From Chryseobacterium luteum (lineage in GTDB: Bacteria; Bacteroidota; Bacteroidia; Flavobacteriales; Weeksellaceae): a stretch of 64,000 nt of DNA. Position 1 is the stretch's first letter. The number at the start of each line of letters is the position of its first letter. Positions 1 to 64,000 of the stretch are shown here, one piece after another. Location of the stretch: NCBI RefSeq assembly GCF_000737785.1, contig NZ_JPRO01000014.1, positions 62,001 through 126,000 of the forward strand. The letters are read 5' to 3'. Position numbers and translations under genes: made by a program. The notes beneath the pieces were generated by a model. That model was given only the letters and a program-made list of their open reading frames with translations, ran no database searches and was not told the origin of the DNA.

Positions 1-1
1 A

Positions 2-676
2 AGTACCTATCCGGAATCATTAAAAGCTACAGCTAAAGACTTGGGTCACGTAAGATCTATGACAATAGAGCCGATCATGTCAGTAAACCCGACTTTAATT
101 TTAGCTTCAGAAAAAGATATCAATCCTGAATTGATGACTAAGATCAAGTCTTCAGGGATCAAAGTTGAAGTATTCAAACAGGAGTACACGGTAGAAGGAA
201 CTAAAAAGCTGATCGCTGACGTAGCAAAAGCAATAGGAAATACAGACTACCAGAAATTAAATGATAAAATTGATGCTGATTTGAAACAAGTTCAGCCTAT
301 CGCTAAAAAACCGAAAGTATTGTTCATCTACGCAAGAGGAAATATGCTGATGGTTTCAGGGACAAAAACTCCAATGGATGCCCTGATCACTCTTGCGGGG
401 GGACAGAATGCAGTAACCGATTTCGAAGATTTCAAGCCTTTGACACCAGAAGCGGTAGTTAAAGCCAATCCGGACGTTTTATTCTTCTTTGAAACAGGCC
501 TTCAGGGAGCCGGAGGAAACGAAGGAGCTCTTAAAATGCCGGGCGTGGCACAGACCAACGCAGGTAAAAACAAAAAGATCATCGCAATGGATGGAGGATT
601 GGTCTCAGGTTTCGGACCTAGACTGGGAGAAGCAGCAGTAGGATTAAACAAACTTCTAATTGAGAACACAAAGTAA
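2..676 (+). CDS. hmuT: Heme ABC transporter substrate-binding protein (5' end missing)
   Basis: C-terminal 224 residues of a periplasmic heme/cobalamin-type binding protein (PeriBP_2, BtuF/HmuT fold). The frame is open from the window edge, so the signal peptide and first lobe are outside. Visible family features are the SVNPTLILAS strand, the long linking helix (EYTVEGTKKLIADVAKAIG), the second lobe starting PKVLFIYARG, MDALITLAGGQNAV, and KANPDVLFFFETG. It would deliver heme to the permease encoded next, whose start overlaps it by 17 bases. Heme rather than another chelate is inferred from the HmuS gene at the end of the operon. Confidence 0.85.
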   Translation, partial: STYPESLKATAKDLGHVRSMTIEPIMSVNPTLILASEKDINPELMTKIKSSGIKVEVFKQEYTVEGTKKLIADVAKAIGNTDYQKLNDKIDADLKQVQPIAKKPKVLFIYARGNMLMVSGTKTPMDALITLAGGQNAVTDFEDFKPLTPEAVVKANPDVLFFFETGLQGAGGNEGALKMPGVAQTNAGKNKKIIAMDGGLVSGFGPRLGEAAVGLNKLLIENTK

Positions 677-1700
677 ATTATATTTTTATCTAACTATAGG
701 TGCCGTACTGCTTGTTATTATAGCAGTACTGGCACTTAATACAGGAGTCTACGACTTTGGAGGAACATCACCCTTCAAAGTTCTGTGGCAATATATAAAA
801 GGTGATCCTGGTTTATCTTTAAGCGATAAATATGTGATCTGGGATGTGCGGGCAGCAAGGATCATTATGGCCATTTTAATAGGAAGTATGCTCGCTGTTT
901 CAGGAACCGGTTTGCAGGGACTTTTCAAAAATCCTCTGGCGACAGGAGATCTGATAGGGCTTACATCGGGGGCGACCCTGCTGGCGGCAATTGCCATTGT
1001 TTTAGGAGGACATTTTAAGCAGTATCTTCCTGAAGCCGTACAATTTTCAATAGTAGGAATTGCAGCATTTATCGGTTCACTTTTATCCATGATGCTGGTA
1101 TACAGAATTTCTACAAGCGGCGGAAAAACCAATGTCGTCATGATGCTCCTTAGCGGAGTAGCCATTACAGCGATCGGGTTTTCGATCACCGGGTTTTTGA
1201 TCTATATTTCAAAAGACGACCAGCTCAGGGACCTTACCTTCTGGAACCTGGGAAGCCTGGCAGCGGCAACCTGGATGAAAAATATTATTTTAACAGTGGT
1301 TCTGATCATTTCTTACATCATCCTGCTTCCCAAAGGAAAGGCTTTAAATGCCATGATGCTTGGGGAAAAAGATGCCCAGCATTTAGGGGTCAATGTAGAA
1401 AAGCTTAAAAAGCAGATCATTATTATTGTAGCATTAATGGTAGGAAGCTGCGTGGCATTTTCAGGAACCATAGGATTTGTAGGGCTTATAGTACCTTATA
1501 TCTTAAGGCTTTTATTTAAATCGAATTATGCATTTATCCTGCCCCTGTCGGCGGTATGCGGAAGCATATTACTGTTGACGGCAGATACGTTCAGCAGAAG
1601 CATTGTAGAACCGTCGGAACTTCCGATCGGGATTCTTACAGCACTGATGGGAGGCCCTATTTTTATTGCTATTTTAATTAAATTCAAAAAATCCATGTAA
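660..1700 (+). CDS. hmuU: Heme ABC transporter permease (FecCD family)
   Basis: 346-residue FecCD/BtuC-family inner-membrane permease with about ten hydrophobic segments. Family landmarks are the VRAARIIMAILIGSMLAVSG block near residues 63-82, GLFKNPLATGDLIGLTSGA, and GFVGLIVPYILRLL near the C-terminus (the coupling-helix region that contacts the ATPase). The start used is a TTG at 660, overlapping the end of the binding-protein gene. No ATG lies close by, so the exact start is uncertain. The stop overlaps the ATPase start by one base, indicating translational coupling. Confidence 0.88.
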   Translation: MRTQSKLYFYLTIGAVLLVIIAVLALNTGVYDFGGTSPFKVLWQYIKGDPGLSLSDKYVIWDVRAARIIMAILIGSMLAVSGTGLQGLFKNPLATGDLIGLTSGATLLAAIAIVLGGHFKQYLPEAVQFSIVGIAAFIGSLLSMMLVYRISTSGGKTNVVMMLLSGVAITAIGFSITGFLIYISKDDQLRDLTFWNLGSLAAATWMKNIILTVVLIISYIILLPKGKALNAMMLGEKDAQHLGVNVEKLKKQIIIIVALMVGSCVAFSGTIGFVGLIVPYILRLLFKSNYAFILPLSAVCGSILLLTADTFSRSIVEPSELPIGILTALMGGPIFIAILIKFKKSM

Positions 1701-2470
1701 TGATAAAGGCGCATCAGATCAGTTACAAACATAAAGATTTCCATATTCTGGATGGGATAGATGTTGCTCTTGAATATGGTGAATTCCTGGCTATTGTAGG
1801 ACCGAACGGAGCCGGAAAATCAAGTTTGCTGAGTATTTTGGCTAATGAAATCAGGTCCGGGCAGAAGATAGTATTCAAAAATAAAACGATGACCGAATGG
1901 GATGTAAAAGAACTGTCCAGGCACAAGGCTAAATTCTCCCAGCACAACAGCAATGATATTCCGCTTGACGTAAAAGACGTTATCATGATGGGAAGGTATC
2001 CTTATTTCGATGCCCAGCCCGGAAAGGAAGACCTTGAAGCCATGAATAATATGATGTATGATACCGATATTTTTCATCTGAAAGACAGGGAATACAATAC
2101 CCTTTCCGGAGGTGAAAAACAGCGTGTACACCTTTCAAGAGTAATGGCACAGCTGCAGAACGAAATTGCCCACAAACTGGTATTTCTGGATGAACCGCTG
2201 AATAATTTAGACATCAAACACCAGTATAAGGCTTTAGAAATTATTAAAAATTTCACCCAAAAGGCCAACAGCGCTGTTGTTGTACTGCATGATCTGAATC
2301 TTGCCGCACAGTTCGCCGACAAAATTTTATTGATGAAATCAGGAAAGGTCTCCGCATACGGAACGCCACAGGAAGTATTTACGGCCGAAAATATCAGCCA
2401 TGCCTACAATTTTCCGTGCACCATCTGTGGACACCCCATTACCAATAACCCAATGATCATTTTTGGATAA
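1700..2470 (+). CDS. hmuV: Heme ABC transporter ATP-binding protein
   Basis: 256-residue ATP-binding subunit that powers heme import through the FecCD permease. Walker A is GPNGAGKSS (about residues 34-42), the signature is LSGGEKQRVHLSR, Walker B is LVFLDEPLNNLD, and the switch histidine is in VVVLHDLNLA. The ATG shares its A with the permease stop (TAATG). The length is usual for HmuV/FhuC proteins. The C-terminal CTICGHP motif is a small Cys pair of unknown meaning. Confidence 0.92.
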   Translation: MIKAHQISYKHKDFHILDGIDVALEYGEFLAIVGPNGAGKSSLLSILANEIRSGQKIVFKNKTMTEWDVKELSRHKAKFSQHNSNDIPLDVKDVIMMGRYPYFDAQPGKEDLEAMNNMMYDTDIFHLKDREYNTLSGGEKQRVHLSRVMAQLQNEIAHKLVFLDEPLNNLDIKHQYKALEIIKNFTQKANSAVVVLHDLNLAAQFADKILLMKSGKVSAYGTPQEVFTAENISHAYNFPCTICGHPITNNPMIIFG

Positions 2471-2472
2471 CC

Positions 2473-3123
2473 ATGGAAAAAGATGAATTAAAAATCCTCG
2501 CGCAGAACCTTGCCAACCCACAAGGTGAAAAAGGCATAGAGATCGGCGAGATGATGAATGCCACCAACATCAGCATGACATTGGAAAGCATAAGGACGCT
2601 TTTAATAGAAGATGATGAAAACATCCTTGAAATAGGACACGGCAATGCCGGACACCTGAAAAATATTTTAAACAGGGCTCAAAACCTGAAATATACAGGA
2701 GTTGATATTTCAGAAACCATGCACAACGAAGCCAAAAGGCTGAACAAAAATTTTGAAAGCCAGGCCGGTTTTGTACTTTATGAAGGAAAAAAACTTCCCT
2801 TTGAAGACAAAACTTTTGACAAAATATTTACGGTCAACACAGTCTATTTCTGGGAAAATCCGGTTGAGTTTCTCAATGAAATCTATAGAGTTTTAAAGAG
2901 GGACGGAATTTTCGTTCTTACTTTCGGACAGAGAAAATTCATGGAAACCCTGCCGTTTACGGAATATAATTTTACCATGTACAGCAACTCCGAAATGGAA
3001 GAACTGGTTGCTGAAAGTCACTTTAAGAGAATGAAAATTTCCGAGAAAGAAGAAGATATACAAAGCAAGTCAGGAAACGAAACCATCCATAGAATTTATA
3101 CAGTTTTAACCATAAAAAAATAA
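2473..3123 (+). CDS. Class I SAM-dependent methyltransferase
   Basis: 216-residue Methyltransf_11-type enzyme. SAM-binding motif I is ENILEIGHGNAGHL (about residues 50-63), an acidic motif II is YTGVDISETM, and the post-motif region is FDKIFTVNTVYFW. It starts two bases after the ATPase stop and ends four bases before hmuS, so it is almost certainly cotranscribed with heme uptake. The substrate cannot be read from the sequence. A role in heme or tetrapyrrole processing is suggested only by position. Confidence 0.8.
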   Translation: MEKDELKILAQNLANPQGEKGIEIGEMMNATNISMTLESIRTLLIEDDENILEIGHGNAGHLKNILNRAQNLKYTGVDISETMHNEAKRLNKNFESQAGFVLYEGKKLPFEDKTFDKIFTVNTVYFWENPVEFLNEIYRVLKRDGIFVLTFGQRKFMETLPFTEYNFTMYSNSEMEELVAESHFKRMKISEKEEDIQSKSGNETIHRIYTVLTIKK

Positions 3124-3127
3124 AATT

Positions 3128-4156
3128 ATGAGCACATTAGTTAATGATTTAAAGGAAAAATGGGAAGCTCTCAAGGCAGAAAGTCCAAATATAAGAATAA
3201 GAAATGCTGCCGCACAGCTGGGCGTAAGCGAAGCTGAATTACTGGCAACAAGCATAGGCGAAGGAGTAACCGTACTTCAATCTGAATTTCCGGCCATCCT
3301 TACCGAAGCGGAAAAGTTAGGAAAAGTAATGGCCCTTACCCGTAATGACGAATGTGTACATGAGAGAAAAGGAATTTACCAGAACGGTGATTTCAGCAGT
3401 CCTCATGCACAGCTTTTCGTAGGAGAGGATATCGACCTTAGAATATTCATTAACCACTGGAAATCTGCTTTTGCAGTTGTGGAAGGAGATAAAAAAAGTC
3501 TTCAGTTCTTTGGGAAAGACGGTCTTGCCCTTCATAAGATCTATCTGACAAAAAACAGTGATGAAGCCGCATTCGATGCTATTGTGGAAAAATTCAGAGC
3601 AGAAGACCAGAGCCAGGCCTTAACTATTGAAGAAGCTGCCCCGAAAGCACCTGAAAAGGCTGATTCTGAAATTGATGCAGAAGGGTTCAGAAAAGCATGG
3701 ACTGAATTGAAAGATACCCACGATTTCTTCATGATGACCAGAAAATTCGGGGTAAGCAGAACCCAGGCATTGAGATTAGCACCCGAAGGATTTGCTGAAA
3801 AAATTGATAATGCCAAAGTGGTGAATGTTCTGGAAGATGCTTCAGAAAAGAATATTCCGATCATGATATTTGTAGGAAACAGGGGAATTATTCAGATTCA
3901 TACCGGAAACGTGAAGAAAACTCTTTGGCACCAGCAGTGGTTCAATGTAATGGACCCGGATTTCAATTTACATCTTGATGTTACTAAAATCGCTGAAGCA
4001 TGGATCGTTAAAAAACCTACGGAAGACGGTGAAGTAACGGCTATTGAAGTGTTCAACAAAGAAGGGGATTTCATCGTTCAGTTCTTTGGAAAAAGAAAGC
4101 CCGGAATTCCTGAACTACAAGAGTGGAAGGATCTTGTGGCAGAATTGGAGAAATAA
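3128..4156 (+). CDS. hmuS: Hemin-degrading factor HmuS/HemS
   Basis: 342-residue cytoplasmic heme-handling protein made of two homologous halves (about residues 5-165 and 180-340), each with the HemS/ChuX fold, as in the roughly 340-residue HemS/ChuS family. Each half opens with a similar segment: IRIRNAAAQLGVSEAELLA in the N-half and FFMMTRKFGVSRTQALRLAP in the C-half. Family members bind heme delivered by the importer and release iron or pass heme on. It is the last gene of the operon and is followed by a weak hairpin with a T-run. Confidence 0.9.
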   Translation: MSTLVNDLKEKWEALKAESPNIRIRNAAAQLGVSEAELLATSIGEGVTVLQSEFPAILTEAEKLGKVMALTRNDECVHERKGIYQNGDFSSPHAQLFVGEDIDLRIFINHWKSAFAVVEGDKKSLQFFGKDGLALHKIYLTKNSDEAAFDAIVEKFRAEDQSQALTIEEAAPKAPEKADSEIDAEGFRKAWTELKDTHDFFMMTRKFGVSRTQALRLAPEGFAEKIDNAKVVNVLEDASEKNIPIMIFVGNRGIIQIHTGNVKKTLWHQQWFNVMDPDFNLHLDVTKIAEAWIVKKPTEDGEVTAIEVFNKEGDFIVQFFGKRKPGIPELQEWKDLVAELEK

Positions 4157-4171
4157 TAATTAGATAATTTT

Positions 4172-4214
4172 GAAAGGACCGTTTTGTTTTTTTTAATTCA
4201 AGGCGGTCTTTTTT
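4172..4214 (+). terminator. Putative terminator after hmuS
   Basis: Short inverted repeat GACCG/CGGTC with a long T-rich loop, followed by TTTTTT. The stem is only five perfect pairs, so this is a weak candidate. Confidence 0.4.
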
Positions 4215-4377
4215 ATGAAATGACAGAGAAATAGGCAGATTTTCTAAATAACAGGGAAATTTAATTTGCTGAACCATCTTTGCGATTACCAACCAAACTT
4301 TTATGGTTTAGAATTTAGTATGAAATTGTGATATTTGTGCAAAAACATTTGTGTAATTTGAGTTTAAATAAAATAAG

Positions 4378-5250
4378 ATGAAAAATATTTTCATAGCCAT
4401 TTTGCTGGCTGGTTTCTGTTCATTAAGCGGGCAGGATTTTAAAGCTTACCAGTTTTATGACAAAAAAGGGAAGGAGGTAAAAACAGACAGGCTGATTAAA
4501 GAGCTGGCCGGATATGATGTTGTCTTTTTTGGAGAAAACCATAACAGCTCTATCAATCACTGGCTGCAGCTTAAGATAACGGAAGGTTTGTATCAAAAGA
4601 AAAACGGTGGGATCATTCTGGGTGCAGAAATGTTCGAAAGGGATAATCAGCCACAGCTGAATCAGTATCTGGATGGGAAGTATGATGCTAAAACATTCAA
4701 AGATTCAGCCCGTTTATGGAACAATTATGTAACAGATTATAAACCCCTGGTTGATTTTGCCAAAACCAAAAAGCTGAACTTCATTGCGACCAATATCCCG
4801 AGGAGATATGCTTCCCAAACCGCAAAAGAAGGACTTGAATCTTTAAACAAATTAAGTGCTCAGGAGAAAAACTATATCGCACAGCTCCCAATTAAAGTAA
4901 CGCTGGACACACCGGGCTATCAGGAAATGAAGGCGATGATGGGTGACCATGCGGAAGGTACGAAAGTGATGAACTTCATTTCTGCACAGGCCATAAAAGA
5001 TGCTACCATGGCTGAATCTATCCTGAAAAGTATGCAGGCCGGAAAAACGTTTATCCATTACAACGGAAATTATCACAGCAAAGAATTCGGAGGAATCTAT
5101 TGGTATATCAAACAAAAGAATCCAAACCTTAAAATGGCGGTGATCTCTGTTTTTGAATCCGAAGATCCGGAGCTGAAAGTTCCTGAAAAAGAATATATCC
5201 CGACTGATTTTAATCTGATCATTCCGGCAGATATGACGAAGACATTTTAA
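4378..5250 (+). CDS. ChaN family heme-binding protein
   Basis: 290-residue exported protein of the ChaN/PhuW family (haem-binding uptake, Tiki superfamily). The signal peptide is MKNIFIAILLAGFCSLSG. A lipid-anchor Cys could be C15, but the lipobox is poor. Family motifs are VVFFGENHNSSINH (about residues 48-61), GAEMFERDNQP, and FIHYNGNYHSKEFGG with the conserved His/Tyr. ChaN proteins bind heme at the membrane surface. Its position just downstream of the heme importer operon, behind its own promoter region, fits an iron-acquisition role. Confidence 0.85.
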   Translation: MKNIFIAILLAGFCSLSGQDFKAYQFYDKKGKEVKTDRLIKELAGYDVVFFGENHNSSINHWLQLKITEGLYQKKNGGIILGAEMFERDNQPQLNQYLDGKYDAKTFKDSARLWNNYVTDYKPLVDFAKTKKLNFIATNIPRRYASQTAKEGLESLNKLSAQEKNYIAQLPIKVTLDTPGYQEMKAMMGDHAEGTKVMNFISAQAIKDATMAESILKSMQAGKTFIHYNGNYHSKEFGGIYWYIKQKNPNLKMAVISVFESEDPELKVPEKEYIPTDFNLIIPADMTKTF

Positions 5251-5260
5251 TTCAACAGAG

Positions 5261-5281
5261 CGGGCTTTAGCCCGTTTTTTT
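5261..5281 (+). terminator. Rho-independent terminator after chaN-like gene
   Basis: Perfect stem CGGGCT-TT-AGCCCG followed by seven T residues. A degenerate echo (GGCTTTAGCCC) lies 20 bases further on. Confidence 0.75.
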
Positions 5282-5334
5282 ATACAGTATCCAAAGAGGC
5301 TTTAGCCCAATTATCTATTCTGAAATACAATATC

Positions 5335-5342
5335 TATCTTTG
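5335..5342 (+). promoter_or_regulatory. Bacteroidota -7 promoter element (TATCTTTG)
   Basis: Exact TAnnTTTG match 18 bases before the ATG at 5361. It supports that ATG rather than the upstream in-frame TTG at 5340, which would lie inside the promoter box. Confidence 0.5.
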
Positions 5343-5360
5343 CATCAACAAATAATAAAA

Positions 5361-5990
5361 ATGAAAAAAATATCTTTTCTGCTGATCTTTTTTATCAGTC
5401 TGGTTAATGCTCAGAAACTTACATTGGACGAAATCTCAGTTATTAACCAGGGAGATACCGGAACGGCATTGCCTATCTACCAGACAACAGATTCTCACCA
5501 GCATAAAACCTTACTAAGCCTTTCAACGGATATTGACCCGGTTGATGCCAATACGGCAACTTTGGTCAAAAGGATGAAAGAATCTCTTCTTTCCACAGAC
5601 GGCGGGGTTGGAATTGCCGCACCACAGGTCGGGATCAACAGGAAAGTGATCTGGGTACAGCGTTTTGATAAAGAAGGGAATCCTCTGGAATACTTCATTA
5701 ATCCTGTGATTGTCTGGAGATCAGAGTTACAGAACCTTGGGCCGGAAGGAGATCTTTCTATTCCTGAATTCAGAGATCAGTTTTACAGGAGTAAAGTCAT
5801 CCAGTTAGAGTATGTTGATCTGAAAGGGCAGAAATATTCAGAAATTGTAGAAGGTTTTACGGCGGTGATTTTCCAGCATGAAATCGACCATCTTTTCGGG
5901 ATCCTGATTTCAGATAAAAAGGAAAAAGAGAAGAGTGATTCTTATAAACCGGTGGATGCTTATAAGAAAAGTGATTCTATGACTAGGTAA
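5361..5990 (+). CDS. Exported peptide deformylase-like protein, metal-ligand Cys replaced by Asp
   Basis: 209-residue protein with a signal peptide (MKKISFLLIFFISLVNAQ), then a polypeptide deformylase fold. Motif 1 is GVGIAAPQVG, motif 3 is QHEIDH (His173, Glu174, His177). Motif 2, normally EGCLS with the metal-binding Cys, reads EGDLS (Asp131). Deformylases act on nascent chains in the cytoplasm, so the secretion signal and the changed ligand suggest a diverged role, possibly another metal-dependent amidase or peptidase. The start is chosen from the promoter position and the signal peptide. Activity is unproven. Confidence 0.8.
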   Translation: MKKISFLLIFFISLVNAQKLTLDEISVINQGDTGTALPIYQTTDSHQHKTLLSLSTDIDPVDANTATLVKRMKESLLSTDGGVGIAAPQVGINRKVIWVQRFDKEGNPLEYFINPVIVWRSELQNLGPEGDLSIPEFRDQFYRSKVIQLEYVDLKGQKYSEIVEGFTAVIFQHEIDHLFGILISDKKEKEKSDSYKPVDAYKKSDSMTR

Positions 5991-5999
5991 TGATTTTGT

Positions 6000-6130
6000 T
6001 GTTAAATTCTTTTGGTTTATTTCTGGCGGATTTTCAGCAAAAACTTCTATGGAATTCCAAATATTGAATCTTGGGCAAATATTTTGTAGAGGCAGTTTAG
6101 CAGCCATATTGCCGAACAGATGTTAAGGTA
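6000..6130 (-). repeat. Cassette-like spacer element C (possible degenerate attC-like site)
   Basis: Follows the stop of the minus-strand kinase-like gene. Read on the minus strand it begins with CCTTAAC, which fits the attC R-box RYYYAAC at six of seven positions, and it contains internal short palindromic stretches. Only its ends resemble the elements at 6725 and 7408, so this is tentative. Confidence 0.3.
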
Positions 6131-6134
6131 GTTT

Positions 6135-6701
6135 TTATTTGTCGTCAGGTTTCCGTATTTCTTCATCCATTAGTTTGTCCAAAATCAGTTTCAGTTTCTC
6201 GTCCGGCGTTTGGTCCCCAATGATTTTCAAAACAGGGCTTTTGGTTTGTTTTAGCCAGGTCTCGTGAGCGTTTAAAGTTCTTTTGGCAAGCCCCGTGTTA
6301 TTGTCATAATCTGTTGCCCAGGCAATAAAATCATTAAATTGCTTTGCCCTGCTTTTGTCCTTGTAAATGACGTCACCATATATTTCCAGTTCCCGATTTT
6401 TAAGCCTTTCAATTCTTATCTTATTAGGTAAGTAAAGGAATATGATCAGGTCAAAGTCAGGGAATAAATTATCTCCCCAATGAATGATAGAACCGCCTAA
6501 TATCCAGTTTTCAGTTTCATTTATGTCTTTAATAATAAGGTGGTTTCTTTCGTTTGGACTTCGCCTGTGAGTAAAGGGTGGTTCTGTTTTAATCCAGAAA
6601 TAGTCATCACTGTCAAAATATTTCACGCCTAATTTTTCAGCTAATAACCGTCCCAGCGTTGATACTCCACTCCCTGATGCTCCAAAAATATGTAGTTTCA
6701 T
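6135..6701 (-). CDS. P-loop kinase-like protein (adenylate-kinase-like AAA protein)
   Basis: 188-residue P-loop NTPase starting MKLHIFGASGSGVSTLG, where GASGSGVS is the Walker A loop, followed by GVKYFDSDDYFW (substrate-side Asp pair) and an ATPase core with FDLIIFLYLP. It resembles small nucleotide or shikimate-kinase-like proteins often annotated as topology-modulation or adenylate kinases. The substrate is unknown. The ATG at 6701 is chosen because the upstream extension runs through a repeated spacer element. It sits in an apparent two-gene cassette array on the minus strand. Confidence 0.75.
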   Translation of the reverse strand: MKLHIFGASGSGVSTLGRLLAEKLGVKYFDSDDYFWIKTEPPFTHRRSPNERNHLIIKDINETENWILGGSIIHWGDNLFPDFDLIIFLYLPNKIRIERLKNRELEIYGDVIYKDKSRAKQFNDFIAWATDYDNNTGLAKRTLNAHETWLKQTKSPVLKIIGDQTPDEKLKLILDKLMDEEIRKPDDK

Positions 6702-6724
6702 TGTTTTACTGTCGTTATAAATTA

Positions 6725-6857
6725 CCGTTAACGTTTCGTAGCTTTGTCTTCTGGTGGGGTAATTGAAGCACAAAAGCTGATATCATTACTAAAGTTTAGC
6801 TGAAAAATTGTAGTTAAATTTGCACTTCAGCCCGTCTGACTTAAAACGTTCGTTCTT
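6725..6857 (-). repeat. Cassette-like spacer element A
   Basis: About 130 bases between the two minus-strand orphan genes. The first 50 bases from 6730 (AACGTTTCGTAGC...) are closely similar to element B at 7414 (AACGTTTCGGAGC...). Read on the minus strand it starts just after the stop of the 6866-7372 gene and ends in CGTTAACGG just before the kinase-like gene. Size, position and imperfect symmetry recall integron attC sites, but the homology to attC is an inference. Confidence 0.5.
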
Positions 6858-6865
6858 TTAGAATT

Positions 6866-7372
6866 TTAAACAGCAATAATCACATCCGTGTCTTCATAAG
6901 GAGGTTCAATATTCGAAAATGTTAATTGGAAGATAATGTCTAAATAAGGTACTTCATCAGATGCCTTTGTATGTATCAATAAGAATGCCCACCCATTTCT
7001 AAGATTTGAAATGCTTACTTTTTCATCCCAAAATTCAAAGTTGTCTATGTCTCCTTTCTTGGTGTAACAAATTTGAGTAAACTCGCTATGGGACAAAAGA
7101 AACAATTCATCTTCCAATTCAATAAAGAATTTATTTTCAGAAGAAATATTATAGTTTTCCTTATTGTTCATCCCTTCCATTATTCTTATTTCGCCAACTA
7201 CATCTTCTCCACTTTCGGTAACAATAGCAGCAACAATACCTTGGTTTATTAATGGAATAATTCCCTCAGGAAAATCATAATTGAAGTCTCTTTCTCTATA
7301 ATATTTTTCAAGCCCTTTTTTTGAGCATAACAAAAGGACTCCGTCAGTATCTTTTTCGAATTTTAAAATCAT
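6866..7372 (-). CDS. Hypothetical protein in cassette-like context
   Basis: 168 residues, acidic, no signal peptide or membrane segment, and no family recognised. It is a mixed alpha/beta type sequence with an acidic C-terminus (PPYEDTDVIIAV). It lies on the same strand as the kinase-like gene and is flanked on both sides by copies of the same spacer element, like a single-gene cassette. A solitary soluble protein of this size could be an immunity or accessory factor, but nothing in the sequence shows it. Confidence 0.65.
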   Translation of the reverse strand: MILKFEKDTDGVLLLCSKKGLEKYYRERDFNYDFPEGIIPLINQGIVAAIVTESGEDVVGEIRIMEGMNNKENYNISSENKFFIELEDELFLLSHSEFTQICYTKKGDIDNFEFWDEKVSISNLRNGWAFLLIHTKASDEVPYLDIIFQLTFSNIEPPYEDTDVIIAV

Positions 7373-7407
7373 ATTGTCATTTTTTTATTAAGTGGTTAAT
7401 TTGCATG

Positions 7408-7473
7408 ACGCACAACGTTTCGGAGCTTTTGTGTTCAGGTGGGAAATCGAAGCGCAAAAAACAGATATTATAA
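7408..7473 (-). repeat. Cassette-like spacer element B (partial copy)
   Basis: Roughly 60 bases sharing AACGTTTCG(G/T)AGC, the GGTGGG region, GAAGC(G/A)CAAAA and GATAT with element A. After about 7473 the similarity stops. On the minus strand it ends in CGTTGTGC just before the 7372 start codon, in the place an attC R'-box (GTTRRRY) would occupy. Confidence 0.5.
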
Positions 7474-7585
7474 TTCCCATAAAATTAAGTAATTTTCACT
7501 TTAAAATAATTTTAAAATAGAGTATGTTCAATAAAAAAATCTGCTTCGGTAAGAAACAGATTTAATGTATTGAAAGGAATTGAAC

Positions 7586-8008
7586 TTAGTTATTCGTCAC
7601 TGTAAGTTTCACCTCCATATTATTTCTCGTAGCATTAGAGTACGGACAAATCTGGTGTGCTTTTTCAGTTAATTCCTGTGCTTCTTCAATAGAAACTCCT
7701 GGAATATTCACATCCAGCTCTGCTGCCAGACCGAAACCGCCGTTTTCCAGCTGTCCGATGCTTATCTGAGCAGTGACTGTTGTTTCCCCTGTTTTTACTT
7801 TTGAAAGGCTGATCACTCTATTAAGGGCACTGTCAAAGCAAGCCGAATATCCGGCAGCGAAAAGCATTTCAGGATTGGCAAAATCGTCATTGCCGCCACC
7901 TAAAGCTTTAGGCATTCTTACTTCAAGGTCCAAAACTCCGTTTTCACTTTTCACATGGCCGTTTCTTCCTCCTTGTGCTGTAACTTTTGTTGTATATAAC
8001 GTTTTCAT
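7586..8008 (-). CDS. ohr: Organic hydroperoxide resistance protein
   Basis: 140-residue OsmC/Ohr-family thiol peroxidase that reduces organic hydroperoxides. Both redox cysteines are present: Cys57 in GYSACFDSAL and Cys121 in HQICPYSNATR. Typical Ohr length and N-terminus (LYTTKVTAQGGRNG). The start immediately follows the stop of ohrR with no gap, so both are on one message. The linked MarR-type regulator and the operator upstream of the first gene imply peroxide-inducible expression. Confidence 0.95.
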   Translation of the reverse strand: MKTLYTTKVTAQGGRNGHVKSENGVLDLEVRMPKALGGGNDDFANPEMLFAAGYSACFDSALNRVISLSKVKTGETTVTAQISIGQLENGGFGLAAELDVNIPGVSIEEAQELTEKAHQICPYSNATRNNMEVKLTVTNN

Positions 8009-8455
8009 TTATTTCTCTATTTTGTTTAATATTTTTAAGACAGTTTCTTTGAGATGCAGCAGGTCTTCTGTCTCTATACCGATTTTGTCCTGTATTTTTC
8101 CTGGAATTTCACAGGCTTTCCGCTGCAGCTGCCTTCCTGATTCCGTTAAAAATACTTCAACCACTCTTTCATCTTCTTTTTTCCTCTTCCTGGAAATAAT
8201 TCCTTTACTCTCAAGCCTTTTCAGAAGAGGAGTTAAAGTCCCGCTGTCCAGAAACAGTTTTTCACCGATATGGTTGACTGCAAGACCGTCATTTTCCCAT
8301 AATACCATCATCACGAGATACTGCGGATACGTAATACCGATCTCATCAAGAAACGGACGGTAAAGTCCTGTGATCTCTTTGGCAATCACATAAAGCGGAA
8401 AGCAGATCTGGTTTTCCAACTGTAACGGTTTTGAATTTTCCATAAGGCTGAACAT
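8009..8455 (-). CDS. ohrR: MarR-family organic-peroxide sensor repressor
   Basis: 148-residue winged-helix MarR protein. The N-terminal peroxide-sensing cysteine of OhrR is in the expected setting, LENQICFPLYVIAKE (Cys18, or Cys14 if the second Met at 8443 is the start). The DNA-recognition region (DSGTLTPLLKRLESKG) and wing (RKRKKEDERVVEVFLTE) follow. Oxidation of this Cys releases family members from their operators. The gene lies between a nitroreductase gene and ohr on the same strand, and a matching operator is found at 9191-9210. Confidence 0.93.
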   Translation of the reverse strand: MFSLMENSKPLQLENQICFPLYVIAKEITGLYRPFLDEIGITYPQYLVMMVLWENDGLAVNHIGEKLFLDSGTLTPLLKRLESKGIISRKRKKEDERVVEVFLTESGRQLQRKACEIPGKIQDKIGIETEDLLHLKETVLKILNKIEK

Positions 8456-8474
8456 GAAAAGTGTACTGAATATA

Positions 8475-9107
8475 TTATTTTTTGATGATGAATTCCTCCA
8501 TTGGAACTCTTACTTTTTTCATCGAAGACAGCCAGTCTTTTTCTTCATCCCTGTAACCTAGGTACAGAAGGCTGACGCTTTTTAATCCCAATTCTTTTAA
8601 TCCTAGAATTTCATCCACTACCTCATTGCTGAACCCCTCTGCAGGAGTACTGTCGATTTTTAATTCGGCAGCCTGAGCCATAGCCAAACCTAACGCAATA
8701 TAAGTCTGACGTGCAGTGTGAGCAAAATGCTGTTCTGGAGTCTGAGCTCCGTACATTTCTTTGATCTTATCCGTATAGCTGTTGAAACGGCCTTTTGGAA
8801 GGTCTCTTACATCGGTATGATGATCATACACCTTGTCAATTTTTTCATTAGAATACCTGTCCCAGGCAGCAAATACCAAAACATGGGAACTGTCTCTCAT
8901 TACTTCAGGATTTAGCGCTCCCTGTACCATCTTTTCTTTCAATTCCTGGTTTTCCACAACGATAACGCGGAATGGCTGAAGCCCTGATGAAGTAGGCGCC
9001 AGTCTTGCTGCTTCTAAAATGGTGTTAAGATCCTGTTCCGATACTTTTTTTGAAGGATCATATGCTTTTACTGCATGTCTCCATTGTAAGTCTTCTATTA
9101 ATGACAT
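8475..9107 (-). CDS. NAD(P)H-dependent nitroreductase-family oxidoreductase
   Basis: 210-residue FMN-dependent nitroreductase. The N-terminal WRHAVKAYDP segment is followed by ARLAPTSSGLQPFRVIVV (FMN phosphate contacts), AQAAELKIDSTPAEGF and GLKSVSLLYLGYRDE, as in NfsB-like enzymes acting on quinones or nitro compounds. The ATG at 9107 is chosen because the longer reading would run through the operator region. It is the first gene of a three-gene operon with ohrR and ohr, so it is probably peroxide-induced and may supply quinone or electrophile detoxification. Confidence 0.88.
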   Translation of the reverse strand: MSLIEDLQWRHAVKAYDPSKKVSEQDLNTILEAARLAPTSSGLQPFRVIVVENQELKEKMVQGALNPEVMRDSSHVLVFAAWDRYSNEKIDKVYDHHTDVRDLPKGRFNSYTDKIKEMYGAQTPEQHFAHTARQTYIALGLAMAQAAELKIDSTPAEGFSNEVVDEILGLKELGLKSVSLLYLGYRDEEKDWLSSMKKVRVPMEEFIIKK

Positions 9108-9190
9108 TTCTTTTATTTTAAATTTATACTTATTAACGTTATCAATCTGAATGTTTATAAAATCAGATTGACCGTACAAATGTACAACTA

Positions 9191-9210
9191 TTAAATTGTA
9201 CACAATTTAA
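9191..9210 (-). promoter_or_regulatory. Perfect palindromic operator, probable OhrR/MarR site
   Basis: TTAAATTGT-AC-ACAATTTAA is a perfect 9+2+9 palindrome upstream of the nitroreductase-ohrR-ohr operon. A second short inverted repeat GTAC-AAAT-GTAC lies alongside (about 9174-9185). The AAATTGTA core recalls operators of known OhrR proteins, so autoregulation is a natural inference. Confidence 0.65.
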
Positions 9211-9212
9211 TT

Positions 9213-9452
9213 TTGATAGATTTAATTTATGCCAGTTTTAGACAAAACCTAAATAATACCAATATTTTTAATAACAGAGGCTTGAATGCAGAACAGATTG
9301 AAAATGCAGTTCACGATATTATTCCCTCCATTCCTTTTAAAAGACAGAGTGAGGCAGCAGAAATTGCCAATGCCGTATTATTCCTGGCTTCGGAAAAAGC
9401 TTCTTACATTCCTGGGGCAGAAATTAAGGTGGTACAGGAATTTCAGTCATAA
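9213..9452 (+). pseudogene. Short-chain dehydrogenase remnant (C-terminal fragment)
   Basis: An open frame of 79 codons whose last 55 match the C-terminal end of SDR enzymes: IPFKRQSEAAEIANAVLFLAS followed by KASYIPGAEIKVV. The Rossmann and catalytic regions are missing, and the apparent start (TTG) lies beside the operator. It is a decayed fragment, probably left after deletion of an SDR gene often found near nitroreductase/MarR genes. Confidence 0.7.
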
Positions 9453-9460
9453 GGTAAATT

Positions 9461-9493
9461 AAAAATCCCCATCATATCAGTGATTGGAGATTT
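9461..9493. terminator. Hairpin after the SDR remnant
   Basis: Imperfect inverted repeat (AAATCCCCATCA / TGATTGGAGATTTT), A-rich on one side and T-rich on the other, so it could end transcription from either direction. Confidence 0.4.
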
Positions 9494-9557
9494 TGAGAGA
9501 ATCATTTAATGCTGTTCTTCAAACAGTATCTTGAACGGAAAGAGCGGGATAATCAAG

Positions 9558-9869
9558 TCAGTGAATTTCGTTGATCTGTTTTATAATATTCGTATTATTT
9601 TCAATACCTATATCATATGCTTTTCCTTTTTTATGGCTTTGAGCTGTCTTTTCCAGGAGTGCTTTGTAATCTGATCCCTTTTTAGACAGATAAAAGATCT
9701 GCGGACTTATCCCGATGGATATACGGGTGAATTCTTCCGGTTTTTCCGGGTCTTCTGCTACATTGGTGATAACTGAATTTTTATACCAGGTCAGGTTCTG
9801 AGAACTTGAGCTGCCGGAACAGGATGTAATCATAAATAGTATTAATAATATATAAGTCCAGACTTTCAT
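9558..9869 (-). CDS. Small hypothetical lipoprotein
   Basis: 103 residues beginning MKVWTYILLILFMITSCSG, a lipoprotein signal with Cys17 as the anchor. The rest is soluble and unrecognised (LTWYKNSVITNV, ISIGISPQIFYLSKKG). It lies 68 bases downstream of the protein-glutaminase gene on the same strand, with a hairpin between them. The longer frame reaching 9983 overlaps the glutaminase gene and is not used. A functional link to the glutaminase is possible but unproven. Confidence 0.6.
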   Translation of the reverse strand: MKVWTYILLILFMITSCSGSSSSQNLTWYKNSVITNVAEDPEKPEEFTRISIGISPQIFYLSKKGSDYKALLEKTAQSHKKGKAYDIGIENNTNIIKQINEIH

Positions 9870-9887
9870 AGAAAAAATATTTAGTAA

Positions 9888-9929
9888 ACAGCTTCCGCCA
9901 TTAATTATAAAAAAGTAACGGAAGCTGTT
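9888..9929 (-). terminator. Hairpin between glutaminase and lipoprotein genes
   Basis: Eleven-base perfect arms AACAGCTTCCG and CGGAAGCTGTT with a T-rich 20-base loop, just after the glutaminase stop on the minus strand. Probably an attenuating terminator. Confidence 0.55.
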
Positions 9930-9937
9930 TAAGTTAA

Positions 9938-10891
9938 TTAATATCCACAGCTCGAAACGCTTGGAGCCGGGGATGGAGAGCATCCGGAAAGTGATGAGAA
10001 TTTAGTCAGTACACAATTGGTATTCACTAAATTATTATCATAAAGGTAAGAATTGGTAGGGCTTCTATAATATACATTTCCTGCCGTATTAACGTAAGAA
10101 GATACCGATGCAGATCCGCAGCTTGTATTGATACAGGCATTTCTCCAGGCCGTATCCGTAACAGGACCGCCTGGGAACAGGGAAGGATCTATGATTCTTT
10201 TTTCAATAACGCCTGATGCATTGATATAGCTTACCAGGATGGCAACGTGGTAGCTCCAGGCGACACAGCAAGTTCCTGTAGATGCTTTTAAGTTTCCGTA
10301 TACAAACTGTTTCTCACAGTCATAGCCGTTGTTGATCAGGATTTGTCTCATTTTGTGGGCTCTTGCGTAGCATCCGTCTACAGGATATCTGAATGTGATG
10401 CATGGTGAAGATGCCGTAGAAGCACCGCAAGCCTGGTTCTTGATCAGGGCAAACATACTGTTTAATGTAGCTACGTTAGGGAGAACAGTTGTCAGTTTGG
10501 CGGCTTCATTTTTGGCCTCTTTTGTAAAAACAGATTTGAAATAGCGGATATCTTCCCCGCTTCCTTTTTCTACTTTTGCAATTTCATGCGTGTTAGGCTT
10601 GATAAAAACCTGGATTGGAGATTCGTTTTTCAGGGCTTCTCTGATCAGGCTGATGTACTTTTCATTTTCTTTTGTTGGGGTAATGGTATAGAATTGTGCA
10701 GTGACAATGAAGGATACTTTCAGGGTACCGTTTTCATCCTCAATCCCTACCGGAATCGTTTTTCCCAGTTCTGTAAAAGCTTTGCTGCTTGTTTCGTTCT
10801 GACTCATCTGCTGCTCTTCGCCGGAGTCTTTACAGGCATTAAATGACAGGGCTGCCACAAATACCATCATTGATAACAGAAATTTTTTCAT
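9938..10891 (-). CDS. Protein-glutaminase (protein glutamine deamidase) precursor
   Basis: 317-residue prepro-enzyme that converts protein-bound glutamine to glutamate with ammonia release. It has a signal peptide (MKKFLLSMMVFVAALSFNAC), a propeptide to about residue 132, and a mature domain of about 185 residues starting near LTTVLPNVATL. The catalytic triad is Cys174 (VDGCYARAHKM), His215 (AWSYHVAIL) and Asp235 (IIDPSLF). The spacings of 41 and 20 match the Cys156/His197/Asp217 numbering remembered for the C. proteolyticum pro-enzyme. The mature part has many cysteines for disulfides. The signal ends in a lipobox-like FNAC, so the precursor may be lipid-anchored before processing. An in-frame ATG three codons upstream is an alternative start. 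Confidence 0.95.
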   Translation of the reverse strand: MKKFLLSMMVFVAALSFNACKDSGEEQQMSQNETSSKAFTELGKTIPVGIEDENGTLKVSFIVTAQFYTITPTKENEKYISLIREALKNESPIQVFIKPNTHEIAKVEKGSGEDIRYFKSVFTKEAKNEAAKLTTVLPNVATLNSMFALIKNQACGASTASSPCITFRYPVDGCYARAHKMRQILINNGYDCEKQFVYGNLKASTGTCCVAWSYHVAILVSYINASGVIEKRIIDPSLFPGGPVTDTAWRNACINTSCGSASVSSYVNTAGNVYYRSPTNSYLYDNNLVNTNCVLTKFSSLSGCSPSPAPSVSSCGY

Positions 10892-11108
10892 AATTCTCAT
10901 GATTTGGTGGTTAGTAATACAATGTATTGATCTAAGTTTTGGTGTGTATCGTTTTTACAGGAACTTATCAGAAATAATAGTTCACTTTATTGTGATATTA
11001 AAAGTAGACAAAAATAGAATACCAACAAATTATTTATGATAAAAAATCAATTATTTTAACTCAAGTTTAAATGAAACCTGCGGCTTAGGTGCTTCTAACG
11101 GGGTTGAA

Positions 11109-11146
11109 CATATTTCGGCGAATATGAAAAGATCCGCCGAAATATG
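11109..11146 (-). terminator. Terminator-like hairpin after the serine hydrolase gene
   Basis: Perfect 12-base arms CATATTTCGGCG and CGCCGAAATATG separated by 14 bases, downstream of the minus-strand stop at 11166. Confidence 0.55.
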
Positions 11147-11165
11147 ATGGAATTTATATGTAAAA

Positions 11166-12215
11166 TTATTTTTTAGTCTTCACGAGGCTGCTTTTTAAAA
11201 CAAAATCTTTGATCAGGGTTTCATAGTAATAGAAGAGGCCGGAGTTTTCGCTCATCTGGTTTTCAAGAACTATAATACTTACATCAGAACCGGGAATGTA
11301 TATATTCAAAGAAGCAAAACCATCGCCCAGGCCTGTGTGTCCCAAAAAGGAGATACCGTTGTCTTTAACGATCCGGATATTATAACCATAGCCCATTTTA
11401 TCTTTTCCAAATACATCATGCTGTGACATCATGGAAGAACTGGTCATAAGATGATAGCTTTTAGGGTTCAGAATTTTGCCTTTATGAAGAAGCGAATTCC
11501 ATAGTACCAGATCTTCAGCTGTAGTAATTACCCCGTCGGCAGGCACATTTTCATCGCTGATGAATGAATTCTCAACCGGTGTAAACTTATTGTCCTTATT
11601 CATATGGCCGGATACCAGATTCCTGCGGTTATTTTTTGAGTAGCAGAATGTACTGTTCATATGAAGCTCTTTAAACAGGCTGGAAGCCAGCCGGATATAA
11701 GAGGTACCGGAAACATTCTCAATGATCTTCCCTAAAAGAATATTCGACAGGTTACCATACTTAAATTGTGTGCCGGGTTTAAAAAGTAATGGCTTTTCCA
11801 GGTCATCAATTCCGTGACTGTGATTTAACAGCTGATGCACAGTGACCGAATCTGCCCAGGGCTGTGTAAGAGAAGGAAGATACTTTTTGATAGGAGCCTG
11901 CAGATCTATTTTTCCTTTTTCAAATTGTTTTAATAATAAAACGGAAGTGATCTGTTTGGTATTGGACATGATCTCAAACTGATCGTTCATTTTTACAGGA
12001 ACTTTCGTTCTGCTGTCTTCAAAACCGTAGGCTTTGGAGTATTTTGTTTTTCCGTTTTGGGTGATAAGGATAACTCCGTTGAAAGGTCTTGGAGACGTTG
12101 GAGATTGTATTAAACTGTCGATCCGGCGGGTATAATCATTTTTATTTTGTGCGTATGACTGGCATGCCGTAAAAAGTATTGCAGCACTGCAGAGAATTCC
12201 GATAACTGGTTTCAT
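11166..12215 (-). CDS. Class C beta-lactamase-like serine hydrolase
   Basis: 349-residue exported protein of the beta-lactamase/D-aminopeptidase (AmpC-like) superfamily. The signal peptide MKPVIGILCSAAILFTACQ has a lipobox (LFTAC). Catalytic motifs are SxxK as MSNTKQ (about residues 85-90), YxN as KYGNLSN, and HTG in LGHTGLGDG. Such proteins include esterases and peptidoglycan-linked hydrolases as well as beta-lactamases, so a resistance role should not be assumed. It appears monocistronic, with hairpins on both sides. Confidence 0.85.
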   Translation of the reverse strand: MKPVIGILCSAAILFTACQSYAQNKNDYTRRIDSLIQSPTSPRPFNGVILITQNGKTKYSKAYGFEDSRTKVPVKMNDQFEIMSNTKQITSVLLLKQFEKGKIDLQAPIKKYLPSLTQPWADSVTVHQLLNHSHGIDDLEKPLLFKPGTQFKYGNLSNILLGKIIENVSGTSYIRLASSLFKELHMNSTFCYSKNNRRNLVSGHMNKDNKFTPVENSFISDENVPADGVITTAEDLVLWNSLLHKGKILNPKSYHLMTSSSMMSQHDVFGKDKMGYGYNIRIVKDNGISFLGHTGLGDGFASLNIYIPGSDVSIIVLENQMSENSGLFYYYETLIKDFVLKSSLVKTKK

Positions 12216-12325
12216 TTGGGAATGTTGGGTTAAGTAAAATTATAATCCTCAAAAATAAGTTTTAAAATCATGCAGTAGCTGGAAAATTTTTGAAATTTAA
12301 AGCCTGCCTGCACACATAAATGAAG

Positions 12326-12353
12326 AAACCGGCTGTAAAGGTACTGCCGGTTT
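12326..12353 (-). terminator. Hairpin downstream of lipB
   Basis: Arms AAACCGGC and GCCGGTTT, eight perfect pairs with a 12-base loop. T-rich on both sides, so it may work in both directions. Confidence 0.5.
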
Positions 12354-12438
12354 TTATTCTTATTGGAAAGTTGATGATGTAAGGGAATTAATAACAAGAT
12401 GTTACCTTTTCAGGTGTCAAACTTTCTTACTTTTATAG

Positions 12439-13167
12439 TTATTTATAAACAAGTTCCGCTCCGAAAACATCTGCAAAATGCTTTCTGATATTTGCTTTCA
12501 GGTCTTCCACTTCTTCGGTGGTCAGTTCTCTTTCCAGTTCTCTTTTTACAGAAGTTACCTGTTTGTCTTTGATTCCGCATGGAATAATGTATTCAAAATA
12601 ACGCATATCGGTATTTACATTCAGGGCAAAACCATGAAGGGTTACCCATCGTGAAGCTTTCACCCCCATAGCGCAGATCTTTCTGGCATAAGGTTTTCCT
12701 ACATCCAGCCAGACTCCGGTTTCTCCCGGTGAGCGTTCGCCTTTAATGCCGAATTCACCAATCGCCCTGATGATCACCTCTTCCAGGTTTCTCATATATA
12801 AATGAATATCTGTAAAGAAGTTTTCGAGATCTAAAATAGGGTAGCCCACAATCTGCCCGAAACCATGATAGGTAATATCTCCGCCACGGTTCACTTTTAC
12901 GAAAGTGGCATCTATTTCTTTCAGTTTTTCGATACCGGCAAGCATATTTTCTTCATGACCGCTTTTTCCCAAAGTATAAACATGAGGATGCTCCACCAAT
13001 AAAAGATGGTTCGGAGTGGTCATGTGCTCTTCTGCGGGTAAATCACGGTTTTTAATTTTGGTATCAATGATATTTTTCATCAGGCTCTCCTGATAGTCCC
13101 AGGCAGGCTGATATTCTTTTATACCCAGATCCTCAAATTCCACCGATTTATTTTGATTTGTATTCAT
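12439..13167 (-). CDS. lipB: Lipoyl(octanoyl) transferase
   Basis: 242-residue LipB, which moves octanoate from acyl carrier protein to the lipoyl domains of 2-oxoacid dehydrogenases and the glycine cleavage H protein. Family motifs are RGGDITYHGFGQIVGYPILDL, the catalytic lysine region ICAMGVKASRWVTLHGFALNV, and PCGIKDKQVTS with the conserved Cys. Length is normal. It lies after trpA on the same strand but 77 bases away, with a weak hairpin between, so it may be partly read from the trp operon. Confidence 0.94.
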   Translation of the reverse strand: MNTNQNKSVEFEDLGIKEYQPAWDYQESLMKNIIDTKIKNRDLPAEEHMTTPNHLLLVEHPHVYTLGKSGHEENMLAGIEKLKEIDATFVKVNRGGDITYHGFGQIVGYPILDLENFFTDIHLYMRNLEEVIIRAIGEFGIKGERSPGETGVWLDVGKPYARKICAMGVKASRWVTLHGFALNVNTDMRYFEYIIPCGIKDKQVTSVKRELERELTTEEVEDLKANIRKHFADVFGAELVYK

Positions 13168-13244
13168 ATGCAGATGTCTGTTTTATTTAATGGTATATGG
13201 AATCACGAGTTCATACCATTTTTGACATACAAATTTAGTGAATT

Positions 13245-13979
13245 TTAAGCTTTTACAGCATGGATAAAATCTATCGCAGCATTTTTCCAGTCTTTATGAT
13301 TCAGCAGGGTATGCACAAAGGCGGTTCCTATAATTCCTCCATCTGCATTTTCAGTAACATTCTCAAAATCTTCCTTTGTTTTGATCCCGAAACCGATCAT
13401 TACAGGGTTCTTAATCGTAAGAGAAGCGAGTCTAGACAGATAGTTTTCATTTTTCAGAACGGCATTGTCATTTCCGGTGGTTGATGATGAACTTACCGCA
13501 TACAGGAATCCTGAACTTAAAGAATCCAGATACAGAATTCTTTCGTCAGAAGTTTCGGGAGTAACCAGAAACGTAAAATTAAGGTGATACTTTTTTAAAA
13601 TCTGCTGATAATTGTTTTCAAACTCAATAGGAGGCAGGTCAGGAATGATCAGTCCCGAAACTCCGCTTTCCGAACATTCACGACAGAATTCTTCAAATCC
13701 GAAACTCAGGACAGGGTTGATATATCCCATCAGGATCATTGGGATTTTAATGTCATTCTTTACCGTTTTCAGCTGGGAAAACAGTTTTTCGATGGTCATT
13801 CCGTTCTTTAAAGCCAGCTCATGGGCTTGCTGGATCACCGGGCCGTCTGCCACAGGATCAGAATAGGGCATCCCGATTTCCATCATATCGGCCCCGGAAT
13901 TTTGGATCAGTTTTATAATATCAGCGGTATCTTCCAGCTGCGGAATCCCTGCTGTGAAATAGATGTTCAGTTTTTTCAT
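13245..13979 (-). CDS. trpA: Tryptophan synthase alpha chain
   Basis: 244-residue TIM-barrel subunit that cleaves indole-3-glycerol phosphate to indole. Active-site acids are in MEIGMPYSDPVADGPVIQ (the Glu49/Asp60 equivalents), followed by MGYINPVLSFG, GLIIPDLPP and GFGIKTKED (phosphate loop). It is slightly shorter than the 268-residue E. coli protein because the N-terminus is trimmed. It is the last gene of the trp operon, 104 bases after trpB. That gap holds an A/T-rich imperfect repeat and a hairpin. Confidence 0.95.
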   Translation of the reverse strand: MKKLNIYFTAGIPQLEDTADIIKLIQNSGADMMEIGMPYSDPVADGPVIQQAHELALKNGMTIEKLFSQLKTVKNDIKIPMILMGYINPVLSFGFEEFCRECSESGVSGLIIPDLPPIEFENNYQQILKKYHLNFTFLVTPETSDERILYLDSLSSGFLYAVSSSSTTGNDNAVLKNENYLSRLASLTIKNPVMIGFGIKTKEDFENVTENADGGIIGTAFVHTLLNHKDWKNAAIDFIHAVKA

Positions 13980-13994
13980 TTTTGGTTGTACTAG

Positions 13995-14073
13995 TGTAAA
14001 ATGTAAAAAGTATAAATGTAAAAAGTTAAAGTATAATGTACAAAGTGACGTAGAGATGTATTGTACATTTTAC
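13995..14073. repeat. Imperfect short repeats and hairpin between trpB and trpA
   Basis: Several copies of a TGTAAAA(A)-type motif (13996-14045) followed by an inverted repeat AATGTACAA (14035-14043) / TTGTACATT (14061-14069). This is typical intergenic repeat material. It could form an mRNA structure between the two cistrons. Confidence 0.4.
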
Positions 14074-14083
14074 ATCAGGCATT

Positions 14084-15262
14084 TTACAGATTCTTCAGAT
14101 ATGTTTCCATATCCTTATCCCCGCGTCCGCTCAGGCAGATCACAACAATATCATCTTCATTGAATTTCTTTTTATCCAGAACCGCCAGGGCATGAGCGCT
14201 TTCCAGGGCCGGAATGATTCCTTCCAGTCTCGTCAGCTCAAAAGCAGACTGTAACGCTTCTTTATCATTGATGCTGAAAAATTCAGCCCGTTTTTCCTTA
14301 AATAAATGGGCATGAAACGGCCCGATTCCCGGATAGTCAAGTCCTGCGGAGATAGAATGAGGCTCAATAACCTGTCCGTCAGCGGTTTGCATCACAAGGC
14401 TTTTGCTTCCGTGAAGAACACCTAAGGTTCCCAGGAAAGTGGTGGCTGCTGATTTACCGGAATCAACGCCAAGACCGCCAGCTTCCGCAGCAATAATCTT
14501 CACCTCTTTTTCTTCCACGAAATGATAAAAAGTTCCTGCCGCATTGCTTCCTCCGCCTACACAGGCGATTACATAATCCGGGTTTTCTCTTCCTGTTTTT
14601 TCTTTCAGCTGTTCCCTGATCTCTTTTGAGATAACGCTTTGAAACCTGGCGACCAGATCAGGAAAAGGGTGTGGACCGACTACGCTTCCGATCACGTAAT
14701 GGGTTGTCACAGGATTATTGATCCAGTCTCTAAGGGCTTCATTCACGGCATCTTTTAACGTTTTGGAACCTGAAATGGCAGGAATAACTTCCGCACCCAG
14801 CATTTTCATTCTTGCCACATTCGGAGCCTGTCGCTGTATGTCGATTTCTCCCATATAAACGATGCATTCCAGGCCCAGTAAGGCGCAGGCCGTAGCGGTG
14901 GCTACACCGTGTTGTCCGGCCCCGGTTTCAGCAATAATTCTTGTTTTTCCCAGACGTTTTGCCAAAAGAACCTGTCCCAAAGCATTGTTGATCTTATGCG
15001 CTCCGGTATGGTTGAGGTCTTCTCTTTTTAAGTAGATCCGGGTATTGTATTTCCGACTTAAATTCCCGGCGAAATAGAGTGGTGTGGCACGCCCCACATA
15101 GTTTTTCAGCAGGTCCTGATACTCATTCTGAAACTCTTCAGATTCTATGATCTTAAGATAGTTTTTCTGCAGTTCCTCTACATTCGGATAAAGCATTTCA
15201 GGGATGAAAGCGCCTCCGAATTCACCATAATATCCGTGTTCATCAGGGTTTTTATAATTCAT
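14084..15262 (-). CDS. trpB: Tryptophan synthase beta chain
   Basis: 392-residue PLP enzyme that condenses indole with serine. The PLP lysine is in [20 protein letters not shown] (Lys about 87), the indole-tunnel/COMM region includes [19 protein letters not shown], and the glycine-rich phosphate loop is [12 protein letters not shown]. Length is usual for TrpB1. It follows the GNAT gene by four bases and precedes trpA. Confidence 0.96.
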
Positions 15263-15266
15263 TGTA

Positions 15267-15812
15267 TTATTCTTTAGTCATTAAATAAGCATTTCTTCCC
15301 GGGCCAAGCTGTCTGAGCAGCTCCACGATTTCTCCGGAAGTATTAAAAATTAAAATATCATCGTCTTCAGAACTGATCCATCCGGTTTCATCATTTTCAA
15401 GAATGGCTTTGGCTTTACCTTCCAGAATTTCAATATCAAAGCGATGGTAAAAAGGGCGGAGATCCGTAAAGCAGAATCCTATAGTTTCAAGATTTCTATG
15501 AATGACATTTTCTGTAAAAGACTTAACCAGCTGCGATCCGTATCCTTTTTTTTCGTGTGCGGAAACCAGGCCAACCGCTTCGGCAAAAGAATACTGCTTT
15601 CCGGAAACCTTCAGCACAAAATCAAAATTAAGCCGGATAACCGCCAGTATTTCACCTTCTGATCCTGATAGAAAATGAAATTCCGAATCTTTAAAGAAAG
15701 TACGGAAATCTGAAGGAGACATCCCGTTCCATTCCCGGATTTTCCACAGGTTTAAAATATGTCGGGTTTCATGATCTGTAAGATCACCTGTTTTTTTAAT
15801 TTGATAGTTCAT
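15267..15812 (-). CDS. GNAT-family N-acetyltransferase
   Basis: 181-residue acetyltransferase of the GNAT fold. The acetyl-CoA pyrophosphate loop is seen as [16 protein letters not shown] (QxxGxG/A type), preceded by AEAVGLV in beta-4 and followed by [15 protein letters not shown]. The substrate is unknown. It overlaps the preceding hypothetical gene by 17 bases and lies four bases before trpB, so it is expressed with the trp operon although it has no known role in tryptophan synthesis. Confidence 0.8.
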
Positions 15813-16320
15813 TGGTTAACAGGTTGATAAAATGAATGTTATGGTTGCGTTGCTGTCTTGTGATCAGTTTTTTGTGATGCATGAATTCAATTTTATTGAT
15901 GATGTCAACTAATGTCGCTGCATCTATTTTAGATTCATACATGGTGACCGCAATTTCAAGGTTGTCAATCAAAAAATAAGGATCGGAATCTTCATAAAGC
16001 AAAAAAATCTTAGCATAAATCTTTCCGAGGTCATATTTGACATTAGCTTTGACGTGGCTGTCCAAAAATTTATCTGAAATAATGACCAGATAATAGCTGT
16101 TCCACAGACCGATCCTTTCAAAGAAATACTGGATATCATCACTGTCAAAGCTTTTGATGATGCCGATAAATTCCTGTAACTGTTTGTCAATGGTCCAGTA
16201 TTCCGTACTGCTGTCATTTTGGGAAACAAAATTATACAGAGACTGGATTTTTTTATTCCCGAATTTTGGCGGAAATAAGGTTTTATAAAATGTTTTCTTT
16301 AGCAGATGGATGTTCATCAT
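15796..16320 (-). CDS. Hypothetical protein inside the trp operon
   Basis: 174 residues, mostly helical, with no signal peptide and no recognised family. Aromatic and acidic stretches such as IQYFFERIGLWNSYYLV recall small bacterial DUF proteins of immunity or uncharacterised type. It starts 28 bases after trpF and its end overlaps the GNAT gene, so it is translated from the trp message. No tryptophan-pathway function is suggested. Confidence 0.65.
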   Translation of the reverse strand: MMNIHLLKKTFYKTLFPPKFGNKKIQSLYNFVSQNDSSTEYWTIDKQLQEFIGIIKSFDSDDIQYFFERIGLWNSYYLVIISDKFLDSHVKANVKYDLGKIYAKIFLLYEDSDPYFLIDNLEIAVTMYESKIDAATLVDIINKIEFMHHKKLITRQQRNHNIHFINLLTNELSN

Positions 16321-16347
16321 CTTGTTGTGTATTTTTTAGCCGTTATT

Positions 16348-17007
16348 TCAGAACGTTTTAGAAATGAATTTTCTTATTTTTTCCAGGTTTTTAATTCCCG
16401 GTTCCAGTTCAAACTTTGAATTAATGTCAACCGCAAATGGTTTTTGCCTCAGAAGGCCGATGTCTTCAATATTTTCTTCTGAAATCCCGCCGCTCAGAAA
16501 ATAGGGAAGCGGGACCTCCAATTCATTCAATACGGTCCAGTCAAATTGTTTTCCCGTTCCTCCAAATGCCTTCCCGTCCGTATCAAAAAGGAAATAACTA
16601 ACAACTGAAAGATGGGAACCGATTGTATTTTCTATTCTTTTTCGAGCTTCCTGATCATTGCTGCCAATCCTGATCACCTTGATGATTTTGGTTTCCGGCT
16701 GTAGCTTTTGACCTAATTCAATAATAAAATCTTGATTCTCATCACCGTGAAGCTGAATCAGATTCAATCCTGCTTTTTCTGCGATATCTGTAATTCTATC
16801 AATTTTTTCATTCACAAAAACCCCTGTTTTTCCGGGATGGCTGATCTTCGAGATATCTTCGGGACTCAAATGGTTCAAAACATATCTTGGTGATTTTTCA
16901 TAGAAAATAAACCCTAAAAAATCCGTTTTCAGGGGAATTAATTCATGAATTTGATTGAATTGGGTCAATCCACAAACTTTTATTTTTGGCTGCGGGTCTT
17001 TACTCAT
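16348..17007 (-). CDS. trpF: Phosphoribosylanthranilate isomerase
   Basis: 219-residue TIM-barrel enzyme carrying out the third step of tryptophan synthesis. The catalytic Cys is in KIKVCGLTQ (about residue 12), the substrate region is FLGFIFYEKSPRYV, LIQLHGDE is conserved, the catalytic Asp is in YFLFDTDGKAFGGTGKQFDW, and PYFLSGGISEENI forms the phosphate site. It lies 18 bases after trpC as a separate protein, unlike the fused enzyme of E. coli. Confidence 0.94.
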   Translation of the reverse strand: MSKDPQPKIKVCGLTQFNQIHELIPLKTDFLGFIFYEKSPRYVLNHLSPEDISKISHPGKTGVFVNEKIDRITDIAEKAGLNLIQLHGDENQDFIIELGQKLQPETKIIKVIRIGSNDQEARKRIENTIGSHLSVVSYFLFDTDGKAFGGTGKQFDWTVLNELEVPLPYFLSGGISEENIEDIGLLRQKPFAVDINSKFELEPGIKNLEKIRKFISKTF

Positions 17008-17025
17008 TGTCAGATGGATAAACTG

Positions 17026-17805
17026 TTATATTCCTGCACTGGAAACAAATTCAGCGAATTTTTTTGCCGGATCCTCATTCTTCATAAAATATTCCCCCAT
17101 CAGAAAACCGTCAAATCCTTTTTCTTTTAAATATCTGAAATCTTCCAGATGGTAAATTCCGCTTTCCGCAACGGATAAAACATCTTTAGGAAGCTGATCT
17201 TTTAATTGTACTGAATGTTGAAGGTCAACTTTAAAATCTTTCAAATTTCTGTTGTTAATGCCGACAAGGTCAATTGCAGAATTGAAATGCTTTAGCTCTT
17301 CTTGTGTGTGAATTTCCAGCAGGACCTCCAGATTCAGCTGGTGCGCCAGTTCTGTAAATTCCTGAACCTGATCCGGAGAAAGACAGGCTGCGATTAGTAA
17401 AACAGCGTCGGCACCGATGCTTTTAGCTTCGTAAAACTGGTACTCATCCACCATAAAATCTTTTCTGAGAATTGGAATATTGATATGGTTTCTTACGTTT
17501 AAAATATCATCGAAACTTCCTCCAAAAAAATCCTTGTCAGTCAGGATTGAAATTCCTGATGCCCCGAAATTCTCATAGGCGGAAACCACTTCTAAAGGCT
17601 GAACCTGGTCATTAATAATTCCCTTTGACGGAGATTTTCTTTTAAATTCGGCAATAATTCCGCTTTTATTTTTAACAGATTCTTTCAGGGAAAAACCAGG
17701 TCTTCCAAAAAATTCAGAATTCTTCAGATCATCCATTGAAATTTTAGCTTTTGAAACTGCAATTTCTTCGTTTTTTCTTTCAATAATTTTGTCCAGTATT
17801 GTCAT
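17026..17805 (-). CDS. trpC: Indole-3-glycerol phosphate synthase
   Basis: 259-residue TIM-barrel enzyme that closes the indole ring. Diagnostic segments are IAEFKRKSPSKG (catalytic Lys), ILRKDFMVDEYQFYEAKSIGADAVLLIAA (Lys and Glu of the active site), LVGINNRNLKDF and SVAESGI. Length is normal. It precedes trpF on the operon with an 18-base gap. Confidence 0.95.
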   Translation of the reverse strand: MTILDKIIERKNEEIAVSKAKISMDDLKNSEFFGRPGFSLKESVKNKSGIIAEFKRKSPSKGIINDQVQPLEVVSAYENFGASGISILTDKDFFGGSFDDILNVRNHINIPILRKDFMVDEYQFYEAKSIGADAVLLIAACLSPDQVQEFTELAHQLNLEVLLEIHTQEELKHFNSAIDLVGINNRNLKDFKVDLQHSVQLKDQLPKDVLSVAESGIYHLEDFRYLKEKGFDGFLMGEYFMKNEDPAKKFAEFVSSAGI

Positions 17806-17886
17806 TTTTTTTAAACTAGAAGTTAGAATTTAAAATTTCCGGTATCAACTGATAACCAGTAATCAGCAGCTAATTGATATCAATAA

Positions 17887-18876
17887 TTAACCATTCACCA
17901 ATAATTCAAGACTTTTTAATGCTTTTCCGCTTTCCAGGCTTTCTTTTGCCAGTGCAAGACAGTCTTCATAGGATCCGAATTTCCGGGTATGAAGAAGAGC
18001 CGTTGATGCATTGGCAAGAACCACAGAATTTTGCTGTACCGAGCCTTTTCCTTCGAGAATATTCCTGAAGATCTTTGCCGATTCCTGAGGTGTTTCACCG
18101 CCTCTGATGCTTTCCGGGCTTACAGAATCAAATCCCAGATCCTGCGCAGAATAAATTTCCTCGCCGCTTTTCGTAATGATCTTGCTGTCCTGGGTAAGGC
18201 TTATTTCATCATAGCCGTCCAGACCGTGTAGCAGGACAAACTCCCGATCTTCTTTCTGCAAAAGGTATTGGTAGATTCTTGCAATTTCAAGATTATACAC
18301 TCCGATCACCGAATATCTTGGCTTTGCGGGATTGACCAACGGGCCCAGAAGGTTAAAGAATGTTCTGAGTCCCAAAGCTTTTCGTAAAGCACCGACAGAC
18401 TGAAGTGCGGGATGAAAATACGGAGCATGAAGAAAACAGATATTGGCTTTTTCAAGATCATGATTCAGTTGGTCGGAATTGTTTTTGAACTGATAGCCAA
18501 GCTCTTCCATTACATTGGATGATCCTGTGGTGGCAGATGCCCCGTAGTTTCCGTGCTTGGCAACTTTCTGTCCTGTTCCGGCAACAACAAAGCTTGCCAG
18601 CGTTGATATATTGATGGTGTTTTTACCGTCACCTCCCGTCCCTACGATGTCTATCGTATCATCGGTATCGAGATGTACGGAAACGGCCATCTGCAAAAGA
18701 GCTTCCCTGAAACCTTCGAGCTCTTTTAAGGTAATATTCCGCATCAGAAATACGCTGATGAAGGCGGTAACCTCTGCGGTATTGAATTTATTCTGAGCAA
18801 TTTCAATCATCGTTGCCTTCGCCTCAGATTTGGACAAGGTGTGATGATTGAACAGGTATTGTAATATTTCTTTCAT
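17887..18876 (-). CDS. trpD: Anthranilate phosphoribosyltransferase
   Basis: 329-residue TrpD starting MKEILQYLFNHHTLS, which transfers phosphoribose to anthranilate. Conserved motifs are DIVGTGGDGKNTINIST (PRPP loop), KHGNYGASATTGSSNVMEELG, and LLGPLVNPAKP. The ATG at 18876 is chosen because it gives the usual TrpD N-terminus. An in-frame ATG at 18942 would add 22 residues and overlap the upstream gene. It is separate from trpG, unlike in E. coli. Confidence 0.94.
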   Translation of the reverse strand: MKEILQYLFNHHTLSKSEAKATMIEIAQNKFNTAEVTAFISVFLMRNITLKELEGFREALLQMAVSVHLDTDDTIDIVGTGGDGKNTINISTLASFVVAGTGQKVAKHGNYGASATTGSSNVMEELGYQFKNNSDQLNHDLEKANICFLHAPYFHPALQSVGALRKALGLRTFFNLLGPLVNPAKPRYSVIGVYNLEIARIYQYLLQKEDREFVLLHGLDGYDEISLTQDSKIITKSGEEIYSAQDLGFDSVSPESIRGGETPQESAKIFRNILEGKGSVQQNSVVLANASTALLHTRKFGSYEDCLALAKESLESGKALKSLELLVNG

Positions 18877-18928
18877 TTGTGGTGTTTTTATGGTTGTTGC
18901 GTAATCGCTTTCTGCTGTTTTCATAATT

Positions 18929-19411
18929 CTAAGTGTAAACAAATTGCATTAAAGCTTCAGCTGAACTGAAATTAAGTTTTTCTGCAAGTCTTTCTAAAAC
19001 TTCTTTGTCTGCAAGGTTCAAATTAATGTGTAACTGATCAAAGATTATATAGAGATCACAGTCATATTTTGGGAAATCAAATAATTCTAAGTACAGTGTA
19101 ATCCTTTCATTCACTTTATAATCAAGTTCTAAGCTTGAAATTAAAGACAAAGCAAATAATTCGATCTGAAACCCACTCCAGTTGGGAATATCTTTTTTTA
19201 TTTTTTCAAGAATATTCTCACTGGAATTTTGAATGAGCCTTATCACATCATCAGTACCATGACATTCACTCCACCAATCGCTGTCCCAGTTCTCATGCTC
19301 CAAAATGTAGGCATAGATCCGGAGAACTTCCTCGTCAGAACTTTGGGTTCTGTTGTTTTGTGCATGCATTTCTTTTTTGGCAAGAAACTGCTCAAACTCT
19401 TCCTTGGTCAT
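18929..19411 (-). CDS. Hypothetical protein between trpG and trpD
   Basis: 160 residues, acidic and helical, with no signal peptide. It begins MTKEEFEQFLAKKEM and contains a Trp-rich patch (NWDSDWWSECHG). No family is recognised. It starts two bases after the trpG stop (an immediate junction) and ends 52 bases before the trpD start, so it is an embedded passenger of the trp operon. The two adjacent Trp codons near residue 46 could make its translation sensitive to tryptophan supply, but that is speculation. Confidence 0.65.
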   Translation of the reverse strand: MTKEEFEQFLAKKEMHAQNNRTQSSDEEVLRIYAYILEHENWDSDWWSECHGTDDVIRLIQNSSENILEKIKKDIPNWSGFQIELFALSLISSLELDYKVNERITLYLELFDFPKYDCDLYIIFDQLHINLNLADKEVLERLAEKLNFSSAEALMQFVYT

Positions 19412-19412
19412 C

Positions 19413-20021
19413 TCAGTTCAATAAAAAATTTCTGATAATGACTTCTCCATCAGGAGTTAAGATGCTTTCGGGATGAAACTGCACCCCGTGCACATCATAA
19501 GTTTTGTGCTGCAGGGCCATAATCATTCCGTCCTTATCTACCGCTGTGATTTCCAGCTCTTCCGGGAAACCTTCCGGATTGACTGCCCAGCTGTGGTATC
19601 TTCCCACTTCCATTCCTGAAACCAGGTTTTTGAAAATTTTCGTGTTTTCTTTAACAAATTCAGCAGAAGTGGCCACGCCATGAAAAATTTCTGAAAGATT
19701 GATCAGGTTGCCTCCAAAAGCTTCTGCAATAGCCTGTTGGCCAAGACATACGCCCAGAATACTTTTACTGGGAGCGTATTCCCTGATCAGTTCCAGTAAG
19801 ATTCCTGCTTCTTCCGGAATTCCCGGACCGGGAGAAAGGATAATTTTGTCATATTTCCCGATTTCTTCCAAAGTGATCTGATCATTTCTTATGACATCCA
19901 CTTTCTGATCCAGAATTCTTTCAATGATCTGGACAAGGTTGTACGTAAAGCTGTCGTAGTTATCAAAAACCAGAACTTTAAATGGAGTATTGACCGCAGG
20001 TTGGTTTATATTATTATTCAT
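19413..20021 (-). CDS. trpG: Anthranilate synthase component II (glutamine amidotransferase)
   Basis: 202-residue class I glutamine amidotransferase supplying ammonia to TrpE. It has VLVFDNYDSFTYNLVQ at the N-terminus, ILSPGPGIPEEAG (oxyanion loop), the nucleophile Cys in ILGVCLGQQAIAEAFGG (about residue 93), and the His-Glu pair in VQFHPESILT. It follows trpE by 53 bases. It could also serve para-aminobenzoate synthesis, as some TrpG/PabA proteins do. Confidence 0.95.
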   Translation of the reverse strand: MNNNINQPAVNTPFKVLVFDNYDSFTYNLVQIIERILDQKVDVIRNDQITLEEIGKYDKIILSPGPGIPEEAGILLELIREYAPSKSILGVCLGQQAIAEAFGGNLINLSEIFHGVATSAEFVKENTKIFKNLVSGMEVGRYHSWAVNPEGFPEELEITAVDKDGMIMALQHKTYDVHGVQFHPESILTPDGEVIIRNFLLN

Positions 20022-20074
20022 TTTTTGTTTTTTTACTGTTTGATGATGGGTAGTTGCCGGTTATTGGATGACCT

Positions 20075-21499
20075 TTAATTCATTACTAATTTACCTGCTT
20101 TATCGACTGCTTTTTTCAAGGCGTTTAATTTATTGTTCACTTCCTGCAGCTCATTTTCAGGGACGGATTTTGCGACCAGCCCTGCTCCGGCCTGATAATA
20201 AAGGGTATTGTTTCTGCTTAAAAAAGTACGGATCATAATCGCCTGGTTGCAGGTTCCGTTTAACCCGATCATACCGATGCATCCGCCGTAATAGCCGCGG
20301 GAATCTTTTTCATACTGATCAATCAGCTGAAGGGCTTTATGTTTTGGTGCCCCGCTTAAAGTTCCCTGCGGAAAGGTTGCGGAAACCATATCCATAGGAT
20401 TGAGATTTTCGGGAAGATCAGCAGTAACTTCGCTTACCATATGGATAACGTGGGAAAAGAGCTGAATCTCCTTAAGTTTGGTAACGGTTACATTTTTGCC
20501 AAGTTTACCAAGATCGTTTCTTGCCAGGTCTACCAACATGGTGTGCTCCGCATTTTCTTTCGGGTCATTTTTTAAAGCCTCAATCGACGCCAGGTCGGTT
20601 TCCAGATGTCCGGTTCTTTTGAAAGTTCCGGCAATAGGGTGGATGATGGCTTTATTGTCTTTAATGATTAGCTGGCTTTCAGGGCTTGATCCGAATAATT
20701 TGTAGTTTCCATAATCAAAAAAGAAAAGATAGGGAGAAGGATTGATGTTTCTAAGGGCACGGTAGACATTGAATTCATCCCCTTTGAATTTCTGTTCAAA
20801 TCTTCTGCTCAGAACCAGTTGAAAAACATCGCCTCTCATGCAGTGTTTTTGTGCCGTTTTTACCAGTTCAATATATTCTTCATCCGTAAGATTAGAAGTT
20901 TCGCTGGCGGTTTTTTCGAAAGGGTAGACCGGAATATTCTGATTTCTGATCAGGCTTTCCAGCAAATAAATCTCGGATTTTAAACCTGGAATTTGATTTT
21001 CAATAATATGCATTTCATCATTGTAATGATTGATGGCAATGACGTACTGGTATAATCTGTAACGGAGAATCGGGATTTCTACTTCCGGGCTCTGTGGCTT
21101 CAGGCTGATGTTTTCGAAAAACTGTACAGCTTCAAAACTGGTGTATCCGAAAAGGCTCTGGGCTGTCTGTTCAATGGGATCATGCGTAGTTTCACAATCG
21201 AAGATACTTTGAAATTCATCAAAAATATCAGTAATTTTACGTTCGCCTATCAGCTGCTTTACAGGATCTGAACCGGGAAGCTTGATTTCAAACTCGTTCA
21301 GGTTTTTAACTTCAATTCCTGCAACGGCATTCACAGCAATAAACGAAAAGTTATTGTCAATATTCTTGGAATCCGAACTTTCCAGAAGGATGGTATCCCG
21401 GAATCTGTCTCTGATCTGAAGATAGATATTCATGGGAGTATAAAGATCTCCCAGCGTTTTTCTGGAACCGGTTTTTATTTTTATTTTTTGAGTGGTCAT
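20075..21499 (-). CDS. trpE: Anthranilate synthase component I
   Basis: 474-residue chorismate-using enzyme that makes anthranilate. The C-terminal catalytic domain shows RRFEQKFKGDEFNVYRALRNINPSPYLFFFDYG, GSSPES, HPIAGTFKRTG, DLARNDLGK and FPQGTLSGAPKHKALQLID, all typical of TrpE. The N-terminal LLESSDS is the tryptophan feedback-binding element. The ATG at 21499 is used because the upstream in-frame extension runs through the attenuator hairpin. It is the first structural gene of the trp operon. Confidence 0.95.
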   Translation of the reverse strand: MTTQKIKIKTGSRKTLGDLYTPMNIYLQIRDRFRDTILLESSDSKNIDNNFSFIAVNAVAGIEVKNLNEFEIKLPGSDPVKQLIGERKITDIFDEFQSIFDCETTHDPIEQTAQSLFGYTSFEAVQFFENISLKPQSPEVEIPILRYRLYQYVIAINHYNDEMHIIENQIPGLKSEIYLLESLIRNQNIPVYPFEKTASETSNLTDEEYIELVKTAQKHCMRGDVFQLVLSRRFEQKFKGDEFNVYRALRNINPSPYLFFFDYGNYKLFGSSPESQLIIKDNKAIIHPIAGTFKRTGHLETDLASIEALKNDPKENAEHTMLVDLARNDLGKLGKNVTVTKLKEIQLFSHVIHMVSEVTADLPENLNPMDMVSATFPQGTLSGAPKHKALQLIDQYEKDSRGYYGGCIGMIGLNGTCNQAIMIRTFLSRNNTLYYQAGAGLVAKSVPENELQEVNNKLNALKKAVDKAGKLVMN

Positions 21500-21527
21500 C
21501 TGACTTGTATTTCTGTTTTGATTAAAT

Positions 21528-21557
21528 AAAAAAAGCTTCAACGGAATCCGTCAAAGC
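21528..21557 (-). terminator. trp attenuator (rho-independent terminator)
   Basis: On the minus strand GCTTTGACGG-ATT-CCGTTGAAGC forms ten consecutive pairs (two G-U), followed by TTTTTTT. It lies between the leader peptide and trpE. The 3' arm can also pair with leader bases at 21618-21626 (eight of nine positions), giving an alternative antiterminator. Confidence 0.85.
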
Positions 21558-21591
21558 CTATATATTGTATCTTAATTATTCTGCTATACCA

Positions 21592-21669
21592 TTAGCAACA
21601 TGACAATACCTCCAGACCCGACGAAGAGTTTGAAAGCCACCACCAAATATTGTTGCTCATATTAAACAT
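21592..21669 (-). CDS. trpL: trp operon leader peptide with three consecutive Trp codons
   Basis: A 25-codon frame, MFNMSNNIWWWLSNSSSG then LEVLSCC and TAA, upstream of trpE. Three successive TGG codons (residues 9-11) are the hallmark of an attenuation leader: ribosomes stall there when charged tRNA-Trp is scarce. The following hairpin (TGCTA/TAGCA around the stop codon) and the terminator at 21528-21557 complete the arrangement. The start may be the first ATG (21669) or the second (21660). The promoter box ends only four bases before the first one. Confidence 0.85.
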   Translation of the reverse strand: MFNMSNNIWWWLSNSSSGLEVLSCC

Positions 21670-21673
21670 GGGA

Positions 21674-21705
21674 CAAATGTAGAAATTTTTTTAATATAAA
21701 AACAA
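21674..21705 (-). promoter_or_regulatory. trp operon promoter
   Basis: TACATTTG (21674-21681, exact TAnnTTTG) with a TTG at 21703-21705, 21 bases upstream, in a T-rich setting. The predicted transcription start falls at or next to the leader peptide ATG. Confidence 0.6.
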
Positions 21706-21744
21706 AAAAACGGCAGAATTAAAAAAACTTAATATTGAAATCTT

Positions 21745-22389
21745 CTATTTAAGCTGCTTCAGCTCCTTTTTTAATTCTTCAATTTTTATTTTGTATTCTT
21801 CACTTTCATAGTATTTTACATAGTCTTCCAGAGCTGAAATATATTCTTCAATGAATTCCTTATTGGTTCTGTCCGCTTCATATTTGATTCTGGCAGAGTT
21901 CACCGGAGCCATTTTTTCATATTTCAGCAAAGCGTTTCCTTCTTTGGACTGATAATACAGGATCACGATGTTTTTCTCATATCCCGGAATATATTTTACC
22001 GGAAAATGCTGCTCCATCCTCGGAATCCTGATGGCATTTTCAATAGGATAAATGGTAGCACTTGTTGTTGAAAAATAAGTTGACACATATTTCCCGTCCT
22101 GCTTTTTGACAATAGCTTCATAATCATGAATATACATATCATTCAGTGTAGAATTGGTTTCTACATCAGAGGTGATGACGGCTGTACTTTCTACACCGTA
22201 TTGGTTTAAAAACCAGGCATTCAGATACTGTCCGGCAATACCGTTCAGAATAGCCAGAGGAATGATAGGAGCAAGGAACCATGCCTTTCTGGTCATGTAG
22301 GAAAGCAGCACAAAGAACACCAGAAGTATGATCACAGTATAAAAACCGTGATGGCTGGTGAAAAACAGAATTTTGGAGATGAAAATCAT
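21745..22389 (-). CDS. Hypothetical membrane protein
   Basis: 214 residues with two hydrophobic segments (about residues 16-32 and 37-55), a soluble domain containing STAVITSDVETNSTL and FPVKYIPGYEKNIVILYY, and a charged coiled-coil-like C-terminus (EEYKIKIEELKKELKQLK). It has the look of DUF3592-like membrane proteins, but the match is weak. It stands alone between the trp leader and a divergently placed lipoprotein gene. Confidence 0.65.
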   Translation of the reverse strand: MIFISKILFFTSHHGFYTVIILLVFFVLLSYMTRKAWFLAPIIPLAILNGIAGQYLNAWFLNQYGVESTAVITSDVETNSTLNDMYIHDYEAIVKKQDGKYVSTYFSTTSATIYPIENAIRIPRMEQHFPVKYIPGYEKNIVILYYQSKEGNALLKYEKMAPVNSARIKYEADRTNKEFIEEYISALEDYVKYYESEEYKIKIEELKKELKQLK

Positions 22390-22528
22390 AGCTTAAATTT
22401 AAAATTATTGACGCATATAATCATTATCTAAACATTAATTTTATGGAAAAATGTAAGCAATGTGGAGATAAATCATGAGTTTAGAAGCTTATTTTTTATA
22501 TTTTTGTCTAAATTTTATAGAAAAAATA

Positions 22529-22753
22529 ATGAGAAAAGTATTAGCAATTGCATTCATCGGAAGTTTATTCGTAGTAAACTGTTCCAAGAAACCTGATCAT
22601 ACATTACAGGACAGCAACACCATGCTTGAAGAACCTGAAGCTCCAGCAGTAGTAGATTCTACAGCTAAGAAAGCTGCTCCGGCTGCTGCAACAACGCCTG
22701 CGCCAGCTACTCCTGAAGCAGCTAAAACAGATTCTACTGCAGCAAAAAAATAA
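22529..22753 (+). CDS. Small Ala/Pro/Thr-rich lipoprotein
   Basis: 74 residues: a lipoprotein signal MRKVLAIAFIGSLFVVNCSKK (anchor Cys18), then a low-complexity tail rich in Ala, Pro, Thr and Lys (KKAAPAAATTPAPATPEA). The ATG at 22529 is chosen over an in-frame ATG at 22475, which lacks a signal peptide. The stop overlaps the start of the cytochrome gene by one base (TAATG), so the two are coupled. It is probably an outer-membrane linked companion or spacer protein for the cytochrome. Confidence 0.65.
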   Translation: MRKVLAIAFIGSLFVVNCSKKPDHTLQDSNTMLEEPEAPAVVDSTAKKAAPAAATTPAPATPEAAKTDSTAAKK

Positions 22754-23127
22754 TGAAAAAATTCCTTTTGGCAGGAGCTGTGGGATTTCTGATCCTTTCC
22801 TGTTCTAAAAAAGAAAATACGGAGGTACCAGGTATGCCTTCCGGAACATCCGCTGTTTCGGAGCCGGCAAAAGCTAATCTTTCAGGTGACCAGATCATTG
22901 AAACATTAGACTGTTCAGGATGCCATGCCGTGAATGAGAGAATGATAGGACCTTCTTACAAAGAGATTGCAGAAAAATATTCTGATAAAGATATTGAAAT
23001 GCTGGCCTCGAAGATTATAGAAGGCGGAAGCGGAGTTTGGGGAGGTGTTCCGATGGCTGCCCATCCACAGGTGTCTAAAGAAGATGCCAAAAAAATGGTA
23101 GAATATATTCTGAGTCAGAAAAAATAA
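22753..23127 (+). CDS. Class I cytochrome c lipoprotein
   Basis: 124 residues. The lipoprotein signal has its anchor at Cys17 (FLILSCSKK). The heme-binding CxxCH is Cys54-Cys57-His58 (LDCSGCHAVN), and the axial methionine is probably Met101 (GGVPMAAHP). The fold is the small c551/c552 type, with MIGPSYKEIAEKY between. A membrane-tethered monoheme cytochrome of this sort carries electrons in the periplasm. It is translationally coupled to the lipoprotein before it. Confidence 0.88.
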   Translation: MKKFLLAGAVGFLILSCSKKENTEVPGMPSGTSAVSEPAKANLSGDQIIETLDCSGCHAVNERMIGPSYKEIAEKYSDKDIEMLASKIIEGGSGVWGGVPMAAHPQVSKEDAKKMVEYILSQKK

Positions 23128-23130
23128 ATT

Positions 23131-24057
23131 ATGCCTGCCGAAAAATCCAGTCTGCACACAAGAAATCTGCATCGTAATCCCTATGATTTTGATCAGCTTA
23201 TTTCTTGTGTGCCAGAACTGAAACATTATGTTTTTGTGAATGCTTATCAAACGGCTACAATCAATTTCAGCCTTCCTAAAGCGGTTAAACTTCTTAATCA
23301 GGCATTACTGTTACATTTTTACAATGTCAAAAACTGGGATATTCCGGAGACCAACCTATGTCCTCCCATTCCCGGACGGGCTGATTACATCCATTATATT
23401 GCTGATTTATTAGCTGAGCAGCGGTCTGAAATTCCTACAGGAACTTCCATATCTGGTCTGGATATTGGGACAGGGGCGAACCTTGTTTATCCTTTACTGG
23501 CTCACAGGTCTTATGGATGGAAAATGCTGGGAACAGATATCAGTAAGGCTTCTTTGGAGAATGCACAGCGTATTTTAGTTGACAATCCGGATGTATTGCC
23601 GGTTATTCAGTTAAAACAGCAGCCTGATCACAATCATATCTTTAAAAATATCATTGAGGCCGGAGATCGTTTTACATTTTCTATGTGTAATCCTCCTTTT
23701 CATGATTCTGAGGAAGCGGCGTTATTAGGAAACCGCAGAAAATCCAACAATCTTAGAAAGTCAAAAATACAAAAGCCGAATCTTAATTTTAGCGGGCAAC
23801 AGTCGGAATTGTGGTGCGAAGGTGGCGAGATGGCTTTTATCAAAAAGATGATCAATGAAAGTGTCCGGTTCTCGTCGCAGGTTTTGTGGTTTACAAGCCT
23901 GGTTTCCAAAAAAGACAATTTACATCAGCTTACTACGCTTTTGAAAAACCTCAGGGTTGAAGAATTTAAAACCATCGATATGGCTCAGGGTCAGAAGATC
24001 AGCCGGATTTTAGCATGGACATTTATCCCGAAACAGACCAGGAAAGATTGGTTTTAA
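23131..24057 (+). CDS. rlmF: 23S rRNA (adenine(1618)-N(6))-methyltransferase
   Basis: 308-residue RlmF, which methylates A1618 of 23S rRNA. The family N-terminus is LHTRNLHRNPYDFDQLI. The SAM site is SGLDIGTGANLVYPLL, and the N6-adenine catalytic motif NPPF is in FSMCNPPFHDSEEAA (about residues 191-205). RKSNNLRKSK and WCEGGEMAFIKKMI follow as expected. It begins three bases after the cytochrome stop, so cotranscription is likely although the functions are unrelated. Confidence 0.93.
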   Translation: MPAEKSSLHTRNLHRNPYDFDQLISCVPELKHYVFVNAYQTATINFSLPKAVKLLNQALLLHFYNVKNWDIPETNLCPPIPGRADYIHYIADLLAEQRSEIPTGTSISGLDIGTGANLVYPLLAHRSYGWKMLGTDISKASLENAQRILVDNPDVLPVIQLKQQPDHNHIFKNIIEAGDRFTFSMCNPPFHDSEEAALLGNRRKSNNLRKSKIQKPNLNFSGQQSELWCEGGEMAFIKKMINESVRFSSQVLWFTSLVSKKDNLHQLTTLLKNLRVEEFKTIDMAQGQKISRILAWTFIPKQTRKDWF

Positions 24058-24210
24058 TAAAAAAAGTGAATTCCCTTTTTGCATGCGAAAATGTTGAAAT
24101 GATCTCCATAAGTTTGTGGAATATTCATTAATTTACTTATTTTGCAAATTAATGAATTGTTTTTATGCTTCATGTACAATTGATGCCATAAAAATTAAAA
24201 AACACACACG

Positions 24211-25629
24211 ATGAAAAAAATTATGACAACTTTGGGCTGTGTCACAGCCTTTTTTCTCCATGCACAAACTGTTGCCACTGACAATACATTCGGAACAAAC
24301 GGTATTTCCGTTTTAAGTCATCAGACCAACGGTAATTCTGTTGTAAATTCTATTGTCCAGAGTGATGGAAAGATTCTTGTTACAGGAATGCGAATCAACG
24401 GTGCTAATAACGAGGAGGTTTTTATTGCAAGATTGAATGCCAATGGAATTCCTGATACAACATTTGCAAACTCGGGATATTTTACGTCTTATCAGAATCC
24501 CAATGCTTATTCGGCAAATTTATTTTTGAATGGAAATAAAATACTGATTTTTTACCCGGAACAAGGAACATTCATTAAACTCAATAACGACGGTAGTGTT
24601 GACAATTCATTCGGGACCAATGGTATGGTAACTTTAGCTTCCACATCATACCAGGTTAAAAATATACTGATTGGGAATTATTTGTATGCTGTTAAAAATG
24701 TATCTTCACAAGTGATTTTGGATAAAATTGATATCAGCTCAGGTCTGGTTATCTCTTCATCAACAATTTCCGGGCTTACAAAATCAAATGGAATTTATTC
24801 CGGGCCAAATGGAAAACTAATCGTTAAATCAACTAATTATCAATCTCTAGCTACATCAATAACGCTTGTGAATACAGATGGCAGTTTGGATACGGCATTT
24901 GGCACAAACGGCAGTATGGTTGTAAGTTCTTTTGGCTCTTTGAATGAAGTTGAAGCGGCTTACGATTATATTTCAACAGATGATACCCAAAATATCATTT
25001 ATGCCTTATCGAATGAAAATGATTTTACGGTAACAGTTAAAAAATATTCTTCAAATGGTTTTCCGGTAACAGGTTTTGCCAATAACGGGAGCTTTGTTTT
25101 GGCCAATGCCACCATTTCCGGACTGGAAACACTTTCAGGTCAGATCTATTTCAGTGGCGCAAGTCTGCAGGGTGGAACAGCCAATCTTTTATTGGGAAGG
25201 TTACATTCTAATGGAACTTTAGACAATTCATTTGATAACGATGGTATTTATATTTACAATACAAATGCCTCATCAGAATGGGCCGAGAGTTTCAATATAC
25301 TATCACCTGCTTCTTTCATCATTGCGGGAGAAATTAGCGGAAACAGCAATAATATCTATGTAGGTAAATTTGTCGTTACGCAGACTCTTGCAACTTCAGA
25401 AGTAGATTCTAAGGAGGCAATTTGGTTTGAAAACCCGTTGAAGTCAAATTTAGTATATAAATCAAAAGAAAAGATTTCTCTTATAGAACTTTATTCGGCA
25501 GAAGGCAGGTTCATTAAAACTATTAAAGAAAATAACCAAAGCATCACTGATTTATCGAAAGGTTTATACATTGCAAAAATCAAATTTGAAAATGGAAGTT
25601 TTATAACTAAAAAATTGATCAAACATTAA
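24211..25629 (+). CDS. Delta-60 repeat protein with T9SS type A sorting tail
   Basis: 472-residue secreted protein. The signal peptide (MKKIMTTLGCVTAFFLHAQ) is followed by repeated units of the form D-T/N-S/T-F-G-T-N-G, as in DNTFGTNGISVL, DNSFGTNGMVTL and DTAFGTNGSMVV, each about 50-60 residues. These delta-60 repeats probably build a beta-propeller-like surface. The C-terminal 70 residues (FIKTIKENNQS, LSKGLYIAKIKFENG, KKLIKH) are a T9SS type A signal for export across the outer membrane. It is related to the two proteins encoded at 27592-30401. Confidence 0.85.
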   Translation: MKKIMTTLGCVTAFFLHAQTVATDNTFGTNGISVLSHQTNGNSVVNSIVQSDGKILVTGMRINGANNEEVFIARLNANGIPDTTFANSGYFTSYQNPNAYSANLFLNGNKILIFYPEQGTFIKLNNDGSVDNSFGTNGMVTLASTSYQVKNILIGNYLYAVKNVSSQVILDKIDISSGLVISSSTISGLTKSNGIYSGPNGKLIVKSTNYQSLATSITLVNTDGSLDTAFGTNGSMVVSSFGSLNEVEAAYDYISTDDTQNIIYALSNENDFTVTVKKYSSNGFPVTGFANNGSFVLANATISGLETLSGQIYFSGASLQGGTANLLLGRLHSNGTLDNSFDNDGIYIYNTNASSEWAESFNILSPASFIIAGEISGNSNNIYVGKFVVTQTLATSEVDSKEAIWFENPLKSNLVYKSKEKISLIELYSAEGRFIKTIKENNQSITDLSKGLYIAKIKFENGSFITKKLIKH

Positions 25630-25751
25630 TCCTCTTATAGTGGAATTTGGTTTTTTAACGATGAAATTGACGGAAAAATATTTGTAAGCTCCGCTTTAAA
25701 TTGAGTTTTAAGTTAGTCAAAATTTAAGTTTCATAAAGATTTTAAAATCAC

Positions 25752-25759
25752 TATTTTTG
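25752..25759 (+). promoter_or_regulatory. Candidate -7 element (TATTTTTG) for lysS
   Basis: TAnnTTTG match 23 bases upstream of the lysS ATG. No clear TTG at the upstream position, so moderate support. Confidence 0.4.
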
Positions 25760-25782
25760 CAATTCGAAAAAATTGAATTACA

Positions 25783-27483
25783 ATGCAATTATCAGAACAG
25801 GAAATCATTAGAAGAGAAAAGCTGAATAAGCTTGTTGAAATGGGAATCAATGCATTCCCGGCAGAAGAATACGTTATTACAGATACTACAGAATCTATAA
25901 AACAGGATTTTTCTGAAAGTAAACAGGTGAAGATTGCAGGAAGATTGATGTCCCGCAGAATTCAGGGGAAGGCTTCTTTTGCTGAATTGCAGGACTCTAC
26001 AGGAAAAATTCAGGTGTACTTCAACAGAGACGAAATCTGTACAGGTGAAGACAAAACTTTATATAACGACGTTTACAAACACCTTTTAGACATCGGTGAT
26101 ATCATCGGTATCGAAGGAGAACTGTTCACCACTCAGGTGGGTGAAAAAACAGTTTTGGTAAAAAACTTTACGCTGCTTACCAAAGCATTACGTCCGCTTC
26201 CACAAGCAAAAACGGATGAAAATGGAGTAGTACACGATGCTTTCAACGATCCTGAAATGAGATACAGACAGCGTTATGTAGATTTAACGGTGAATCCGCA
26301 GGTGAAAGAGATCTTTGTGAAAAGAACAAAACTGTTCAATGCAATGAGAACTTTCTTTAATGATGCAGGATATTTTGAAGTTGAAACTCCAATCTTACAG
26401 TCAATTCCAGGTGGAGCGGCTGCAAGACCGTTTATCACGCATCATAATGCTTTAGATATTCCATTATATTTAAGAATTGCGAACGAATTGTATCTGAAAA
26501 GATTGATCGTTGGTGGATTTGACGGTGTTTATGAATTCTCAAAAAACTTCAGAAATGAAGGGATGGACAGAACACACAATCCGGAATTTACAGCAATGGA
26601 AATTTATGTAGCCTACAAAGACTACAACTGGATGATGGATTTTACGGAAAAATTATTGGAATTCTGCGCAACTTCTGTGAACGGAAATTCAGAATCTACT
26701 TTCGGTGAACATACGATCAGTTGGAAAGCGCCATATCCAAGAGTTTCTATGACGGAAGCAATCCAAAAATATACAGGTTTCGATATCACAGGGAAAACGG
26801 AGCAGGAATTGTTCGATTTCGCTAAATCTATCGGAATTGATGTCAATGAAACGATGGGTAAAGGAAAACTGATTGATGAAATTTTTGGTGAAAAATGTGA
26901 AGGAAACTTCATTCAGCCGACTTTCATTACTGATTATCCGATCGAAATGTCTCCATTAACGAAGAAACACAGAAGCAAAGAAGGTCTTACGGAACGTTTT
27001 GAATTAATGGTTTGCGGTAAAGAAATTGCCAATGCTTATTCAGAATTAAATGACCCGATTGACCAGAGAGAACGTTTCGAAGAGCAGCTGAAATTAGCCG
27101 AAAAAGGAGATGATGAAGCTGGACAATTCATTGATGAAGACTTCTTAAGAGCTTTAGAATACGGAATGCCGCCAACTTCAGGCTTAGGAATCGGAATGGA
27201 CAGATTGATTATGTTCTTAACGAATAATCCATCTATCCAGGAAGTATTGTTCTTCCCTCAGATGAGACCTGAAAAAACAGTACCCCAAATCGAATTAGGT
27301 GAAGATGAAAAAGTAATTCTTGAAATTTTAAATTCCCAGGAAGAGCCCTTTTCATTAGCTGAGGTGAAGGAAAGAAGTCAGTTATCCGGTAAAAAATGGG
27401 ATAAAGCTTCTAAAACTTTGACTAAAAATAATTTGGTGAAGGTGGAGAAAATTGATGAGAATGTTTTGATGAAACTGGTTTAA
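25783..27483 (+). CDS. lysS: Lysine--tRNA ligase (class II)
   Basis: 566-residue class II lysyl-tRNA synthetase. It has an N-terminal OB-fold (KIAGRLMSRRIQGKASFAELQD) and class II motif 2 in FRNEGMDRTHNPEFT. Motif 3 is GLGIGMDRLIMFLTN. The C-terminal extension of about 60 residues (from DEKVILEILN) is a small helical or winged domain found in Bacteroidota LysS. It is essential and monocistronic, with its own promoter and terminator, although it sits between two T9SS-secreted repeat-protein genes. Confidence 0.97.
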   Translation: MQLSEQEIIRREKLNKLVEMGINAFPAEEYVITDTTESIKQDFSESKQVKIAGRLMSRRIQGKASFAELQDSTGKIQVYFNRDEICTGEDKTLYNDVYKHLLDIGDIIGIEGELFTTQVGEKTVLVKNFTLLTKALRPLPQAKTDENGVVHDAFNDPEMRYRQRYVDLTVNPQVKEIFVKRTKLFNAMRTFFNDAGYFEVETPILQSIPGGAAARPFITHHNALDIPLYLRIANELYLKRLIVGGFDGVYEFSKNFRNEGMDRTHNPEFTAMEIYVAYKDYNWMMDFTEKLLEFCATSVNGNSESTFGEHTISWKAPYPRVSMTEAIQKYTGFDITGKTEQELFDFAKSIGIDVNETMGKGKLIDEIFGEKCEGNFIQPTFITDYPIEMSPLTKKHRSKEGLTERFELMVCGKEIANAYSELNDPIDQRERFEEQLKLAEKGDDEAGQFIDEDFLRALEYGMPPTSGLGIGMDRLIMFLTNNPSIQEVLFFPQMRPEKTVPQIELGEDEKVILEILNSQEEPFSLAEVKERSQLSGKKWDKASKTLTKNNLVKVEKIDENVLMKLV

Positions 27484-27509
27484 AATCAATTAGAAATAAA
27501 AATATTAAG

Positions 27510-27536
27510 AGCAGGCTAAAAAAGTCTGCTTTTTTC
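27510..27536 (+). terminator. Terminator after lysS
   Basis: AGCAG/CTGCT stem with an 11-base loop followed by TTTTTT. Confidence 0.55.
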
Positions 27537-27591
27537 ATTTTCCTGTGGAAAAAAAAGTTATTTTTGAAAAATAATAAAACACACTTGAATA

Positions 27592-29016
27592 ATGAAAAAA
27601 ATAATTACGGCAATTCTTGCCTGTAATCTTGCGTATTCTTATGCGCAAATTAACTTAACCCCAGATTCTAATTTCGGAAACAATGGCACTGTAGATTTAG
27701 GACCTAATCTAAGTAGAATTCTTTCTTACCGTTTTTTAAATGATAAGATTATGATTCAAAACTATGATTTAACAAATCCAAATCTTACTTATTCCAGAAT
27801 TTCAATGCTGAATAATGATGGGAGTTTATATACAAATTTTGGAGCGGGTGGTTCATTTCTTTTGCCAACCAGTTATAATGGTAACAATGATGCCGATTTT
27901 GTACACCATCTCAACTCATCCTATATCCTGATGATTTCTGGTAGAAAATATTTGTATAACGGGAGTTTAGATCAGACCTACGGTAACAACGGTCAAACAC
28001 AGGTGTATCCTGAAGAGATTTATCGTAAAGTGCTGCCGAACGGCAAGTTACTCATTAGAACCATCAATGATTTTTATCAATATACATCAACAGGGAACTT
28101 AGACACTACTTTCGGGAATAACGGAAGTGTTTCTACAAATAATCTTTTAACAAACTATAACTATCCAATCTTTAATTATCAAGATAATTTCGTGCCTTTA
28201 AGCTCAGGTAATTCAGTTTTAGAATATGATAGTAATTACGGTAGATTGAGGAAAATGAATTATGTCAGCGGTAATTATGACGCTAGTTTTAGTGTCGATG
28301 GAAATGCACAATACACCAACGGAACGTCAGGTACTATTATGAAATTTCATGTGTTAAGTGATCATTCGTTGATTAATTATTTGTTTGACAGTAATAATCC
28401 GAATTCAAAATTTTTAACCAAAACATTATCAACAGGAATGTTGGATTCGGCATTGGGTAATAATGGTAAAATTGATTTGCCAGGAAACGTAAACGGTGTT
28501 AGTTTATTGTATAATCAGGATTTTGCGGTTGTCAATGAAACTAATTATATCGTTCCGGTATTTGATGATAGTTATCCAAAAAAGATGTATCTCGCCAATT
28601 TTAATAACAATGGATTAAGTACGATTAACAGTCAGAATCTTTTAGATACTGGAATCACCACGGCTATGGTTAATCCTGATGATAAAGTATTTATTTCGGT
28701 AAAGAATGGTTATCTCTATCTTTTTGTAAACCCGACTATTATCAAAAGATATTTGATATCAGAAAACGTACTTTCTGCAAACGAAACTAAAGCAGATGCA
28801 CAACTTAGCTTTGCCAATCCTTTTAAAAACGAACTAAATTTAATTACGGATGTGAGAATAAAATCTGTAGAGATGTATGATGAAAGCGGACGTATGGTTT
28901 TGAAAAAGAATACAAAGAAAAATATTGATACATCAGATTTAGAAAAAGGAATTTATTTCATAAAAGTAACTACGGAATCGAATCAAGTAATTTCCAAGAA
29001 AGGAATTAAAAATTAG
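27592..29016 (+). CDS. T9SS type A sorting domain protein, delta-60-like (paralog 2)
   Basis: 474-residue secreted protein: signal peptide MKKIITAILACNLAYSYAQ, degenerate delta-60 units (DSNFGNNGTVDL, DQTYGNNGQTQV, DTTFGNNGSVST), then a T9SS type A tail (VEMYDESGRMVLKKN, LEKGIYFIKVTTESNQ, KKGIKN). Very similar in plan and tail sequence to the next gene, whose start lies nine bases after this stop. The pair therefore looks like a tandem duplication and probably one transcript. Confidence 0.85.
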   Translation: MKKIITAILACNLAYSYAQINLTPDSNFGNNGTVDLGPNLSRILSYRFLNDKIMIQNYDLTNPNLTYSRISMLNNDGSLYTNFGAGGSFLLPTSYNGNNDADFVHHLNSSYILMISGRKYLYNGSLDQTYGNNGQTQVYPEEIYRKVLPNGKLLIRTINDFYQYTSTGNLDTTFGNNGSVSTNNLLTNYNYPIFNYQDNFVPLSSGNSVLEYDSNYGRLRKMNYVSGNYDASFSVDGNAQYTNGTSGTIMKFHVLSDHSLINYLFDSNNPNSKFLTKTLSTGMLDSALGNNGKIDLPGNVNGVSLLYNQDFAVVNETNYIVPVFDDSYPKKMYLANFNNNGLSTINSQNLLDTGITTAMVNPDDKVFISVKNGYLYLFVNPTIIKRYLISENVLSANETKADAQLSFANPFKNELNLITDVRIKSVEMYDESGRMVLKKNTKKNIDTSDLEKGIYFIKVTTESNQVISKKGIKN

Positions 29017-29024
29017 AATTGACA

Positions 29025-30401
29025 ATGAAAAAAATATTAACGGCAATTTTTGCGTGCAGTATTGCCTATTCTTTTGCACAAATTACGATTTCAAAAGATC
29101 TTTCTTACGGAAATAATGGTGTCGTTACCTTAGGTAGTTATGTAACAAGTGAAACGGACTATATAAAACCAATGGACAACAGCGAAGTTTTGCTATCTGT
29201 TTATAATCCGGGTGGAGCAAAATTTATTAAACTGAAAACTGACGGAACTTATAATCCTGCTTTTGGTACTAATGGGGTTTTAACCGTTACAGATGATCGG
29301 ATTTTAAGTATCCATAACAACTATTTTTATGGTGGGAGAGAGTTTGAGGGGCGATATTATATCAAAAGATATCTTCTGACTAGCGGAAGTTTAGATACAA
29401 GTTTCGGAGTAAATGGAGTTTTGGATGCGGGATTAATGTACCAGGCCACAATGATTACACAGCCAGACGGAAAAATCTTGGTAAGATCACAAAATGGGTT
29501 CAAAAGATATTCATCGGTAGGTGTTCTTGATACTTCTTTTGCTAATAATGGGTTTTATGATGTTCACAATGCATATGGAACGCATAGCTTGAAACTTTCT
29601 GGCAATAATTTATATGAATATGGCTCTGAATGGGCTACTGATTATGGTATTTATAAAAGAAATATTGCTTTAGCAAACACAGATACGAGCTACGGAGTAA
29701 ACGGGAAATCATTACCGGGATGCCCCTCGGGAAATATGGGTTACGGCTATCCACAATATCTTGATACAGAAGGAGAGGTTGTTTTTTTGCATGAAAACAG
29801 TATTTCAAAGAAGCTTTCAGACGGAAATTCTGATATTTCGTTTGCTAATAATGGATGTTTAGATCTACAGACATCTTTTAGCGGCCAGACTTTTAAATAT
29901 AATCAGATTTTTCATTATAATAATCAACGGTTTTATTTTATTCTTAAAAACGAATCAAATCCTACCGATGGCTCGGTTAAGTTTGTTATTTATAATAAAA
30001 ACGGAAATCTCATGACTATAAATAATCAATCTTTTTACGAAACCAATCTGATTGATGATCAATATGGCTACATTGGTACAACAGTGGTGGGGAATTATCT
30101 TTATATGATTGGCTTTTCTAAAGTGTCAAGATATATTTTATCCGAAACAAGTCTTGGAGTTGAAGGAGCTAATAATCAAAAAACTGAGTTAGATTTTGTT
30201 AATCCTTTCAAAAATGAATTAAATTTAAATACCAATGAAAAAATAAAATCAGTTGAAATTTATGATGAAGCAGGACGTTCAGTGTTAAAAGCAAACGCAA
30301 CAAAAAACATCAATACTTCTATGCTGGAAAAAGGAGTTTACTTTATTAAAATTATCACAGAGCAAAATCAAATAATTTCCAAGAAAGGAATTAAAAACTA
30401 A
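29025..30401 (+). CDS. T9SS type A sorting domain protein, delta-60-like (paralog 3)
   Basis: 458-residue secreted protein with signal peptide MKKILTAIFACSIAYSFAQ, delta-60-like units (DLSYGNNGVVTL, NPAFGTNGVLTV, DTSFGVNGVLDA, DTSFANNGFYDV) and a T9SS type A tail ending KKGIKN. The ATG at 29025 is preferred over an in-frame TTG two codons earlier. The tail (SVEIYDEAGRSVLKANATKN) closely follows that of the upstream paralog. The ligand or partner is unknown; family members are found on the cell surface or in the medium. Confidence 0.85.
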   Translation: MKKILTAIFACSIAYSFAQITISKDLSYGNNGVVTLGSYVTSETDYIKPMDNSEVLLSVYNPGGAKFIKLKTDGTYNPAFGTNGVLTVTDDRILSIHNNYFYGGREFEGRYYIKRYLLTSGSLDTSFGVNGVLDAGLMYQATMITQPDGKILVRSQNGFKRYSSVGVLDTSFANNGFYDVHNAYGTHSLKLSGNNLYEYGSEWATDYGIYKRNIALANTDTSYGVNGKSLPGCPSGNMGYGYPQYLDTEGEVVFLHENSISKKLSDGNSDISFANNGCLDLQTSFSGQTFKYNQIFHYNNQRFYFILKNESNPTDGSVKFVIYNKNGNLMTINNQSFYETNLIDDQYGYIGTTVVGNYLYMIGFSKVSRYILSETSLGVEGANNQKTELDFVNPFKNELNLNTNEKIKSVEIYDEAGRSVLKANATKNINTSMLEKGVYFIKIITEQNQIISKKGIKN

Positions 30402-30415
30402 AATTTAAATAAATT

Positions 30416-30441
30416 AAATCCTGAAAATATTTTCAGGATTT
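30416..30441. terminator. Bidirectional terminator between T9SS gene and cydB
   Basis: Perfect inverted repeat AAATCCTGAAAA-TA-TTTTCAGGATTT, flanked by T-runs on the + side and lying between convergent genes. Confidence 0.75.
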
Positions 30442-30482
30442 TTATTTTTAAGGTCAAATCAGTAAGTGGAGAGTGTCCTTCC

Positions 30483-31487
30483 TTACTTTCTCTGCTTACT
30501 AAACGAAAACATCAGATAAAACAAAAACGGAAGAATAAATAAAGAACCCAGCATCAGTGCCCATCCCAAAGCTGCAATCGTTTTCGGAGGAGCCATATGC
30601 GCCAGAAGAGAAAGATGCTGCCCATTTCCCAGTAAAATAATATCAGGATTATGCTGATACGTAGCTGCAACCAGGATCATCACCATCTGAAAACCTGCAA
30701 GTGCCCGTACCGGAAGCAATTTTCTCCGGTTCATCGCGCGGAGGATAAGTCCCAGCGCAACAGTAGCAAAGGAAATCGCCATAATCCCCAATGGTTTTGA
30801 AAACACCCACTTCACAAGAGGAATATCAGAAATGTAAGCCGTTAAAAACACCAGTATACCTGTGATCACTACAAAAATCATGGTCTGTTTGGATTTTTTG
30901 ATCATCAGGGTAAGATCAGCCTTATCACGGGTTTCTCTTAATGAAAAAATAGAAGCCAGATAAGCGCAGAGTGCCACGGTAAACAGACCTACGGAAACTC
31001 CGAACCAGTTCAGCCAGCTGAAAATATACAAATCTAAAAATCCAACGGCATCAGGATTGATGGAATGTGAAACAGTTGCAGCTGCAATTAAACCTAAGAA
31101 AAAAGGCGTTAAAAGGCTTGCATAATAGAAAATCTGCGTATATAATACCTGCATCTTATCTTTCACAGCATCATAATGCCTGAACGTAAAGGCCGTTCCC
31201 CTTGCAATAATTCCCAAAAGCATCAATACCAAAGGAATATGAAGGTAAGTCGACATGGTCGTGTAAATTTCAGGGAAGCCCACAAAAAGAATAACGATCG
31301 CAATGATCAGCCACATATGATTGGCCTCCCATACAGGTGCAATCGACTCATACATGATTTCCTGTGTCTTGTGGCGGGCTTTTTTATGGGTGAAAAGCTC
31401 TACAATTCCGGCTCCGAAATCTGCACCGCCCAAAATAATATAAAGGCAGATAGAAAGCCATAGAAAACCTATAACAACGTAGATCAT
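30483..31487 (-). CDS. cydB: Cytochrome bd quinol oxidase subunit II
   Basis: 334-residue integral membrane protein with about eight hydrophobic segments. It starts MIYVVIGFLWLSICLYIILGGADFGAGI, and GGADFGAG is the family signature. EANHMWLI and the C-terminal HMAPPKTIAALGW region are also typical. Together with CydA it forms the high-affinity bd oxidase that reduces oxygen with menaquinol. Its first four bases overlap the end of cydA (ATGA). Confidence 0.94.
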   Translation of the reverse strand: MIYVVIGFLWLSICLYIILGGADFGAGIVELFTHKKARHKTQEIMYESIAPVWEANHMWLIIAIVILFVGFPEIYTTMSTYLHIPLVLMLLGIIARGTAFTFRHYDAVKDKMQVLYTQIFYYASLLTPFFLGLIAAATVSHSINPDAVGFLDLYIFSWLNWFGVSVGLFTVALCAYLASIFSLRETRDKADLTLMIKKSKQTMIFVVITGILVFLTAYISDIPLVKWVFSKPLGIMAISFATVALGLILRAMNRRKLLPVRALAGFQMVMILVAATYQHNPDIILLGNGQHLSLLAHMAPPKTIAALGWALMLGSLFILPFLFYLMFSFSKQRK

Positions 31488-32827
31488 GATTTTTTGTTTT
31501 TATCGTTAAACTGAGCGTCTGTAGGGTCATAAAGTTTCGGTACCATCTGGATCTGTCTCCTCAAAAGAAAGATAATGATCAATGATAATGATACGAAAAT
31601 AGCAGTAAAGAAATAGAAAGAATACTGTATTCCCGGCATAGGCGTCACCGCATCTGCTGTCCTCATGATTCCGTAGATGATCCAGGGCTGTCTTCCGACT
31701 TCAGTTACAGTCCATCCGGCTTCCAGAGCAATATATCCGAAAGGCGTTGCAATTAAAAATGTTTTTAAAAGCCAGTTTTTGTTCAGCCATTCCTTTTTGA
31801 AAAAGAAAGAATACAGATAAATACCCCCGATACAGATCATCACGACACCGAAGAAGATCATGATCTGGAAAGCGTAATGAACAACCGCTACCGGAGGCCA
31901 TTCGTCACGGGGAAAATCTTTTAATCCTTTTACCTCATGATTGAAATCATTGCTCACCAGGAAGCTTAATACTTTCGGAATTTTAACGGCATATTTCACT
32001 TCTCCCTTTTCTTCATCAGGAATCCCTCCAAGTATAAACGGTGCCCCTTTTTCAGTTTCAAAATGAGCTTCCATTGCCGCAAGCTTAATAGGCTGTCTTT
32101 CCGCAACAGATTTGGCAGCAACATCACCGCTTAAAGGTGCTCCGAAAGCCCCGATCAAGGCAAATCCGGCAGCAATCCTGAATGCTTTTGTATGGAATTC
32201 CACATTCTTTTTCTTCATAATTAAAAAGGCATGCACCCCTGCAACGGCAAATCCCGTCGCACAGAATGCAGCAACCGTCATATGAAGAGCCTGGGGGAAC
32301 CATGCATCATTAAACATCGCTTTAATGGGATCTATATTGACATACTGTCCATCAATATAATCAAAACCCGAAGGTGAATTCATCCAGGCGTTAGCTGCCA
32401 CCACCAGAATACCGGAAGCCAGTCCGCTTAGTCCTACCAGAAATCCGCAGAACCAATGGAACCATTTGTTGAATTTTTCCCAGCCGTATAAAAAGAACCC
32501 GATTGCGATTGCTTCAATAAAAAATGCAGTTCCTTCAAGAGAAAAAGGCATTCCGAAGATGGGGCCTGCGTGTTTCATAAACCCCGGCCACAAAAGTCCG
32601 AGCTCAAAAGAAAGCATGGTTCCTGAAACGGCTCCGGTGGCAAAAAGAATGGCAACTCCCTTGCTCCAGGCTTTTGTAAGGCCTTTATATACCTCATTAT
32701 TGGTCTTCAGGTATTTCCAGTGTGCAAAAGCCATCAGGAAAGGCATCACCATTCCCACACAGGCAAAAATGATATGAAAGCCAAGCGAGAGGGCCATCTG
32801 CGCTCGGGCTGCAATAAAATCATCCAT
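31484..32827 (-). CDS. cydA: Cytochrome bd quinol oxidase subunit I
   Basis: 447-residue subunit carrying the heme groups. It starts MDDFIAARAQMALSLGFHIIF, with the conserved b595-ligand His in LGFHI. ALHMTVAAFCATGF holds the b558 His, and WTVTEVGRQPWIIYG is a CydA signature. The protein is shorter than E. coli CydA (522 residues) because the quinol loop is compact, as is usual in Bacteroidota. Start chosen at the second Met of the frame, giving the usual N-terminus. Cotranscribed with cydB. Confidence 0.94.
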   Translation of the reverse strand: MDDFIAARAQMALSLGFHIIFACVGMVMPFLMAFAHWKYLKTNNEVYKGLTKAWSKGVAILFATGAVSGTMLSFELGLLWPGFMKHAGPIFGMPFSLEGTAFFIEAIAIGFFLYGWEKFNKWFHWFCGFLVGLSGLASGILVVAANAWMNSPSGFDYIDGQYVNIDPIKAMFNDAWFPQALHMTVAAFCATGFAVAGVHAFLIMKKKNVEFHTKAFRIAAGFALIGAFGAPLSGDVAAKSVAERQPIKLAAMEAHFETEKGAPFILGGIPDEEKGEVKYAVKIPKVLSFLVSNDFNHEVKGLKDFPRDEWPPVAVVHYAFQIMIFFGVVMICIGGIYLYSFFFKKEWLNKNWLLKTFLIATPFGYIALEAGWTVTEVGRQPWIIYGIMRTADAVTPMPGIQYSFYFFTAIFVSLSLIIIFLLRRQIQMVPKLYDPTDAQFNDKNKKS

Positions 32828-33203
32828 AATAATCAACTTTTGAGTAAATAAATTTAAGCATAAAATACGGATGTGTAATATGATTTAATGCAGTTGAAAT
32901 TTGGCAAATAGATGATAACTTTGAATTTTTTTGTGCGTTAGAAATTCTTTATTTCTGCCCGTAATTCGATCCTTTTTAATGTCTTTTGAGATTTGGAAAG
33001 ACCGATATTACAATAGAATTGATGACCTGATGAAGTGACAATTATTTCTCTTTGTCAATCTTGTTTTCTTTGAATGAAAGAATACTTGTTAAGATATGGT
33101 GAGCTGGAAAGGATATTTTACTCAAAATACAGGATATTTTAGAATATAATTTATTTTAAAAAGGTATTTTATTTTTCTCTCCTAAAGCTTTATATTTGTT
33201 ATT
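32828..33203. other. Intergenic region between divergent cydA and HTH regulator genes
   Basis: 376 bases, A/T-rich. It must hold the cydAB promoter (minus strand) and the regulator promoter (TATATTTG at 33191-33198). No RNA gene, repeat or open frame of interest was seen here. Confidence 0.6.
33191..33198 (+). promoter_or_regulatory. -7 promoter element (TATATTTG) of the HTH gene
   Basis: Exact TAnnTTTG five bases before the ATG at 33204. Initiation there would give an almost leaderless message, or translation could begin at the next ATG (33219). Confidence 0.45.
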
Positions 33204-33635
33204 ATGATTGACACAGATATGCAGAATAAAAAAATACATCAGGGCCGAAATATCAAGCGTTTTAGGGAAATGCTCGGTATCAAGCAGGAAGCACTGGCTT
33301 TTGAGCTGGGTGATGACTGGAACCAGAAGAAGATTTCCCTCCTTGAGCAGAAAGAAACTGTAGAATCCGATATTTTAGCAAAAGTTGCGGGTATTCTTAA
33401 AGTTCCTGCTGAAGCTATTGAGAATTTTGATGAAGAGCAGGCGATCAGTATAATTTCAAATACAGCATCTTTTGATAATTGTCAGCAACCCGCGTTTTTC
33501 AATTTTCAACCTACATTCAATCCGATTGATAAAATTGTAGAATTGTATGATGAAAAAATAGCTTTGTACGAAAGGATGCTGAAAGAGAAAGATGATATGC
33601 TTGGAAGACTTGAAAAATTGATCGAAAAGAGATAA
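33204..33635 (+). CDS. XRE-family transcriptional regulator
   Basis: 143 residues. The N-terminal helix-turn-helix is IKRFREMLGIKQEALAFELGDDWNQKKISLLEQKE (about residues 18-52). A second part (PTFNPIDKIVELYDEKIALYERMLKEKDDMLGRLEKLIEKR) looks like a coiled coil for dimerisation. Regulators of this short HTH plus coiled-coil type are common in Flavobacteriia. The target is unknown; it lies divergent from cydAB and upstream of gyrB. The start may be Met6 (33219) because the promoter box is very close to the first ATG. Confidence 0.8.
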   Translation: MIDTDMQNKKIHQGRNIKRFREMLGIKQEALAFELGDDWNQKKISLLEQKETVESDILAKVAGILKVPAEAIENFDEEQAISIISNTASFDNCQQPAFFNFQPTFNPIDKIVELYDEKIALYERMLKEKDDMLGRLEKLIEKR

Positions 33636-33715
33636 AGGTCAGGATTATCTTTAAAATGATAAAAAATTGATCCTGAAAAACATAAAGTTCGCTGGTACAG
33701 GAACCATAAAAACAG

Positions 33716-33738
33716 AGCAGGCCAAGGTCTGCTTTTTT
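33716..33738 (+). terminator. Terminator after the HTH gene
   Basis: AGCAG-GCCAAGGT-CTGCT stem-loop followed by TTTTTT; nearly the same hairpin as the one after lysS. Confidence 0.55.
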
Positions 33739-33807
33739 ATATTTTAAACAATACTTTTTTGACATACTTTAACTTTGATAAGTCGAAAAAAATCACGATA
33801 TTTGTAG

Positions 33808-35775
<1,968 letters not shown>

Positions 35776-35795
35776 TTGTTATTAAAAATATATTC

Positions 35796-35825
35796 AAAAA
35801 AGCTTCTAAGTGTTAGAAGCTTTTT
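35796..35825 (+). terminator. Terminator after gyrB
   Basis: AAAAAGCTTCTAA-GTG-TTAGAAGCTTTTT, a long perfect stem ending in T-rich sequence. Confidence 0.8.
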
Positions 35826-35862
35826 CTATATTTGATGCGAACCAATAAAAAATAATAATAAT

Positions 35863-36288
35863 ATGTTAACTCTTTTACAAACAGACCCTTATAATGGGGT
35901 CGATGCAATGTCGGGTGCTGCAGCAGCAGGACTGGGAATGGGTACTATGATCTTCAGCTTGCTGATTTATGTATTTTATGGATACTGTATGTATAAAATA
36001 TTTCAGAAAGCAGGAAGAGAAGATGCTTGGGCAGGTTTTGTACCTTTCTACAATATCATTGTACTCCTGGATATTGTTAAGAAACCCATATGGTGGATTG
36101 TTTTGTTTTTCGTTCCTTTTGTTAACCTTTATGCTTCATGGGTAGTGAATGACAGATTGGCAAAAGCTTTTGGAAAAGAAACTCCGGTTTATACCATTCT
36201 TTTGTTTTTCTTTGGTTTTATTTTTGTACCGGTTCTGGCGTTCAGCAGTGATAAATACGACAGTAACAGAATTCCAAATGATCAATAA
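35863..36288 (+). CDS. DUF5684-type small membrane protein
   Basis: 141 residues with three or four hydrophobic segments: MIFSLLIYVFYGYCMYKIF (about 29-47), PIWWIVLFFVPFVNLYASWVV and PVYTILLFFFGFIFVPVLAF. The AGREDAWAGFVPFYNIIVLL segment is characteristic of the DUF5684 family (small inner-membrane proteins sometimes fused to signal peptidases). The function is not known. It lies between gyrB and a DUF3857 gene, with terminators on both sides. Confidence 0.75.
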   Translation: MLTLLQTDPYNGVDAMSGAAAAGLGMGTMIFSLLIYVFYGYCMYKIFQKAGREDAWAGFVPFYNIIVLLDIVKKPIWWIVLFFVPFVNLYASWVVNDRLAKAFGKETPVYTILLFFFGFIFVPVLAFSSDKYDSNRIPNDQ

Positions 36289-36307
36289 TCAATAAAAAAG
36301 ATATTGA

Positions 36308-36336
36308 CAGGCTCCAGAAATGGGGCCTTTTTTTTG
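36308..36336 (+). terminator. Terminator after DUF5684 gene
   Basis: AGGCTCC-AGAAAT-GGGGCCT stem (one G-T) followed by a run of eight T. Confidence 0.75.
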
Positions 36337-36525
36337 TCCTTATTTTAAAACTTGAAAATTTAAAATGCTGTAAAAAAAATGATTTTGCGGAAAAATTATA
36401 AAACATCCTCATTTAGAGACATAAACTGTAAAAATCGTAATGTAAAAATGCTTTAATAATGAAGTATTTTATGTGGTATTGTTATTTATATTAAAATAAA
36501 AAATTAACATTTATTAAGATTTTAT

Positions 36526-36533
36526 TATTTTTG
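36526..36533 (+). promoter_or_regulatory. Candidate -7 element (TATTTTTG) for the DUF3857 operon
   Basis: TAnnTTTG match 16 bases before the ATG at 36550. No clear upstream TTG. Confidence 0.4.
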
Positions 36534-36549
36534 CCCAACTTTAATAACC

Positions 36550-38442
36550 ATGATGAAAATTTTAATTCTTGGCACTCTAACTACAGCCTCTTTGTATTTT
36601 GCACAAATCTATCCGGTTTCTGCCATTCCTGAAAACCTGAAGAAAAATGCCGATGTTGTAGTCAGGAGGGACTTTACAACGGCTCAGGTTAACAAAATTG
36701 ATGAAATTAAGTACCAATATAATACGGTAACTACTGTTTTAAATAAAGATGGCGATTCAAAAGCTCAGATTTATATTCCTTATCAGAAAGGAGATAATAT
36801 TTCTGATGTGAAAGTAACCATATATGATGAATCCGGAAAAAAAGTAAAAAGCTTTTCCAAATCTGATTTCGGGGATTTTGCCAATAATACCCAGGGTGTG
36901 TTTTATTCAGATAGCAGGGTTTTGGCTTTACCATATACTTCGGCCTATTATCCTTACACAATTGATTTCTCCTACCAGATCACAGATGAAAACACCATTT
37001 TCATTCCCGATTTTGTACCGTTTTCCTCTCCGAATATATCCCTGGAAGAAGCCCAGTTCAAAATAATCAATAAATCCGGTATCGACCTTAAGACCAAAAT
37101 CTATCCGTCAAAATACAATTACACCGCAGTAACTGAAACTGACAATGGTAATGAGAAAAATTACTCCTACAAGAATGTTCCGGCAATAGATGATGCCTTG
37201 ATGCTGCCTCAGCCTGAAAAAATAGTACCTAAAGTAAGTTTTGCTTTGGCCAGATTCAATCTGGAAGGCAAGCAGGGAGCCTTGAACAACTGGATGGATT
37301 TTGGAACCTGGTATTATACTAATCTTGTAGAACCTGTTTCTGCATCTACTCCGGCTATCAAAGCTGAAGTGGCTGCTTTGAAGCTGGAAGGCTCAACGGA
37401 GGGAAAAGTAAAAAAGCTTTACCAGTATATGCAGTCGAAGACCAGATATATATTTGTAGGATTGGGAATTGGCGGTTGGCTTCCTATGTTTCCTGATGAA
37501 GTTCAGAAAAAAGGTTATGGAGACTGTAAGGGACTGACCAATTACATGAAAACTTTATTGAACGAGGCTGGAATTCCATCTCATTATTGCGTGATCAATT
37601 CCGGTTCCTCCCAGATTTCTTTTGATCCGGAATTTCCTTCAATGGGTGGAAATCATGCCATTCTGATGGTTCCTACCGAAAAAGGAAATATCTGGCTCGA
37701 AAACACCTCTCAGCAGATTGCGTTTAACCATTTGAGCTACAGTACTACAGACAGGAATGTTCTCGCTGTAACTAAAAAGGGAATTGAACTGATTAATACC
37801 CCTGCATATGCAGCCGAGCAGAACAAAGAAAAGCAGATTTTAAAAATTAACCTTACAGAAGACAACAGCATCAGCGGAGAAATCCAGTTTGCTTATACCG
37901 GAAGTCAGTATGACAATAATTTAGCTTATGCTTATTTATCGCCGAAGGAAAGAACTGAGGCTATGAAAACGAGATTTGATGTTCTGAATTTTGAAAAAGT
38001 TGAAATGAAAGACTTTGTCAATGATAAAGACAATGCAGTGATAAAATTCAATATGAATTTTAAAGCAAATAATTATTCCAAAAGTACAGGAACGAACCTG
38101 ATTTTCAGAGCGGTTCCTATTTTCGCCAATAATTATTATAAATCAGATGAAAACCGGGAGCTTCCGTTTGAGATAGGGCAGTCTTTCCAGGATGAATACG
38201 AAATTGATTTTATCATTCCTAAAAATTATAAAATTGACGAAGTTCCGGAAAATATTACCATCAATTCTGAATTTGGAACCTATAAACTGAATATTGTAAA
38301 AAACGGCGAATCGTTGAAAGTCACACGATTCATTAAAATTAACAAAGGGATATTTCCGAAAGAAAAATACAACGAGTACGTAAGTTTCAGAAAAAAGACC
38401 CTGAATACTGATAATTCAAAAATCTTACTGACTAAAATTTAA
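36550..38442 (+). CDS. DUF3857/transglutaminase-like protein, catalytic residues present
   Basis: 630-residue exported protein with a signal peptide (MMKILILGTLTTASLYFAQ). An N-terminal DUF3857 beta-sandwich domain (about 30-230) is followed by a transglutaminase-like core with Cys326 in KKGYGDCKGLTNYM and His369 in MGGNHAILMV. The third residue position reads WLENT (Glu384), and a C-terminal beta domain follows. Family members occur throughout Bacteroidota, probably in the periplasm, with unknown substrates. The next gene encodes a homologous protein and starts two bases after this stop. Confidence 0.85.
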   Translation: MMKILILGTLTTASLYFAQIYPVSAIPENLKKNADVVVRRDFTTAQVNKIDEIKYQYNTVTTVLNKDGDSKAQIYIPYQKGDNISDVKVTIYDESGKKVKSFSKSDFGDFANNTQGVFYSDSRVLALPYTSAYYPYTIDFSYQITDENTIFIPDFVPFSSPNISLEEAQFKIINKSGIDLKTKIYPSKYNYTAVTETDNGNEKNYSYKNVPAIDDALMLPQPEKIVPKVSFALARFNLEGKQGALNNWMDFGTWYYTNLVEPVSASTPAIKAEVAALKLEGSTEGKVKKLYQYMQSKTRYIFVGLGIGGWLPMFPDEVQKKGYGDCKGLTNYMKTLLNEAGIPSHYCVINSGSSQISFDPEFPSMGGNHAILMVPTEKGNIWLENTSQQIAFNHLSYSTTDRNVLAVTKKGIELINTPAYAAEQNKEKQILKINLTEDNSISGEIQFAYTGSQYDNNLAYAYLSPKERTEAMKTRFDVLNFEKVEMKDFVNDKDNAVIKFNMNFKANNYSKSTGTNLIFRAVPIFANNYYKSDENRELPFEIGQSFQDEYEIDFIIPKNYKIDEVPENITINSEFGTYKLNIVKNGESLKVTRFIKINKGIFPKEKYNEYVSFRKKTLNTDNSKILLTKI

Positions 38443-38444
38443 CC

Positions 38445-40382
38445 ATGAAAAAAATAATACTGACAGCTTTCTGCTTTGGAACTTTGATCCATATAAACGG
38501 CCAGAAACGTGAATTTCTGAACCCTCCGAAATTTGACAATGCTGATCTGTCTAAAGAAAAATCAGCTCTGGATGAAAATGCACCGGCAGAAATTTTATAC
38601 AAATCGGTACACTTCGATATCGATACCTCAACCGGAGATCTTAGAAAAAAGGTTTTTTACAGAGTCAAAATCTATGACAAAGATAAAGCTGAAGATTGGT
38701 TAAATCTTGAAATCCCGCTATATAAAAGCAATGGCGGGAATGAAGAGGTTTTAAATAAAATAAAAGCTTTCGTATATAATCTCGAAAACGGAGCCGCAGC
38801 AGTTACAAAAGTAGACAAGAGTTCAAAATACAAAAGCAAGGAAAGTAAATATACAACCATTACCAAATTTGCCTTTCCCAATGTAAAAAACGGATCGGTT
38901 ATAGAATACCAGTATGAAGTTGTATCGCCCTTTTTATATTCGGTTCCGCAGATCGTAATAGAGTCTGATGTTCCTTCACTGTATACTGAGTATATTCTGG
39001 ACAGTCCTTCCCATATAGCTTATAATGTGAATTATACAGGCTCATTATCTCCAAAGTACAGAATGGTGGAAGAAAAGACCATGTATGGAATGTCGTTTAA
39101 AACCTATAGATTCGGGTATGAAAACCTGAAAGGATTCAAAACTGAAAAATTTGTTAAAAATGACAGGAATTACCGTACAAAAGTAAGCGCGGAGCTTCAT
39201 TCGACTAATTTTAAAGAACTGAAAATGTATTCCTCCTCCTGGGACGAAATCAAAGATAAACTTTATAAAGACGAAGATTTTGGTGAAGAATTGAAAAGAA
39301 CGAAGCTGGTTAAAGAAAATGTATCCTCAATTATTTCAGGGCTGCATTCCGATACGGAAAAAGCAGATGCCATTTTTAATTATGTGAAAAATACATTCAC
39401 CTGGAACAAAGACAGAGGGATCTATACAGAAGAAGGAGTAAAAAAACTGATAGAAACCAAAACAGGAAACGCCGCAGAAATCAACCTTTTGCTTGTCATG
39501 ATGCTTAGAGAGGCCGGACTGAAAGCAGATCCACTTGCTATTTCTACCGTAGACAACGGCTTAATCAACTTAGTTTCACCCAGCATAGTCGGAATGAATT
39601 TTGTTATTGCAGCCGTTAAAATAAGAGATGGGTTTAATCTTTACGATGCCACTTCAAAGCAGGCATCTGTGAACAACCTTCCCCCAAGAGACTGGAATCA
39701 TTATGGTGTTCTCATGGCTAAAGAGAAGGCAATCCTGATGGAGATGGAAAATAGAACAACAAGTTTCAATTATCTTACCACAGAAGCAAAGATCAATGAA
39801 GACGGCAGTATTTCCGGAACCTATTCTGATAAAGATACCGGCTCCTATGCCATGTTTACCAAAGAAAGCTATGATGAAAATGCAGAAAAATACAAGAAGC
39901 AGTACAAAGAAAATTTTGCAATAGACTTTACCGGAATTGATTCTAAAATCCTTGAAAATGGAGACTTTGAAAGTACCATGAAATTCTCTTCTGATAATCT
40001 GATAGATAAGGTAGGAAAGAAAATGATCATTAATCCTATGCTTTTTTTAAGCAAAAATTCCAATGAATTTGATCAGGCTGATGAAAGAAAATATCCCATA
40101 GATTTTATTTCTTCAATTACCAAAGTGAAAAAAATAATCCTGGAAATACCGGAAGGCTACGTCATAGAAGCAATGCCTAAAAGTAAAAGGATCGTTACAG
40201 AAGATAAAGAAATTGAGTACAGTTATATAGCCGAGCAGAAAGGCAATAAGCTTGAAATAATCTCTACCACAAAAATTGCCAGTCCGGATTATCCCAAAGA
40301 ATATTATCCTGCCTTCAGGCAGATTTGGGGAACCGCCTCAAAAAGTGAAAACCAGGTAATAAGCCTGGTCAAAAAATCATAA
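38445..40382 (+). CDS. DUF3857/transglutaminase-like protein, catalytic Cys and His lost
   Basis: 645-residue exported paralog of the preceding protein, with signal peptide MKKIILTAFCFGTLIHINGQ. In the transglutaminase core the usual G-N-C-x-E/D-I-N reads GNAAEIN (Ala343 replacing Cys) and the usual N-H-A block reads MNFVIAA, so Cys and His are both gone. Asp401 (LYDATSKQ) remains. It is probably a non-catalytic binding partner of the active-looking protein encoded upstream, with which it shares a transcript (gap of two bases). Confidence 0.83.
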   Translation: MKKIILTAFCFGTLIHINGQKREFLNPPKFDNADLSKEKSALDENAPAEILYKSVHFDIDTSTGDLRKKVFYRVKIYDKDKAEDWLNLEIPLYKSNGGNEEVLNKIKAFVYNLENGAAAVTKVDKSSKYKSKESKYTTITKFAFPNVKNGSVIEYQYEVVSPFLYSVPQIVIESDVPSLYTEYILDSPSHIAYNVNYTGSLSPKYRMVEEKTMYGMSFKTYRFGYENLKGFKTEKFVKNDRNYRTKVSAELHSTNFKELKMYSSSWDEIKDKLYKDEDFGEELKRTKLVKENVSSIISGLHSDTEKADAIFNYVKNTFTWNKDRGIYTEEGVKKLIETKTGNAAEINLLLVMMLREAGLKADPLAISTVDNGLINLVSPSIVGMNFVIAAVKIRDGFNLYDATSKQASVNNLPPRDWNHYGVLMAKEKAILMEMENRTTSFNYLTTEAKINEDGSISGTYSDKDTGSYAMFTKESYDENAEKYKKQYKENFAIDFTGIDSKILENGDFESTMKFSSDNLIDKVGKKMIINPMLFLSKNSNEFDQADERKYPIDFISSITKVKKIILEIPEGYVIEAMPKSKRIVTEDKEIEYSYIAEQKGNKLEIISTTKIASPDYPKEYYPAFRQIWGTASKSENQVISLVKKS

Positions 40383-40415
40383 AAGGCAATTCTTTCAGAT
40401 AAATAAAAATAATTT

Positions 40416-40447
40416 GCAAAACCATTCATCTTTTGAATGGTTTTTGC
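40416..40447 (+). terminator. Terminator after DUF3857 gene pair
   Basis: GCAAAACCATTCA-TCTT-TGAATGGTTTTTGC, a strong stem with a T-run in the 3' arm. Confidence 0.75.
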
Positions 40448-40470
40448 ATTTATACCCAAAAGATATAATT

Positions 40471-41295
40471 ATGAAAAATACCATTGCCATTCTGGCGGTT
40501 TCTTCTTTGCTCGCTTTTTCAGCATGTAAAAAAGGAGAAAATACAACCCAACCTGATAAAACGGAAACTTCCCAACCGGAAAAATTTACTGTAGATTCCG
40601 TGAAAGTGAGTGACTCTTCAAATATTGCAGATTCCCTGTCCGTAGCCTTTACTTCCAAACTTCTTGTTTTTCCAGCTTTGAAAGACAAACAACTGCTGGA
40701 CAGTATTTATTTTCAGAATAAGGGGATTAAAGATTTTTCTAAACAAGGGCTGCAAGCTTTCCTTGATAAAGACAAAAATGATTATTTCAAATCGGTAAAA
40801 GGAGACAGTAAAGACTGGCTCTCAGATATTTCCTACGCGCAGAAATGGTATACAAGCTCCGATATGAATCTCGTCTCTAATGATAACGGATATATGCATA
40901 TCGGGTATGCCTGGAGTTCATACGAAGGAGGAGCCCATGATAATTACGGATTTTCGGAAAGGATTTTCGACCTTAAAAACAATAAAAAACTGGAACTTAA
41001 AGATATTACTTCAATGCCAAAAGCCAAACTTGAAGCTATTCTGATGAAGAATATTAATAAGATAAACAGCGGGACAACAGACAGTAAAGGGAATGTAAAT
41101 AATTCAGAAATGCTTCTGGTGGAAGTCATTCCTGCTACAGATAACTTCTATTTTGATCAGAAAAACCTGTACTTCCATTACAGCCCCTATGAGATTACAG
41201 CATTTGCGGCCGGTGATATCATCATTCCCATATCCTGGGACGAACTGAAAGGAACACTCAATGAAGAATTCAAAGAAAGAATGAAAATAAAGTAA
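40471..41295 (+). CDS. DUF3298/DUF4163 (RsiV-like) lipoprotein
   Basis: 274 residues with a lipoprotein signal (MKNTIAILAVSSLLAFSACKK, anchor Cys19) and a Thr/Glu/Lys-rich linker to about residue 50. The C-terminal domain carries the DUF3298 hallmark SYEGGAHDNYGF (about residues 150-161), then NNKKLELKDI and FYFDQKNLYFHYSPYEITAFAAG. The domain is shared with RsiV and with many envelope lipoproteins and probably binds a ligand such as peptidoglycan or lysozyme-like proteins. The ATG at 40471 is used because the longer frame runs through the terminator. Confidence 0.83.
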   Translation: MKNTIAILAVSSLLAFSACKKGENTTQPDKTETSQPEKFTVDSVKVSDSSNIADSLSVAFTSKLLVFPALKDKQLLDSIYFQNKGIKDFSKQGLQAFLDKDKNDYFKSVKGDSKDWLSDISYAQKWYTSSDMNLVSNDNGYMHIGYAWSSYEGGAHDNYGFSERIFDLKNNKKLELKDITSMPKAKLEAILMKNINKINSGTTDSKGNVNNSEMLLVEVIPATDNFYFDQKNLYFHYSPYEITAFAAGDIIIPISWDELKGTLNEEFKERMKIK

Positions 41296-41298
41296 ATT

Positions 41299-41326
41299 AA
41301 TGCTTCCTGATCTGGAAGCATTTTCT
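41299..41326 (+). terminator. Terminator after DUF3298 lipoprotein gene
   Basis: AATGCTTCC-TGATCT-GGAAGCATT followed by TTCTATTTTT. Confidence 0.75.
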
Positions 41327-41333
41327 ATTTTTG
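41326..41333 (+). promoter_or_regulatory. -7 element (TATTTTTG) five bases before the lipid kinase ATG
   Basis: Exact TAnnTTTG immediately after a terminator and immediately before the start codon, which would give a leaderless mRNA. Confidence 0.5.
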
Positions 41334-41338
41334 CGGTA

Positions 41339-42190
41339 ATGGAAAAAGCAGCTTTTATCATTAATCCCTTTTCGGCCAAAAAAAATTATCAGCCGTTTCT
41401 TGACGAACTCAAAAAAAAGGTTGACAACCCTTTATACTATATCTCCGAATCCATTCCGGGGACAGATGATTTTATCAGGACGAATTTTGACAATGTAGAT
41501 ATTTTTGTGGCGATTGGTGGTGACGGAACCATCTCAACGGTGGCAAGAAACCTTATTAATACAGATAAGATTCTGGCCATATTTCCTGCCGGATCAGGTA
41601 ACGGCTTTTCCAATGAGACTAAATTCAGTAAAAACCTGGACGAACTGTTAGCGAAAATTAAAGCCAAAACATCCAGAAAGATTGATACTTTTACCGTTAA
41701 CGACAAGTTGTCTATCAACGTTTCAGGAACTGGATTTGACGGGAAAGTAGTTAAAGAGTTCGAAAAAACCAGCCGTGGATTCAAAAATTACATCAAAGTA
41801 TCCCTGAAGACATTTTTCAATTACAGGCCCATTAAGGTTAAATTTTTTGATGAAGCTTATCAGCAGTACAACGGAAAATACCTGATGCTGAATATAGCCA
41901 ATACACGACAGTTCGGGAACAACGCCTATATTGCTCCAAAAGCAAGTAAAAGTGACGGATTGGTGGATATGGTGCTGGTGAAAAAATTCCCGCTGACCTA
42001 TTCAGCTCTTTTCGCCTTCAGAATGTTTACCAAAAGGCTGAAAGATGATGAATATGTAACGTATCTTCCCGTTTCGGAAATTTCATTTAAAGTAAACACT
42101 AAAAACTGGCATCTTGACGGTGAATTTAATAAGATAAAATCACCCATTCATGTAAAAGTTTTACCAGCCAGCCTGAATATTTTAGTGTAG
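41339..42190 (+). CDS. Diacylglycerol kinase-family lipid kinase
   Basis: 283-residue DAGK_cat protein starting MEKAAFIINPFSAKK. The nucleotide loop is VAIGGDGTISTVARNL (about residues 58-73), followed by LAIFPAGSGNGFSNE, and the C-terminal domain has LMLNIANTRQFGNNAYIAPKASKSDGLVDMVLV. Members phosphorylate diacylglycerol or sphingoid lipids. In Bacteroidota, which make sphingolipids, a sphingoid substrate is possible but unproven. The start is fixed by the terminator just upstream and the typical N-terminus. Confidence 0.9.
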   Translation: MEKAAFIINPFSAKKNYQPFLDELKKKVDNPLYYISESIPGTDDFIRTNFDNVDIFVAIGGDGTISTVARNLINTDKILAIFPAGSGNGFSNETKFSKNLDELLAKIKAKTSRKIDTFTVNDKLSINVSGTGFDGKVVKEFEKTSRGFKNYIKVSLKTFFNYRPIKVKFFDEAYQQYNGKYLMLNIANTRQFGNNAYIAPKASKSDGLVDMVLVKKFPLTYSALFAFRMFTKRLKDDEYVTYLPVSEISFKVNTKNWHLDGEFNKIKSPIHVKVLPASLNILV

Positions 42191-42249
42191 GGTGATTGTT
42201 ATGATGAAATTTAAAATAGAATTTACCATCAATTTTTGTAACACCGCAC

Positions 42250-42282
42250 AAACCTTATAGGTTTTTAAAACCTATAAGGTTT
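42250..42282. repeat. 15-bp perfect inverted repeat (terminator / REP-like)
   Basis: AAACCTTATAGGTTT-TTA-AAACCTATAAGGTTT between the convergent lipid kinase and symporter genes. Its perfect symmetry suits a bidirectional terminator. The same style of element is often dispersed in flavobacterial genomes. Confidence 0.7.
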
Positions 42283-42302
42283 AGTTCGCATAATATAAAT
42301 CA

Positions 42303-43583
42303 TCAAACCTCCAGCTTCTTTTCAATTTCATTCGGATGATTCAGGCAATACTGCAGCTGGGTTTTATCCAGTTGCTTTTCCCAGTTTGCTACAACTACCG
42401 TAGCTACAGAATTTCCAATTACATTCGTTAAAGCCCTGCATTCGCTCATGAATTTGTCGATTCCCAGAATTAAAGTCATTCCTGCAATCGGGATTTCAGG
42501 AACCACGGCCAGTGTTGCAGCCAATGTTACAAATCCGGCCCCTGTAACACCGGCAGCACCTTTTGAACTTAACATGGCAACCAAAAGCAGCATCAGCTGT
42601 TTTTCCAGTGGAAGATGAATATTCAGAGCCTGAGCAATAAATAATGAAGCCAGTGTCATATAAATATTCGTTCCGTCCAGGTTGAAAGAGTATCCGGTGG
42701 GAACTACAAGCCCTACGATCGCTCTTGAGCAGCCTGCCTTTTCCAGCTTTTCCATAATTCCCGGAAGCGCTGATTCAGAAGAACTGGTGCCTAAAACCAA
42801 TAGAAGTTCCTCTTTCAGATAAAACATCAGCTTGAAAATACTGAATCCATTGTACCAGGCAACCGCACCCAAAACAATTACAACAAAAAGTATAGAAGTG
42901 ATATAGAATGTTCCTACCAAAAATAGGAGGTTCAGGACAGAATGAAGGCCGTATTTCCCGATAGTGAATGCCATTGCACCAAAAGCTCCGATTGGGGCCA
43001 GCTTCATCAGCATATGAACAATTTTAAAAACCGGAGTAGACAGATCCTGCAAGAAATCAGTCACTTTCTGGCTTTTTTCTTTGGTCAGGACCAGTGCGAC
43101 CCCCATCAGAATAGCCACCAGAAGCACCTGAAGTATATTTTCTCCTACCAGCGGGCTGAAAAGCGTTTCGGGGATGATATTCATGATAAAGCCTGTCAGT
43201 GTAGAATCGTGGGCCTTCTGCTGATACTGCGAAACATCGCCTGACAGGGTAGCCGGATCAATATTTAAACCGTGTCCCGGCTGTAAAATATTTCCTACAA
43301 TCAGTCCTATGATCAGGGCTAAAGTTGAAAATGTAAAGAAATATATCATGGCTTTTACAGCAATACGGCCGACTTTTTTCAGATCGGTCATATGGGCAAT
43401 TCCCAGCGTCAGGGTAATGAAGATCACCGGAGCGATGATCATTTTCACCAGTTTGATGAATCCATCGCCCAGCGGTTTCATTTTTTCGCCCAGTTCAGGA
43501 TAAAATCTTCCGAGAAGTATACCTGCTGCTATCGCAATAATAACCTGGAAATAAAGCTGATGATAAAATTGTTTCGCTTTCAA
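42303..43583 (-). CDS. Dicarboxylate/amino acid:cation symporter
   Basis: 426-residue member of the DAACS (GltP/DctA) family with eight membrane segments and two re-entrant hairpins. Hairpin 1 carries [14 protein letters not shown]7 has [18 protein letters not shown] (the NMDGT-like motif), hairpin 2 has [20 protein letters not shown], and TM8 ends in [29 protein letters not shown]. The family imports C4-dicarboxylates or glutamate/aspartate with Na+ or H+. Substrate preference cannot be assigned from these motifs alone. Confidence 0.92.
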
Positions 43584-43745
43584 AGGATTCTTTTTTTAGG
43601 TTTTGAAGGCGGAAAATTAAGAATTTTTATCTTAAACATGATGAAAGTCAGTTAAAATAATCCGAATGGGATTGTTCTTTATCTTAAAAAACAAAAAGTG
43701 TTCTTGAATAAAGATATTACTAAAACCAATGACCATGAATTGATA

Positions 43746-43812
43746 ATGCTTCGGCTCCGCTCAGTATGACATGGTTTAATCAACGTTATCATATTGAGCG
43801 GAGCCGAAGCAT
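43746..43812. repeat. REP-like long inverted repeat
   Basis: Arms 43746-43767 and 43791-43812 are 22-base inverted copies with one mismatch (core GCTTCGGCTCCGCTCA), separated by 23 bases, between symporter and ggt genes. It looks like a dispersed flavobacterial palindrome and may also terminate ggt. Confidence 0.75.
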
Positions 43813-43832
43813 CTATAGTATGTGTTACAAAA

Positions 43833-45521
43833 TTATTCCACTGCAACAGAATCGTCTCCACGGCCGTCTGCCACAGCATGGATATTTCCGTTGTCATCCA
43901 TCAGGATCAGCTCTGTTTTTCCGATGTATTTTATTTTTTCTATCACATAGTTTTTGCTTGTAAGGGCTGTGATCGTGCTTTCGGGGAAATTGTTTTCTAC
44001 CGTAATTTTCTCAGGAAGCCACTGGTGGTGGAATTTCGGTGCATTCACGGAGGTATTCGCATTCAGCTTAAAATCTACCACATTAACGATGGACTGATAA
44101 ACCGAAGTAGGAATCGTGGTTCCGCCCGGTGTTCCTACAACCATGTAAGGTTTCCCGTTTTTAAGTAAAATAGTAGGAGTCATCGAGGAAAGCATCCTCT
44201 TATTAGGCTGTATAGAATTGGCTTCTCCGCCTACAGCTCCAAACATGTTCGGGACCCCCGGCTTGATTGAGAAATCATCCATTTCGTTATTTAAAAAGAA
44301 ACCTGCCCCTGAAACTACTACTTTACTTCCGTAATATCCGTTAAGCGTAGTGGTTACAGAAGCGGCGTTCCCATCTTTATCTATAACAGAAATATGGGTG
44401 GTCTGTGTGGATTCTGTTGGCTGGCTGATGATTTTTCCAACTTCTGAGCTTGGTGTAGCCTTACTGAAGCTAAAGCTTTTCCATCTGTTTTTTAAATAAG
44501 CATCCGAAGTAAGGTAAGCTGTTTTATCCTTAATGAAATCCGGATCGCCCATGTATTCTGCCCTGTCGGCAAAAGCTCTTCTTTCTGCTTCCGTCATGAT
44601 CTGTACAGCCTCCGTTGAATTCTGCTGGTACTTCTCCAGGTTTTCATAACCCGCCATGCTCAGCATTTGGGCAAGCAGTACACCGCCACTGGAGGGAAGA
44701 GGCATGGTGACCACACGGCTTCCTTTATAATCGAACTCCAAAGGTTTTCTTTCTGCTGTTTTATAATTTTTGAGATCTTCCAGAGTGATGATTCCGTTGC
44801 CTTTTTTCATTTCTGAAACCATAAGCCCAGCGGTTTTTCCTTCATAAAACCCTTTTTCACCCAGCTTTTGAATCAATCTCAGTGTAGCAGCCAGTTCTTT
44901 CTGAACTAAAAGATCACCGGCCTTCCAGGGGCTGTCTTTTACAAAAGCGATAGTGGATTTGTTGTGCTTTAAGAAATTTTCTTTGTGTGTATTCAGCATA
45001 TTGGCTTCCATTTCTGTAATGGCAAATCCTTTTTCTGCAAGATCAATAGCCGGCTGGATGATTTTATCCATCGGGAGCCTGCAGTATTGTAAAGTCGCAA
45101 AAAATCCGGCTATGCTTCCGGGGATTCCTACGGCCAGTCTTCCGTTTTGGGACAGATCAGTATCAGCCTTTCCAGTTTTATCAATATACATATCCCTGGA
45201 TGCTTTCTTCGGGGCTGTTTCTCTGTAATCGAGTGTAAATTTTTCGCCATTGTTTTTAACACCTACTAAAAAACCTCCTCCTCCGATATTTCCTGCCTGA
45301 GGATAAACTACAGCAAGAGCATATTGTGTTGCCACAACGGCATCGTAGGCGTTTCCTCCCATCTTCATGATCTCTGCTCCGGCCTGGCTTGCCAGGGGAT
45401 GTGCAGAAACCACTACACCTTTGTTCTTTACTTTTACCTCCTTTATAATGTTGAAATCAGTAAACTGAGCCCAGTATACATTCCCTGCCAACAGTACTGC
45501 TGCAATAAAAAACTTCTTCAT
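43833..45521 (-). CDS. ggt: Gamma-glutamyltranspeptidase
   Basis: 562-residue exported Ntn-hydrolase that cleaves gamma-glutamyl bonds of glutathione. The signal peptide is MKKFFIAAVLLAGNVYWAQ. The nucleophile Thr at the autoprocessing site is in ESTQTTHISVIDKDGNAASVTTTLN, followed by FFLNNEMDDFSIKPG and RMLSSMTPTILLKNGKPYMVVGTPGGTTI. The large-subunit region has GGNAYDAVVATQYALAVV. Periplasmic use of gamma-glutamyl peptides for amino-acid supply is the usual role. Confidence 0.95.
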   Translation of the reverse strand: MKKFFIAAVLLAGNVYWAQFTDFNIIKEVKVKNKGVVVSAHPLASQAGAEIMKMGGNAYDAVVATQYALAVVYPQAGNIGGGGFLVGVKNNGEKFTLDYRETAPKKASRDMYIDKTGKADTDLSQNGRLAVGIPGSIAGFFATLQYCRLPMDKIIQPAIDLAEKGFAITEMEANMLNTHKENFLKHNKSTIAFVKDSPWKAGDLLVQKELAATLRLIQKLGEKGFYEGKTAGLMVSEMKKGNGIITLEDLKNYKTAERKPLEFDYKGSRVVTMPLPSSGGVLLAQMLSMAGYENLEKYQQNSTEAVQIMTEAERRAFADRAEYMGDPDFIKDKTAYLTSDAYLKNRWKSFSFSKATPSSEVGKIISQPTESTQTTHISVIDKDGNAASVTTTLNGYYGSKVVVSGAGFFLNNEMDDFSIKPGVPNMFGAVGGEANSIQPNKRMLSSMTPTILLKNGKPYMVVGTPGGTTIPTSVYQSIVNVVDFKLNANTSVNAPKFHHQWLPEKITVENNFPESTITALTSKNYVIEKIKYIGKTELILMDDNGNIHAVADGRGDDSVAVE

Positions 45522-45772
45522 AAGATTTTGTTTAAAACAAAAGTAGATAATTTTTTAATGTAAACAGCTGCATATTAAACCAATGGAATGTTTGTATGGA
45601 GGCTGTATTAATGAAGAAATAGAATGAAAAATCAGGTTTTGTTAATGAGTTTTTATTGATTGGTGATTATAGTTGATTTCTTGTGAGATTAATTCTTTTA
45701 TAATCCATTTAAGGATATATTTTTTAAACACACGTTTTTTATTATGATAAGCATGATTTTTTTACTTTTGTA

Positions 45773-45780
45773 CAACTCTA
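45773..45780 (+). promoter_or_regulatory. Candidate -7 element (TACTTTTG) for tdh
   Basis: TAnnTTTG match 14 bases before the ATG at 45795. It places the transcript start after the in-frame upstream ATG at 45744, supporting the shorter protein. Confidence 0.45.
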
Positions 45781-45794
45781 AAAAAATATGTAAA

Positions 45795-46760
45795 ATGGAA
45801 TCCTATACGGAAAGAATATTGATTACAGGTGCTTTGGGACAGATCGGCACCGAACTGACCAACAGGCTTGTTGAAATTCACGGAGCTGATAATGTAGTAG
45901 CATCAGGATTGGACAGATGGCAAAAGGGAATTACTGCTGCGGGACATTATGAAAGAATGGATGTTACCAATACACAGTTAGTGAGACAGGTCGTTAAAGA
46001 CTATGAGATCACAACAGTGTATCATTTGGCCTCACTTTTATCAGGAACCTCAGAAAAGCAGCCTGTTTTTGCATGGAAACTGAACCTTGAGCCTCTTCTT
46101 CATTTTTGTGAAATGGCAAAGGAAGGGCTTCTTAAAAAGATCTTCTGGCCGAGCTCAATTGCGGTATTCGGGAAAGGAATTCCAAAACAGAATGTGGGGC
46201 AGGATGTGGTTTTGAATCCTACAACAGTTTACGGAATCTCTAAAATGGCAGGAGAAAAGTGGTGCGAATATTATTTCGATAAGCATGGAGTAGATGTAAG
46301 AAGTATCAGATATCCGGGACTTATTTCCTGGAAAACGCCTGCAGGAGGAGGTACTACAGATTATGCCGTAGAGATCTTTTACGAAGCGATAGAAGAGGGG
46401 AAATATACAAGTTTTATTTCTGAAGAAACGGGAATGCCTATGCTTTATATGGATGATGCAATCAATGCAACATTGAAATTAATGGAAGCTCCGAAGGAAA
46501 ATCTTACCGTCCGTTCGTCTTATAATTTAGGAGGAATGTCATTTACACCGAAAGAACTGGCAGAAGAAATCAGGAAAGAAATTCCGGAATTTTCTATTGA
46601 TTATAAGCCGGATTTCAGACAGGCCATTGCCGATTCTTGGCCGGCTTCCATTGATGATTCGGTAGCGAAAAAAGACTGGGGACTGACGTATGATTTCGGA
46701 ATTTCTGAAATGACTAAGGACATGATCAGCAATCTTAAAGTGAAACTGAATAAAAATTAG
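45795..46760 (+). CDS. L-threonine 3-dehydrogenase (SDR/epimerase type)
   Basis: 321-residue extended SDR enzyme. The NAD-binding loop is ILITGALGQIGTEL (about residues 8-21), the catalytic Tyr-Lys is in TVYGISKMAGEKWCEYYF, with KKIFWPSSIAVFG and VRSIRYPGLISWKTPAGGGTTDYAVEIFY. The last block and IADSWPASIDDS near the end are typical of the SDR-type threonine dehydrogenases known from Flavobacterium. These oxidise L-threonine to 2-amino-3-ketobutyrate. The start follows the promoter position. Confidence 0.9.
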   Translation: MESYTERILITGALGQIGTELTNRLVEIHGADNVVASGLDRWQKGITAAGHYERMDVTNTQLVRQVVKDYEITTVYHLASLLSGTSEKQPVFAWKLNLEPLLHFCEMAKEGLLKKIFWPSSIAVFGKGIPKQNVGQDVVLNPTTVYGISKMAGEKWCEYYFDKHGVDVRSIRYPGLISWKTPAGGGTTDYAVEIFYEAIEEGKYTSFISEETGMPMLYMDDAINATLKLMEAPKENLTVRSSYNLGGMSFTPKELAEEIRKEIPEFSIDYKPDFRQAIADSWPASIDDSVAKKDWGLTYDFGISEMTKDMISNLKVKLNKN

Positions 46761-46844
46761 TTACTTAAAGTTAATGTTTAAATAAATTATATTTTAACAT
46801 CTGATTTTTAATTAATTATAAATATTATCTAAAATTTAATTTAA

Positions 46845-47597
46845 ATGATTTTACTGACTTTTAACATCTTGAATACGGAAGCAGAGGCGAAAAAAAATGT
46901 AGAAATTTCTGATGTGGAAAGACTGAAAATCACAGAAGACAATACAAAAGCTATTCTTCGGATTTTAGATATTCATGACATAAAAGCAAGTTTTTTTGTA
47001 GAGATTTCTATCGCAGAAAAACTGCGGAACCTAATAAAAGCAATTTCATCCAAAGGGCATGAAATTGCTTTTTATAATTTGAATTCCCCTCTTCAGGAAA
47101 TTGAAGATGTTAAGAAGGATATTCAGGATCTTCTGGAAAAACAGGTGAGGGGAATCAGGCAGAAAGATTTCAAACTTCCTCAGCAGGATCTGAAATCGCT
47201 GGAGTTTAATTATGTCTCCAATATTGATAATGCCGATATCCTTTTTCCGTTCAAAAGACTGAAAAGAGATACGGAAATTAATGAAGAAGACGGACTGAGT
47301 ATTGTCCCGGAAAGTATCTCGCCATACAGCCAGCTGCCGTATAACGATTTTGTATTTCAGATCCTGCCGATGAAGTATTATCAGAGTATGGTTTTTGAAA
47401 CCCTTAAAAATGATGGTTTCGTTTTAATTTATCTCAATTCCTGGCAGTTTACAGATTTTAAAAAATACAGATTCGATATTCCTTTTTACAGAAGCCTGTT
47501 TTCGGGCAAAAAAATGGAAGATAAACTGGATGCCCTCCTTACCTGGATCAACGAGAAGGAACTTGCCACTTCCCGGATGAAGGATTATATTTTTTAG
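46845..47597 (+). CDS. Polysaccharide deacetylase-like protein, metal motif degenerate
   Basis: 250-residue protein with the outline of the NodB/polysaccharide deacetylase fold: MILLTFNILNTE at the first strand, NTKAILRILDIHDIKASFFVEISIAE and ISSKGHEIAFYNLNSP at motif 2. In active enzymes motif 2 reads GHEI(A/G)xHxxxH. Here the two zinc histidines are replaced (FYNLN) and motif 1 lacks the Asp-Asp pair. No signal peptide. It is probably catalytically altered; the role is unknown. Confidence 0.65.
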   Translation: MILLTFNILNTEAEAKKNVEISDVERLKITEDNTKAILRILDIHDIKASFFVEISIAEKLRNLIKAISSKGHEIAFYNLNSPLQEIEDVKKDIQDLLEKQVRGIRQKDFKLPQQDLKSLEFNYVSNIDNADILFPFKRLKRDTEINEEDGLSIVPESISPYSQLPYNDFVFQILPMKYYQSMVFETLKNDGFVLIYLNSWQFTDFKKYRFDIPFYRSLFSGKKMEDKLDALLTWINEKELATSRMKDYIF

Positions 47598-47610
47598 TTG
47601 GCAGATTGTA

Positions 47611-47875
47611 GGGATTAGGGATTGTGTTGAAGGTTAAAATTCTGGTCTTTTTGATTTGGATTTTACACAATAAATGGTCAATGGTGAATTTTGCTTTGCA
47701 AGTGAGTGGGGAATGATATATTCAAGAAATAAGAGTCAAGATTTTAGGGATTAGGGATTGTGTCGAAGGTTGAAATCCCGGTTTTTGATTTGGATTTTAT
47801 TACAGAATAAATGTCAATGGTGAATTTTGCTTCGCAGGTAATGGTGGAGGATAGCTTCAAGAAACAAGATGCTAA
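47611..47875. repeat. Tandem duplication, two diverged copies of about 136 bases
   Basis: Copy 1 begins GGGATTAGGGATTGTGTTG at 47611. Copy 2 begins with the same sequence (one change) at 47747, exactly where copy 1 ends. Both continue through AAGGTT, TTGATTTGGATTTTA, CAATGGTGAATTTTGCTT and TTCAAGAAA. Confidence 0.8.
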
Positions 47876-47912
47876 ATGTCAGGCATAAGACAATTATTCG
47901 TTAACTTAACTA

Positions 47913-47990
47913 CTAAAAACTAAAAACTAAAAACTAAAAACTAAAAACTAAAAACCAAAAACCAACAACCAGCAACCAGCAACCAGCAAC
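47913..47990. repeat. Heptamer tandem repeat (CTAAAAA) grading into CCAGCAA repeats
   Basis: About six units of CTAAAAA, then CCAAAAA and CCAGCAA variants. Simple-sequence tract in non-coding DNA. Confidence 0.85.
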
Positions 47991-48054
47991 ACTCCTCTCA
48001 ACTCATTTACTCTAAACCCCTCAAACTCTCTCACCCCGTAACCCGCAACCCAAT

Positions 48055-49260
48055 CTAGCTCAACTCAAAAAGTGTAATTTCCGGCAGAACGCCCACTCTT
48101 CCGGGATAACCCAGAACACCGAATCCTCTGTTGACATACAGTAGTTTGCCTTCGCTTTCATACAAATCAGCCCATTTCGGGTAACGGTATTGTACCGGAG
48201 ACCATTTTACATTTTTCAGGTCCAGTCCGAACTGCATCCCATGCGTATGTCCTGAAAGGGTAAGATGAATGTTTCCGGGGTGTTTTTTAACGACATAATC
48301 GAAGTGGGTAGGGTCGTGACTCATTAAGATTTTTGGAGCGGATTCCGGCACACCTTTTAATGCGTCATCAATTTTTCCGAATTGGGGAAACGGCTTAAGT
48401 CCCCAGTTTTCAACACCGAGAATGTACAGCTTTTCTCCGTTTCTTTCAATAACTCTGTTTTCATTTCTCAGCATATCAAAACCTGCCTGTTTTTCATACT
48501 CGATAAGAGTATCAAGGTTTTTCTTTTTGGCATCTTGAGAAGTCCAGGTTACATAATCTCCGTAATCGTGATTTCCCAACACGGCAAGTTTGCCGTCCTT
48601 TGCCCTGATCTTTGAAAATAAGGGAATAAACGGCTTGAATTCATCTGCAATGTTATTCACCATATCTCCGGTGAAAAGAACCAGATCAGGGTTTTGTTCA
48701 TTGATCAGGTCAATCGCATGCTGTAGTTTAGACGGATCGGAAAAACTTCCGCTGTGAACATCGGAAATCTGGATCACTTTGTAGCCTTTAAAGCTTTTTG
48801 ACAGACCGGGGATTTTTACTTTTATTTTTCTTACGGTATGTCTGTATTTTCCGAACGTAATTCCGTCTATGAAAAGAGCAGAAAGAACTCCTCCAAGGCC
48901 CAATCCTACGATACTCAGGAATTTTCTTCTTTCAGGGAAAAAGTGTTCTTTAGGTTGCGTAAGGCCTGCCAGGTAGCTTCCGGTTCTGAAAATATCATCA
49001 ATTAATAAAAACAGAACCACGAAAATTTTAGGCATAATGAAGATCAGGAATAACGAAATCATGATTTGAGCTCTCATGGTACTTCTGTCTGATCGTTGGA
49101 AATGAGTTACTTCATAGGCGAAGATTCCGTAAACGGCCAGAGATGCCACCCAGTATCCCAGTCTTATCCAGAAATTGTCAGTTAATGTTCTTATAGCCTG
49201 ATAGATATAAACCTCTAAAAAGAGGAAGATGGCGGCGATGATTAAAAAATTTCTCTGCAT
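48055..49260 (-). CDS. Membrane-anchored metallophosphoesterase
   Basis: 401 residues: four hydrophobic N-terminal segments to about residue 140, then a calcineurin-like domain. Metal-binding motifs are KVIQISDVHSGSF, VLFTGDMVNN, VLGNHDYGDY, LMSHDPTHFD and LTLSGHTHGMQFG, a complete set. Enzymes of this YkuE/LpxH-like arrangement act on phospholipid or UDP-sugar phosphoesters on the cytoplasmic face or in the periplasm. The substrate is unknown. It lies 66 bases downstream of the KAS III-like gene on the same strand. Confidence 0.88.
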   Translation of the reverse strand: MQRNFLIIAAIFLFLEVYIYQAIRTLTDNFWIRLGYWVASLAVYGIFAYEVTHFQRSDRSTMRAQIMISLFLIFIMPKIFVVLFLLIDDIFRTGSYLAGLTQPKEHFFPERRKFLSIVGLGLGGVLSALFIDGITFGKYRHTVRKIKVKIPGLSKSFKGYKVIQISDVHSGSFSDPSKLQHAIDLINEQNPDLVLFTGDMVNNIADEFKPFIPLFSKIRAKDGKLAVLGNHDYGDYVTWTSQDAKKKNLDTLIEYEKQAGFDMLRNENRVIERNGEKLYILGVENWGLKPFPQFGKIDDALKGVPESAPKILMSHDPTHFDYVVKKHPGNIHLTLSGHTHGMQFGLDLKNVKWSPVQYRYPKWADLYESEGKLLYVNRGFGVLGYPGRVGVLPEITLFELS

Positions 49261-49326
49261 GATAAATCTAAAAAAAGCACAAAGAATATGTTTCCCTGTG
49301 CTTTATATTTTATTAATTAAATATTT

Positions 49327-50394
49327 TTAAGGAAATCTGTAAACAATAGCATTGATGTTCATTCCGGCCCCTACCGAAGTCATCACAATGTTACCTTTAT
49401 CTTTAAACGTTTGACCTTGCATTTTTCCTTTAATTATTAAATCATACATGGTAGGAATGGTTGCCACAGATGTATTTCCAAGGTCCTGGATTGTCATAGG
49501 GGAGATGGCGTGGTCATAATCCTTCACATCATAAAGCTTGTGAAGTCTTTCGATCATGGCGTAATCCATTTTGGCATTAGCCTGGTGAATAAGGATCTTA
49601 TCAATGTCTTCTATGGAAAGTCCTGCATCCTCTATTGTTTCCTTAATGGCCGAAGGGACATTCTTAAGGGCGTACTCATAGATCTTTCTTCCCTGCATTC
49701 TTACGTAAAGGCGTCTTTGGTCTACATTCTGGTTGATGGAAGGAGCGTTTTCAAGATAGTTCAACTCCGGACCGTTGTCGCAGATCGTATTGCGGGCGAT
49801 GATGCCTACATTTTCTTCATCGGTAGCCTGTACCACTACTGCACCGGCACCGTCAGCAAAGATCATTCGGTTTCTGTCATGCGGGTCGGTAACACGGCTT
49901 AGTGTTTCTGCTCCTACCACAAGAATGGTTTTTGCGGCTTTCGCTTTAATCAGGTTGTCGGCAAGGATCATGGCTTCCACCCATCCCGGACATCCGAAAA
50001 TCATATCATATGTAATACATTTCCTGTTTTTAATGCCCAGCCTGTTTTTTACTCTTGCTGCCATATTCGGCATAAAATTCACATATCCGTCTACGGTAAC
50101 TTCCCCGAAGTTGCTTGCGTAAATGATATAATCCACTTGCTCTCCATCCACTTTAGCGTCCTCAAGAGCAGCTTTGGCAGCCTCAGAGCCGATCAGCGAG
50201 TTGGAAAGATCATCTTCAATAAATCTTCTGTTTTCTATTTCTGTGATTTCTACAAACTTTGCGATGGTTTCTTCTGCAGGTTTTTCAATCTTAACTCCGT
50301 CTTCAGTGTAGAACTCAGAATCCATGAAATACTCTCTACCAATAACTCTGTTAGGAATATAGGACCCGGAACCAATAATGATCGTATTCGGCAT
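49327..50394 (-). CDS. 3-oxoacyl-ACP synthase III-family protein
   Basis: 355-residue thiolase-fold enzyme of the FabH type. The nucleophile is Cys135 in DMIFGCPGWVEA. The catalytic His lies in ILIHQANAKMDYAM, and the Asn lies in LGNTSVATIPTM. The Cys is set in FGCPGW rather than the ACSGF of housekeeping FabH, and the protein is about 25 residues longer, so it is probably a specialised paralog, e.g. for branched or long acyl chains or a polyene pigment. Precise acyl specificity cannot be read. Confidence 0.85.
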   Translation of the reverse strand: MPNTIIIGSGSYIPNRVIGREYFMDSEFYTEDGVKIEKPAEETIAKFVEITEIENRRFIEDDLSNSLIGSEAAKAALEDAKVDGEQVDYIIYASNFGEVTVDGYVNFMPNMAARVKNRLGIKNRKCITYDMIFGCPGWVEAMILADNLIKAKAAKTILVVGAETLSRVTDPHDRNRMIFADGAGAVVVQATDEENVGIIARNTICDNGPELNYLENAPSINQNVDQRRLYVRMQGRKIYEYALKNVPSAIKETIEDAGLSIEDIDKILIHQANAKMDYAMIERLHKLYDVKDYDHAISPMTIQDLGNTSVATIPTMYDLIIKGKMQGQTFKDKGNIVMTSVGAGMNINAIVYRFP

Positions 50395-50466
50395 TCGTTT
50401 ATATGATTTTTTTTAAAGATGCAAAGTTAATAATTAATATTAATAACGGAGAATTAAAAATATTAT

Positions 50467-50474
50467 TAAATTTG
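50467..50474 (+). promoter_or_regulatory. -7 element (TAAATTTG) of the menG-porT operon
   Basis: TAnnTTTG match 23 bases upstream of the ATG at 50498. Confidence 0.4.
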
Positions 50475-50497
50475 CAAAAATTGTACTTTACAATCGT

Positions 50498-51067
50498 ATG
50501 AAAAACAACTCGTCCTTAAAAGGCTTACTTATTGCAGCTGTGGTGTTTATCGTTGCCTTTGGGGTCTACTTCTTTTTTTTAGCCAAGAGAAATTATTTTG
50601 TAGTAGACAACCCTACTCCCAATACCTATTATTTTAAGATCAATAACGGTTCCGAAGGGGTTATTTCTGCAGGGCAGTATGTTCATGTAGATTTAAAGAA
50701 GGGAAAAAACTCCATTAAAGTTTTCGACCAGAATAAGAAAATGCTGTATGATTCTGCATTTGAAGTCAATAAAATCCGAGGGCTTATTAATATCGCCCAT
50801 GAGGATTATTATATTAATGATCAATATTATGGGTATAATCTTAAAAAAGATTCATTACTTTTGGCCCTGGACAAAATCACAATTGACGGGAAAGATTATT
50901 TTGGAGGAGCAAGACGCTTCAATAAGCTTTACACGGAAGATTTTTATTACAATGTAGACGAAGATTATGATAAAGTGATCAAAAACATCCAAAAGGTGGA
51001 ATCAAGATCAAAGATCTTCAGAAAGCAGGATTTCCTAAATTATTACAAAGAATATTACAAGTTTTAA
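50498..51067 (+). CDS. Membrane-anchored hypothetical protein
   Basis: 189 residues with one N-terminal transmembrane segment (LKGLLIAAVVFIVAFGVYFFFLAKR, about 8-32) and a soluble domain facing the periplasm that contains PNTYYFKINNGSEGVISAGQYVHVDL and repeated Tyr/Asp-rich segments (INDQYYGYNLKKDS). No family recognised. It is the first gene of a probable operon with menG and porT, with only three bases to menG. Confidence 0.7.
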   Translation: MKNNSSLKGLLIAAVVFIVAFGVYFFFLAKRNYFVVDNPTPNTYYFKINNGSEGVISAGQYVHVDLKKGKNSIKVFDQNKKMLYDSAFEVNKIRGLINIAHEDYYINDQYYGYNLKKDSLLLALDKITIDGKDYFGGARRFNKLYTEDFYYNVDEDYDKVIKNIQKVESRSKIFRKQDFLNYYKEYYKF

Positions 51068-51070
51068 GTT

Positions 51071-51802
51071 TTGACAAAAGATATTACCAAAGTTACTCCC
51101 TACAACTCCGAGGCTACCAAGAAAAGCCAGGTAGAGGATATGTTCGACAATATTGCGCCGAAGTATGACCTTCTGAATCGTGTTTTATCAATGAAAATTG
51201 ATATTATATGGAGGAATACACTGGTGAAAATGATGAAAAAAGACAATCCGCAGGAAGTGCTGGATGTGGCTACAGGAACGGGAGATTTAGCAATCACGAT
51301 TCAAAAAGGAACCGATGCGAAAGTAATTGGTCTGGATTTATCACAACAAATGCTAAATGTTGGCGTTATTAAAATAAAAAAACTTAAATTAGACGGCAAA
51401 ATTTCCATGCAAAAGGGAGATGCAGAAAATTTACCTTTCGAGGACAATAGATTCGATGCTGTTTCCGTTGCATTTGGAGTGAGGAATTTTGAAAACCTTA
51501 CCAAAGGTTTGGCAGAATTGAGAAGAGTAGTTAAAGATAACAAAAGTGTTTACATACTGGAGTTTTCAAAGGTTGAGGGGTTCTTAGGTCCATTTTATAT
51601 GTTTTATTTCAAAAATATATTACCTGCCATCGGCAGGCTGGTTTCCAAAGATAATAGGGCATATACATACCTTCCGGATTCTGTAAATGCTTTTCCTTTC
51701 GGGGAGAAGATGAAACAAATTCTTTTAGATACAGGATTTAAGAAAGTAGAATATAAAAAGTTAAGTTTAGGTATAGCCACAATTTATAAAGCAACAAAGT
51801 AA
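51071..51802 (+). CDS. menG: Demethylmenaquinone methyltransferase
   Basis: 243-residue UbiE/MenG enzyme that makes the last methylation of menaquinone with SAM. Signatures are MFDNIAPKYDLLNRVLSMKID, VLDVATGTGDLAI (motif I), GLDLSQQML, FDAVSVAFGVRNFENL and LEFSKVEGF. The start is a TTG at 51071, four bases after the previous stop (TAAGTTTTG). Menaquinone would feed the bd oxidase encoded at 30483-32827. It is followed by porT with a three-base gap. Confidence 0.94.
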   Translation: MTKDITKVTPYNSEATKKSQVEDMFDNIAPKYDLLNRVLSMKIDIIWRNTLVKMMKKDNPQEVLDVATGTGDLAITIQKGTDAKVIGLDLSQQMLNVGVIKIKKLKLDGKISMQKGDAENLPFEDNRFDAVSVAFGVRNFENLTKGLAELRRVVKDNKSVYILEFSKVEGFLGPFYMFYFKNILPAIGRLVSKDNRAYTYLPDSVNAFPFGEKMKQILLDTGFKKVEYKKLSLGIATIYKATK

Positions 51803-51805
51803 CCT

Positions 51806-52588
51806 ATGAATAAATTTCTATTAAGAGCACTGGTTTTAGCCTCAGTCAATATTGCAGTTTTTGCAGATGCACAATTCAGAACCCGAAACAGAATGGATAA
51901 GTTGGAAGACTTTGACGAGCAGAAATTCAGCTGGGGGTTTTATTTGAACGGCAACAGGCTGGACTACCGTATCGTCCTACATCCAAGATATGGTTCGGAA
52001 GGTAATCAGAATCTTGTTAAATCCAAAGAAAGCTACAGCTTCGGGGCGGGGTTGATCGCCAAATGGAGACTGAATGACTATCTGGATTTAAGACTGGAGC
52101 CAGGCTTGCAATTTGCTCAGAGGCAGTTGACTTTCAATACCCAGTCCAATGACCAGTACGCAGCAGGAACATTAACGAACCCGCCTTTTATCCCAATTCC
52201 TTTAACTGAAAAGGACAGGGTAAGAGAGATCAAATCTACACTGGTAGACATTCCCGTATTGCTGGAACTTCACGGTCAGAGATGGTACAATTCCAGACCT
52301 TATATTGCGGCAGGGGTGAACTATGTAGTTAACCTTCAGTCCAATTCAGATTCTGAGGATGACAACATGCAGCAGGTTTTCAGGTCTACTACGCATAATT
52401 TTGCATGGTCGGCTGAAATGGGAATCCAGTTTTATTTCAATAAATTTAAACTTACTCCGGCTATCAGAGGAACATTCTTCATGAACAACGAGAAAGTGGC
52501 AGATAATGCAAATACACCTCCATACTGGGCGACAGCAATGTCTACACTTCAGACAAGAGCAGTAATGTTTGTTCTGAAATTTGAATAA
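51806..52588 (+). CDS. porT: PorT-family outer-membrane protein of the type IX secretion system
   Basis: 260-residue protein with a signal peptide (MNKFLLRALVLASVNIAVFADAQ) and an amphipathic beta-barrel (SWGFYLNGNRLDYRI, DYLDLRLEPGLQFAQRQLTF, GMGIQFYFNKFKLTPAIRG-like strands, ending AVMFVLKFE with a terminal aromatic). Length, start and gene order after menG fit PorT, needed for T9SS secretion and gliding in this phylum. It would serve the three T9SS-tailed proteins encoded at 24211-30401. Confidence 0.85.
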   Translation: MNKFLLRALVLASVNIAVFADAQFRTRNRMDKLEDFDEQKFSWGFYLNGNRLDYRIVLHPRYGSEGNQNLVKSKESYSFGAGLIAKWRLNDYLDLRLEPGLQFAQRQLTFNTQSNDQYAAGTLTNPPFIPIPLTEKDRVREIKSTLVDIPVLLELHGQRWYNSRPYIAAGVNYVVNLQSNSDSEDDNMQQVFRSTTHNFAWSAEMGIQFYFNKFKLTPAIRGTFFMNNEKVADNANTPPYWATAMSTLQTRAVMFVLKFE

Positions 52589-52608
52589 GAAATAATACCA
52601 TAAAATAC

Positions 52609-52639
52609 AAAAGGAGGTGCCAATGCATCTCCTTTTTTT
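52609..52639 (+). terminator. Terminator after porT
   Basis: AAAAGGAGGTGC-CAA-TGCATCTCCTTTT, followed by TTT. Confidence 0.7.
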
Positions 52640-52671
52640 CGTGCCTAATCAAAATATAGAGACTTTTATTT

Positions 52672-52700
52672 TTGTTACTGTTATTATTTTTTTACTTTTG
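52672..52700 (+). promoter_or_regulatory. Promoter of the zapA operon
   Basis: TTG at 52672-52674, 18-base spacer, TACTTTTG at 52693-52700 (exact TAnnTTTG), then the ATG at 52729. Confidence 0.55.
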
Positions 52701-52728
52701 CTATTAGTTAGAATATAGAAAACCTGAA

Positions 52729-53031
52729 ATGCTTCAAGATTTAGAAAATAATTTTTCAGAATTAGAGAAAAAGATTTTACTTTTACAAAAGAACTATAAA
52801 AATCTTACTGAAAGATTATCTGAATTAACAGTTGAGCATGAAGAACTGAAAATGAAATATGATGAGGAAAGAAGAAGAAATCAGGTATTAGCAGAAGAAC
52901 AGAAAAATATAAAATTGTATTCAGCAATATCGGGGAATCCCGAGCACAACAGATTAATGAAAAACCATATCAACAGATTGGTAAAAGAAATTGATTTCTG
53001 TATTGCACAGCTTCAAAACAGTGGATTATAA
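52729..53031 (+). CDS. Coiled-coil protein encoded with ZapA
   Basis: 100 residues, almost entirely heptad-patterned coiled coil (LEKKILLLQKNYKNLTERLSEL to about residue 65), with a basic C-terminal part (NHINRLVKEIDFCIAQLQ). Its stop overlaps the zapA start by one base (TAATG). By size, coiled coil and context it resembles ZapB-like partners of ZapA at the division ring, but sequence identity to ZapB is not evident. Confidence 0.75.
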   Translation: MLQDLENNFSELEKKILLLQKNYKNLTERLSELTVEHEELKMKYDEERRRNQVLAEEQKNIKLYSAISGNPEHNRLMKNHINRLVKEIDFCIAQLQNSGL

Positions 53032-53318
53032 TGGATGTAAGAAGAATAACCATCAACATTGCAGGAAGGGTATATCCGCTGAACGTACCGGCCGCAGAGG
53101 AAGAGACTCTGCGTAAAGTAGGAAAGCAGATTGAAAGTATGATTAAAGATTTTGAACAGAACTTCGATGTAAGAGACAAACAGGATGCTTTGGCTATGTG
53201 TGCCCTGAAACTGGGAACCAATGCTGAGGTAGTTTCTCTTAACTACGAAAAAAATATAAATTTTACCAACGAAAGATTAGTGAAAATTAATCAGTCGTTG
53301 AATGAATTTGGGAAATAG
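53031..53318 (+). CDS. zapA: Cell division protein ZapA
   Basis: 95-residue FtsZ-associated protein: IAGRVYPLNVPAAEEETLRKVGKQIESMIKDFEQ is the ZapA globular domain, followed by a coiled coil (DKQDALAMCALKLGTNAEVV). ZapA cross-links FtsZ filaments at the septum. It is coupled to the coiled-coil gene and followed by the 6S RNA, the same neighbour as in gamma-proteobacteria. Confidence 0.9.
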   Translation: MDVRRITINIAGRVYPLNVPAAEEETLRKVGKQIESMIKDFEQNFDVRDKQDALAMCALKLGTNAEVVSLNYEKNINFTNERLVKINQSLNEFGK

Positions 53319-53335
53319 ATTTTTTTCCCGACAGA

Positions 53336-53508
53336 CTGCCTACAATAATTCTAACACATTTAAGGTAAACTCAACGCTAAACAATTACCGAGCAAATGTC
53401 CGCTGAATGGCGTGCCGGGTCTCCCGGATTACAGACAGTGGAAATCAGTTCAAATCGTGTTGATTAGGAGTTTACTCTCAATCCCTGAATTGTTGTAGGT
53501 TTTTTTTA
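53336..53508 (+). ncRNA. ssrS: 6S RNA (6S-Flavo type)
   Basis: Between zapA and rny. The ends CCTACAATAATTC (53339-53351) and GAATTGTTGTAGG (53487-53499) pair over 13 positions (one G-T) and are followed by TTTTTTTT, so the closing stem is also a terminator. Inside, GTAAACTC pairs with GAGTTTAC, and a large central loop with a CCGGGTCTCCCGG hairpin follows. This long rod with a central bubble is the 6S architecture that mimics an open promoter and binds RNA polymerase. The exact 5' end is not visible. Confidence 0.85.
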
Positions 53509-53547
53509 TTTAGATAAGTGTAAGACAATTAAAACTCAATATATATT

Positions 53548-55113
53548 ATGATAGAAGTTATAATCGGCGTTGTTTGTTTAGTAATCGGTGCTGTAGTAGG
53601 GATTTTATTCTCTAAAAGCTCATTGAATACTAAGGGAAAATTCATTATAGATGATGCAAAGAAAAATGCCGAAAACCTTATAGAAAAAGCAAATGTTCAA
53701 GCTGAATCCATAAAGAAAGAAAAAAATCTGCAGGCCAAAGAAAAGTTTTTGGAACTGAAATCCCAGCACGATTCGGATATCCAATCCCGTGAGAAAAAAA
53801 TGCAGGAGATTGAAAAAAGAATTAAAGACAAGGAGCACAAGCTTAATGATGAGCTTAGCAAGACCGGAAAACTTGAAAAGGACCTTGACAAGCAGATTGC
53901 AGATTACGCGAAGAAAAACGAGATCTTAGAAAGAAAACAGCAGGAACTGGATATAGCTACCACTAAAAAAGTAGAGATCCTTGAAAAAATTGCCAATTAT
54001 ACGGCAGAAGAAGCTAAGGCAGAATTGGTAGAAACCATGAAAGCAGAAGCTAAAACCAGAGCTCAGGCACACGTGCAGGGTATTATGGAAGAAGCTCAGC
54101 TGAATGCCAAGAACGAAGCCAGGAAGATTGTGATCCAGACCATCCAGAGAATCGGAACTGAGCAGGCGATCGAAAATTCAGTATCCGTTTTCAATATTGA
54201 ATCTGACGAAGTAAAAGGAAGAATCATCGGTAGAGAAGGTAGAAATATCCGTGCTTTAGAGGCGGTTACCGGTGTTGAAATTATTGTTGATGATACTCCG
54301 GAAGCTATTCTTCTTTCATGCTTTGACCCGGTGAGAAGAGAAATTGCAAGACTGTCCCTTCACAGGTTGGTAACGGATGGAAGGATTCACCCGGCAAGAA
54401 TCGAAGAAGTAGTAGAAAAGACAAGAAAACAGATCGAAGAAGAGATTATTGAAGTAGGAAAAAGAACCATCATTGATCTTGGTATCCACGGATTGCACCC
54501 GGAACTGATCAAGATCGTAGGTAGAATGAAATACCGTTCTTCTTATGGACAAAACCTCCTACAGCACTCAAGAGAAGTGGCGAACATTGCTGCTACCATG
54601 GCTGCAGAATTAGGTTTAAATGTTAAATTAGCTAAAAGAGCAGGTCTGTTACACGATATCGGTAAAGTACCTGAACAGGAATCTGAACTTCCTCACGCTT
54701 TATTGGGAATGCAGTGGGCTGAGAAATATGGTGAAAATGCAGAAGTTGTAAACGCAATCGGTGCCCACCATGACGAAATTGAAATGAAGTCACTATTATC
54801 CCCGATCATCCAGGTTGCCGATGCAATCTCAGGAGCAAGACCGGGAGCAAGAAGACAGGTGCTTGAATCATACATCCAGAGACTGAAAGATCTTGAATCT
54901 GCAGCATTAAGCTTCGATGGTGTATCAAGTGCATATGCGATCCAGGCCGGTAGAGAACTGAGGGTAATGGTAGAGAGCGGAAAAGTAAGTGATGAAGTAG
55001 CCAACCAGCTGTCTTATGACATCTCTGAAAAGATCCAGAATGAACTGACGTATCCGGGACAGGTTAAAGTAACGGTAATCAGAGAAACAAGAGCGGTGAA
55101 TATTGCAAGATAA
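53548..55113 (+). CDS. rny: Ribonuclease Y
   Basis: 521-residue membrane-anchored endoribonuclease that starts mRNA decay. It has an N-terminal membrane helix ([20 protein letters not shown]), a long coiled coil (about 30-190), a KH domain with [26 protein letters not shown], and an HD domain with the metal pair in [12 protein letters not shown] and GAHHDEIE. Length is typical. A terminator hairpin follows directly. Confidence 0.96.
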
Positions 55114-55136
55114 TACCACGGTCAAGATATTTTAAA

Positions 55137-55168
55137 AAAAACCTTTCAAGAGATTGAAAGGTTTTTTT
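55137..55168 (+). terminator. Terminator after rny
   Basis: AAAACCTTTCAA-GAGA-TTGAAAGGTTTT with a T-run. Confidence 0.8.
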
Positions 55169-55188
55169 ATTTTTATCAAAACTTAAAA

Positions 55189-56430
55189 ATGCAAGAACAG
55201 TCTCTGTCTTCAAAACTGAAGTACATCTTTTCGATCCCCGTAATCATTTCGGCCCTGGGCTATTTTGTAGATATTTATGATCTGCTTTTATTCGGTATTG
55301 TAAGAATCCCAAGCTTAAAAGCTTTAGGCCTGAATCCTGATTCTGACGGAACCTTTATCCTGAACTGCCAGATGGTAGGCCTTCTTATCGGCGGGGTTTT
55401 CTGGGGGATTTTTGGAGACAAAAAGGGTAGGCTTTCCGTACTTTTCGGGTCCATTTTGGTATATTCCTTAGCTAATATTGCCTGTGGTTTTCTTCCCTAT
55501 TTTCCGAAAGAGCATCTGGTGTACCAATATGCGGGTTTAAGATTCATTGCAGGAATAGGACTGGCCGGGGAGCTTGGAGCCGGAATTACCCTGGTTTCTG
55601 AAAGCCTGCCGAAGAATCTAAGGGCAATCGGAACCTCTGTAGTAGCAGGCTTCGGACTGATGGGGGCCGTAGTGGCCCAGCTTACGGTAGAACTCGCCGG
55701 CGGCTGGAATATCTCCTACATCATCGGCGGAATTATGGGGATCATGCTGTTGATTCTCAGGGTAAGCGTATCAGAATCCGGTATTTATAAGAATATAGAG
55801 CATAAAAGCGTTTCCAAAGGAAATTTCCTTTCCTTTTTTACCAGTAAGGAACGCTTGACCCGGTATCTCAAATGCATTGCTGTAGGATTGCCTACATGGT
55901 ATTGCATAGGGATTCTGGCGGTTCTGGCTAACCAATTTGCCCCTGAATTGGGGATTAAGGATCTGAATCCGGGAAAAGCAATTATGTGGGCTTATATAGG
56001 GATCTCCGCCGGTGATCTGATGAGCGGTTTTATTTCCCATGCATTGAAATCCCGTAAAATGGCTATTTTCTATATGCTGCTCTTCACCATAGTGGGTGTG
56101 GCAATAATGCTGTTTGGAAATACCAATACAGAGACAAAATACTATATGTTCTGTGTCTGGCTGGGCTTGGGAACTGGCTATTGGGCAATGTTTGTAACAC
56201 TTGCGGCAGAACAGTTTGGTACGAATATCAGAAATACGGCAACAACCACCGTTCCCAATATGGTAAGAGGTTTGGTGCCTGTGATGATCTTAGCCTTTGA
56301 TCTTTTAAAAACTCATTTCACGGTAATCATAAGTGCGGCTGTCGTGGGAGTTGTTGTATTCGGTCTGGCCTTTTATTCATCGCTGACCATTTCAGAAACC
56401 CATAATAAAGACCTGGGGTTTACCGAGTAA
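55189..56430 (+). CDS. MFS transporter (metabolite:proton symporter-like)
   Basis: 413 residues with 12 predicted membrane segments. The conserved MFS loop 2-3 motif is GIFGDKKGRLSVLFG (about residues 80-94). The N-terminal half also has DIYDLLLFGIVRIPSL in TM1, as in the metabolite:H+ symporter or sugar-phosphate group, and AGIGLAGELGAGITLVSESLP. Substrate unknown. It is the last ordinary gene before the peptide cluster and appears to stand alone. Confidence 0.88.
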   Translation: MQEQSLSSKLKYIFSIPVIISALGYFVDIYDLLLFGIVRIPSLKALGLNPDSDGTFILNCQMVGLLIGGVFWGIFGDKKGRLSVLFGSILVYSLANIACGFLPYFPKEHLVYQYAGLRFIAGIGLAGELGAGITLVSESLPKNLRAIGTSVVAGFGLMGAVVAQLTVELAGGWNISYIIGGIMGIMLLILRVSVSESGIYKNIEHKSVSKGNFLSFFTSKERLTRYLKCIAVGLPTWYCIGILAVLANQFAPELGIKDLNPGKAIMWAYIGISAGDLMSGFISHALKSRKMAIFYMLLFTIVGVAIMLFGNTNTETKYYMFCVWLGLGTGYWAMFVTLAAEQFGTNIRNTATTTVPNMVRGLVPVMILAFDLLKTHFTVIISAAVVGVVVFGLAFYSSLTISETHNKDLGFTE

Positions 56431-56494
56431 TACAGCGGTTTGACAGGAATTGATGTACTTTTAAGTATAAGGAAATGAATAAATTAACATTTTA

Positions 56495-56529
56495 TTGTGC
56501 TTCAAATAATCATTAATTGTTTACTTTTG
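56495..56529 (+). promoter_or_regulatory. Promoter of the first cysteine-rich peptide gene
   Basis: TTG at 56495-56497, 24-base spacer, TACTTTTG at 56522-56529. The sequence after it (GAAAGTAA, TTGTTTAAT, ATCAAA) closely follows the region upstream of the second peptide, showing a duplicated regulatory segment. Confidence 0.55.
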
Positions 56530-56575
56530 AAAGTAAAGGAATTTAATTCTATTGTTTAATTAAAATCAAAACATC

Positions 56576-56761
56576 ATGTCACAGGAAATTTTTAAAAAAG
56601 CAAAAAAGTTAAAAAAGGAAGATCTTAAAAACATTATAGGCGGAGTAAGCGGGGTAGTCACCCCGGATCTTTCAAAATGTGGCTGTAGCTGTACAGGAGC
56701 AGTGACAGGACCGTCATATTGTGTAAAGTATAAAAAGTGTCTCCAGGTAATTACCTGTTAA
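56576..56761 (+). CDS. Six-cysteine double-glycine peptide precursor 1 (bacteriocin-like)
   Basis: 61 residues. The leader KKAKKLKKEDLKNIIGG (Gly22-Gly23) is a double-glycine leader of the type used by peptide exporters with C39 peptidases and by Bacteroidota natural-product precursors. The core has six cysteines at 35, 37, 39, 49, 55 and 61, in the pattern C-x-C-x-C-x9-C-x5-C-x5-C, and ends on Cys61. The second peptide at 57089 has the same spacing. Function unproven: a bacteriocin-like or signalling peptide is likely. Confidence 0.75.
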   Translation: MSQEIFKKAKKLKKEDLKNIIGGVSGVVTPDLSKCGCSCTGAVTGPSYCVKYKKCLQVITC

Positions 56762-56780
56762 TAGAAACATTTTAGTGAGT

Positions 56781-56808
56781 AAAACCTTTCGGATAATTGA
56801 AAGGTTTT
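56781..56808 (+). terminator. Terminator after peptide gene 1
   Basis: AAAACCTTTC-GGATAATT-GAAAGGTTTT followed by ATTGTTT. Confidence 0.75.
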
Positions 56809-57008
56809 ATTGTTTAGTAAAGCTTAAGAATCCCGGAACACTTCAACATCCTTTAAAACAATTCTGTTCCCATTCTTTTCAGCTGTAGGGCAAGGTTAAA
56901 AGAACAGGATAATTTAATCGTTTAATAAATATTTCCGTTTTAATCCGCTTTATTAAGTTAATAATACTAATGAAATCAGGGCTTTATTTAATTTTATATT
57001 AAATTATG

Positions 57009-57038
57009 TTGTGAATAATTAATATTTGTTTAACTTTG
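57009..57038 (+). promoter_or_regulatory. Promoter of the second cysteine-rich peptide gene
   Basis: TTG at 57009-57011, 19-base spacer, TAACTTTG at 57031-57038. Related to the promoter at 56495-56529. Confidence 0.6.
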
Positions 57039-57088
57039 GAAAGTAACTAAGCTATACTGTTTAATCTCAAACCAAATCATTTAAGACT

Positions 57089-57268
57089 ATGAAAAATGCC
57101 AAGAAATTAAGAAAAGCAGATCTGAAAAACATTATCGGAGGAATCAGCGGACCACAAGATTTATCCAAGTGCGGATGCAGCTGCTCAGGATCCGTTACAG
57201 GTCCGTGGTACTGTGTACAGTATATTGCCTGTCCTCAGGTATATACCTGTGATCAGTCTGCAGTTTAA
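57089..57268 (+). CDS. Six-cysteine double-glycine peptide precursor 2 (bacteriocin-like)
   Basis: 59 residues, paralog of the peptide at 56576. The leader is MKNAKKLRKADLKNIIGG (Gly17-Gly18). The core begins ISGPQDLSKCGCSCSGS and has cysteines at 28, 30, 32, 42, 48 and 54 with identical spacing to paralog 1, then a short tail DQSAV. VTGP and the YC following it are also conserved. It has its own promoter and terminator. Whether the neighbouring maturases act on it is not known. Confidence 0.75.
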   Translation: MKNAKKLRKADLKNIIGGISGPQDLSKCGCSCSGSVTGPWYCVQYIACPQVYTCDQSAV

Positions 57269-57317
57269 GACGATTTCAGTCAGAAAATAATAAACATTTC
57301 CACATTTAATACGCAAA

Positions 57318-57345
57318 AGCCTTTTGGACCTTCCAAAAGGTTTTT
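57318..57345 (+). terminator. Terminator after peptide gene 2
   Basis: CCTTTTGGA-CCT-TCCAAAAGG followed by TTTTT. Confidence 0.75.
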
Positions 57346-57462
57346 GTCTTTTAATAAAGTTGAAAAAAGGAAATCCGTTTGTCTTTCTTTGCGATCCAAG
57401 AAAGGCAGATTATTATGAAACAGATAAGCTATTTAACATAATATAATTATTTATTTATCTCT

Positions 57463-57492
57463 TTGTAGAGAATTATATTTATTCTATATTTG
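57463..57492 (+). promoter_or_regulatory. Promoter of the grasp-with-spasm cluster
   Basis: TTTG ending at 57465, 19-base spacer, TATATTTG at 57485-57492: a textbook Bacteroidota promoter, 54 bases before the precursor ATG. Confidence 0.7.
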
Positions 57493-57546
57493 TGATAAGC
57501 GGATTCCGAAAAGCTAACAGAGTAGGAGAAAAATTAATGTATTACT

Positions 57547-57735
57547 ATGAAAAAATTAGAAAACCTGAAAGGGAAGAAATTAGGCAACATGAAAAGTATT
57601 ATTGCTGGAAAAAAATCATTAGACCTAGGCTTCGCTGGTCCATGTGGAGGAACTGGTACAGACAGTGATCCTCACGTATTAGAAACACTTACACTGATCA
57701 AAGGTGGAGGTGGTACTAATGATGGATGTGACTAG
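57547..57735 (+). CDS. gwsA: Grasp-with-spasm modified peptide precursor
   Basis: 62 residues. The leader MKKLENLKGKKLGNMKSIIAG is recognised by position and by its Lys/Leu pattern. The core holds Thr/Asp-rich segments, GPCGGTGTDSDPHV and LIKGGGGTNDGCD, that offer hydroxyl and carboxyl side chains for ester (graspetide-type) or amide links made by an ATP-grasp enzyme, plus two cysteines. It directly precedes the ATP-grasp and SPASM genes, separated by a hairpin. The exact linkages cannot be read from sequence. Confidence 0.75.
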   Translation: MKKLENLKGKKLGNMKSIIAGKKSLDLGFAGPCGGTGTDSDPHVLETLTLIKGGGGTNDGCD

Positions 57736-57760
57736 TCACTTGATTTTTTACAAAAAATTA

Positions 57761-57787
57761 AAGACTCTTTATATTATAAAGAGTCTT
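57761..57787 (+). terminator. Attenuating hairpin between precursor and maturase genes
   Basis: AAGACTCTTTATA-T-TATAAAGAGTCTT, 13-base perfect arms, but with only a weak T-tract afterwards. It probably lets a fraction of transcripts continue so that precursor mRNA exceeds maturase mRNA. Confidence 0.6.
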
Positions 57788-57814
57788 CCTTTATCTATTA
57801 ATTCATAAAAAAAT

Positions 57815-58780
57815 ATGATTCTAATTTTATCAACTCCCAATGATGACGATACAAATCTTGTGATGGAGCATTTACATCTTTTGGGTGAAAAGTGTATAAG
57901 AATAAACGATCTGGACTTATTTAACGGAAATACAAAGATGCATTATGAGCTGTCGCCGGAGCCTAGGCTTTTTGTGGAGAATATTTTTTTTGGAAGAATA
58001 GATCTCTCGGATATTCAATGTGTATGGTATAGAAAATTTGGGTTCTTTGATAAGTTTAAAAAAAAAATCAGAGGAGAAACCAATATAGAGATGCTGGAAT
58101 ATTTAAAATTAGAATATACCACTACACTGGAACTCTTTTTTGATTTTTTAAAGGACAAAAAATGGCTTAACAATTATTTAAGCGTTAAAAAATTAAATAA
58201 AATAAGCACTCTCATTGCTTCTCAAAAAATAGGATTAACTATTCCAAAAACCAATATAACCAATACTGCTGATTCATTAGACCTGAACGAATCATATATT
58301 ACCAAATCTATAAAAGACGGAACCGTAATTGACGTGGGAGAAAAAACTTTCTTTTTTCTAACAAAGGAAGTTAATCCCAGGACAATGATTGGGTACAACC
58401 ATTTTTTTCCAAGTTTGTTTCAAGAGAAAATAGACAAAGAATACGAACTCAGAATTTTCCATTTGAATGGAAAAAACTATCCTATGGCCATTTTTTCTCA
58501 AAGAGATACCCAAACGGGCGTAGATTACAGACATTACAATTACAGTAAACCCAACAGAATGATTCCTTATTCTCTCCCCGGAGAACTTGATGAAAAAATA
58601 TGCCGTCTTATGAAAACCCTGGAACTCGATACCGGCTCATTGGATATCATAAAAGGTAAAGATGGGGAATATTATTTTTTGGAAATAAATCCTTCAGGCC
58701 AATTCAGGATGACATCAATGCCTTGCAATTATAATCTTCATTATGAGGTAGCCCAGTGTTTAAAAAAAATGAATACATGA
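57815..58780 (+). CDS. gwsG: Grasp-with-spasm ATP-grasp peptide maturase
   Basis: 321-residue ATP-grasp ligase of the graspetide/GwsG group. The N-terminal domain contains MILILSTPNDDDTNLVMEHL, the middle domain FQEKIDKEYELRIFHLNG, and the C-terminal Mg2+/ATP site is YFLEINPSGQFRMTSM (Glu-x-Asn-Pro). Such enzymes activate Asp/Glu carboxylates of a precursor and couple them to Thr/Ser or Lys side chains. It follows the gwsA precursor. Its TGA overlaps the ATG of the next small gene (ATGA), so the maturases are translationally coupled. Confidence 0.88.
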   Translation: MILILSTPNDDDTNLVMEHLHLLGEKCIRINDLDLFNGNTKMHYELSPEPRLFVENIFFGRIDLSDIQCVWYRKFGFFDKFKKKIRGETNIEMLEYLKLEYTTTLELFFDFLKDKKWLNNYLSVKKLNKISTLIASQKIGLTIPKTNITNTADSLDLNESYITKSIKDGTVIDVGEKTFFFLTKEVNPRTMIGYNHFFPSLFQEKIDKEYELRIFHLNGKNYPMAIFSQRDTQTGVDYRHYNYSKPNRMIPYSLPGELDEKICRLMKTLELDTGSLDIIKGKDGEYYFLEINPSGQFRMTSMPCNYNLHYEVAQCLKKMNT

Positions 58781-58977
58781 AAAAAACATTACTTAAGGAA
58801 ATTGGATATGAAAAAAAGAAAGAGCTGCTTCCTGTTATTTTCTCCCATACAACTCCAATGGACATAAAAAAAATAAAAAGAGACCGTCCTTTCAGAATGG
58901 TTGACACTTCTATTCATCAGTCAGAAATCTATTGCCTAAGAATATACAAAGATGGAATTAACATATCTACGGAATAA
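58777..58977 (+). CDS. Small unrecognised ORF inside the grasp-with-spasm cluster
   Basis: 66 residues starting MKKTLLKEIGYEKKKELLPV, basic, with no signal peptide. Its ATG overlaps the gwsG stop (ATGA) and its own end overlaps the gwsS start by 26 bases, so it is likely to be translated. No family is recognised. It could be a small accessory protein, such as an adaptor or leader-binding helper. Confidence 0.55.
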   Translation: MKKTLLKEIGYEKKKELLPVIFSHTTPMDIKKIKRDRPFRMVDTSIHQSEIYCLRIYKDGINISTE

Positions 58978-59950
58978 CAACGACAAATATATTCATGTGT
59001 TTTCTTGCTGTATACCTGTCAGAGGACATGAAAGAGGCGCTATATACGATCTTCAGAGAGAGGAAATTGAATTGGTGCCTAATACCATGATAGACTTTTT
59101 GGAACACATTAAAAACAGAAAAGTAAGCTCTGTCCTGGAAGAATTTGAATCAGATACAATGGCTAAAAAGTATCTTGATTTTTTAGAAAAAAATGAATTT
59201 GTATTTTATTCCAATACTGTTTCTTTTCCTGAATTATCTGCCAGGAGTATCAATGAAGATACTTCCGTAATACAGTTTATGACTATCATGTTGTCGGAAT
59301 TTATTGATGATAATTTAGATGCCGTTATAAAAAATATTAATGAACTGGGGGTGAAAAGGCTGCACGTCCATATGAGTAGCCAGGATTGCATGAAGGAAAT
59401 TCATAAATTCCTGAATTTGTTAGAATATTCCAGGGTAACTAATATGTCTTTTTCAATTCCTTATCAAAAAATTGATAAAAAACTATACAACAACAATCGC
59501 TTAAAGACTTTGTATCTGTTTAATTCTCCTAAAGAAAAAGTAGAAACCAATAATGAAGTGACCAGTGTTTTTATTATGGTGAATGATGCCAGGATGTTTA
59601 TACCTAAATTTAATATCAATACCGTAGACGTTAATTCTACGGCTTATAATATTGCCGTAAATTATAATCTGTCACTATATAAGACCGTATTTGTGGATGA
59701 ACATGGGGAAATTAAATTTAATGTTTCAGATAAGACAGGCTATGGTAATATCACGGATTCAATAGAGGAAATAAAAACCAGGACATTCCCGGAACTTTCC
59801 ACACTTTGGAATATTAAAAAGACCGATATTGCTCCCTGTAATATTTGCGAGTTTAGATTCTGCTGTACTGTGACCCATATTCCTTTTAAAAAGGATGACG
59901 GTTATGCAGTGAACTGTAATTATAATCCATACAATGCCGAATTAAATTAA
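58952..59950 (+). CDS. gwsS: Grasp-with-spasm SPASM-domain peptide maturase
   Basis: 332-residue protein with a C-terminal SPASM-like cysteine cluster: Cys296, Cys299, Cys304, Cys305 and Cys322 (DIAPCNICEFRFCC and NCNYNPYN). The radical-SAM CxxxCxxC motif is absent; the N-terminal half has only an isolated Cys19-Cys20 pair. It therefore keeps the auxiliary Fe-S-binding module of peptide-modifying enzymes without the radical core, as expected for grasp-with-spasm systems. It probably works together with the ATP-grasp enzyme on GwsA. Confidence 0.85.
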   Translation: MELTYLRNNNDKYIHVFSCCIPVRGHERGAIYDLQREEIELVPNTMIDFLEHIKNRKVSSVLEEFESDTMAKKYLDFLEKNEFVFYSNTVSFPELSARSINEDTSVIQFMTIMLSEFIDDNLDAVIKNINELGVKRLHVHMSSQDCMKEIHKFLNLLEYSRVTNMSFSIPYQKIDKKLYNNNRLKTLYLFNSPKEKVETNNEVTSVFIMVNDARMFIPKFNINTVDVNSTAYNIAVNYNLSLYKTVFVDEHGEIKFNVSDKTGYGNITDSIEEIKTRTFPELSTLWNIKKTDIAPCNICEFRFCCTVTHIPFKKDDGYAVNCNYNPYNAELN

Positions 59951-59977
59951 AAGAAATGAGCAAAAACTGAGGAGTAT

Positions 59978-60832
59978 ATGGTTGAAAGTATAGCCAATAT
60001 TTTAAAATATCTTGAGAAAAAAAATATTTATTTAGACGGAAAAGATTTTTCGTTCCAGATTAATTCTCATCCGGCATTCCCAAGTCTGCTGTCCATAGTG
60101 AGTGCTCTGAATATTAACCGTGTTTGTAACTATGTGCTGGAAATAGAGGATTCCGAAATAGACGAGCTTCCCGATGATTTTATGACTTTTGTAGCACTTA
60201 CAGGAAATGAACAGGAACTTATGTATGTTGAAAAGAAAAATGAATGCTACCTGGTTAATGGAAAATATAAAATAAGTAAAGACGACCTGCTTTCAAAGTG
60301 GAATAAGATTGTCGTTATAGTTGACGAAACACAGTCGGATCTTAAAAAGAAAGGCATTAGTACCTATCTGTTGCCTTTTGTGGGAATTTCAATACTAATT
60401 ATATTGATTGGCTTGTATTACTATATTCATTTAAATTCTTTCATGTATCTGCTTCTGTCATTGTGCGGTTTTTCCCTGTCTGTTCTTTCATTAAAAAAAG
60501 TATTTGGAATTGAAAGTTCGATAGTAAGTAAGGTATGTTCAGGTACCTATAAAGACTGTTCGTTTTCTGAAACGAAAAACACAGATTTTATCTCAAACTT
60601 TGGAGATTACAGCCTGGTCTACTTTTTTACCAATATGATAAGCATTCTGTTTCTTTCAAATAATCAGAACCATGATGTTTTTGTTAGCATACAGAAATTA
60701 TTACTGATCATTATTCTCCCTGTGATGGCTTATTCCCTTTTTTATCAGCTGTTTAAAATGAAGAAAGTCTGCCCCTTATGTATAGGAATTATAATTATTT
60801 TGATTTTGCAGACTTATATTTTGATGATGTAA
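59978..60832 (+). CDS. Fusion of a degenerate C39-like domain and a VKOR disulfide-forming domain
   Basis: 284 residues. Residues 1-120 resemble a C39 peptidase-like domain (INSHPAFPSLLSIVSALNI) lacking the nucleophile Cys. Residues 130-284 are four to five membrane segments of the vitamin K epoxide reductase family with both redox pairs: Cys187-x6-Cys194 in the loop and Cys265-Pro-Leu-Cys268. VKOR proteins pass electrons from thioredoxin-like proteins to quinones. The cluster context suggests an exporter-linked oxidase for a modified peptide, with the C39-like part perhaps binding its leader. No ABC exporter is seen. Confidence 0.8.
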   Translation: MVESIANILKYLEKKNIYLDGKDFSFQINSHPAFPSLLSIVSALNINRVCNYVLEIEDSEIDELPDDFMTFVALTGNEQELMYVEKKNECYLVNGKYKISKDDLLSKWNKIVVIVDETQSDLKKKGISTYLLPFVGISILIILIGLYYYIHLNSFMYLLLSLCGFSLSVLSLKKVFGIESSIVSKVCSGTYKDCSFSETKNTDFISNFGDYSLVYFFTNMISILFLSNNQNHDVFVSIQKLLLIIILPVMAYSLFYQLFKMKKVCPLCIGIIIILILQTYILMM

Positions 60833-60833
60833 T

Positions 60834-61490
60834 ATGAATATAGAATCTTTTATTCCGGTAGTTTTATATGGTCTTATTTATTTGCTCATCTTTATTCTGT
60901 GGCTGTACATCAAGAGATTTCTAATCCGGAGTGAGAAGAACAAAAACCAGCTGATAAGAAAAACCAGAGTGGTCAGGAATCATGATGTGTTTATGAATAC
61001 CTTACAGAAGCAGGAAAAGGCAGACCTTCCTGTACCTGTATTCGTCCTGGGAAATAAGGATGCAGATCTTGAACTGACGATATTGACAAGTCTATACTGT
61101 GAGATGTGTAAAGAGATGAGTGAGATTATTGATAAAATAATATTTGCCTATGAAGACCAGATAAAAATAAATATTTTTTTTAAACCCCAGAATGCAGAGG
61201 AAAAAAATCATCCTTTGTATCTGCTTCATGCCATTTTTTTAATTCGGGGAGAAAAAGAGTTTTTACAGGCATTCAATTTTTGGTTTAAAAATAAGAACCT
61301 TATACCATGGCAGACTGCCGATTACAGTACCGAAGAAAATAAAAATTCCTTTACATCTTCAAACGATTGGTTTGCCCGGAATGGAATAATCTCCACACCT
61401 TCAGTTTTTATTGATAAGTATGTCTATCCCTACGAATTTGAAAAAGAAGATTTATACTTTTATATAGAACAAATTATAGAAAACAAATAA
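60834..61490 (+). CDS. Membrane-anchored thioredoxin-fold protein (DsbA-like)
   Basis: 218 residues: one N-terminal membrane helix (IPVVLYGLIYLLIFILWLYI), then a thioredoxin-like domain with Cys89-x-x-Cys92 (LTSLYCEMCKEM), the ALL-alpha insert, and the cis-Pro loop ISTPSVFIDKY near residue 195. It starts one base after the VKOR gene stop, so the two probably form an oxidising pair, with VKOR re-oxidising this protein. The client is likely to be a cluster peptide. Confidence 0.82.
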   Translation: MNIESFIPVVLYGLIYLLIFILWLYIKRFLIRSEKNKNQLIRKTRVVRNHDVFMNTLQKQEKADLPVPVFVLGNKDADLELTILTSLYCEMCKEMSEIIDKIIFAYEDQIKINIFFKPQNAEEKNHPLYLLHAIFLIRGEKEFLQAFNFWFKNKNLIPWQTADYSTEENKNSFTSSNDWFARNGIISTPSVFIDKYVYPYEFEKEDLYFYIEQIIENK

Positions 61491-61497
61491 AAAAGAT

Positions 61498-62304
61498 ATG
61501 CACCGTAGAATATTAATACTAAATCTGCTTTTCTTTATCGTTCAAAACCTTTATTCTCAGAATATGAGAATAAATTATGATATGACCTATAGAGAAGATT
61601 CATTAAGTGAAGAATCTGTTACCAAGAAAATGGTACTATTGATTCACGGAGAAGAATCAAAATTTTATTCGGAAAAACAATATGATATAGACTCTCTTAG
61701 AAATAATGGATTCAAAGGTTTTGCAGTAGGCGATAATAGCTTTATGGTGATCAGGAAACCTCAAAACGTAGTTTCAAAATACTATTTTATATTTAGAGAT
61801 GCTTATAAAATAACAGAATCCGTAAATCTAAACTGGACAATAGAAAAAGAGATCGTAAAAAAGTACAATTATACCTGCCAGAGAGCAACACTCAGTTACA
61901 AAGGCAGAAGTTGGGAAGCCTGGTTTACCCAAGACCTGCCGATTCAGGAAGGACCTTATATTTTTAAAGGCCTGCCTGGGTTAATTGTTTATATGAAAGA
62001 TAAAACCAATTCATATGAATTTTCTTTTTCAGGAATTAAGAAACAATATAATCCTTTAGACTTTGAAAATATGCAGCCCAAGCCCATGGAGACTTCAAAA
62101 AATAAATTGGATAAAGTATTTTTAGACTATTTTAATGATCCTTATAGAGAAATGAAATCCGGAAATATAAAAGCAAAATTCAAGGACGAACGTGGTAATG
62201 ATATCGAACCCGATTTCAGGAAAATGACGAAAGAAACGCAGGACTATTTAATTAAAAAAAATAATCCAATAGAGCTTACAGATAGCATTCACTATCCAAA
62301 ATAA
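61498..62304 (+). CDS. GLPGLI family protein
   Basis: 268-residue secreted protein of the Bacteroidota GLPGLI family. It has a signal peptide (MHRRILILNLLFFIVQNLYSQ) and the family motif in EGPYIFKGLPGLIVYMKDKTNSYEF (about residues 155-180), after YTCQRATLSYKGRSWEAWFTQDLPI. It starts seven bases after the thioredoxin-fold gene and ends the cluster. GLPGLI proteins commonly accompany peptide-maturation or TonB-type export loci; the molecular role is unknown. Confidence 0.85.
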   Translation: MHRRILILNLLFFIVQNLYSQNMRINYDMTYREDSLSEESVTKKMVLLIHGEESKFYSEKQYDIDSLRNNGFKGFAVGDNSFMVIRKPQNVVSKYYFIFRDAYKITESVNLNWTIEKEIVKKYNYTCQRATLSYKGRSWEAWFTQDLPIQEGPYIFKGLPGLIVYMKDKTNSYEFSFSGIKKQYNPLDFENMQPKPMETSKNKLDKVFLDYFNDPYREMKSGNIKAKFKDERGNDIEPDFRKMTKETQDYLIKKNNPIELTDSIHYPK

Positions 62305-62441
62305 TCTGTAATACATACAGACCAACCAAGACTTTGAAACTAAAATCAATGATGCAAATCATTTTAATAGATCATCGTCAGATATCTGTCACCAAAAAAC
62401 ATTCTCAAACTCTCAAACCCTCCCACACTCAAACCAAATCC

Positions 62442-63746
62442 TCACAAATCCGAAAAATACCCGTCCCGTTCATTTTCATATCTCCTGTTTTTTACTTCCC
62501 CGATTTTCTGTTTCGTGTAAATGCTTTGGTGCCCCGAGAACATATAGGAAACCACACATGCAATAGCGATATAAACCCCGCATTCAGCCCCGAATAGCTC
62601 AATTCCCATCAGCATGCAGGCCAGTGGAGTATTGGTAGCCCCCGCAAATACAGCGACAAATCCCATTCCTGCCAGCAGTCCAACCGGCAGCGGAATAAAA
62701 ATAGATAAAGCACTTCCCAGTGTAGCTCCGATGAAAAACAAAGGAGTTACCTCACCGCCTTTAAATCCTGCCGAAAGTGTAACGACTGTAAAGACCATTT
62801 TTAAAGCAAAATCATACAACGGGAGCTGCTTTTCAAAAGATTCAAGAATCACAGGAATGCCCAGTCCTATATATCTCGTTGTTCCTATGGCAAAAACGGC
62901 AACAGCAACAATGATCCCGCCAATTACAGGACGGAATGGAGGATATTTGATCTTAGACTTAAAAACAGAACCTGCCCAATGGATCATTCTGCTGAAACCT
63001 GCAGCACAGATTCCAAAAGCGATTCCGGCAAGGATACTGTATAAAACAGGTAGGAATTCCAGTTTCGGAATAAGATCTATGTGGTAATGCGTATGCTTTA
63101 CATTCCAGAGGTTCGTGACTGAATCAGCCAGAACAGCTGATGCAAAAGCCGGGAAAATAGCATTATACCTTATTCTTCCAACCAGAAAAACTTCAAGCCC
63201 GAAAACTGCTCCGGCCAGCGGTGTTCCGAAAACAGACCCGAAACCTGCTGCAATGGCGGCGATGAGAAGAATCCTTCTTTCACTCTTGTCAAGCTTAAAA
63301 GGTTTGCTAAGCTGGTCTGCCATAGCTCCTGCCATCTGAAGTGCTGTTCCTTCGCGGCCCGCAGAACCACCGAATAAATGCGTAGCTATAGTTCCCAGAT
63401 AAACAAACGGTGCCATTTTGAATGGAATAGTCTCTTTCGGATCATGAATATTGTCAATCAGCAGGTTGTTTCCTGCTTCTACATCCTTTCCGTAGTAATA
63501 ATACAAAAGACCGATAAGAAAACCGGCAACAGGAAGCAGGGCAATGAGCCGGATATGATTTTCCCTGAAATGAGTTGCCCATTCCAAAGATACAAGGAAA
63601 CCCGCAGAAGCAGTTCCTGCCAAAATGCCAATGATGATACTGATACACAGCCACTTTATAATATAAGGCAGGGCAGGGTATTTTCTGAAAAAAAACAGGA
63701 TGTGAAAAATTGCTTTTTTAGATAATGTTCGTTGTGGTTTCGACAT
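62442..63746 (-). CDS. clcF: CLC-family fluoride exporter (CLC-F type)
   Basis: 434-residue CLC antiporter. Sequence features of the fluoride-specific subgroup are AGNNLLIDNIHDP (GNN at 92-94), the HLFGGSAGREGTALQMAG block with the gating Glu132 in GREG and Met138, and lack of the Cl-selective Ser/Tyr pair. It would expel F- in exchange for H+ across the inner membrane. A fluoride riboswitch precedes the start, which strongly supports the assignment. The ATG at 63746 gives a normal length. Confidence 0.9.
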   Translation of the reverse strand: MSKPQRTLSKKAIFHILFFFRKYPALPYIIKWLCISIIIGILAGTASAGFLVSLEWATHFRENHIRLIALLPVAGFLIGLLYYYYGKDVEAGNNLLIDNIHDPKETIPFKMAPFVYLGTIATHLFGGSAGREGTALQMAGAMADQLSKPFKLDKSERRILLIAAIAAGFGSVFGTPLAGAVFGLEVFLVGRIRYNAIFPAFASAVLADSVTNLWNVKHTHYHIDLIPKLEFLPVLYSILAGIAFGICAAGFSRMIHWAGSVFKSKIKYPPFRPVIGGIIVAVAVFAIGTTRYIGLGIPVILESFEKQLPLYDFALKMVFTVVTLSAGFKGGEVTPLFFIGATLGSALSIFIPLPVGLLAGMGFVAVFAGATNTPLACMLMGIELFGAECGVYIAIACVVSYMFSGHQSIYTKQKIGEVKNRRYENERDGYFSDL

Positions 63747-63752
63747 AATAAT

Positions 63753-63788
63753 CCTGATAAGTTATTCGTTAATAATCTCTTAATCAGG
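63753..63788 (-). promoter_or_regulatory. Expression-platform hairpin of the fluoride riboswitch
   Basis: CCTGATTAAG (63779-63788) pairs with CTTATCAGG (63753-63761) with one bulged base. The 5' arm shares the two C residues of the pseudoknot (63787-63790), and the 3' arm holds the AGG just before the ATG. Fluoride binding and this hairpin should therefore exclude each other. Confidence 0.5.
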
Positions 63789-63836
63789 CGTCATCAGCTT
63801 CTGTAAAGCGGTTGGGTAAGGAAGAGCACCATTTCC
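63782..63836 (-). ncRNA. Fluoride riboswitch (crcB motif)
   Basis: Read on the minus strand: GGAA-ATGGTGCTC-TTCC forms helix P1, GCTT-TACAG-AAGC forms P3, and the conserved GCTGATGACGCCT segment closes the pseudoknot. GGTG of the first loop pairs with CGCC (63787-63790), replacing the GGAG/CTCC of other examples, a covariation that supports the fold. Fluoride binding should switch on the CLC-F gene. Confidence 0.9.
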
Positions 63837-63846
63837 TTTTGTCCTG

Positions 63847-63854
63847 CAAATATA
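63847..63854 (-). promoter_or_regulatory. -7 element (TATATTTG) of the riboswitch transcript
   Basis: Exact TAnnTTTG on the minus strand, 10 bases upstream of the first riboswitch helix. Confidence 0.6.
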
Positions 63855-63858
63855 AACA

Positions 63859-64000
63859 TTATTTCAAAAAGAAACTGTTTTCAAGAATATACCTTTTGCT
63901 TATTTGGATACTTTCAAAAATATCTTTGTCACTTAAGTCCTGTTCTAGGAACCAATATTGAAGGCCTGCCTTTTCTTTTGCGCTGAATATTTTTTTGAAA
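63859..64000 (-). CDS. Hypothetical protein, C-terminal end only
   Basis: A frame open from the right edge on the minus strand, 46 residues ending DIFESIQISKRYILENSFF-LK and TAA at 63859. The stop lies just upstream of the riboswitch promoter. No family can be assigned from this fragment. Confidence 0.45.
   Translation of the reverse strand, partial: FKKIFSAKEKAGLQYWFLEQDLSDKDIFESIQISKRYILENSFFLK

What the first reader, a model, noticed from the sequence alone, without database searches (positions are those of the whole stretch)
56495..57268. Duplicated six-cysteine double-glycine peptides, one missed by a 60-residue cut-off
Seen: peptides of 61 and 59 residues with the same leader end (LKNIIGG) and identical C-x-C-x-C-x9-C-x5-C-x5-C cores. 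Both have TAnnTTTG promoters with related downstream sequence and their own terminators. The second is shorter than 60 residues and easily overlooked. Inferred: a recent gene-plus-promoter duplication of a secreted, disulfide-rich bacteriocin-like or signal peptide.
Basis: partly seen in the sequence, partly recalled or inferred. Interest (0 to 1): 0.75.

Follow-up and report, generated by a model that had tools for sequence, protein, structure and literature searches.

The report
Genus-wide six-cysteine secreted peptides
Two tiny genes in a Chryseobacterium genome encode six-cysteine peptides found almost throughout that genus, probably cut, exported and disulfide-locked by one shared export machine that also appears to serve dozens of other small cysteine-rich peptides.

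Summary
Two genes (61 and 59 codons) share the leader end LKNIIGG and an identical six-cysteine spacing, and each has its own TAnnTTTG promoter element. Relatives occur in 160 of 173 genomes of the genus and essentially nowhere else in the family (2 weak hits in 147 other genomes). Of 112 copies in 80 named loci plus the window, 110 keep the exact spacing; two short paralogues have five cysteines. The locus is syntenic behind rny, usually with an MFS gene between. The duplication is old, not recent: two sub-types recur across the genus. The adjacent grasp-with-spasm cluster is not conserved with the peptides.

Best reading: orphan substrates of an unlinked hub encoding a VKOR-DsbA-like oxidase, a C39 peptidase-ABC exporter and HlyD. 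In 17 of 20 hub loci sampled it also holds other cysteine-rich double-glycine peptides. The oxidase, the dispersed 'leader_Chryseo' peptides and this family tend to be present or absent together across 173 genomes; on a tree only the oxidase-leader link reaches p about 0.03, and the links involving this family point the same way without reaching 0.05. Repertoire peptides almost always have an even cysteine count (71 of 73). Export and disulfides are inferred. The role (conserved factor versus bacteriocin) is open.

The parts
56522..56529 (+). TAnnTTTG promoter element of the first peptide gene (TACTTTTG)
   Evidence: 97 of 109 family copies carry such an element within 160 nt of the ATG
56576..56761 (+). 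peptide 1 (T-type, 61 aa): leader to GG at residues 22-23, then a 38-residue mature part with six Cys that ends ...QVITC
56780..56810 (+). probable terminator hairpin after peptide 1 (bounds approximate)
   Evidence: fold of 56762-56830, -16.3 kcal/mol; not listed by the consensus scan
57031..57038 (+). TAnnTTTG promoter element of the second peptide gene (TAACTTTG); the 25-base stretch ending here occurs once in the genome at up to 3 mismatches
57089..57268 (+). peptide 2 (S-type, 59 aa): leader to GG at residues 17-18, then a 41-residue mature part with six Cys and a short tail after ...QVYTC
57313..57347 (+). terminator hairpin after peptide 2

Best explanation
The two genes encode precursors of small secreted peptides. 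The N-terminal 18-23 residues are a double-glycine leader; a C39 peptidase-ABC exporter cuts after GG and moves the 38-41 residue core out of the cytoplasm, and its six cysteines are oxidised to three disulfides. The machine is not beside the genes. It is most likely the hub at contig C26 of the same genome: a VKOR-DsbA-like oxidase fusion, a C39 exporter and HlyD, with other cysteine-rich double-glycine peptides between them. The rny-linked peptides would be highly conserved, almost genus-wide substrates of this hub-and-spoke system. Shown: the genes, their conservation, the synteny, the hub genes, and the joint presence and absence of the parts. Inferred: promoter use, cleavage, export, disulfides, and that this exporter rather than another serves them. 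Role, a weaker inference: because the core is so conserved in the genus and no immunity gene was seen to travel with it, a conserved secreted factor (signal or envelope/housekeeping peptide) is more likely than a strain-specific toxin.
For: Family in 160 of 173 genus genomes. Exact Cys spacing in 110 of 112 copies. pN/pS 0.16-0.17 in the core. rny upstream in 78 of 80 named loci, the other two (L091, L121) being cut before it. Hub gene domains: C39, ABC, HlyD, VKOR, Thioredoxin_4, with a CxxC in both oxidase domains. Oxidase, exporter and HlyD together in 20 of 20 sampled hub loci, chosen among genomes with hits to both oxidase and exporter. Of 173 genomes: peptide and oxidase both present 158, both absent 10, discordant 5; peptide and leader_Chryseo peptides 158, 11, 4; oxidase and leader_Chryseo peptides 159, 11, 3. 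Independent pairs on an rny tree: oxidase-leader 6 same, 0 opposite, p 0.03; peptide-leader about 4.8 same, 0 opposite, p 0.06; peptide-oxidase 3.5-3.7 same, 0.0 opposite on average, p 0.125-0.25. Even Cys counts in 29 of 31 own-genome and 42 of 42 other-hub mature peptides.
Against: The peptides are not linked to the exporter, and both score under the curated cut-off of the leader model NF047798 (13.4 and 17.9 bits against 23.5). G068 carries two copies but no C39 hit and no oxidase; G004 carries a copy and the exporter but no oxidase; G085, G088 and G106 have an oxidase hit but no peptide. A second C39 exporter, beside a radical SAM gene, exists in the genome. Most losses cluster on one side of the rny tree, so Fisher p-values overstate the link, and the peptide's own links do not reach 0.05. 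Two diverged paralogues have five Cys, which does not fit full pairing. The AlphaFold model is weak (mean pLDDT 68.6, pTM 0.34), and no disulfide pairing could be read.
Confidence: 0.6

Rival explanations
1. The peptides are bacteriocins (microcin or bacteroidetocin-like): exported by the same route but used to kill relatives, with immunity encoded elsewhere or absent.
For: Double-glycine leader and small cysteine-rich core; NCBI names the related leader class 'bacteriocin-like protein'. Bacteroidetocins of Bacteroides combine a C39 exporter, a thiol oxidoreductase and a GG peptide without an immunity gene (passages of PMC6671954).
Against: The core is highly conserved in a whole genus (mean identity of mature parts 0.75 for T, 0.71 for S, against 0.49 and 0.60 for two hub peptide families picked by eye). 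Mature charge is near neutral (mean +1.4 for T, -1.6 for S). No candidate immunity gene was seen in the three loci read as ORF lists, and of the window's genes searched in 80 loci those recurring next to the peptides are rny, MFS and ClC.
Confidence: 0.3
2. A radical-SAM or other RiPP product: the cysteines carry thioether cross-links rather than disulfides.
For: The best NCBIfam hit of peptide 1 is TIGR04149, a radical-SAM target family (22 bits, cut-off 25). A radical SAM/C39 locus exists elsewhere in the genome.
Against: No radical SAM gene was recognised beside the peptides in the window or noted in three other loci listed ORF by ORF without a family search. The radical SAM locus has its own peptide, with a core that lacks cysteine. 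Even-cysteine parity in the repertoire is what disulfides need and sactipeptides do not.
Confidence: 0.08
3. Substrates of the adjacent grasp-with-spasm cluster (57547-62304), i.e. graspetides.
For: The cluster starts about 280 bases downstream and has its own VKOR-like and thioredoxin-like genes.
Against: In the 80 named loci (a few with little downstream DNA) no gwsG or gwsS hit follows the peptides; where such hits occur, in L087, L102, L114 and L138, they lie between rny and the MFS gene or the peptide. The cluster has its own precursor candidate at 57547-57735.
Confidence: 0.03
4. Metal-binding (metallothionein-like) secreted peptides that use the CxCxC motif.
For: C-x-C-x-C at the start of the core in every copy seen, although the extraction filter asked for it.
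Against: Co-occurrence with a disulfide-forming oxidase argues for oxidised cysteines; no metal-related gene was noted in the three loci read as ORF lists.
Confidence: 0.07

Closest known systems
NCBIfam NF047798 leader_Chryseo, 'bacteriocin-like protein'
   Same: Same kind of short lysine-rich double-glycine leader in the same genus; 26 members over the cut-off dispersed in this genome.
   Different: Both peptides score under its cut-off. NF047798 models only an 18-residue leader, whereas here the whole core is conserved.
Bacteroidetocins A/B of Bacteroides (PMC6671954, passages seen)
   Same: GG leader, mature part of about 40 residues, paired cysteines, C39 exporter plus thiol oxidoreductase, no immunity gene in the locus.
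   Different: Four cysteines and a compact four-gene locus there; here six cysteines, genes unlinked from the exporter, VKOR-DsbA fusion and HlyD in the hub, genus-wide core conservation.
TIGR04149 GG-leader radical SAM targets of Bacteroidetes
   Same: Weak leader similarity (22 and 17.9 bits).
   Different: Below the cut-off of 25, and no radical SAM partner recognised at the locus.
Class II microcins and Pfam PF10439 Bacteriocin_IIc
   Same: GG leader cut by a C39 ABC exporter with an HlyD partner (recalled for microcins).
   Different: PF10439 scores 14.3 and 14.5 bits against a cut-off of 27.1; no linked exporter, no immunity gene seen.

Membership tests
NF047798 leader_Chryseo | whole-protein score at or above 23.5 bits | tested here: not met
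   13.4 and 17.9 bits
TIGR04149 rSAM-modified GG RiPP | score at or above 25 bits | tested here: not met
   22 and 17.9 bits
TIGR04149 rSAM-modified GG RiPP | radical SAM/SPASM maturase in the locus | tested here: not met
   none recognised among the window's neighbours except the SPASM protein of the non-conserved gws cluster; three other loci were read as ORF lists only
PF10439 Bacteriocin_IIc | score at or above the gathering score 27.1 | tested here: not met
   14.3 and 14.5 bits
Bacteroidetocins | exporter and thiol oxidoreductase in the same locus as the peptide | tested here: not met
   no C39 exporter near the peptides; the genome's two C39 domains lie on contigs C26 and C1, the peptides on C14
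Bacteroidetocins | four cysteines in the mature peptide | tested here: not met
   six
C39-exported double-glycine peptides (general kind) | conserved GG leader | tested here: met
   G22 G23 and leader residues A9, L12, L17, I20 invariant in 105 distinct copies
C39-exported double-glycine peptides (general kind) | C39 peptidase-ABC exporter in the genome | tested here: met
   two C39 domains in this genome, hub copy with HlyD and oxidase; but G068 has the peptides without any C39 hit
C39-exported double-glycine peptides (general kind) | cleavage after GG and export observed | not testable with these tools
   needs mass spectrometry
Graspetides (grasp-with-spasm) | precursor co-occurs with an ATP-grasp ligase gene | tested here: not met
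   gwsG hits in 4 of 80 named loci only

The most novel reading that the evidence does not exclude
Chryseobacterium runs a genus-wide hub-and-spoke system in which one conserved oxidase-C39-HlyD machine secretes tens of unlinked three-disulfide mini-proteins per genome, partly controlled by the Rfam DUF805b RNA; the rny-linked six-cysteine family is its near-invariant core member and acts as a genus-level signal rather than a toxin.
Probability: 0.3. Interest if true: 0.85.

Novelty: new variant of a known kind. Interest (0 to 1): 0.62.

Why it matters
Short cysteine-rich genes are easily missed, and NCBI's family model for those of this genus covers only the leader. A family kept with little change in a genus, tied by presence and absence to a specific oxidising exporter, gives a defined substrate, machine and test organism for secreted disulfide mini-proteins in Bacteroidota, and a way to ask whether such peptides are weapons or signals.

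Tried and rejected
Recent duplication: rejected by the tree and by T-type and S-type orthology.

Graspetide role through the neighbouring gws cluster: rejected, not conserved.

Obligate two-peptide pair: not supported; of 80 named loci 22 carry both types (18 TS, 3 ST, 1 SST), 45 only S (40 single, 5 double) and 13 only T (L076 and L089, counted as TS, each have a further five-cysteine copy).

Structure: AlphaFold2 with 105 sequences gave a weak model. Foldseek against PDB gave one match at E 6.6, meaningless. A profile search of PDB sequences gave none. PHROGs gave only a chance-level hit.

Shared promoter with other repertoire genes: the S-type element occurs once in the genome; of 24 other leader-peptide genes only 3 have TAnnTTTG within 110 nt of the leader match.

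DUF692/chryseobasin (PMC10214503, passages): a different precursor with a conserved C-terminal CPACGMG motif; whether DUF692 genes occur in this genome was not searched.

Literature: nine searches of the held open-access library listed no paper that I recognised as describing these peptides or the hub; I saw listings, plus passages of three papers. Most subscription papers are not in that library.

Full report
What is there. Two + strand genes, 56576-56761 (61 aa) and 57089-57268 (59 aa), lie between an MFS transporter gene (55189-56430) and a grasp-with-spasm cluster that begins with its own precursor candidate at 57547. Their products share the leader end LKNIIGG and the cysteine spacing C-x-C-x-C-x9-C-x5-C-x5-C. 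Each has a TAnnTTTG element and a hairpin after the stop, so each is probably its own short transcript; transcription itself was not tested.

Who has it. A profile of 30 copies finds the family in 162 of 320 genomes of the bacterial family: 160 of 173 in the window's genus (at most 20 candidates per genome were scored; one of the 160, G135, only at E 9.3e-5 in a 73% complete genome, and G152 at 1.5e-13) and 2 weak hits (E about 3e-5, not examined further) among 147 genomes of other genera. All 80 kept named contigs are Chryseobacterium (which kept the best 80 of 139). In 13 genomes the family is not found. Reading 1.5 kb behind rny shows no such peptide in 12 of them; in G088 that stretch is filled by the MFS gene and says nothing.

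How conserved. From the 80 named loci I extracted 108 copies with a filter that asked for the first three Cys and a G-x-[VI]-[TS]-G stretch, and added the two of the window: all 110 have the exact spacing and exactly six cysteines. An unfiltered tblastn recovers these 108 and two further copies, upstream of the normal pair in L076 and L089, which end early and have five cysteines. Positions not asked for by the filter that never vary in the 110 are the last three Cys, P12 and Q23 of the 27-residue core; V9 and T10, where the filter allowed two letters, do not vary either. pN/pS is 0.16-0.17 in the core, with synonymous sites near saturation; rny gives 0.05. There are two sub-types: T (peptide 1; CSCTG, ends ...[IM]TC; 36 copies, mean mature charge +1.4) and S (peptide 2...QVYTC or ...YNC plus tail; 74 copies, mean -1.6). 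On a DNA tree of all 110 the label changes twice (many branches are weak, and the label's own columns are in the tree), so the duplication is old. Arrangements in the 80 loci: S 40, TS 18, T 13, SS 5, ST 3, SST 1.

Where it sits. rny lies upstream of the peptides in 78 of 80 named loci, usually with the MFS gene between; L091 and L121 are cut before rny. In two loci read as ORF lists, a putative exporter that I take for YeiH-like and a LysR-type regulator follow on the other strand (both names recalled, no family search); in a third, without the MFS gene, other genes follow. The window's gws cluster is a local feature: no named locus has gwsG or gwsS hits downstream of the peptides. I saw no maturation, export or immunity gene travelling with the peptides, but only the window's own genes were searched in all 80 loci.

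The machine elsewhere. The genome has two C39 peptidase domains. One (contig C26, locus L150) is a 730-residue C39-ABC exporter between HlyD and two cysteine-rich double-glycine peptides, next to a 502-residue fusion of VKOR and thioredoxin domains, with a CxxC in both oxidase domains. The other stands with a radical SAM enzyme and a peptide whose core lacks cysteine. Exporter, oxidase fusion and HlyD are found together in 20 of 20 further hub loci, chosen from genomes with hits to both, so this is not a rate for all; 17 of the 20 hold at least one further peptide by my leader pattern, L180, L189 and L190 none. The same genome holds 48 hits, 26 over the cut-off, to the leader model NF047798, scattered over many contigs. 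They encode different, mostly cysteine-rich cores.

Test of the link. Across 173 genomes: oxidase fusion absent in 12 at E 1e-40, leader_Chryseo peptides absent in 13, rny-linked peptide absent in 13. Peptide versus oxidase: 158 both, 10 neither, 2 peptide only (G004, G068), 3 oxidase only (G085, G088, G106). Peptide versus leader peptides: 158 both, 11 neither, 2 peptide only (G004, G137), 2 leader only (G085, G106). Oxidase versus leader peptides: 159 both, 11 neither, 2 oxidase only (G088, G137), 1 leader only (G068). Fisher p is 4e-12, 8e-14 and 1e-14, but genomes are related. The rny tree has 102 rows: the window, 77 named loci (L072, L091 and L121 dropped) and 24 handles that I chose to include all 13 peptide-negative genomes. 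The states of the named rows were inferred (peptide seen; oxidase and leader taken as present, because G004, G068 and G137 are the only peptide-positive genomes lacking one of them), and a few genomes are in twice. G135's peptide state was left out. The peptide changes at least 7 times, the oxidase 9 and the leader peptides 10. Independent pairs on well-supported branches: oxidase-leader 6 same, 0 opposite (p 0.03; 5.8 same the other way round, p 0.03-0.06); peptide-leader 4.8 or 4.7 same, 0 opposite on average (median p 0.06); peptide-oxidase 3.7 or 3.5 same, 0.0 opposite on average (median p 0.125 or 0.25). The exporter itself discriminates less: 168 of 173 have a match at E 1e-200, weaker in several peptide-negative genomes.

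Disulfides. Mature repertoire peptides have an even number of cysteines in 29 of 31 (own genome) and 42 of 42 (other hubs) cases, six being the commonest: 19 and 33 (the scan required at least two cysteines and a leader-like start). This is what paired disulfides predict, though related peptides are not independent draws, and the two five-cysteine copies are exceptions inside the rny-linked family.

Compared with the rest of the repertoire. Mean identity of mature parts is 0.75 (T) and 0.71 (S) in the rny-linked family against 0.49 (10 copies) and 0.60 (7 copies) in two hub families that I picked by eye. The comparison is small and not matched for species.

What it works like. The best-characterised parallel that I found is bacteroidetocin (PMC6671954; passages): GG peptide, paired cysteines, thiol oxidoreductase, C39 exporter, no immunity gene. 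Our peptides differ in having six cysteines, unlinked genes and a highly conserved core. The literature searches listed under Tried and rejected showed no account of this family or of the hub.

Verdict. Observation confirmed; interpretation partly right. I file it as a new variant of a known kind: orphan, genus-wide, six-cysteine double-glycine peptides, most likely substrates of an oxidising C39 hub. Function remains the open question.

Noticed in passing
window 57496-57528, L176-L195: Rfam DUF805b RNA (RF02914, cis-regulatory) stands 18 nt before the gws precursor gene at 57547. In 20 hub loci of other genomes it occurs 20 times in 13 loci, each time 16-25 nt before the ATG of a leader_Chryseo-like peptide gene (20 of 20). 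In this genome it also precedes the peptides at L041, L042 and L065, i.e. 3 of 24 scanned leader-peptide loci above the gathering score. Peptides 1 and 2 lack it. It may be the translational switch of part of this repertoire.
   Followed up: partly
window 57547-62304: Grasp-with-spasm cluster: precursor candidate 57547-57735, GwsG 57815-58780 (TIGR04192, 276 bits), SPASM protein 58952-59950 (TIGR04193, 131 bits, below its cut-off), VKOR-like 59978-60832 (weak), thioredoxin-like 60834-61490, GLPGLI 61498-62304. It sits where two relatives read as ORF lists have other genes.
   Followed up: partly
L087, L102, L114, L138: gws-type genes also sit between rny and the MFS gene or the peptides in other species, so the rny region looks like a recurrent landing site for such clusters.
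   Followed up: no
L150 12205-13284: The hub region of this genome also carries a SPASM maturase of the grasp-with-spasm type (TIGR04193, 417 bits) beside a GLPGLI-like ORF and the VKOR-DsbA fusion, so graspetide and disulfide-peptide systems may share parts.
   Followed up: no
L151 7516-11284: Second C39 exporter with a cyclophane-type radical SAM enzyme and a Ser/Tyr/Gln-rich peptide whose core after GG has no cysteine.
   Followed up: no
L076 9595-9738, L089 9607-9744: Two further, diverged copies upstream of the normal pair, with a CxCxC start but only five cysteines and an early end: decaying or specialised paralogues.
   Followed up: no
window 57039-57088 and homologues: The 5' leader of the S-type genes (AACTAAACTATATTGTTTAATC-like, after the promoter) is conserved across species; possible post-transcriptional control.
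   Followed up: no
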